Virus record (IMG/VR): IMGVR_UViG_3300027770_000247
Span: 1-24,370 of that record
Length of the DNA stretch: 24,370 nucleotides
From: a virus
Strand: one strand, 5' to 3'
The stretch's first letter is position 1, and every line of letters starts with the position of its first letter. A program made the position numbers and the translations under genes. Shown in pieces: positions 1 to 24,370 of this stretch. The notes beneath the pieces were generated by a model. It saw only the letters and a program-made list of their open reading frames with translations. It did not search any database and was not told where the DNA came from.

Positions 1-44
1 CGTTTTGGTTTACCGGGAACTTTGAAGGGAATTATTTCAGCCAT
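1..44 (-). CDS. N-terminus of a probable RusA-like Holliday junction resolvase (partial)
   Basis: Only the first 14 codons are inside the window; the gene runs off the left edge. The residues MAEIIPFKVPGKPK resemble the opening of RusA-family endonucleases, which often begin with a beta strand followed by a VPGKP-type turn. RusA enzymes are dimeric metal-dependent nucleases that cut Holliday junctions, and small phages use them to debranch DNA before packaging. The start codon lies inside the end of the upstream gene (8-bp overlap), so translation is probably coupled. The active-site aspartates are outside the window, so the assignment rests on a short N-terminal pattern alone and could be wrong. 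Confidence 0.4.
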   Translation of the reverse strand, partial: MAEIIPFKVPGKPK

Positions 45-231
45 TAGTTTTGCTCATTGTTATGTGAGTTTTACATTTGAATTCATCTGGGTTTACAGTG
101 AAGAAGATTAGGTCTTCTATTGATTCGTCACTATTTAGATTAATTTTGTAGAGTTCAAATGCTTCTTCTGGTGATTCACCTATTACACCTAATATATCTC
201 TTGGGTTACGACAGAAAAATTTTAGTTTCAT
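37..231 (-). CDS. Hypothetical protein, 64 aa
   Basis: Not recognised. The protein starts MKLKFFCRNPRDILGVIGES, with a basic N-terminal strand followed by an acidic helix (ESPEEAFELYKINLNSDESI). The alternating strand-helix pattern suggests a small compact alpha/beta fold. Its ATG overlaps the stop of the upstream 56-aa gene as ATGA, and its own stop overlaps the next start by 8 bp, so it is an internal member of the polycistronic left block. No signal peptide or membrane segment is visible. The tight coupling on both sides supports it as a real gene. Confidence 0.7.
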   Translation of the reverse strand: MKLKFFCRNPRDILGVIGESPEEAFELYKINLNSDESIEDLIFFTVNPDEFKCKTHITMSKTNG

Positions 232-398
232 TTTAGTCCTTTTGGTGTATTGATTTGTTTTGTTCCCATAAGTTTACCTGCCACGAATATTTTCATTATT
301 CCTGTTGTGGGATCGAATACATGGGATGTTACTGATCTTACATGACTTTTACATTTTTTGATGAGGTTGTCATATATTTCTTTTGCTGTTTGGCTCAT
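228..398 (-). CDS. Hypothetical protein, 56 aa
   Basis: A short gene read on the - strand, starting MSQTAKEIYDNLIKKCKSHV and ending TPKGLK. It exactly fills the space between two other genes and is joined to both by 4-bp ATGA overlaps (395-398 and 228-231), which is strong evidence for a real coupled gene. The protein is basic, with an N-terminal helix followed by what look like beta strands (VTSHVFDPTTG, IMKIFVAGKLMG). I do not recognise the family. No motif points to a function. Confidence 0.75.
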   Translation of the reverse strand: MSQTAKEIYDNLIKKCKSHVRSVTSHVFDPTTGIMKIFVAGKLMGTKQINTPKGLK

Positions 399-595
399 GC
401 TAAATCGTCAGTTGCAAGCAGTACGTCATTGATGACATCTTTGTACCATTCTGCTGCACTCCAGTCAGACATGTTACGTTCAGCTTTGAGAGTGTGCATC
501 AGGGCTCGTATATCATAGAGTTCTTTTGGGGTCAGTTGTATGGAGTAAGTGATCTCATGAGTAAGCACTGCGTTTCTTGATCGGGTCATTTTCAT
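395..595 (-). CDS. Hypothetical protein, 66 aa, with W-S-A-A-E-W motif
   Basis: A small soluble protein beginning MKMTRSRNAVLTHEITYSIQ. The C-terminal half holds SDWSAAEWYKDVINDVL (from residue 43), a pattern that echoes the WSDLTAADW motif of the protein encoded immediately upstream. It overlaps the upstream stop by one base (TAATG) and the downstream start by four (ATGA). It may be one of several proteins in this block that share a short helical motif. Function is unknown. The ATG three codons into the gene is an alternative start. Confidence 0.7.
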   Translation of the reverse strand: MKMTRSRNAVLTHEITYSIQLTPKELYDIRALMHTLKAERNMSDWSAAEWYKDVINDVLLATDDLA

Positions 596-885
596 TATCT
601 GTCCTTCAGGTTATTTATTTCTTTCAGGCGGTTTCCTGCCCATATGACTCCCTGTGTAAATGTGTTCAGTGATGTTCCCTTTTTGTTTGCAACATTTTGC
701 CAGTCAGCAGCTGTTAAGTCTGACCAAGTAAGCTTTGAATTTAAGCGTTGTCTGATGTATTCTCGTAGCTCTGTAATTTCTGCTGACAGGCGTTGTTGTA
801 TCATTCCGTTTGATATCATGCCTGTTTGGTGGTCAGGATGAGTGTCACATCGTTCATTGAAGTTTTTGATGTCTGTGTATTTCAT
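595..885 (-). CDS. Hypothetical protein, 96 aa, with W..LT..D motif
   Basis: A hydrophilic, mostly helical protein. Residues about 31-50 form a charged helix (QRLSAEITELREYIRQRL). It is followed by WSDLTAADW at 54-62, a short pattern also seen in two other proteins of this block (WIDLTEKDLDFW and WQGLTEDDR). The motif is familiar from many small phage proteins of Proteobacteria, but I know of no proven function. Its ATG is embedded in the upstream stop (ATGA, 882-885) and its stop overlaps the next start by one base. It is probably cytoplasmic. Confidence 0.7.
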   Translation of the reverse strand: MKYTDIKNFNERCDTHPDHQTGMISNGMIQQRLSAEITELREYIRQRLNSKLTWSDLTAADWQNVANKKGTSLNTFTQGVIWAGNRLKEINNLKDR

Positions 886-1211
886 GTGTTGTTTTCTTTT
901 ATATGGGCAGCTACTGCACGAAGTACTCCTTTATTTAATTCGGGTATTGCTAATTCTCCTTGACTTAATTCTTCAGTCCAGAAATCTAGATCTTTTTCTG
1001 TCAGATCTATCCATTGGCGAGGGAGGAGTGATTTCCAATCAGCAACAAAATCAATTGCCTGCAAGCCGTATTCGTCTAATATGTTTTTAATTGCTTCCCA
1101 TTCATGTGGTGGTTGGGAGGTTTGGGCGTGGTGGGGCAGATAGTTGCGTCCACAATTACAGTCCTTGTATATGGTATGGACTGAGATTACGGTCTTTTCA
1201 TCGGTTTTCAT
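882..1211 (-). CDS. Hypothetical protein, 109 aa, with W..LT..D motif
   Basis: The N-terminal part has a Cys/His cluster (CNCGRNYLPHH, residues 18-28) that could bind a metal, although it lacks a full four-ligand set. The middle is acidic, and residues 67-78 read WIDLTEKDLDFW, the block-wide W..LT..D motif. The C-terminus is helical (GVLRAVAAHIKENNT). It joins the neighbouring genes by ATGA overlaps at both ends (882-885 and 1208-1211). I see no signal peptide or membrane segment. The function is unknown; the two proteins carrying the best copies of the motif are encoded next to each other. Confidence 0.7.
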   Translation of the reverse strand: MKTDEKTVISVHTIYKDCNCGRNYLPHHAQTSQPPHEWEAIKNILDEYGLQAIDFVADWKSLLPRQWIDLTEKDLDFWTEELSQGELAIPELNKGVLRAVAAHIKENNT

Positions 1212-1432
1212 TCATTAATTCCAAAGTGTTGTTTAATTTTTATGGCAAGTTTATCATACAAAATCCATCGACCATGATTATCCACGATATTAGCACATTC
1301 CATAATAATTAATTTTGCTAATTCTTCGGAATAATAGTCCATCCATTTATTTAAATTGTCTTTAAAATATTCAGTGTTAGCATTAGTTTTTATACCGGCT
1401 TGGTCAGCAAGTACTTTAATTTGTTCATTCAT
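1208..1432 (-). CDS. Conserved small phage protein, 74 aa
   Basis: It begins MNEQIKVLADQAG and contains EELAKLIIMECANIVDNHG and a terminal IKQHFGINE. This layout (an opening MNE.I..LA.QAG, then ..ELI..EC..., then ..HFG..) is a common small phage protein in proteobacterial podophages and siphophages, always of unknown function. The whole protein looks alpha-helical and soluble. The next start overlaps its stop as ATGA. The family resemblance is from memory and not from a search. Confidence 0.75.
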   Translation of the reverse strand: MNEQIKVLADQAGIKTNANTEYFKDNLNKWMDYYSEELAKLIIMECANIVDNHGRWILYDKLAIKIKQHFGINE

Positions 1433-1433
1433 T

Positions 1434-1634
1434 TCAGTTTTCGTTTATGCCAGCTAAGGCTTTGAATTCAGTTTCAATACGTTCTAGTCTCCACTTGAAT
1501 TCCTTGAGCATGTCACGCTTGTTGTCGTAGCCCATAGCTTTAAAGGACTCGCCTTTTAGTTGGTCGCATACATCGAAGTAAATATATTGTATGTGCGCCA
1601 GCGTGTTTTCATTTGTTTTTTCACTCGTTCTCAT
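1434..1634 (-). CDS. Hypothetical protein, 66 aa
   Basis: A charged helical protein (MRTSEKTNENTLAHIQYIYF at the N-terminus, then KEFKWRLERIETEFKALAG near the end). The pattern of hydrophobic residues suggests a small helical bundle or coiled coil. Its start is locked to the stop of the upstream 38-aa zinc protein by an ATGA overlap (1631-1634), and one base separates it from the next gene. No family recognised. Confidence 0.7.
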   Translation of the reverse strand: MRTSEKTNENTLAHIQYIYFDVCDQLKGESFKAMGYDNKRDMLKEFKWRLERIETEFKALAGINEN

Positions 1635-1747
1635 TTCAGTTCTCCTTCATTCACATCACAAAAGTTACAGCGGTGTTGCCACCACCAGACACGTATTTCA
1701 TTGCATTCACAGCATTTGACCGTGAACAGTTTGCGTAGCATTTTCAT
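1631..1747 (-). CDS. Small zinc-ribbon-like protein, 38 aa
   Basis: A very short gene that fills the gap between two larger genes and is coupled to both by ATGA overlaps (1744-1747 and 1631-1634). The protein starts MKMLRKLFTVKCCECNE and has Cys at 12, 13, 15, 27 and 30 with a WWWQHRCNFC segment. The paired CxC/CxxC knuckles are typical of a minimal zinc ribbon, which would let so short a chain fold. Such proteins usually bind nucleic acid or protein partners; which applies here is unknown. Three Trp in a row next to the second knuckle are unusual. Confidence 0.75.
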   Translation of the reverse strand: MKMLRKLFTVKCCECNEIRVWWWQHRCNFCDVNEGELK

Positions 1748-1983
1748 TTTGCTGAGGTTGCCAGATTGTAGTTATTTTCAAGACGTTCTTTTACCTCCAT
1801 TCCAATATTATACCAGAATATTGGGCTGATAATTTCGTTTCCTTTCTCTTTGGGAACACCATTTTCAGTTACTACTCGGGTGTAATGTTGTAATGCTTGT
1901 ATCACAAATACTTGTATCATAAGCCCGTTCGGGGAGAATGACATCAAGTTTTTGATAAAGTCTTTATTGTTCATTTGTTTCAT
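1744..1983 (-). CDS. Hypothetical protein, 79 aa
   Basis: A soluble protein with a hydrophobic central helix (NGLMIQVFVIQALQHYT). Two ATG codons lie at the front: 1983 and, three codons later, 1974. The gene overlaps the end of the upstream gene by 20 bp if the first is used. The central helix is amphipathic rather than a clear membrane span because it ends in QALQHYTR. The segment ENGVPKEKGNEIISPIFWYN may be the conserved core. The family resembles small phage proteins that I have seen only as hypothetical. Confidence 0.65.
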   Translation of the reverse strand: MKQMNNKDFIKNLMSFSPNGLMIQVFVIQALQHYTRVVTENGVPKEKGNEIISPIFWYNIGMEVKERLENNYNLATSAK

Positions 1984-2257
1984 ACATGCTCTTTATGTGT
2001 TTTTCTATCTTGGCGTTACTTCCCCAAATATTTCCGGGGATTTCGTTATAAAAGAATGCAAAGTAAACTGGGATTAACCATAGGTTTGTTGAGTCAGCGG
2101 AACTTACACAGGTTTCAAGATTTTTGAGCAGAATTCCTTCCAGAAAGCTGCCGGGCATTATCCCATGATCGACATAGTTAATTATTCCGGAATACATATA
2201 TTGTGGAATTTGTTTATCATGAAATTGAAATTTGGCAAGTTTATCAAAGGTTGTCAT
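1964..2257 (-). CDS. Conserved small phage protein (GSFL..L..NL / WGS type), 97 aa
   Basis: The start chosen is the ATG at 2257 (MTTFDKLAKF), which forms an ATGA overlap with the upstream stop and has AAGGAAC in front of it; a longer open frame to 2308 would lie inside the upstream gene. The body has IPQYMYSGIINYVDHGIMPG, SFLEGILLKNLETCVSSAD, then YNEIPGNIWGS. This order (ip..m..gi..yi.hgi.PGSFL..vl.ndl..a...AD, then a terminal P...WGS) is a widespread small phage protein family of unknown function. It is probably cytoplasmic and helical. Confidence 0.75.
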   Translation of the reverse strand: MTTFDKLAKFQFHDKQIPQYMYSGIINYVDHGIMPGSFLEGILLKNLETCVSSADSTNLWLIPVYFAFFYNEIPGNIWGSNAKIEKHIKSMYETNEQ

Positions 2258-2502
2258 GTGTTGCGTTCCTTTAGTTTTGCTTCTGCCGCGATAAGCAAAT
2301 CTTCCCACCCATGCTGCTCTGCTGCAATTTCAAACCTATCATCCTCCGTCAGCCCCTGCCACGGGCGCTGTGTTGCGGCAACAAGGGTAACAAAGGCTTC
2401 TAACTCAGTCTCTGTAAATAGCACACAGTCATGCCTCCCCATAGACAGCACGGGATATACAGCGCCAACTTCGTCTGCAAATTCTTTAGTTTTTTCTTTC
2501 AT
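2254..2502 (-). CDS. Hypothetical protein, 82 aa, with W..LT..D motif
   Basis: The ATG at 2502 was chosen over a longer frame because AGAAGGA sits just upstream of it and the extension has low-quality sequence. The protein reads FTETELEAFVTLVAATQRPW, then WQGLTEDDR at 48-56 and an Ala/Glu-rich helix. The PW.GLT..D motif is frequent in small phage proteins. Its stop overlaps the next ATG by ATGA. The composition is acidic and soluble. Function unknown. Confidence 0.75.
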   Translation of the reverse strand: MKEKTKEFADEVGAVYPVLSMGRHDCVLFTETELEAFVTLVAATQRPWQGLTEDDRFEIAAEQHGWEDLLIAAEAKLKERNT

Positions 2503-2530
2503 TTGTTTTTCCTTCTGGGACAGTATGTAT

Positions 2531-2815
2531 TTATATTGTTTGTCTTGAGGTTTTGACACATACTGTTGTGTTATCAGGCATGATATAAAGATCATTGTCC
2601 GGGCCACACATTTCTCTGAGTCTGTTTAATAATGATTCCAGGAATGATTGTCTTTCCATTTCTTGGGTAAATGCTTTTCGTAGCGTATCAATATCTTCTG
2701 TTTCTGTGATTGGTATGGGACAGCATGTACCATCCTGGGGTATTTGACTTGAACAGGATATGAGGAGTGTTGTTATTGCAAGACAGTATGTACCATTCTG
2801 TATGATGTGTTTCAT
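2531..2815 (-). CDS. Putative phage lipoprotein, 94 aa
   Basis: The N-terminus has a basic residue, a hydrophobic stretch and a lipobox: CLAITTLLISC, with Cys21 as the expected lipidation site. After processing, the mature part is acidic and helical (ETEDIDTLRKAFTQEMERQS). This would place it on the periplasmic face of the inner or outer membrane of a Gram-negative host. Superinfection exclusion is one possible job for an early phage lipoprotein; an Rz1-type spanin is less likely because the mature region is not proline-rich and no Rz partner is adjacent. Its ATG overlaps the upstream stop by one base. Confidence 0.6.
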   Translation of the reverse strand: MKHIIQNGTYCLAITTLLISCSSQIPQDGTCCPIPITETEDIDTLRKAFTQEMERQSFLESLLNRLREMCGPDNDLYIMPDNTTVCVKTSRQTI

Positions 2816-2979
2816 TACGACTCACCTTTTCCTTTGCATGCGGGGCAGATTGTGCCTTCAAACGCACCTTCTCCTGAGCCGTTACAGTCATTGCATATGC
2901 CTGTTTCAGGGTATTCAATTCTGTCATCGGACATGTAGTTGACATAGTCGCTGTCATCATCATCATCTTCGTAAATCAT
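2815..2979 (-). CDS. Small zinc protein with DnaJ-like CxxCxGxG motifs, 54 aa
   Basis: A short gene coupled to the next one by a TAATG overlap (2813-2817). The protein opens with an acidic run (MIYEDDDDDSDYVNYMSDD) and then has CNDCNGSG (from Cys29) and CPACKGKG (from Cys45). Two CxxCxGxG repeats are the signature of the DnaJ zinc-binding domain and of several stand-alone phage and bacterial mini zinc fingers. Here the unit is alone, with no J domain, so a co-chaperone role is not implied. The acidic head could be a binding tail. Confidence 0.8.
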   Translation of the reverse strand: MIYEDDDDDSDYVNYMSDDRIEYPETGICNDCNGSGEGAFEGTICPACKGKGES

Positions 2980-2987
2980 TTTGTATC

Positions 2988-3275
2988 CTATTCTGATGTA
3001 ATTACTTGGGAGGGAAAGCGTATGGCTCCTTCGAAATCTAACTGATCTTGTTCGAATGAGGTTATGTAGTTATCATCCACAATTTGCCAATTGATTATAT
3101 GCTCTTTAAACAGATTGTTGTCACATTCTACTTTGTGGCGTATTGCCATGATTAGCTTTGTGGTTTCTTCATTGTTCTCTGTATGATTTAGTATTACATA
3201 GTCATTGCCTCCTTTTGGTTTCCAACGATATCCGTAGTTTTCGTACACTTGGGTTGATATGAGTAGTTTGGCCAT
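2988..3275 (-). CDS. Conserved phage protein (AKLLISTQVYENYG type), 95 aa
   Basis: The opening MAKLLISTQVYENYGYRW and the following KGGNDYVI resemble a conserved phage family that starts with AKiLISTQVYENYGah.w. The function of that family is unknown to me. The rest has beta-strand-like segments and is soluble. The gene is 8 bp from the next one. Its distance of about 50 bp from the first gene of the run leaves room for a ribosome binding site. Confidence 0.75.
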   Translation of the reverse strand: MAKLLISTQVYENYGYRWKPKGGNDYVILNHTENNEETTKLIMAIRHKVECDNNLFKEHIINWQIVDDNYITSFEQDQLDFEGAIRFPSQVITSE

Positions 3276-3324
3276 AGGTATGTTTTTGTCAGGTTTTGTG
3301 GTTGAATGGTTGTAAAGTGGTGTT

Positions 3325-3555
3325 TTAGGTGGGGTTTTGGTGGTGTACAGGTATCATTTTTGTTTGGAGAGCTTTCAGCAGTTCAATTAGGTCATTGATA
3401 TCTGCGTGGGAGAAAGAGTAGTCATCTATTTTTATACTTATATATTTTGATCCGATGAATTTGTATTCAATTTCAGCAAAGCACGGCAGGGTTACTGTTC
3501 CTCCTTCTGTTGAAAGTATTGTGTTTGGTTGTGCTGATTGGAATGTGTAGTTCAT
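3325..3555 (-). CDS. Hypothetical protein, 76 aa; first gene of the left block
   Basis: This is the first gene after the control region, read leftwards. The N-terminal part looks all-beta (MNYTFQSAQPNTILSTEGGT) and the C-terminal part has one helix (HADINDLIELLKALQTKM). I do not recognise it. The start codon lies right next to the last of three GTTTAAA iterons and has no good purine-rich ribosome binding site (the upstream bases on the coding strand are CACCTTTAAACACAT), so translation may be weak, or the transcript may start very close to the ATG. Confidence 0.65.
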   Translation of the reverse strand: MNYTFQSAQPNTILSTEGGTVTLPCFAEIEYKFIGSKYISIKIDDYSFSHADINDLIELLKALQTKMIPVHHQNPT

Positions 3556-3559
3556 ATGT

Positions 3560-3618
3560 GTTTAAAGGTGACTTGGTATTGTTTAAATGTGACTGACTGG
3601 GTATTGTTTAAATTTGAC
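3560..3618. repeat. Three GTTTAAA..TGAC iterons
   Basis: Three direct copies on the + strand: GTTTAAAGGTGAC at 3560-3572, GTTTAAATGTGAC at 3581-3593 and GTTTAAATTTGAC at 3606-3618. The spacings are 21 and 25 bp. Copies 2 and 3 are each preceded by GGTATT. The array ends four bases before the start codon of the first left-block gene. Repeats of this size and position usually bind a replication initiator or a transcription regulator. No cognate protein is identified in the window. Confidence 0.7.
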
Positions 3619-3757
3619 CTCCGTGTAGTGTTTAGTGTATTTTTTACTGTAGTGGCTCATTTACGACCATCACGCACAAAAAGCTACTACACAGTAGCAA
3701 ACTTTGTCACATTAACCGCATGTTACTCGTAAAAGTTAGCCGGAGTTCCTCCTATTC

Positions 3758-3832
3758 TAGTCGGTACCTAATAGGAGATAATTTCTTTTGGTATAATTGC
3801 TGAGTTTAGCCGGTACCTAATAGGAGATAATT
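3758..3832 (+). repeat. Tandem pair of a 26-bp element (GGTACC core)
   Basis: Copies at 3758-3783 and 3807-3832 differ at one base (TAGTCGG versus TAGCCGG); each contains the palindrome GGTACC followed by TAATAGGAGATAATT. In the first copy the sequence CTCCTATT at 3749-3756 can pair with AATAGGAG at 3769-3776 to make a hairpin. A 17-bp piece, TAGTCGGTACCTAATAG, occurs again at 23196-23212. The pattern suggests a binding site or leader element. The AGGAG inside could also act as a ribosome binding site, but no gene follows it here. Confidence 0.75.
3789..3797 (+). promoter_or_regulatory. Extended -10 promoter candidate
   Basis: The bases TGGTATAAT match the extended -10 consensus TGnTATAAT exactly. 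There is no good -35, which extended -10 promoters do not need. A transcript from it would begin near 3804, would carry the second 26-bp repeat at its 5' end, and would run into the folded region at 3836-3921. No protein gene follows on this strand before 7079, which fits a non-coding RNA promoter. Confidence 0.45.
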
Positions 3833-3835
3833 CCA

Positions 3836-3921
3836 CATCCAAGCATATGTTGTTGTAGTAGTGGGGACTACAACTCGGTTTAATCCGGAAACAGGCTTGG
3901 ATGGTACTTTCCCTCCCCACT
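3836..3921 (+). ncRNA. Candidate structured RNA with possible pseudoknot
   Basis: The sequence can fold into a closed three-stem form. P1 is a perfect 9-bp helix (CATCCAAGC at 3836-3844 with GCTTGGATG at 3895-3903). P2 is a perfect 8-bp hairpin (GTTGTAGT at 3852-3859 with ACTACAAC at 3867-3874). A weak P3 is CGG at 3876-3878 with CCG. The seven-base loop of P2, AGTGGGG (3860-3866), is fully complementary to CCCCACT at 3915-3921, so a pseudoknot is possible. A + strand promoter lies 40 bases upstream. I cannot match it to a known riboswitch, ribozyme or tRNA. The strand is inferred from the promoter; the other strand has the same pairings. Confidence 0.5.
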
Positions 3922-3923
3922 CC

Positions 3924-4079
3924 ATATATATTATATAATATTATTCATGAATGAGCTTAATTAGTGGGCTGTAAGTAATATTCAGTATATCCACCTTAAA
4001 GTTAATTGTTATTTTGTATTTTATTTTAAAGATAATTAACTTAAAGAATAACTCATGAGTACTATTATATAATATATAT
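3924..4079. repeat. Nested AT-rich inverted repeat
   Basis: Outer arms of 17 bp are perfect: ATATATATTATATAATA at 3924-3940 and its complement at 4063-4079. CACT (3918-3921) and AGTG (4081-4084) extend the match beyond a small mismatch. Inside are second arms CTTAAAGTTAATT (3995-4007) and AATTAACTTAAAG (4034-4046), complementary at 12 of 13 positions. The interval is strongly AT-rich and has no gene. It could be a replication origin, a large cruciform, or the spacer between two convergent regulatory units. Confidence 0.65.
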
Positions 4080-4083
4080 TAGT

Positions 4084-4109
4084 GTAACATGAGTATTCTC
4101 AATTGTTAC
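4084..4109 (-). terminator. Hairpin at the end of the 4106-7001 gene block
   Basis: GTAACA (4084-4089) pairs with TGTTAC (4104-4109) and TGAG (4090-4093) pairs with CTCA (4098-4101), leaving a TATT loop and a 2-base bulge. It overlaps the stop codon of the last gene of this block as read on the - strand. No run of T follows, so it may be a rho-dependent or processing hairpin rather than a classical terminator. Confidence 0.4.
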
Positions 4110-4354
4110 TCTTCTTCTATCTCTTGATCGTATACTCCTGTCACCTCTATTACGGTTCCTTCAAGATCACAATTAGAGCACAATGATTCCATTGCTTGAA
4201 GTGTTTGAGTAACCAGGTATCTACTGGTATTCCCCTGTATATTCTTTGATTTGATAACTCTGGCACCCCATTCAGCTGCTGCCTCGATTAACTCTGAGTT
4301 GTTAATTGAGAAGTCAGATGCTTTAACAGGCATTAATAAAAGATATTGTTTCAT
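4106..4354 (-). CDS. Hypothetical protein, 82 aa
   Basis: It starts MKQYLLLMPVKASDFSINNS, with an initial beta strand, then a helical, Ala-rich segment (SELIEAAAEWGARVIKS), and ends in a very acidic tail (GVYDQEIEEE). Two Cys flank SN (CSNC) and might be a partial metal site. The sequence AAAGAAAG lies before the ATG. It is the last gene of the second - strand block. I do not recognise a family; the order strand-helix-strand would fit a small alpha/beta fold. Confidence 0.65.
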   Translation of the reverse strand: MKQYLLLMPVKASDFSINNSELIEAAAEWGARVIKSKNIQGNTSRYLVTQTLQAMESLCSNCDLEGTVIEVTGVYDQEIEEE

Positions 4355-4419
4355 GATTGACTTTCTTTTTGTTACAGATTAGGTGGCCAGCAAGGAGGAT
4401 TCCCTGCTGACCTATACGC

Positions 4420-4740
4420 TTACATCACCCGATAGAACCACACGTTGGCATCAGCACCACCTGCAGCTACGAACTGCACGGATGTTTGCTTGTCATAAGC
4501 TTCTTGCAGAGCTTTCTGAAGATCCTTGACCATCTTGTCATTAGCCAGACGGTCAATACGACACTGGCGCTTACGACGATCATCGCAGGTCACCTCAATA
4601 GACCTTGTCACCTCATTAAAAGAAAGATCATTGATTTTAGTTGGTTGACTTACACGATCACCCATATTAGGATTATTGGTGATAAATGGTACTTCCATTT
4701 TAGCAGATACTTTGAAGGAAGGAATAAAAGGTTTAGCCAT
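4420..4740 (-). CDS. Hypothetical protein, 106 aa
   Basis: A basic, soluble protein, MAKPFIPSFKVSAKMEVPFI at the N-terminus, with a central segment rich in charged residues (CDDRRKRQCRIDRLANDK) and a helix (MVKDLQKALQEAYDKQ). It ends in AAGGADANVWFYRVM. GGAG lies eight bases before the ATG. Base composition here is less AT-rich than that of its left neighbours. The start of the gene (CCTATCATG) resembles the leaders of the three repeat-linked genes to its right. It has no recognised family; a nucleic-acid-binding role would fit the basic patch but is a guess. Confidence 0.65.
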   Translation of the reverse strand: MAKPFIPSFKVSAKMEVPFITNNPNMGDRVSQPTKINDLSFNEVTRSIEVTCDDRRKRQCRIDRLANDKMVKDLQKALQEAYDKQTSVQFVAAGGADANVWFYRVM

Positions 4741-4824
4741 GATAGGACTCCGTTAAGTTAAGGAACAGTATGCCATGTACATACCCGTGGCAGGTCTCTG
4801 TTGATGTGCAGAGCACAAGTGATT

Positions 4825-4932
4825 TTAGCGAATCACCACTTCGTATCTTAAAGGAGGATATGCTTTGAGCAGCCATATCTCTGTAGTTTTAAATACAAAT
4901 TTCCCCGATAATCTGTTGTATATGTAATACAT
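4825..4932 (-). CDS. Possible small protein, 35 aa
   Basis: This short frame, MYYIYNRLSGKFVFKTTEIW through KAYPPLRYEVVIR, lies just after the 59-aa membrane protein, with a 5-base gap and only a weak purine run before the ATG. Its composition is protein-like, with alternating strand and turn segments and no run of rare residues. No family recognised. A longer frame reaching 5082 runs antiparallel through the membrane protein gene and looks non-coding. Confidence 0.4.
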   Translation of the reverse strand: MYYIYNRLSGKFVFKTTEIWLLKAYPPLRYEVVIR

Positions 4933-4937
4933 ATCAG

Positions 4938-5117
4938 CTATCTTTCGTCGTATATGTCTTGTAGTAGCAGTACTATTTGTAAGGTGAACAATGTTCCACA
5001 GAGAAACATACCTATCAAATGCAGTAGACCAAAGTCTCCTGCCTCTACCGCTTCTATAATATGCATGCCTGACGCAAACCAAGTTATGCTTAATACTACA
5101 TGTGCCAGTTTATACAT
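4938..5117 (-). CDS. Small membrane protein with two helices, 59 aa
   Basis: The start is ATG 5117 (MYKLAHVVLSITWF), with AAAGGAG in front; a longer frame to 5198 would read through the neighbouring repeat. Two hydrophobic segments are seen at about residues 3-22 and 29-53, separated by EAVEAGDFG, and the C-terminus is charged (QDIYDER). This fits a helical hairpin in the inner membrane. It could be a holin-like, exclusion or membrane-depolarising early protein; the sequence does not decide. Confidence 0.65.
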   Translation of the reverse strand: MYKLAHVVLSITWFASGMHIIEAVEAGDFGLLHLIGMFLCGTLFTLQIVLLLQDIYDER

Positions 5118-5162
5118 ACATACTCCTTTCTCTACCCCCGGAAAAGCCGAGGAAGCTAGAAC

Positions 5163-5211
5163 GCAAAGACGCTCTAAGATATCCTGCAAGCAGGACACCT
5201 TGGAAGGACTT
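5163..5211. repeat. Intergenic repeat R1 with hairpin
   Basis: First of three nearly identical copies of a 48-bp unit (also 5629-5676 and 6111-6158) that sit between - strand genes. Each starts GCAAAGACGCTCTAAGATAT or a close variant and ends CACCTTGGAAGGACTT. The centre is a perfect hairpin TCCTGCAAGCAGGA. The copy lies two bases from the stop codon of the 123-aa gene, so in the - strand transcript it forms the spacer after that gene. There is no T run, so a mRNA-processing or stability role is likelier than termination. Confidence 0.75.
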
Positions 5212-5212
5212 C

Positions 5213-5584
5213 TTAAAACAAATCACGTTCTTCGATATATAAATATGACTTGCCTTTAGGGGCAAATGAAACTTCATCAGGTTTGGCAATGTATTTACCG
5301 CTGCTTGCAACTGCCATGTCCTCCATTGCGGTAACAGCATGGGTTTTGAGAGTAAACAGGCCAAGCGTATCATGCTTGACATCATCGTACCCACAGCTAT
5401 CTTGGTCAGTCCACTCTTCCATCAACGCAAAGATAGTAGAGACGTTGTGTTCATTTTTCATAACCCAAACAGAAGTATTAAACAAGTCTTGGATAGCAGG
5501 AGTAACTCTAAAGGGGTTTGGCTTTAAAGCTAAACGGAGAGCGTTAACGGCATTAGTGAACAGGGTAAAAGAGCAATAAGACAT
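5213..5584 (-). CDS. Hypothetical protein, 123 aa; founder of a duplicated cassette
   Basis: The start is ATG 5584 (MSYCSFTLFTNAVNALRLAL), preceded by AAAGGAACTATC; a TTG five codons upstream is less likely because the same AAGGAACTATCATG leader precedes the starts at 6091 and 6306. The middle has DLFNTSVWVMKNEHN, and the protein ends EERDLF. It is soluble and mixed alpha/beta. Fragments of it (the FNTSV segment and the terminal RDLF) recur in a shortened copy at 6157-6306. No family recognised. Confidence 0.7.
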   Translation of the reverse strand: MSYCSFTLFTNAVNALRLALKPNPFRVTPAIQDLFNTSVWVMKNEHNVSTIFALMEEWTDQDSCGYDDVKHDTLGLFTLKTHAVTAMEDMAVASSGKYIAKPDEVSFAPKGKSYLYIEERDLF

Positions 5585-5628
5585 GATAGTTCCTTTCAAG
5601 AACTAAGAGCCGTTACACAACATGGTAA

Positions 5629-5676
5629 CAAAGACGCTCTAAGATATCCTACACGTAGGACACCTTGGAAGGACTT
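5629..5676. repeat. Intergenic repeat R2 with a compensatory change
   Basis: Second copy of the 48-bp unit. The central hairpin is TCCTACACGTAGGA instead of TCCTGCAAGCAGGA: one G-C pair has become A-T, so the pairing is kept although the sequence changed. That is direct evidence that the hairpin is under selection. The end of the repeat overlaps the TAA stop codon of the 138-aa gene. Confidence 0.75.
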
Positions 5677-6091
5677 AACAACCGGCAGCAGTCCATAGTT
5701 TGTTGCTAATATCACGCACATCATAAGGTGTTGAGGCAGAATTACCAAACTTACCAGTGTAAAGCGCAGCTAAGGCAATACCTAAGGCAATATTATTTTT
5801 CCACGTAGGGCATCCAGCTTTAACCCATTGCTTAAGATGCAACTTAACACGCTTGCTAACTTTTAATTTGTATACACACATCATCATCAGCATGTCTTCA
5901 AAATCACCAGACATTGAAGCATCAGACAAAAGGCAGTCACCAACAGCTTTAGACAACGAAGGCCTAGTCCGAAGGTGCCTGTCAGTAGCCAAGAAGCCAC
6001 AAGGGTGGCCAATTTCAAGTCCCCGAGGGCCGGGATTACTGCTGGGTTTTAAGTTTACTAGGGTTGATACCCGATTATAACGTTTAGCCAT
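5675..6091 (-). CDS. Hypothetical protein, 138 aa
   Basis: It starts MAKRYNRVSTLVNLKPSSNP with AAGGAACTATC in front of the ATG. The N-terminal 45 residues are Pro/Gly/Arg-rich and probably disordered; the rest is helical, with a Met-rich helix (EDMLMMMCVYKLKVSKRVKL) and a Gly/Ala-rich helix (NIALGIALAALYTGKFG). The second hydrophobic helix is short for a membrane span. The gene lies between repeat copies R2 and R3. I do not recognise it. Confidence 0.65.
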   Translation of the reverse strand: MAKRYNRVSTLVNLKPSSNPGPRGLEIGHPCGFLATDRHLRTRPSLSKAVGDCLLSDASMSGDFEDMLMMMCVYKLKVSKRVKLHLKQWVKAGCPTWKNNIALGIALAALYTGKFGNSASTPYDVRDISNKLWTAAGC

Positions 6092-6110
6092 GATAGTTCC
6101 TTAAACAGAG

Positions 6111-6158
6111 CAAAGACGCTCTAAGATATCCTGCAAGCAGGACACCTTGGAAGGACTT
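6111..6158. repeat. Intergenic repeat R3 with hairpins
   Basis: Third full copy of the 48-bp unit, identical to R1 in the central hairpin. Read on the - strand it also has AGAGC (6116-6120) pairing across a short loop with GCTCT (6107-6111), which brings the next ribosome binding site (AAGGAAC) right behind a second stem. The stop codon of the shortened gene 6157-6306 lies at its right end. Confidence 0.75.
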
Positions 6159-6306
6159 ATTTACTTGCCAGAAGAAACAAATCTCGCAGTTGCAGCTGAG
6201 ATTCAAACACACTCCCGCCCCATGCAGACAAGAGGTGACCACTTCTCGGGGTAAACGACAAGCCATACCCACGCTTTAAACAGATAAACAGAAGTATTAA
6301 ACGCAT
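6157..6306 (-). pseudogene. Internally deleted paralogue of the 123-aa gene (49 codons left)
   Basis: It has the cassette leader AAGGAACTATCATG and ends in repeat R3, so its borders match a complete gene. The body is only 49 codons (MRLILLFICLKRG at the start, LRDLFLLASK at the end). A 17-bp block (6286-6302) is identical to 5467-5483 inside the 123-aa gene, and the terminal RDLF matches that gene's end. The shared FNTSV segment falls in a different frame from the ATG, so the copy has lost about 220 bp and shifted frame. It may still be translated as a short peptide, but it looks like decay after duplication. Confidence 0.6.
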
Positions 6307-6325
6307 GATAGTTCCTTAAACAGAG

Positions 6326-6376
6326 CAAAGACGCTCTCGGAAGGCACCAACAAAGGAGCCAACCGGGAAAGCCCTT
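6326..6376. repeat. Degenerate repeat copy R4
   Basis: The first 12 bases (CAAAGACGCTCT, 6326-6337) are identical to R1-R3, and the leader TTAAACAGAG before them matches R3. After 6337 the copy diverges and loses its T residues on the + strand, ending AAAGCCCTT before the stop codon TTA. With a 3-base insertion the last 16 bases match R3 at 11 positions, and both T of CCTTGG in R3 are G here. The hairpin is lost. Confidence 0.55.
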
Positions 6377-7001
6377 AAGCAGCAGACACACCGCAGAAGT
6401 AACCAGGGCACACACGACCGGAAGAACCGGGAGCACCCCAAACGTCAACCACCGCACCGGAAGCACGGGCAACACGAAGAGCGGCAACCAGAGCCACAGC
6501 AGCCGAAGAGCCAACACCGCCAAGCCCCGAAGCCAAGCACACCAACAAGCGCCCACCAACCACAGCCACAACAGCCAAGCGACGAGCGTCCCACGACAGC
6601 GACGAAACCACGCCAGAACAAACAGGCAGGAACGAAGAAGACGGGACAACGCGAGAACCAACACGAAGCAAAGCAGGAACACCAGAACCCGAGACCAGAG
6701 GACAGGCAAAGGCAACCGGCCCAGCAACCGAAGCGGCAGCAGCGCCAGGAACAGCGAAAGAGCGAACCAAGGACGCAGCAACGCCAGAGAGAACAGAAGA
6801 AGAAACCACAAGACACCTCACAAGCGGACGAACCGCAAAGACCGGGCAAGACGCCCAACAAGAACAGCGACCACCGCACCAGCAGACCGCCCAAGGGAAA
6901 CAAGGGGGGCCACGCAAAGAAAACAGGGGAAGCTCAAACCACCACCTGATTCTTTCACACATTCTACGAGCAGAACGTCTCTCAGGTGGAGACAGGGGCA
7001 C
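6375..7001 (-). CDS. Possible hypervariable or A-free protein, up to 208 aa
   Basis: This frame is the most gene-like of the three open - strand frames here. Its codons show strong three-base periodicity (GCT, GTT, GGT, TCT, CGT), and it ends in TAA inside the degenerate repeat, as the other cassettes do. From about residue 24 on, nearly all residues come from the ten amino acids whose codons need no A (F, L, S, P, C, W, R, V, A, G). The exceptions are Asp138, Asp186, Tyr201 and an AGG Arg codon at 62. Only GTG 7001 or the internal ATG near 6962 can start it; ATG 7005 is out of frame. The C-terminus is PGYFCGVSAA. It has 15 Cys. Function unknown; absence of stops alone is not evidence here. 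Confidence 0.4.
   Translation of the reverse strand: MPLSPPERRSARRMCERIRWWFELPLFSLRGPPCFPWAVCWCGGRCSCWASCPVFAVRPLVRCLVVSSSVLSGVAASLVRSFAVPGAAAASVAGPVAFACPLVSGSGVPALLRVGSRVVPSSSFLPVCSGVVSSLSWDARRLAVVAVVGGRLLVCLASGLGGVGSSAAVALVAALRVARASGAVVDVWGAPGSSGRVCPGYFCGVSAA
6401..6933. other. 533-bp tract almost free of T on the + strand
   Basis: Only three T occur in 533 bases (6445, 6589, 6818), with a T-free run of 228 bases at 6590-6817. The neighbours on both sides have roughly a quarter T or more. Composition is about 39% A, 33% C and 28% G by my count of several lines. Because every stop codon contains both T and A, such a strand has no stop codon in any of six frames, which creates long spurious open frames. 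The tract ends abruptly at 6934, next to a hairpin at 6942-6989. I cannot name a known element with this composition. Confidence 0.9.
6942..6989 (-). other. Two-stem hairpin at the edge of the T-free tract
   Basis: A perfect 8-bp outer stem (CCACCTGA at 6942-6949 with TCAGGTGG at 6982-6989) encloses a 7-bp inner stem (6959-6965 with 6972-6978) over a six-base loop. The single odd pair in the inner stem is a G-U wobble when read as - strand RNA but an A-C mismatch on the + strand, so the fold favours a - strand transcript. It would lie near the 5' end of the message for the A-free gene. Confidence 0.5.
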
Positions 7002-7005
7002 CCAT

Positions 7006-7078
7006 AAAAAATTACACTAAAATATCCTCTCAAAAATTTTATTATAATTTTTTTATATGACACAAGGAAAAATAACAA
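7006..7078. promoter_or_regulatory. AT-rich divergent promoter zone
   Basis: This 73-bp gap separates - strand genes from + strand genes. It is dominated by A and T runs. ATTATAAT at 7041-7048 is its own complement, so a TATAAT -10 box is present on both strands at almost the same place (+ strand 7043-7048). No good -35 is seen at the standard spacing on either side. AAGGA in front of the terminase ATG is the ribosome binding site (7066-7070). Confidence 0.4.
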
Positions 7079-8716
7079 ATGGCAGCAGATAATGGCATCA
7101 AACTAAAAGCACTCAGAGAGTTAAAAAAGAGAGCCAAGCTTGATGAATACAAAGATAACTTCGAGTTATTTGCCAAAGAACAAATTAAAATACTCCCCAA
7201 AGATTCTTCCAAGGGGTTCCTACCTTTTAACTTCAATGCAGCACAACATATTGTAAATACAGCTATTGAGAAACAATTAAAGGAAAAGGGTAAAGTAAGG
7301 GCTATTATTCTTAAAGCACGACAGATGGGTCTTTCCACATTAACCACTTCCAGGGTATATTGGAAAGCATATTTAAACCCATTCCACAAGTCAGTTGTCA
7401 TGGCGCATGATTCAGCTACTTCCGACGCTCTCTTCACAATGTCCAGAAACATAATCGATCATATGGATCCGACCTTCAGGCCAGAATTTAAAAAGTCTAA
7501 TGCAAAAGAGATTCAATTCCTGCACAACGATTCCGGGTATCGTCTGTTCACAGCAGGTGCTCCGGAAGCAGGTCGAGGCCAGACACCCACCATTTGTCAC
7601 CTTTCAGAGGTAGCATTTTGGGGGCATGACACAAAGATTCTGTCAGGTTTATTCCAGGGTATTTCAGAGGCTCCCGGCACAGAAGTTATTCTTGAATCCA
7701 CTGCAAATGGTATTGGTAATGAATTTCACAGGTTATGGTTAGGAGCTATTTCCGGGGAGAATGATTACATTCCTGTTTTTGTTCCGTGGTTTCTTATGCC
7801 TGAGTACAGCCGAAGCTTACCTGATGGTTTTGAAAGAACATCCGAAGAAGAAGTACTTGTCACCCGCCATACATTAAGTAATGACCAATTATATTGGAGA
7901 AGGTTGAAGATTGCAGAGAGTGGTGTTGATAAATTCAGACAAGAATATCCTTCCACATGGGAAGAAGCCTTTCTTGTTACAGGATCTAATGTATTTAATC
8001 TTGAGAAGTTATCTCAACTTATACCACAACCTATTCTTGCCCACAGAGAATTTAACTTTACATCCCGCATGATGGAAGATGCCAGGCAAGGTTCAATTGA
8101 AATATTCAAGTATCCTACCTTTGAAGATTCTTTTGCCATAGGAGCTGATGTATCTCTTGGGGTAAACAAAGATTACTCATCATGTGTTGTTATGAATGCA
8201 AAGAAGGAGGTATGTGCTGTTTACAGGAATAATACTATTGATCCCAGTCAGTTTGGCGATCTTTTGTTTTATCTGGGTCGTTACTACAATAACGCACTAC
8301 TTGCTGTGGAATCCAACTCAATGGGCATTGCTACTCTCAACAGACTTACCCAGATGAATTATGTCAACATGTATTATCAGACAAAGATGGCCAATGTTTC
8401 CAAGGAAGAAGGTAACCGCATCGGGTGGAGGACTACTTCTGCAAGTAAACCGGCTATTATCGGATTTTTAAAGAATGCCATTGAGCAGGAAGAGATACTT
8501 ATTCCTTCCCGAACAATTATCGGTGAATTAATGAACTATGTTTCAAATGATAATGGCAAAACTAATGCTTCTTCCGGATATAATGATGATACAGTGATAG
8601 CTCTGGCCATTGTTCTTGAAGTAATCAGAACACATGGCGACAGATTAACAACAAACAGCGTACCTTTCTCACAAAAGATGGGTTCATTTCAACAAATAGA
8701 AACAAAGTGGTTGTAA
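7079..8716 (+). CDS. Terminase large subunit (DNA packaging ATPase and nuclease), 545 aa
   Basis: It pumps DNA into the empty head and cuts the concatemer. The ATPase half has a terminase-type Walker A, KARQMGLST (79-87), a Walker B with catalytic Glu (HLSEVAFW, Glu177), and the coupling motif LESTANG (205-211). The C-terminal RNase H-like nuclease has acidic residues in the expected order: GADVSLG (Asp357), AVESNSMG (Glu411) and YNDDTVIA (Asp503/504). The length is normal for the family. The start has AAGGA upstream and follows an AT-rich divergent region. No small terminase gene precedes it, which is unusual for the head gene order. Confidence 0.93.
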   Translation: MAADNGIKLKALRELKKRAKLDEYKDNFELFAKEQIKILPKDSSKGFLPFNFNAAQHIVNTAIEKQLKEKGKVRAIILKARQMGLSTLTTSRVYWKAYLNPFHKSVVMAHDSATSDALFTMSRNIIDHMDPTFRPEFKKSNAKEIQFLHNDSGYRLFTAGAPEAGRGQTPTICHLSEVAFWGHDTKILSGLFQGISEAPGTEVILESTANGIGNEFHRLWLGAISGENDYIPVFVPWFLMPEYSRSLPDGFERTSEEEVLVTRHTLSNDQLYWRRLKIAESGVDKFRQEYPSTWEEAFLVTGSNVFNLEKLSQLIPQPILAHREFNFTSRMMEDARQGSIEIFKYPTFEDSFAIGADVSLGVNKDYSSCVVMNAKKEVCAVYRNNTIDPSQFGDLLFYLGRYYNNALLAVESNSMGIATLNRLTQMNYVNMYYQTKMANVSKEEGNRIGWRTTSASKPAIIGFLKNAIEQEEILIPSRTIIGELMNYVSNDNGKTNASSGYNDDTVIALAIVLEVIRTHGDRLTTNSVPFSQKMGSFQQIETKWL

Positions 8717-8726
8717 AGGAATTATT

Positions 8727-8759
8727 ATGGCTAAAAAACAAAGTAAAGTGGTAATATGA
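8727..8759 (+). CDS. Ten-codon minigene before the 135-aa protein
   Basis: It encodes MAKKQSKVVI and ends in TGA, which overlaps the next ATG as ATGA (8756-8759). A good ribosome binding site (AAAGGA) lies at 8716-8721, whereas the next gene has none of its own. So the minigene most likely serves to bring ribosomes to the next start by reinitiation. The peptide itself may have no function. Confidence 0.5.
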   Translation: MAKKQSKVVI

Positions 8760-9163
8760 CCGAAGAAGATCCCAACGATTATACAAATAAACATAATACT
8801 CTTTTGTCTCCATTTCAAGAATTAGCTTATCAGGCATGGGTTGAAAGAAATAATAAATCAAAAGATACTTATGACTATGATTTAAGAGGTTTTTGGAAAG
8901 ATCAACAGTTTAGTAATAACGGTCATGGCTCAGATAAATATAAAAAACCTAATCATCCTACATTTTCTGATGAATCTATGTATCATGGTACACCTGCGCC
9001 TTGGGGTGGTAAATATGAGGGTGGTACCTGGAAAGAAACCAAACAAGGTTTAACCTATACGCCTAGTGCTGCAATGTTAAAATATACACACAATTTAAAT
9101 GATCTAAATGAATATTTAAAAGAGTATGAACCCGATGTTAAATTAAATATGGATAGAAAATGA
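8756..9163 (+). CDS. Conserved phage protein near the head genes, 135 aa
   Basis: The middle reads YDYDLRGFWKDQQFSNNGHG, then KKPNHPTFSDESMYHG and GGKYEGGTW, followed by YTPSAAM. The string YDLRG...(G)HG.D.yKKPNHPTFSDES.Y is a conserved motif in proteins encoded beside the terminase or virion genes of many podophages and siphophages; its role is not known to me. It has no membrane segment. It is coupled to a minigene upstream and to the next gene by ATGA overlaps. Confidence 0.75.
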   Translation: MTEEDPNDYTNKHNTLLSPFQELAYQAWVERNNKSKDTYDYDLRGFWKDQQFSNNGHGSDKYKKPNHPTFSDESMYHGTPAPWGGKYEGGTWKETKQGLTYTPSAAMLKYTHNLNDLNEYLKEYEPDVKLNMDRK

Positions 9164-9300
9164 TTAATACAAAAATGTCTCCCGCAGAAAACAAACAACT
9201 TCAAAAAATGATTAAGACAAAAACACCTAACAAGTTGGTAAACCCAAAAGAAAAAATTGGTGATAAAATTCCCAAGAATTTTAATGCAAGAACAAGTTAA
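9160..9300 (+). CDS. Small basic protein, 46 aa
   Basis: A short gene, MINTKMSPAENKQLQKMIKT at the start, ending KNFNARTS. It is Lys-rich (about a quarter of residues) with no hydrophobic core, so it is probably disordered or binds nucleic acid or another virion protein. Its ATG overlaps the upstream stop (ATGA, 9160-9163). It sits between packaging and portal genes. No family recognised. Confidence 0.65.
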   Translation: MINTKMSPAENKQLQKMIKTKTPNKLVNPKEKIGDKIPKNFNARTS

Positions 9301-9412
9301 ATAGATTTCCCTTGTGTCAACTGTTGGTAACTCATGGTGGAAGAAGTAGTTACACTAATACATAATGATTGAATGTATGCGAGCGTAAGATCGCTCTTAT
9401 GAAAGGTTAACA
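9301..9412 (+). promoter_or_regulatory. Gap before the portal gene with a 5' hairpin
   Basis: A 112-bp non-coding stretch. GAGCG (9381-9385) and CGCTC (9392-9396) form a small stem with loop TAAGAT, directly before the ribosome binding site AAAGG (9402-9406). The AT-rich part TTACACTAATACATAATG (around 9350) could hold a -10 box. The stem could act as a terminator remnant or hold the portal leader; there is no T run beyond TT. Confidence 0.35.
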
Positions 9413-11662
9413 ATGAGCAAATCCAGTGATATTATCAGATTTACTGATAAATTTAAAGACATAGTAGGAGACGAAGAACTCCTTGCCATGATTGAACAAG
9501 GTGTAATGAACTCTGTTGGTGACTTTTTAAACAGTTCAGATCTTGCCAGGGAACGTCAGAAAGCTACCTATGAATACGGGATGATTCCCCAATTCCATCT
9601 GACACCTCAAGGGGTTTCTCAGATTGTTTCATCAGATACAGTAGAAGCTGTTGAAGGTTACCTTGCTATTATTGCTGAATTAATGTTTAACAATAATAAA
9701 CTTGCCAGGTTTGTACCCGTAGGTACTACTCCTTCTGATTTTCACAATGCCAAGACAGCTTCTGATCTGGTAAACTATACTATTTTCAAGCAAAATAATG
9801 GGTGGGAAATACTAAATACATGGGTAAAGTCTGCTTTATTGTGGAAAAATAGTATTGTCAGGTGGGAATTTATCGAAGATTTTGATTATTCTTTCGAGGA
9901 ATATGATTCAATTTCACAGGAAAATCTTGATCTTTTACTTTCAGATGATGAAATTGAAGTAATTGGCAAGCTTAAATATGAACAAGAACTGGTATCTAAC
10001 CCTGAAACAGGCAATGCTGAGTACGTCACAGTCTACAAAGATGTGCGCCTAAAACGTAAGCACAACAAGACTCGTATTCTCATCAAGAATGTACACCCTG
10101 AATGCTTCCGTATTACACGGGATGCTCACTCACTAGATGATGCAGCATTTGTGGGTATTCAAATTGATATGACCCGATCGGAGGTTCGTAAATTCTTTCC
10201 CGATATTGCAGCAGATATTGATTGGGATCAAATTGGAGATGGCAGCTATGATTGGGCAACCAAATACACAGAAGAACAAGCAGCCAGAAAACGTTTAGTC
10301 GGCGAAGAGTATTGGCTCGGAGGTAACAGCCGTGAGCTATTCCCATCTGAAGCGAACCGCCAGATTACGGTTATTGAATGCTGGCTTCGCGTCGATAGGG
10401 ACGGCGATGGTATCGCTGAACTTAAACACTTTATTATCGCTGGTTCCACCATTCTGCTTGAAGAAGACTGCGAGTACATTCCGCTGGCAACCCTCTGCCC
10501 ATTTGAAGTTCCACACGAATTCTTTGGATTGTCAGTTGCTGATATGATCAGGCCTGCTACAATGGCTACTACGGCTATTATGCGTGGTTTTGTTGAGAAT
10601 GTATACCTGACAAACTATTCTCCTAAGTTAGCTGATCCAAATGTAGTTGATTTTTCTGCTCTTCAAAACATGAAGCCCAAGCAGATTATTGCAACTAACG
10701 GTAATCCAACGGGTGCTGTTGCTGCTTTAGCTCCGGACACAATCAGTCAGGGTACTGTTCCTCTTTTAGAATTGCTACAACAACACAAAGAGCAAGCCAC
10801 AGGTCTGTCAAAAGCAGCCCAAGGTTTGAATGATACTCTGTATGTATCTGGTAACTCTGACGAAAAAATGGCACGAGCACAGTCAGCTGCTCAAGTACGT
10901 ATTCAATACATGGCCCGTAGATTTTCTGAAACAGGATTTACACGGTTGGTTAACGGGATTTACAAAACTCTCAGAACAAAACTTAAAGGCAAAACGGTAA
11001 AATATTATGATCAGAACAACTTGTTTAAATCTGTTGATCCATCAACATTACCTGACAATATGCTTATGTATATTGACGCCGATGTAGGGGAAAATAGCAA
11101 CAGCAACATCATTAAAAAGATGCAGTTGGTCGGTGAAAAGCTTATTCCAGCTTTGCAACAGGCAGGTGCAGGAGGAGCAGTTAACCCTGCTGCAGCAGTA
11201 ACTATTGCCTGTAAAACCCTTGAAGCTATGGATCTTGATCCGCTTGACTACATGGTTGACTATACTGCCGAGGACTTCAAACAAAAAGCTGAACAGTCCA
11301 GGCAAGCCGAAGCTGGAGCCCAAGAAAAGAAACAAAAGTTGGAAGAACAAAAATTAATGCTTGATATAACTCAGAGACAAGCAACCCTTGATCTGACCAA
11401 CATCCAGGCTAAAAATGCCATGCAAGATAATGCCAAACAACTTATGGTTTCTTTGGATAAATCACAACAAGAATGGGCAAGGTTATATATAGCTGCAGCC
11501 AAAGAAGGCGTTGAGCTTCCTCCTCATAAATCAGTTGAAGAGTTGCTTGGTATTGCCAGAGCAGTTATTTCTTCTGATATCAGTGATGCCTCTCCCCCAG
11601 CAGGCAGCACTCCCCCGCCAAACCAACCTGGCCCTGCAATGGCCCCGGAACAACCGATGTAA
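9413..11662 (+). CDS. Portal protein, 749 aa
   Basis: The portal is a twelve-subunit ring at one head vertex through which DNA enters and leaves. The position right after the terminase, the 749-aa length (P22 and SU10-type portals are of similar size), and the acidic N-terminal head-binding part support it. Residues about 245-330 (IQIDMTRSEVRKFFPDIAAD and the Trp-rich part after it) and IECWLRVDRDGDGIAELKHF match the portal core as I know it from P22-like proteins. The C-terminus is a long Gln/Ala/Lys-rich coiled-coil helix ending in a Pro-rich tail, as expected for a barrel region. The ribosome binding site is AAAGG. Confidence 0.88.
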   Translation: MSKSSDIIRFTDKFKDIVGDEELLAMIEQGVMNSVGDFLNSSDLARERQKATYEYGMIPQFHLTPQGVSQIVSSDTVEAVEGYLAIIAELMFNNNKLARFVPVGTTPSDFHNAKTASDLVNYTIFKQNNGWEILNTWVKSALLWKNSIVRWEFIEDFDYSFEEYDSISQENLDLLLSDDEIEVIGKLKYEQELVSNPETGNAEYVTVYKDVRLKRKHNKTRILIKNVHPECFRITRDAHSLDDAAFVGIQIDMTRSEVRKFFPDIAADIDWDQIGDGSYDWATKYTEEQAARKRLVGEEYWLGGNSRELFPSEANRQITVIECWLRVDRDGDGIAELKHFIIAGSTILLEEDCEYIPLATLCPFEVPHEFFGLSVADMIRPATMATTAIMRGFVENVYLTNYSPKLADPNVVDFSALQNMKPKQIIATNGNPTGAVAALAPDTISQGTVPLLELLQQHKEQATGLSKAAQGLNDTLYVSGNSDEKMARAQSAAQVRIQYMARRFSETGFTRLVNGIYKTLRTKLKGKTVKYYDQNNLFKSVDPSTLPDNMLMYIDADVGENSNSNIIKKMQLVGEKLIPALQQAGAGGAVNPAAAVTIACKTLEAMDLDPLDYMVDYTAEDFKQKAEQSRQAEAGAQEKKQKLEEQKLMLDITQRQATLDLTNIQAKNAMQDNAKQLMVSLDKSQQEWARLYIAAAKEGVELPPHKSVEELLGIARAVISSDISDASPPAGSTPPPNQPGPAMAPEQPM

Positions 11663-11668
11663 CAATAC

Positions 11669-11705
11669 AATTCCTACCTCTGCATATTGGTAAGTAGGAA
11701 TTTTT
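11669..11705 (+). terminator. Intrinsic terminator after the portal gene
   Basis: A perfect 9-bp inverted repeat, AATTCCTAC (11669-11677) with GTAGGAATT (11694-11702), is followed by TTT. The loop is 16 bases, long for a strong terminator, so it may be a partial one that lowers downstream expression. It starts seven bases after the portal stop codon. Confidence 0.6.
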
Positions 11706-11716
11706 GAAAGAATTAA

Positions 11717-12073
11717 ATGGATCAATACCGCGAGGCCTTTAGAAGTAAGGTTAAACCCCGCCAAAATCATGAAGATGGTTCTTACAAAGTAGAACCTTTT
11801 CGAGATGCACAAGTTGCATTAGCCAAAGCACACTTTGTACAAAGAGACAGAGAAGTATTTTTCAGTGAAGCGTATGGCGAGATATTAAGCGATTTATTTC
11901 TTGCTTGGCTCAAATCAGAACCTCACGCAACCAAAGAACGAGAGTATTTATATAGCACTGCTATGGCTCTTGGTTCAGTAAAAGAAAAATTAGTTCGCAT
12001 TGAAACCTATGGTAACAATGCAAAATTTATCCAACAAAAATCGGAAGAAGCCGAACAGGAATCAAATGAATAA
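11717..12073 (+). CDS. Hypothetical protein between portal and scaffold, 118 aa
   Basis: A charged, helical protein, MDQYREAFRSKVKPRQNHED at the start and KSEEAEQESNE at the end. The segment FFSEAYGEILSDLFLAWLKS is an amphipathic helix and YLYSTAMALGSVKEKLVRIE another. In SU10-like and P22-like order, the gene between portal and scaffold often encodes a small virion or assembly protein. No motif fixes its role. It overlaps the next gene by eight bases. Confidence 0.7.
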   Translation: MDQYREAFRSKVKPRQNHEDGSYKVEPFRDAQVALAKAHFVQRDREVFFSEAYGEILSDLFLAWLKSEPHATKEREYLYSTAMALGSVKEKLVRIETYGNNAKFIQQKSEEAEQESNE

Positions 12074-12293
12074 TAAATATATAGAAGCACGTAATGTGTT
12101 GATTAAAGCCCGTGACGAAGTTCTGCGTGAACTAACTGTATGCGGACAAAATGGAGGCACAGGCCGAGCAGGTTCCTATGCCCCGCAGCTTGTTAATCTG
12201 CAAGGTGCCATTGACGCTATTGATCGAATGGAAGTTGATACTTCCAAAGATCGTATGGCCGAGGTGCGTGCAGCAAAAACTGCAAAACAATAA
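12066..12293 (+). CDS. Hypothetical helical protein, 75 aa
   Basis: The start is ATG 12066 (MNNKYIEARNVLIKARDEVL); an upstream ATG in the same frame at 12000 lies inside the previous gene and lacks support. The protein is helical (LIKARDEVLRELTV) with a Gly-rich turn (GQNGGTGRAGSYAP). It is short and soluble and sits between virion genes, so it may be a minor assembly factor. No family recognised. Confidence 0.65.
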   Translation: MNNKYIEARNVLIKARDEVLRELTVCGQNGGTGRAGSYAPQLVNLQGAIDAIDRMEVDTSKDRMAEVRAAKTAKQ

Positions 12294-12315
12294 CAGACAC
12301 AAGGACAAGAATTAA

Positions 12316-13452
12316 ATGGATTTACCACATATCGCGCAACTCTCTACCAATACGCCAGCCTCGGAAATTTCGAGTGCTGACTTTAATGATGACGGAACGC
12401 ATAGTGCAAAGAACGAAGCAGCCAGCCTAGATGATATCATGCAAAACTCTCCAGTTGCAAAACTGTTGGGTCTTAAAGGATCTCTACCAAAAGAGGACGA
12501 GGATGTCCCAGTTCAAGAATCAGAGTCGGACGATGACGTTCCCGACAACTCTGATGACAACAAGACAGATGAGGAAGAATCAAAAGATGATTCAGAAGAT
12601 AATAAGAGCAAGGATGATACGTCTACCCCTGACTCTGAATTACCTGCTGAAGAGGATATTGATTGGGAATACAAAGTTCCTGTCACCATTAATGGCAAGA
12701 CAGAACACGTTACTCTGGAAGAAATCCGCAAGGGTTATTCTACTGACCAACATCTGTCAAACAAAGGTCGGGAACTTGGCGAACTGAAGAAACAAATTGA
12801 ACAAGAAAGAAGTGAAAAACTAAAAGAGTTAGTCGAGATGGGATCAGTAGTTCATGAAGAACTGACCTTTGTCGAAAAATCTCTTGGGTCTCAATACCAC
12901 AAACTCACAGCTGATATCGAGAAGGCTCGTGATGAGGGGGATACCTATGCTGCTCGTGAACTAAAAGAACAACGAGAGCAAATACAAGAAAGTTATTGGA
13001 AGGCCAGAAATAGCCGTGAAGAAAAAACCAAAGCTATTGTAGGTAAGCTGCAAGAACAACAAGCGGAACATCAACAAGCGTTACTGAAAGCGTATGGGGA
13101 AAATATCACTAAACTGATCCCCGATTACTCAGACAAAGTTGCCAAAAGTGTTCGTGAATTTGCTATTAAGGAAGGTATTCCTGAAATACTACTGGAGTCT
13201 ATATATGACCCTACTGTAGTTAAATTCATAAATGACTATCGCAAGTTAAAGACAGCTAAAGAGACCGGTGAAGTTAAACGTAAAGCCGTATCAAGTGTGA
13301 AATCCATTCCCTCAAAAGCAGGGCAACCACAATCACAACGAGTTAAGGAATCGGATAACGCCAACCGAGGTAAAGTTCTTTCGGGTCAAGGATCCAAACA
13401 AGACGAATTAGATTTTCTGAAACGTATTTCTTCAGTGAGTAAAAAATTGTAA
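12316..13452 (+). CDS. Scaffold protein, 378 aa
   Basis: Scaffolds guide capsid protein assembly and are lost before maturation. The N-terminal 120 residues are very acidic and low in complexity (Asp/Ser/Glu/Asn runs from about residue 60), followed by a long charged coiled coil (LGELKKQIEQERSEKLKELV onward), then a basic C-terminus. This architecture and the position directly before the capsid gene are classic. The ribosome binding site AAGGA is upstream. The sequence itself is too divergent for a finer family call. Confidence 0.85.
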   Translation: MDLPHIAQLSTNTPASEISSADFNDDGTHSAKNEAASLDDIMQNSPVAKLLGLKGSLPKEDEDVPVQESESDDDVPDNSDDNKTDEEESKDDSEDNKSKDDTSTPDSELPAEEDIDWEYKVPVTINGKTEHVTLEEIRKGYSTDQHLSNKGRELGELKKQIEQERSEKLKELVEMGSVVHEELTFVEKSLGSQYHKLTADIEKARDEGDTYAARELKEQREQIQESYWKARNSREEKTKAIVGKLQEQQAEHQQALLKAYGENITKLIPDYSDKVAKSVREFAIKEGIPEILLESIYDPTVVKFINDYRKLKTAKETGEVKRKAVSSVKSIPSKAGQPQSQRVKESDNANRGKVLSGQGSKQDELDFLKRISSVSKKL

Positions 13453-13482
13453 AATAAAACTCTTAAAGAAAGGCTATATAAC

Positions 13483-14595
13483 ATGGCTGCAAATAATTTC
13501 GCGACAGGTGGCCCTAAGGCTGCTGCTCGCTCCTCTTCCGCTACCGGTAACTCGGTTAATGCAGGTGAACGCGAAGACCTCGCCAACTTCATCTCTATGA
13601 TTTCGCGTGATGAAACCCCCTTCATGAGCTCTATCGGTAAGACTAAAGCTACCGCTGTGTTCCATGAATGGCAAACTGACGAATTGGCGGCTCCTGCTTC
13701 CGGAGCAGTTGCTGAAGGTGTGTCTTACTCTACCCAAAATTCTGCACAAACTGCAGAACCATTTCGTACTCGTTTGGGTAATTACACTCAAATTAACAGC
13801 AAAACCGTAACCGTTACCGGTACTAAACGGGCTGTTGATCAGGCAGGTGTTGCCGATGAATACGCATATCAACTTAAAAAGCGTGGTACCGAACTTCGCC
13901 GTGACGTTGAGTTCGACTTGGTTGGCTGGAAATCTTCTAACGGTTCTGGCACCCGTACTTTTGGTGGTTATACCTCATGGGCTAACTTCACTGCTGCTAC
14001 CACAACCCCTGCTACCGCACTGAACGTGCTGACTACTACCAACGAGTATACCGCACCAACTAATCCAGGTGGCGGCACTTGCGGTACATTTACCACGGTT
14101 ACTTCTGGTGACAAAAATAGTTTGACCCTAAGCCACATTGATACTGTGATGCAAGCCATCTATGAAAACGGTGGTAAGGCTACTAAATTGATGATGTCTC
14201 CTGCCAACCGTCGTGTGTTCTCTGCAAAAGCTCAGTCCGCAGGTTCAGGTTCCAGCAATGCCGGTGACGGTAACGTTCGTCGAAACATTGATATGGACGG
14301 TAAACTCCGTCAGTCTGTGGAAGTCTACATGTCTGATTTCGGCGATATTATGGTTGTTCCTAACTACGTTATGGGCATCTCTAATACTTCCGTTTCTGGT
14401 CTGTCTGAGGCTGCAAACTTCTCTGCATTTGTGTACGACCCAATGTGGTTTAGCATGGCCAGCCTGCGTCCTCTGCAAGAAGTTGACCTTGGTCAGCTGG
14501 GTGATTCTATCATTGGTCAAATCGTTGAAGAATGTACTCTTGAATGCCGTAATCCTAAAGGTGCCGGTCTCATCTTCGGTCTTTCAGGCTCGTAA
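13483..14595 (+). CDS. Major capsid protein, DUF5309/SU10 type, 370 aa
   Basis: The shell protein of the head. The N-terminal pattern NREDL-like (GEREDLANFISMISRDETPF) then FMSSIGKTKATAVFHEWQTD matches DUF5309 major capsid proteins, which have the HK97 fold. It is codon-optimised relative to its neighbours (many GGT, GCT, CGT and AAC codons), which fits the most abundant virion protein. The ribosome binding site AAAGG precedes the ATG, and an intrinsic terminator follows. Confidence 0.92.
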   Translation: MAANNFATGGPKAAARSSSATGNSVNAGEREDLANFISMISRDETPFMSSIGKTKATAVFHEWQTDELAAPASGAVAEGVSYSTQNSAQTAEPFRTRLGNYTQINSKTVTVTGTKRAVDQAGVADEYAYQLKKRGTELRRDVEFDLVGWKSSNGSGTRTFGGYTSWANFTAATTTPATALNVLTTTNEYTAPTNPGGGTCGTFTTVTSGDKNSLTLSHIDTVMQAIYENGGKATKLMMSPANRRVFSAKAQSAGSGSSNAGDGNVRRNIDMDGKLRQSVEVYMSDFGDIMVVPNYVMGISNTSVSGLSEAANFSAFVYDPMWFSMASLRPLQEVDLGQLGDSIIGQIVEECTLECRNPKGAGLIFGLSGS

Positions 14596-14603
14596 GATAA
14601 CTT

Positions 14604-14640
14604 AAAGGGGGAAGGAGAAATCTTTCTCCCTTTATTTTTA
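14604..14640 (+). terminator. Intrinsic terminator after the major capsid gene
   Basis: GGAGAAA (14614-14620) pairs with TTTCTCC (14623-14629), flanked by A-rich and T-rich bases (AAAGGGG before, CTTTATTTTTA after). The stem with the short TC loop and the T run is a convincing rho-independent terminator, and its position fits differential expression of the capsid gene. Confidence 0.75.
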
Positions 14641-14652
14641 AAGGAAAATAAA

Positions 14653-14943
14653 ATGGAATTTTTACGAATTACGGCAACAAACGGTATCAAGCAATACATT
14701 CCCGACAATTATGTTGTTAAAATAGTTGTTTCTGCAGATACACTAGATGCTGGCAGTGACTACGCTGCACCCAAAGTAGCAAGCAGGGGTAAAATTACTT
14801 CTGTCTCTTATTATGATGGAGCTAATACTACTGCAGGTGCAATAGTAGTTGCAACAGTAGCCGCATATGACAGCACAAATGCATTATATGAATTTGGTGT
14901 ATTTGGTTTTGACGGTACATTTAATACCGCATTACGCAATTAA
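14653..14943 (+). CDS. Hypothetical virion protein, 96 aa
   Basis: It begins MEFLRITATNGIKQYIPDNY and is rich in Thr, Ala and Val with a beta-strand pattern (VVKIVVSADTLDAG, TVAAYDSTNALYEFGVFG). The position directly after the capsid protein is that of a capsid decoration or head-completion protein, and an all-beta composition fits. It was not matched to a named family. Confidence 0.65.
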   Translation: MEFLRITATNGIKQYIPDNYVVKIVVSADTLDAGSDYAAPKVASRGKITSVSYYDGANTTAGAIVVATVAAYDSTNALYEFGVFGFDGTFNTALRN

Positions 14944-14957
14944 AAGGTAACGACACA

Positions 14958-15281
14958 ATGGGATTCAAATCACAAGATGGAAATCAGAACAGCTTTACAG
15001 TAAGCACTGATGAGAAGAATTTTAAATTAGACCAAGATGTAGGTGCATACAAAGAGTATGCCGCCGCACAAAGGGAGTTAGATACAATTTCGCTTGGCAG
15101 TCGGGCATACAGATCATTTGCTGTTATACCTGATATTGTGGCAATTGATATTCTCACCAAATATGGTCTGGATTTACATGCCCCTGAATTTATGGATAAT
15201 CCTGCTAACCTCAGAAAACTTAAGCATATTATTATCACAGATTACCCGTTACTTCAAACAAGTAATATTAAAAAAGTATAA
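14958..15281 (+). CDS. Hypothetical virion-region protein, 107 aa
   Basis: The protein is helical and contains YKEYAAAQRELDTISLGSRA and IPDIVAIDILTKYGLDLHAP, ending in a strand-like tail. It sits between the decoration-like gene and the adaptor. Proteins of this size here may be head-completion or structural factors. It has no recognised signature beyond that. The gene starts 14 bases after the previous stop, with AAAGG upstream. Confidence 0.65.
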   Translation: MGFKSQDGNQNSFTVSTDEKNFKLDQDVGAYKEYAAAQRELDTISLGSRAYRSFAVIPDIVAIDILTKYGLDLHAPEFMDNPANLRKLKHIIITDYPLLQTSNIKKV

Positions 15282-15292
15282 GGAGAATACAC

Positions 15293-16204
15293 ATGGCAAC
15301 ACCACTATATGATGCTACATTAGCAAAGGTAAGGGATTGGTCTAATAAACCTGAAACAAATACTATTCCTGACAGCGTCATTGCGGATTGCCTACGGTAT
15401 TCTGCTGATGAATGCTACAGAACCCTGAGAATCCCCCCGCTGGAAGAAACAGTACGTTACACGGTAACTTCTGACGATAATGAAGGTGAAGAAAGTTTAG
15501 GATTACCTTTTGGTAACGCGTATACTTCATTTTCTATTCCTGAAGACCTTACCCAATTTATATACCTGAGAACTATTGCACAAGAAAACCTTGGCACTTC
15601 ATATTCAGCCTTTCCTTCTAATGTAAGTAAAGTGTTTAATGAAGTTGTTGACAAGCGAACATTCTTTGACTTGTATAGTGAAAAATACTCGGTGTATAAC
15701 TGGATGTGGCAAGGAGATAAAATATTTGTTCACCCCCAACTAGCCGTTGGTGCTATTCTTGAAATCCACTACTACAAAAGATTACCTGCGCTTGATGCAG
15801 TTTATGATGTTGTTCCGGTTAATTATGTGATAGGTCTTGCTGATGCATACCAGCCATATTTAACTTATGTTGCTTCTGCAGGAACAAGTCTCTATTTTTC
15901 TACAGCCAATTCAATACAAAAAGCTTTTGCCACAAATGCAGAAGCAGCAGCATATAATGCAACTGTAACAACAAAGATGTACACCGGCAAAGAAGTACCT
16001 AATTGGCTGAGAGATCAAAATGAGCGTATGCTTGTTTGGGGTGCTTTGTTTAATCTTGGTGCATATCTTTTTGATGATAAAATGGAACAAAGATACCAGG
16101 CTAAATTTATAGATAATTTAAATTCAGTCAACAAAGAAGAAAAGTTTCGCAGAGCCTCTGGTGGTAACGTGCAGATTAACTTTAATACGAACGGTTTGAT
16201 TTAA
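15293..16204 (+). CDS. Head-tail adaptor protein, 303 aa
   Basis: The adaptor connects the portal to the tail. The protein has an N-terminal helical part (LYDATLAKVRDWSNKPETNT, then the Tyr/Arg-rich CLRYSADECYRTLRI), a beta-rich middle, and a conserved-looking C-terminal half with WLRDQNERMLVWGALFNLGAY, KFIDNLNSVNKEEKF and GGNVQINF. The last pattern is familiar in SU10/P22-like adaptor proteins. Position after head genes and before the fibre supports it. A strong ribosome binding site (AAGGAG) is present. Confidence 0.7.
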   Translation: MATPLYDATLAKVRDWSNKPETNTIPDSVIADCLRYSADECYRTLRIPPLEETVRYTVTSDDNEGEESLGLPFGNAYTSFSIPEDLTQFIYLRTIAQENLGTSYSAFPSNVSKVFNEVVDKRTFFDLYSEKYSVYNWMWQGDKIFVHPQLAVGAILEIHYYKRLPALDAVYDVVPVNYVIGLADAYQPYLTYVASAGTSLYFSTANSIQKAFATNAEAAAYNATVTTKMYTGKEVPNWLRDQNERMLVWGALFNLGAYLFDDKMEQRYQAKFIDNLNSVNKEEKFRRASGGNVQINFNTNGLI

Positions 16205-16214
16205 GGAGTAATAA

Positions 16215-19200
16215 ATGGCATATGAATTAAAACCGGGATCAACCGGCAGCACCTCTGCTGGTGGTGAATACGATAATCCTGGCACAACCAGCACCTCTAT
16301 TTACCCTAATCTGGCGGCTACTAAGGCAGGAGAGGCAGCTGTTTCGGCAACAGCATCAGCTGCAAGCGCAACAGCATCAGCTAACTCAGCAACGGCATCA
16401 GCTGCTTCTGCCACGGCAGCTGCCGCAAGCTATGATGCTTTTGATGACAGGTACCTTGGCTCAAAAACTTCGGCCCCCTCTGTAGATAACGATGGTAACG
16501 CTCTTACAGCAGGAGCATTGTACTTTAACAGCGCCAATACTATTATGTGGGTTTACTCAGGTACTGTATGGCAGCAGTTAGTCAGTGCAGGCGCATTGCT
16601 TGCCGCAAATAATTTGTCAGATGTTGCCAGTGCAATCACAGCAAGAACTAATTTGGGTGTAGCTATTGGAGTTGATGTTCAGGCATATGCTGCTGGTCTT
16701 GCTGGATGGGCTGCTAAAGCTATTCCTGCAGGGGTAGTCGTGGGTACAACTGATACTCAAACCCTGTCAAATAAAACCCTTACAGCGCCTGCTCTTGGCA
16801 CTCCTGTTTCAGGTAACTTTAGCACAGGTACATTTACATGGCCCACATTCAACCAAAATACTTTGGGTAATGCCGGTAATGTTACCGGAATTGTGGCTGT
16901 TGCAAATGGCGGCACAGACGCTACTCTTCCTGTTACTGCCAGAGCTAATTTAGGTGTTATTATTGGCACTGACGTTCAGGCATACAATGTAAATCTTACT
17001 ACATGGGCTTCCAAAGCAATACCTGCCGGGGTAGTTGTAGGTACAACCGATACTCAAACCCTGTCTAATAAAACTCTGGTAGCTCCTGCTCTTGGCACTC
17101 CTGCCTCGGGAATAATGACGCTTGTCACCGGCACTGCTGCTGGCTTGACTGCTGGCAATGTCACAACCAATGCAAATCTGACTGGAATGGTTACTTCGGT
17201 TGGAAATGCAGCTACTGTAGTTACTAACGCTAACCTTACTGGTGGTGTCACAAGTGTTGGAAATGCAGCTACAGTAGTTACTAACGCTAACCTTACTGGT
17301 GGTGTCACAAGTGTTGGAAATGCAGCTACTGTAGTTACTAACGCTAATTTAACTGGTGGTGTCACAAGTGTTGGAAATGCAGCTACTGTAGTTACTAACG
17401 CTAACCTTACTGGTGTGGTAACCAGCACAGGCAATGCAACAGCAATAGCGGATGCTGCCCTATCAATAGCAAAGACCTCAGGGCTACAGGCAGCAATTGA
17501 CCTGAAACAAAACCTGTCCGGCAAAGATGTGGCAAACGGTTACGCAGGACTTGACAGCTCCAGCAAAATAAATCCTAATCAGCTTCCGGCACTAGCTATC
17601 ACAGATACTTTTGTGGTGGCCAGTCAAGCAGCACAAATAGCTCTGACAGCAGAAGTTGGGGATGTTGCAATACGCACAGATTTAAGCAAATCATTTATCC
17701 TGCAAACATCGCCTGCATCTACGTTTGCCAACTGGAAAGAATTACTTACGCCAACCGATTCTGTAAGTAGCGTGTTTGGCAGAACTGGCGTAGTTACCGC
17801 ACAAAACGGCGACTACACTGCGGCACAGGTAGGAGCACCGGCTGGTTCAGGAAATTCAACAGGCACTAATACCGGTGATCAAACAAACATCTCGGGTAAT
17901 GCTGCTACTGTTACTACTAACGCCAACCTTACAGGCGCAGTTACCAGTGTCGGCAATGCAACATCATTAGGCTCATTTACCTCTGCCAATCTTGCCAGTG
18001 CTTTAACTGACGAAACCGGCACAGGTGCGGTTGTATTTGCAACTTCTCCGACATTAGTTACACCGGCACTCGGCAGCCCATCCAGCGTGGGAACCATGCC
18101 AGCCTTTACCCTTGGCGGCACAGTATCAGGCGGCGGCAATAACATCAACAACGTAGTGATTGGCAACTCTTCTCCGCTGGCGGGTGCGTTTACCTCGGTT
18201 ACGGCAACAGGCACAACAACTCCTTTATCTATAACTCCGACAGGAAATGCTGTTTCATTATCTGTATCTCAAGGGGCTGATGCCAACGCCGTGCGATTGG
18301 TCGCGGGTGGGAATGTAAGTGCTTATTTAGAAACACGTGGTTATCTTGGTGTCAAAATGCTTGCAGATTTAAGCACAATTGGCACCTTCTCCTCCAGCGG
18401 CCTAGCAGTCACCGGGACGCTGAGTGCTACGGGCACATTAAGCGGCGGCACAAGCGGCACAGCGTACAGCTTCTCAGGCAGTGCGCCAGCGACCAGCTTG
18501 ACGCTTACCTCCAGTGGGGATGTGGGTATTGGGACGACGAGTCCGTACCAGAAATTTGAAGTTACTGCTAATTCAAGTATTGCGTATGGAGGAACTGGAA
18601 GAAGAGTAGGTAGTTTTCTGGCAACAGCCGCAGCAGTGGCTGACCGTCCGGGTATTTCATTGGGTTACGATACCGCAGGAGGAGGAATAATTGCGGCTGA
18701 CACACTGTCATTAGGACAACCTATCGCTTTTTGGACATACAACGGTTCTGCGTGGGGCGAAAGGGCAAGGATTTCAAAAGAAGGCAATGTCGGCATTGGG
18801 ACTGCTTCGCCTAGTAGTTTTACAACTGGCGGTACTCCTATTCTTGTTGTTGGCAACAATGCTCAAACACAGATAACTTTATATGGTGGCAGTAGCACGG
18901 GAGATATAAACTTTGCAACTTCTAGTAGTGGAACAGGACTTTATAGTGGTGTAGTTCGTTACGATGGCACTAGCAATTTCATGTCGTTTTGGACTAATAG
19001 TGCCGAAAAGATGCGCCTTTCCACCACCGGCCTAGCAGTCACCGGGACGCTGAGTGCAACGGGTGCGATGACAACCACTTCTCAAAGCGGTTTTATTCTT
19101 GATTACAACGCCAGCGCTCGCATAAAATCTCTTACTGCTTCTCAATCATCACCTAAAGACTACCTTACTATTTTATCTGCTGGTAATACAGGCGGTTGGC

Positions 19201-21506
19201 AGGGTGCTACACGCTTTGGGGTTTCTTATAACGGTGGGACTGTTTTATATCCGCTGGAGTTGTTTGCAAATACGGATGGTACTACCGCTGGCGTTGCAGT
19301 TACTGGTGCTTTAGATGTTACTGGAATTGGAAGTTTTAGTCAATTAGCTCCTTCTAATACTACTTATAAAACATCTGCTTTTATAAATTTTTATCCAGGA
19401 AATGATAATGTTTGGTTATTTCATGCAGGTACTAATTGGGGTGATCCGTTTATTGCAGTTAATGGTACAACTGCAGGAACAACAATTACTGGAGCCTTAG
19501 CAAATTCTTTATTAATTAGTGGCAATGGTACTGGTGGTGTAATCCTTTCAAATGGTACTAATGCAGATGTTGTGTTAAAAAGCGGTAACTTGGGTATTGG
19601 GACGACTTCGCCATCAAGTAAGCTGGATGTGCGAGGAACAAACCCTATTATCAGAGTAGAACCCACTGTTAGTACAGATGCAGCTTCTTTTCAAGCAATC
19701 AACGATAGCAAGATAAGTTATTTTGGCAGAGAAAATTCTGCTGGAACTTACTTTTTTGCTTCTACTGTTACAGCATATTCAACTGTAATCTCAGCCTACA
19801 ACTCTACTGCACCTATTATTTTTGGGCATAGCCAGCCAGAGGTTTATATTGCTAATGGTGGCAACGTAGGTATTGGGACGAGTTCGCCTGCAACTTTAGT
19901 AGAGGTATCCCGTAATAGCGGGTTAAGTACTGGTACTGGTACTACAGTTGCATTGCGGTTATCTGATACCGGTAACGATGCTGGTGCAGCTACGTGGAAC
20001 ACAACACAGCAATTTACTGCTCTTCAATTTTATGCTGCTGATACAAGCGGCATTGGCGCAGGTGTTAAGGCATCTATCGGCGCAACAATGGAAGACGTAT
20101 ACGGCAGCATCTCTGGATTAACATTCTTTACAAATAGCAGCGGTACAAATACTGAACGTATGCGTATTACAAATACAGGCAACGTGGGTATTGGGACGGC
20201 AACTCCTGATACATCAACACTATTGACTGTTGCGGGTGCAGTAACAATAACAGGTCAAAATACAGGCCATGGTGCATCAAGATTAAAACTTGGACAAGAT
20301 TCATCCGCTGTTTCTCAAATACGATTCTATGGTGCAGACGCCTCTACAGCAGGAATATTACAGTTTACTGGTTCTAGTTCAGATGGTTCTGTAGGCGCAG
20401 AACGGATGCGTATCGACTCCAGCGGCAATGTAGGTATTAAGACAACTACACCTTTAAAGTTTAACACAGTCGGTTCAGCATCTGCCACACTTTTAACTCT
20501 TTTTAGCCCCGGGACTAATTCTGGCACAAGAGCAGAGTTTCAAATCGGTAACGCATCTACAACATCTGGCGATATAACCGGGCTAATTATGTTTGGTTGT
20601 GGTGCAGGCACCACCACATCCAATCAAACAGCAATCATATATTCAGCGTTAACTGCAAGCAGTACATCTGTTGCTTATGGTTCCTTGGTTTTTGGAACTG
20701 CAAATGGTGCTGGCACAGTAGAACGGATGACCCTCGACTCCAGCGGTAACTTGGGTATTGGGACGACTTCGCCTGCGGCTAAATTGGAAATAAAAGCCGA
20801 CAGCAATGAGAAGTTTATTCTTAACGCTACTTTAGATACCAATAGTTATCAAAATCAAATTACTTTCCAAAATGCGGGAACAACATACGCAGCCATAATC
20901 GCAGGTAAAAATGCAAGCAATGTATCCCTAGGTCTTGTGTTTAACACCGGCACTACAGAAAAAATGCGCCTCGACTCCAGCGGCAGTTTACAGTTAAAAA
21001 AAGCTAGTAACGAAACAGAAGCTACCGCACAGTTTTATATATCGGGTAGTGGTTATGAAGCCTATCATTGGTTAGATAGCACTGCTTACTACATTGGACA
21101 AAACTCAAGTATTCGTTCATTAAGAATTTATTCTAATTCTTATACTGCTGGAGTAAACCTTGCATCTGGCGGTACTTCATGGGGAACATTTTCTGATGAA
21201 CGGCTCAAGTATGACATTGAGCCTATAACTAACGGGTTAGATAAACTAAACAGTATTCGTTGCGTTTCATATAGACTAAAAGATGTTGATGCATCTGATT
21301 CGCAAAAGAAACTTGGAGTTATTGCCCAAGACTTAGTTGGTGTTGTAGACGAAGTAATTGACATTACCAAACGTCATGGCGATGAAACCGACTATATGTC
21401 AGTTCGTTACACCGAGTTAATTCCTGTTCTTATTAAATCAATCCAAGAACAACAAGCCCTCATCACTCAACTCACCGCCCGTATTACAGCACTGGAGACA
21501 GCATGA
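16215..21506 (+). CDS. Tail fibre with C-terminal S74 intramolecular chaperone, 1763 aa
   Basis: A very long receptor-binding fibre. The N-terminal part has Ala/Ser/Thr repeats (SATASAASATA), then two copies of an AxxAxPAGVVVGTTDTQTL unit, then five 19-aa tandem repeats (residues 319-413), then at least six G(N/D)(V/L)GIGT(T/A/S)SP motifs from about residue 770 to 1520. Such repeats form trimeric beta-helical shafts. From about residue 1660 is a Peptidase_S74 domain, with the Ser-Lys dyad in SDERLKYDIEPI, that trimerises the fibre and then cleaves itself off. Cleavage is expected just before Ser1660. C-terminal helix: IQEQQALITQLTARITALE. Confidence 0.9.
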   Translation: MAYELKPGSTGSTSAGGEYDNPGTTSTSIYPNLAATKAGEAAVSATASAASATASANSATASAASATAAAASYDAFDDRYLGSKTSAPSVDNDGNALTAGALYFNSANTIMWVYSGTVWQQLVSAGALLAANNLSDVASAITARTNLGVAIGVDVQAYAAGLAGWAAKAIPAGVVVGTTDTQTLSNKTLTAPALGTPVSGNFSTGTFTWPTFNQNTLGNAGNVTGIVAVANGGTDATLPVTARANLGVIIGTDVQAYNVNLTTWASKAIPAGVVVGTTDTQTLSNKTLVAPALGTPASGIMTLVTGTAAGLTAGNVTTNANLTGMVTSVGNAATVVTNANLTGGVTSVGNAATVVTNANLTGGVTSVGNAATVVTNANLTGGVTSVGNAATVVTNANLTGVVTSTGNATAIADAALSIAKTSGLQAAIDLKQNLSGKDVANGYAGLDSSSKINPNQLPALAITDTFVVASQAAQIALTAEVGDVAIRTDLSKSFILQTSPASTFANWKELLTPTDSVSSVFGRTGVVTAQNGDYTAAQVGAPAGSGNSTGTNTGDQTNISGNAATVTTNANLTGAVTSVGNATSLGSFTSANLASALTDETGTGAVVFATSPTLVTPALGSPSSVGTMPAFTLGGTVSGGGNNINNVVIGNSSPLAGAFTSVTATGTTTPLSITPTGNAVSLSVSQGADANAVRLVAGGNVSAYLETRGYLGVKMLADLSTIGTFSSSGLAVTGTLSATGTLSGGTSGTAYSFSGSAPATSLTLTSSGDVGIGTTSPYQKFEVTANSSIAYGGTGRRVGSFLATAAAVADRPGISLGYDTAGGGIIAADTLSLGQPIAFWTYNGSAWGERARISKEGNVGIGTASPSSFTTGGTPILVVGNNAQTQITLYGGSSTGDINFATSSSGTGLYSGVVRYDGTSNFMSFWTNSAEKMRLSTTGLAVTGTLSATGAMTTTSQSGFILDYNASARIKSLTASQSSPKDYLTILSAGNTGGWQGATRFGVSYNGGTVLYPLELFANTDGTTAGVAVTGALDVTGIGSFSQLAPSNTTYKTSAFINFYPGNDNVWLFHAGTNWGDPFIAVNGTTAGTTITGALANSLLISGNGTGGVILSNGTNADVVLKSGNLGIGTTSPSSKLDVRGTNPIIRVEPTVSTDAASFQAINDSKISYFGRENSAGTYFFASTVTAYSTVISAYNSTAPIIFGHSQPEVYIANGGNVGIGTSSPATLVEVSRNSGLSTGTGTTVALRLSDTGNDAGAATWNTTQQFTALQFYAADTSGIGAGVKASIGATMEDVYGSISGLTFFTNSSGTNTERMRITNTGNVGIGTATPDTSTLLTVAGAVTITGQNTGHGASRLKLGQDSSAVSQIRFYGADASTAGILQFTGSSSDGSVGAERMRIDSSGNVGIKTTTPLKFNTVGSASATLLTLFSPGTNSGTRAEFQIGNASTTSGDITGLIMFGCGAGTTTSNQTAIIYSALTASSTSVAYGSLVFGTANGAGTVERMTLDSSGNLGIGTTSPAAKLEIKADSNEKFILNATLDTNSYQNQITFQNAGTTYAAIIAGKNASNVSLGLVFNTGTTEKMRLDSSGSLQLKKASNETEATAQFYISGSGYEAYHWLDSTAYYIGQNSSIRSLRIYSNSYTAGVNLASGGTSWGTFSDERLKYDIEPITNGLDKLNSIRCVSYRLKDVDASDSQKKLGVIAQDLVGVVDEVIDITKRHGDETDYMSVRYTELIPVLIKSIQEQQALITQLTARITALETA
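17169..17453 (+). repeat. Five tandem 57-bp repeats in the tail fibre gene
   Basis: Each 57-bp unit codes for a 19-aa repeat, NANLTGGVTSVGNAATVVT or close variants. Units begin at 17169, 17226, 17283, 17340 and 17397. The middle three are almost identical at the DNA level, differing by a few silent changes, while the outer two vary. The high identity indicates recent duplication or continuing recombination, so the shaft may change length in phage populations. Confidence 0.85.
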
Positions 21507-21799
21507 ACACCACTTGGACAATCACTCAAACCGACTACCAAACCGCCAACGGTTTCATCACCACCGCCCACTGGACTGCCACAGCAGTAGACGAGGGCTA
21601 CACCGCATCCATCTGGTCAACCTGCTCATGGGCTGATGGCACTCCCACCATCCCCTACGCCAGCGTCACGATGCAAGAGGTGCTGGATTGGTGCTACGCA
21701 TCAGGCGTGGACAAGGAAGCTGTCGAAGCTTCTCTGGCAACACAGATCGAGTCACAGAAGAACCCAGTAACATCGACCGGCACACCTTGGTCTAATTAA
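21503..21799 (+). CDS. Small protein next to the tail fibre (DUF7936-like), 98 aa
   Basis: It starts MNTTWTITQTDYQTANGFIT and continues with HWTATAVDEGYTASIWSTC. Small proteins with WTI...D......G.I..AHW directly after S74 fibres are common and are grouped in a DUF of unknown role; a fibre-tip or fibre-assembly role is the usual guess. The start overlaps the fibre stop by four bases (ATGA). The C-terminus is helical. Confidence 0.6.
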   Translation: MNTTWTITQTDYQTANGFITTAHWTATAVDEGYTASIWSTCSWADGTPTIPYASVTMQEVLDWCYASGVDKEAVEASLATQIESQKNPVTSTGTPWSN

Positions 21800-21806
21800 A
21801 CAAGAC

Positions 21807-21828
21807 GCTGCCACTTGTTCTTGGCAGC
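21807..21828 (+). terminator. Hairpin after the fibre operon
   Basis: A perfect 7-bp stem, GCTGCCA (21807-21813) with TGGCAGC (21822-21828), with an 8-base loop, lies between the two neighbouring genes. No T run follows (ATACTAAAAGG), so it may be an attenuator or an mRNA-stabilising stem. Confidence 0.45.
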
Positions 21829-21847
21829 ATACTAAAAGGAAAACAAA

Positions 21848-22075
21848 ATGGAAAACAAAAAATCCCAAATTGTAACTATTGATGGCATTGAACACGATGC
21901 CTCCACTTTCACCGAACAACAAATATTGTTATTTAATCATTGCATAGATCTTGATCGTAAAATTAGTTCTACTCAATTTCAACTGCAACAACTTATGGTA
22001 GGCAAAGATTCTTTTCTGAAGCTACTCAAAGATGATTTGGAAAAACCTGAAAAGGTAGAAGCAGAGGCCGTATGA
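21848..22075 (+). CDS. DUF6447-like phage protein, 75 aa
   Basis: The pattern VTIDGIEHDASTFTEQQILL followed by a helical coil (DLDRKISSTQFQLQQLMVGK) matches DUF6447, a small family often coded after tail fibre genes in phages and known only as hypothetical. It is soluble and mostly helical. AAAGG precedes its ATG, and its stop overlaps the next start by ATGA (22072-22075). Confidence 0.7.
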   Translation: MENKKSQIVTIDGIEHDASTFTEQQILLFNHCIDLDRKISSTQFQLQQLMVGKDSFLKLLKDDLEKPEKVEAEAV

Positions 22076-22332
22076 AGACTGCGCCCCTTCTCATTTTATG
22101 GTTTTTGAAACTTGCCAATGCACTGGCGATAACAATGCCGTGGAAAACGGTGTATTGCAGACCCGGTGAAGAGGCGAATTATCTTTTGCAAGCTCATGAG
22201 GCTGTTCATGTAACTCAAATTGAACGTGATGGGGCTTTTTTATGGACAATAAAAATTTTCTATTACCTGATACGATATGGTTACATCAACAGTCCTTATG
22301 AGGTAGAAGCAAGAACAAAAGCGGGGTACTAA
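22072..22332 (+). CDS. HExxH metalloprotease-like phage protein, 86 aa
   Basis: It carries HEAVH (residues 42-46), which is the zinc-binding HExxH signature, followed by Q and, after a hydrophobic stretch (FLWTIKIFYYLIRYGY), SPYEVEA, where Glu77 or Glu79 could be the third ligand. The N-terminal 20 residues are hydrophobic and could be a signal or membrane anchor. The combination HE.vH..Q...G....(aromatic)YGY..(N/S)PYE.EA is seen in small proteins near phage tail and lysis genes. A real peptidase is likely but not shown. The start is locked by ATGA. Confidence 0.7.
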   Translation: MKTAPLLILWFLKLANALAITMPWKTVYCRPGEEANYLLQAHEAVHVTQIERDGAFLWTIKIFYYLIRYGYINSPYEVEARTKAGY

Positions 22333-22333
22333 T

Positions 22334-22489
22334 ATGGAATTGTTTGATATGTTAACTAAAGGTTGGCCTATTCTTTTGGCATTAATTACTTTGATTATAG
22401 TCTTGTCTAAGCTTGATTTAAGAGTAGCAGTCATGGAAGAAAAAATTAAAACAATATTTGAACTTTTTAATAAAAGGGGGAAGGAATAA
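22334..22489 (+). CDS. Small single-span membrane protein, 51 aa
   Basis: The gene starts one base after the previous stop. It encodes MELFDMLTKGWPILLALITL, then IIVLSKLDLRVAVMEEKIKT and a charged end. One transmembrane helix at about residues 11-27 is followed by an amphipathic, coiled-coil-like helix. This fits a small holin-like or pore-forming lysis protein, though its partner is not identified. Its stop overlaps the next start (TAATG). Confidence 0.65.
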   Translation: MELFDMLTKGWPILLALITLIIVLSKLDLRVAVMEEKIKTIFELFNKRGKE

Positions 22490-22956
22490 TGATATCAGCA
22501 TTAGTATCGTTTTTAGGGGGTTCAATTTTTCGAATGCTGTGGGGAGAGATTTCTTCTTTCCTTAATAAAAAGCAGGATAATAACCATGAATTAGCTTTGC
22601 TCAAAGTTCATGGAGCACTGGATGCAGAGACACATGCCCGTAACCTTGAGTCTATGAAGACCCAGGCAGGACTTAACATTCAAATAGTAAAGGAACAGGG
22701 GGATGCTAATGTAGCAGTTATTGAAACAGATGCTTGGCTTGAGGCAGTTAAAGGCACAACCAAGACAGTAGGTATTTGGTTTATTGATGCATGGAATGGT
22801 GTTATCAGACCTTTAGTTGCAACATGGGCCATCGTAATGATCACTATTAACTTTGCCAATATGGGTTGGATTCTAGATGACAATGGTTGGACATTGTGTA
22901 GTGCTGCTCTTGGTATTTACCTTGCAGATCGCGCCCTATTTAAAAGGGGTAAATAA
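22489..22956 (+). CDS. Membrane protein of the lysis cassette, holin-like, 155 aa
   Basis: The N-terminal 20 residues are hydrophobic (MISALVSFLGGSIFRMLWGE). A charged helical stalk (about 30-80) follows, then WFIDAWNGVIRPLVATWAIV and GWTLCSAALGIYLADRALF as two likely membrane spans, and a basic end FKRGK. The FIDA(W)N..IRP pattern occurs in phage proteins coded beside endolysins that are often labelled putative holins. A lysis role is inferred from this context. Its stop and the next start overlap by TAATG. Confidence 0.7.
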   Translation: MISALVSFLGGSIFRMLWGEISSFLNKKQDNNHELALLKVHGALDAETHARNLESMKTQAGLNIQIVKEQGDANVAVIETDAWLEAVKGTTKTVGIWFIDAWNGVIRPLVATWAIVMITINFANMGWILDDNGWTLCSAALGIYLADRALFKRGK

Positions 22957-23198
22957 TGCAAACAGAAGAACGTCAAGAACTTATAGCGGATATTATTGAA
23001 GCACTTAATAAAAGAACTTCTACATTATCCGAAGATGAAGAACGATGGGTCAGGATGGCCATACAAAAGGAAGCACAATCAATTGAATTGCGTAAAGCTA
23101 TTATAGAAAAAACACTAGTTGGTTTGGTGTGGGCATTTTTTATTGGTGCTGGGTATGTTCTTCTTGACTTCTTAAAAGGTCATGGGGTCAACGTTTAG
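22956..23198 (+). CDS. C-terminally anchored membrane protein, 80 aa
   Basis: The first 50 residues are charged and helical (ERQELIADIIEALNKRTSTL, ERWVRMAIQKEAQSIELRKA); residues about 53-72 form one transmembrane helix, LVGLVWAFFIGAGYVLLDFL. It would sit in the inner membrane with a cytoplasmic N-terminus. Together with the preceding two genes it makes a membrane-protein triplet before the lysozyme. It may be a holin, antiholin or pinholin partner. Its stop lies inside the repeat at 23196-23212. Confidence 0.65.
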   Translation: MQTEERQELIADIIEALNKRTSTLSEDEERWVRMAIQKEAQSIELRKAIIEKTLVGLVWAFFIGAGYVLLDFLKGHGVNV

Positions 23199-23212
23199 TC
23201 GGTACCTAATAG
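23193..23212 (+). repeat. Distant copy of the control-region GGTACC element
   Basis: GTTTAGTCGGTACCTAATAG here matches 3804-3823 at 19 of 20 bases, and its 17-base part TAGTCGGTACCTAATAG is identical to 3758-3774. It covers the TAG stop of the previous gene and lies directly before the chosen lysozyme ATG (23215). A role in setting lysozyme expression is plausible. Confidence 0.75.
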
Positions 23213-23214
23213 AA

Positions 23215-23655
23215 ATGAACTTAAATAAAGCTTTTTTACTTTGTAAGACATTTGAAGGGTTTAAAAGTAGCCCTTACCTGTGTCCTGCAGGAGTACCTAC
23301 TATCGGATATGGCAGCACTTATTACAGTAATGGATTAAAAGTTACTTTAAAAGATTCGTCAATTACCGTCACGCAAGCAAAAGAATTATTGATGCATGAG
23401 TTACAACATACTTATTTGCCGGGTGTATTAAGCTTATGCCCACGTTTAATTGAATCAGAAGATAAACTTAATGCTATTGTTGATTTTACCTACAACCTTG
23501 GTGTTGGCAGGTTAAAGTCTTCTACTCTCAGACGCAAAATAAATATTCAAGATTGGGAAGAAAGTAAAAATCAGTTAATGTTGTGGACAAAGGGAGGCGG
23601 CAAGGTTTTAAAAGGGCTTGAATTGCGAAGGCAAGCTGAATGTTTATTATTTTAG
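23215..23655 (+). CDS. GH24 lysozyme (endolysin), 146 aa
   Basis: It cuts peptidoglycan glycan strands and so releases the phage. The N-terminus MNLNKAFLLCKTFEGFKSSP holds catalytic Glu14, then the GH24 core PYLCPAGVPTIGYGST; the D20 position of T4 lysozyme is Cys (Cys22), as in some other phage lysozymes. The C-terminal lobe NLGVGRLKSSTLRRKI and GLELRRQAECLLF is typical. No signal peptide or SAR segment is seen, so it would need holins. ATG 23215 was chosen because it gives the usual family start; ATG 23182, in frame and with AAAAGGTC in front, is a real alternative. Confidence 0.88.
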   Translation: MNLNKAFLLCKTFEGFKSSPYLCPAGVPTIGYGSTYYSNGLKVTLKDSSITVTQAKELLMHELQHTYLPGVLSLCPRLIESEDKLNAIVDFTYNLGVGRLKSSTLRRKINIQDWEESKNQLMLWTKGGGKVLKGLELRRQAECLLF

Positions 23656-23667
23656 GAGGGAGATATA

Positions 23668-24370
23668 ATGGCAGAGCCTATTAAAGACTTAGGACAAGGC
23701 GGTTTAAATACAGACCTACCCCCTCTTTTGGTTCCTATGAATACATTTACAGACTGCTTAAATGTAAGGTTCAACAACAATGCAGCAGAAACAATAACAG
23801 GAGAAGCCTTAGGCCGCACAGTTAGTGTGGCACCTGACTTTGGCATACACTGGAAAAGGCCTGATCAAGGGTATAATATATTTATTCGCAATGGTAATGC
23901 TGTCAGAGTAGACGCTGCGGGTAGTGCGTCAGTTATGCTTAACTCTGCCGATGCTCAATACAGCAGCAGTGACTGGCAAGCTACTCTATTTAATGGGGGA
24001 TTTAGCGTTGTCATAAATAACGGTAAATCAACACCCCTCTATTGCTTGTATGGTGACCCCGTAGCAGGTACAACCTTTCAACCATTGCCGGGCTGGAATT
24101 ACACAGGTGGAACTACTGTAACCGCCAAAGTTATCAGGTCACTTAATTATTCTCTTATAGCGGCTAACTTATCTATTACTGTGGGAGCAACAGTTACCAG
24201 TGCTCCGGGAACTATTCGTATATCAGCGCAAGCAGGGACAGGCTCTATTCCAAGCATATGGTTACCCGGACTAACTACAGACACAGCAGATGAATTTGAG
24301 TTAAGTTCAACAAGCCCTATCTTAGATATGCTGGATCTCAAAGGTAATATGTTTGTTTATTCTTCGGACA
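23668..24370 (+). CDS. Tail nozzle-like protein, N-terminal part (runs off the window)
   Basis: A strong ribosome binding site (GGAGGGAG) precedes MAEPIKDLGQGGLNTDLPPL. The following PPLLVPMNTFTDCLNVRFN and the later beta-rich sequence with many aromatic and Gly residues resemble the start of short-tail nozzle or stabilisation proteins, which often open with INGGINTD.PP..LP.G.W.D..NVRF. At least 234 residues are present and the gene continues beyond the right edge. The family call is from pattern memory. Confidence 0.6.
   Translation, partial: MAEPIKDLGQGGLNTDLPPLLVPMNTFTDCLNVRFNNNAAETITGEALGRTVSVAPDFGIHWKRPDQGYNIFIRNGNAVRVDAAGSASVMLNSADAQYSSSDWQATLFNGGFSVVINNGKSTPLYCLYGDPVAGTTFQPLPGWNYTGGTTVTAKVIRSLNYSLIAANLSITVGATVTSAPGTIRISAQAGTGSIPSIWLPGLTTDTADEFELSSTSPILDMLDLKGNMFVYSSD

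Follow-up and report, generated by a model that had tools for sequence, protein, structure and literature searches.

The window, that is, the whole stretch of viral DNA analysed here (24,370 nucleotides; IMG/VR record IMGVR_UViG_3300027770_000247, positions 1 to 24,370), contains a conspicuous tract between two gene arms, of which the one to the left of the tract is read leftward, while the terminase large subunit gene (TerL) and later genes are read rightward. On the minus strand, the elements follow each other as an AT-rich, C-poor zone, a boundary motif, an A-free leader, an open reading frame (ORF1), about 37 nt of A-free 3' sequence and a hairpin-bearing repeat:

7079..8716, plus strand: gene for the terminase large subunit, which opens the opposite arm and served as anchor in the search for relatives
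7036..7063, minus strand: weak sigma70-like leftward promoter match, GTGTCA-16-TAAAAT (one found, 0.6 expected by chance)
6999..7058, minus strand: AT-rich zone upstream of the boundary, C-free (G-free on the plus strand) by base composition
6947..6961, minus strand: conserved boundary motif, TGATTCTTTCACACA on the plus strand, with the minus-strand consensus (C)TTTGTGTGTGNNAAAGAATCA, ending in AAAGAATCA
6338..6933, minus strand: A-free segment (T-free on the plus strand) made of leader, ORF1 and a short 3' part; 6 A in 596 nt, conserved in relatives
6820..6933, minus strand: A-free untranslated leader, whose frame is not kept between relatives (56-nt and 1-nt indels)
6816..6819, minus strand: Shine-Dalgarno-like GAGG, its A being the isolated T at 6818 of the plus strand; upstream sequence TTGTGAGGTGTCTT, then GTG
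6375..6809, minus strand: ORF1, 144 aa, GTG start at 6809 and TAA stop at 6375-6377; A at codon positions 1/2/3 = 0/3/0
6304..6337, minus strand: 34-bp repeat with an AGAGC-GTCTTT-GCTCT hairpin and a ribosome-binding site, leader of the next gene, at which the A-free segment stops; second copy at 6089-6122
6157..6306, minus strand: second leftward small gene, 49 aa, beginning MRLILLFICLKRGYG, with near-normal third-position A (0.22, L001 copy)

The sequence-only reading had described an almost T-free tract of 533 bp with a sharp right edge at 6933/6934, and this description is borne out. Positions 6401-6933 of the plus strand hold 207 A, 181 C, 142 G and 3 T, with a binomial probability of 2.4e-61 for three T or fewer in 533 bases at 25% T, and its T-free runs measure 228, 143, 115 and 44 nt, the longest run elsewhere in the window being 28 nt. 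The low-T score of 518 for 6338-6933 compares with a maximum of 43 in 200 first-order Markov simulations of the window, and depletion is confined to T, the best scores for the other bases being 26 (A), 61 (C) and 60 (G). The T-poor stretch extends further left than the 6401 given previously and reaches 6338 (6 T in 596), so that its left end lies just past the stop codon (6375-6377) of a minus-strand gene. It had also been recognized, correctly, that loss of T on the plus strand equals loss of A on the minus strand, from which the adjacent genes are read. The few exceptions are the two ORF1 Asp codons and the Shine-Dalgarno sequence, which account for the three T's within 6401-6933, and a Tyr codon, which accounts for the T at 6400. 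In each of these three codons the A is the second base, no other internal A is present in ORF1, and its TAA stop retains A as well.

The substitution pattern marks ORF1 as a real coding gene, since changes are biased towards third codon positions: 19 substitutions separate the L001 and L002 versions, distributed 3/2/14 over codon positions 1/2/3 with 97% amino acid identity, and the same bias is seen for other pairs. ORF1 homologues were detectable at 31 loci (about 20 distinct), all of which also contain TerL, and in these A makes up mostly 0.00-0.02 of codon positions 1 and 3, with a maximum of 0.07, and 0.06-0.17 of position 2, mainly in Asp/Glu/Tyr-type codons. The disappearance of synonymous A's indicates that the constraint lies on the nucleotide, and a relative with the same reading frame and normal composition, which the sequence-only reading had named as a refuting case, was sought and is absent from these 31 loci. 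It could be argued that an unusual amino acid composition of ORF1, or a use of U-rich codons, is the cause, and the protein is indeed rich in Ala, Val, Ser, Arg and Leu; however, the lack of A extends to synonymous third positions and to untranslated sequence on both sides, leader and 3' part alike, and members with only the leader exist, which makes a protein-level cause very improbable. Two variants were observed: the ORF1 version at L217:3001-3387 carries a C-terminal extension rich in Glu, Asp and Tyr and nevertheless avoids A at codon positions 1 and 3, and L015:2569-2803 retains a truncated ORF1-like start (MSFSSLASWSSSVPVVGAVSPVSAPF), which suggests that ORF1 was lost in some relatives.

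Sequence searches with ORF1 returned no PHROG match and no significant Pfam match, and no copy of the gene turned up in 84,980 prokaryote genomes within the sensitivity of the search. The ORF1 of the window and the first ORF of Roseobacter phage CRP-7 match an L093-type family in position and composition and have a similar pattern of residues; homology to this family looks plausible by eye but is not significant in hhalign comparisons. For the L093 homologue, AlphaFold (AF2) predicts a 95-residue domain with pLDDT > 90, for which matches (best Foldseek E 0.016, VIA Z up to 8.5, without sequence support) are mostly to OB folds, taken here as a beta barrel with b-b-b-a-b-b order; the predicted domain thus resembles OB folds weakly, a fold-level likeness that has no bearing on function.

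Concerning the leader, a coding role was rejected as its frame is not conserved. Conserved blocks are present in it and a conserved fold is absent: RNAalifold on 25 leaders gave -0.47 kcal/mol and no conserved base-paired structure, and the minimum free energy of the leader (z = -0.6) is not unusual. A structured regulatory RNA was therefore rejected, and structure does not seem to be the selected trait. Avoidance of A begins shortly downstream of the boundary motif, and in CRP-7 and many relatives the A-free segment is preceded by a zone poor in C. Such C-free or C-poor zones also lie directly upstream of the A-free segment at L005:7732-7923 and L011:5344-5464, the latter being built of repeats like ACTAAAATTCC. 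In G001 (L084-L087), CTATTAGGTACCG is repeated in nine copies (reverse CGGTACCTAATAG) and looks, from its sequence, like a candidate promoter for a phage-encoded single-subunit RNA polymerase; related CCTAATAGAGA sites are found upstream of terL in relatives. On the distal side, repeated leader elements of 34 and 49 bp with the AGAGC-GTCTTT-GCTCT hairpin (the 49-bp element at 5629-5677 and 6111-6159) stand ahead of successive leftward genes, and are possibly processing or terminator-like elements.

The same interval was examined in relatives from independent metagenomes, retrieved with the TerL anchor, the boundary motif, the CRP-7 TerL and ORF1, and an A-poor segment was found at the equivalent place upstream of TerL at 76 loci (38 non-redundant), including that of the cultured CRP-7. 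Together these segments comprise 18,683 nt with 2.0% A, compared to 34.6% in the more distal leftward region of the same viruses. The tract of L001 is identical to that of the window, and L002, L003 and L043 carry a version with 95.5% identity in which the shared T-free part contains no substitutions involving T. In two relatives represented by whole long contigs (60 and 63 kb), the tract is the sole segment depleted in A or T. An assembly or sequence artefact, which had been listed among the possible causes, has practically no probability left given dozens of independent assemblies, the conserved reading frame and a cultured phage. No A-poor segment was seen within the fetched flanks of the L044-L080 group (up to 68% TerL identity), in seven members of which ORF1 was not found, nor in the partial stretches read of the more distant Pseudoalteromonas H6/1, Vibrio 1.182.O and Manatee Spring podovirus.

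CRP-7 (MK613349) possesses an A-free leader and first ORF of 610 nt at 57384-57993, with nine A's only over 57384-57994, located in the ATG start, in Asp/Glu/Lys codons and in the TAA stop. This phage resembles the window in its gene-arm layout, in having a phage RNA polymerase and in its TerL (57% identical), and differs in that the homology of its ORF to ORF1 lacks statistical support. For the earlier suggestion of a packaging element no positive evidence emerged; the tract holds a conserved protein gene, and the CRP-7 unit lies about 3 kb from terL. In the CRP-7 record, a hypothetical protein (CRP7_gp72) is annotated at 57271-57966 (L126:2972-3667), antisense to the A-free unit. Gene callers are readily misled here because every frame of a T-free strand is open, and stop-free leaders could host new genes. 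No mention of this composition was found in passages of the paper on the CRP-7-type group (PMC6918029).

At the 5' edge, A over the relatives amounts to 32% in one 20-nt bin and 1% in the next, and downstream it recovers, as an average over relatives, from 1% to about 35% across about 1 kb. This apparently smooth gradient is partly a mixture of unit lengths, single viruses often being sharp at the 3' edge: in CRP-7, A remains at 2-6% until the leader of the next gene and then rises to 34%, and in most ORF1 carriers it jumps to about 20-30% no more than 50-200 nt past the stop. Not every edge is sharp, the second gene being moderately A-poor in some lineages (third-position A 2-11%). Where ORF1 is missing, about 100-200 nt of A-free leader remain and the gene behind them is intermediate or normal in composition, that of the MYTILN family being normal even 150 nt from the edge; the leader is therefore the common core and ORF1 the common extension. 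These observations bear on the idea of a DNA-level element, such as a replication origin, an R-loop zone or a genome end, in which T (plus strand) or A (minus strand) would be harmful in single-stranded form. The sharp edge where the gene arms diverge, beside a noncoding zone that is poor in C and in some relatives carries repeats, would suit such an element, as would the averaged recovery over about 1 kb, and contigs seemingly end near the region more often than expected by an informal count. However, the 3' edge follows gene units, as CRP-7 illustrates, and a DNA-level element is considered unlikely. Many contigs start no more than about 450 bp upstream of terL (L004, L012, L016, L019, L021, L028 and L030), which may mean that the genome physically ends here or that assemblies break in a variable region.

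With respect to the process that maintains the tract, a mutagenic reverse transcriptase or a deaminase had been proposed, and if A's were continuously mutated, C, G and T changes would also be faster, because each new A would be converted to another base. Comparing non-A fourfold divergence between ORF1 and TerL in a small set of six pairs, some of which share members, gave 9.2 vs 21.6%, 7.6 vs 8.9%, 17.2 vs 16.5%, 16.1 vs 19.7%, 16.0 vs 10.5% and 39.3 vs 40.2%, that is, ratios from 0.43 to 1.5 with a mean of about 0.9, so that ORF1 is not faster overall. Moreover, the mutual proportions of T, G and C stay roughly constant while A rises with distance, without an A-to-G signature, and a search for a reverse transcriptase domain (RVT_1, PF00078), with positive controls in E. 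coli and others, found none in nine near-full-length relatives. A local mutational bias turning A into other bases, of the diversity-generating retroelement or deaminase kind, would likewise leave only selection-protected A's in place; on the evidence just given it is improbable. As ORF1 shows no overall acceleration, no reverse transcriptase was found in the nine relatives and T:G:C proportions are roughly constant, purifying selection against single A's, rather than hypermutation, seems to maintain the tract. The residual A's have no preferred neighbouring bases, which indicates that the disadvantage belongs to the single base whatever its neighbours, and on this ground sigma-dependent pausing at -10-like elements, TpA-binding silencers and motif-type RNase sites were set aside.

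Taken together, we propose that, in a lineage of water-borne, marine podoviruses, the tract would be the first transcription unit read leftward, presumably early in infection, consisting of an untranslated leader and often ORF1, whose coding strand purifying selection would keep almost A-free by acting on the RNA. The first messenger after infection would then be spared by adenine-dependent processes in the infected cell, the most plausible hazard being ribonucleases that need A to cleave mRNA, either host toxins or a shut-off factor, and genes further along would be expressed once the threat is controlled. Sites containing A are required or preferred by RelE, HigB, MazF and toxins like them. 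A transcript lacking A under selection, one of the options raised initially, is the best supported of those options, and an A-free first messenger that escapes such a hazard, most plausibly A-requiring ribonucleases, is put forward as a tentative explanation with a real chance of being correct. An RNA-level cause, either escape from A-dependent cleavage or ATP limitation, is favoured because the A-free stretch tends to match one transcription unit and A is kept mainly where the messenger needs it, although any model would predict that A's on which the messenger depends are retained, and a constraint on the T-free template strand or on DNA in single-stranded form would serve equally well. Against messenger protection, the first gene behind the A-free leader is normal in L026 and some others, which is not directly predicted, and in some lineages the second gene is A-poor too. 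A scan of early genes from one genome revealed no A-specific nuclease. The L002 genome encodes an RNA ligase, which would fit an RNA-cleavage setting and proves nothing.

On the other hand, the first unit may be transcribed when ATP is low or being destroyed, in a starved host or under an ATP-degrading defence. A context-free effect of a single nucleotide on one strand of the first unit fits such substrate limitation at least as well as cleavage, but downstream genes with normal A content must still be made, leader-only viruses would gain little, and a starved cell is also short of UTP, GTP and CTP, all of which makes ATP-sparing transcription rather unlikely. Put more broadly, and with slightly more reserve than for the explanation proposed above, an A-free first messenger might be a general means by which a phage lineage sustains expression of its first gene while RNAs that contain A are under attack or impossible to make, a strategy in which one letter of the alphabet is omitted from an entire transcription unit.

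To our knowledge, no element of such a kind has been described, and the open-access literature contained nothing relevant on adenine-free or thymine-free phage tracts. A conserved gene unit purged of one nucleotide over hundreds of bases points to a strong single-base selection pressure in infected cells, and since the cultured CRP-7 carries the unit, its cause is directly testable; finding it would expose an adenine-keyed defence or shut-off activity, or a new rule of early phage transcription.

Among known systems, diversity-generating retroelements are alike in causing adenine-specific change on one strand. Here, in contrast, A is purged and not diversified, and this identification was rejected because the nine relatives lack a reverse transcriptase, as noted, and no template/variable repeat pair differing at template A's emerged: the template copy whose search had been advised was not found in the window record, which contains only an exact 34-nt repeat of the adjacent leader. 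Phages with 2-aminoadenine (Z) genomes also treat adenine as special, and a dATP/dGTP diphosphohydrolase N-terminal domain (PF18909) occurs, without PurZ, in 3 of 10 relatives (G001:24970-25251, G002:16533-16823 and G005:4448-4738); in the present viruses, however, A is normal elsewhere in the genome, and a Z genome was rejected given the absence of PurZ/adenylosuccinate synthetase (PF00709) from the ten genomes, the control being positive in 14 of 14. Finally, phages avoid recognition sites such as restriction sites and ribonuclease motifs, which is similar in that a nucleotide pattern harmful to the phage is selected out of its sequence, whereas the avoidance described here concerns a single base in any context, over about 100-880 nt and at one place of the genome only.
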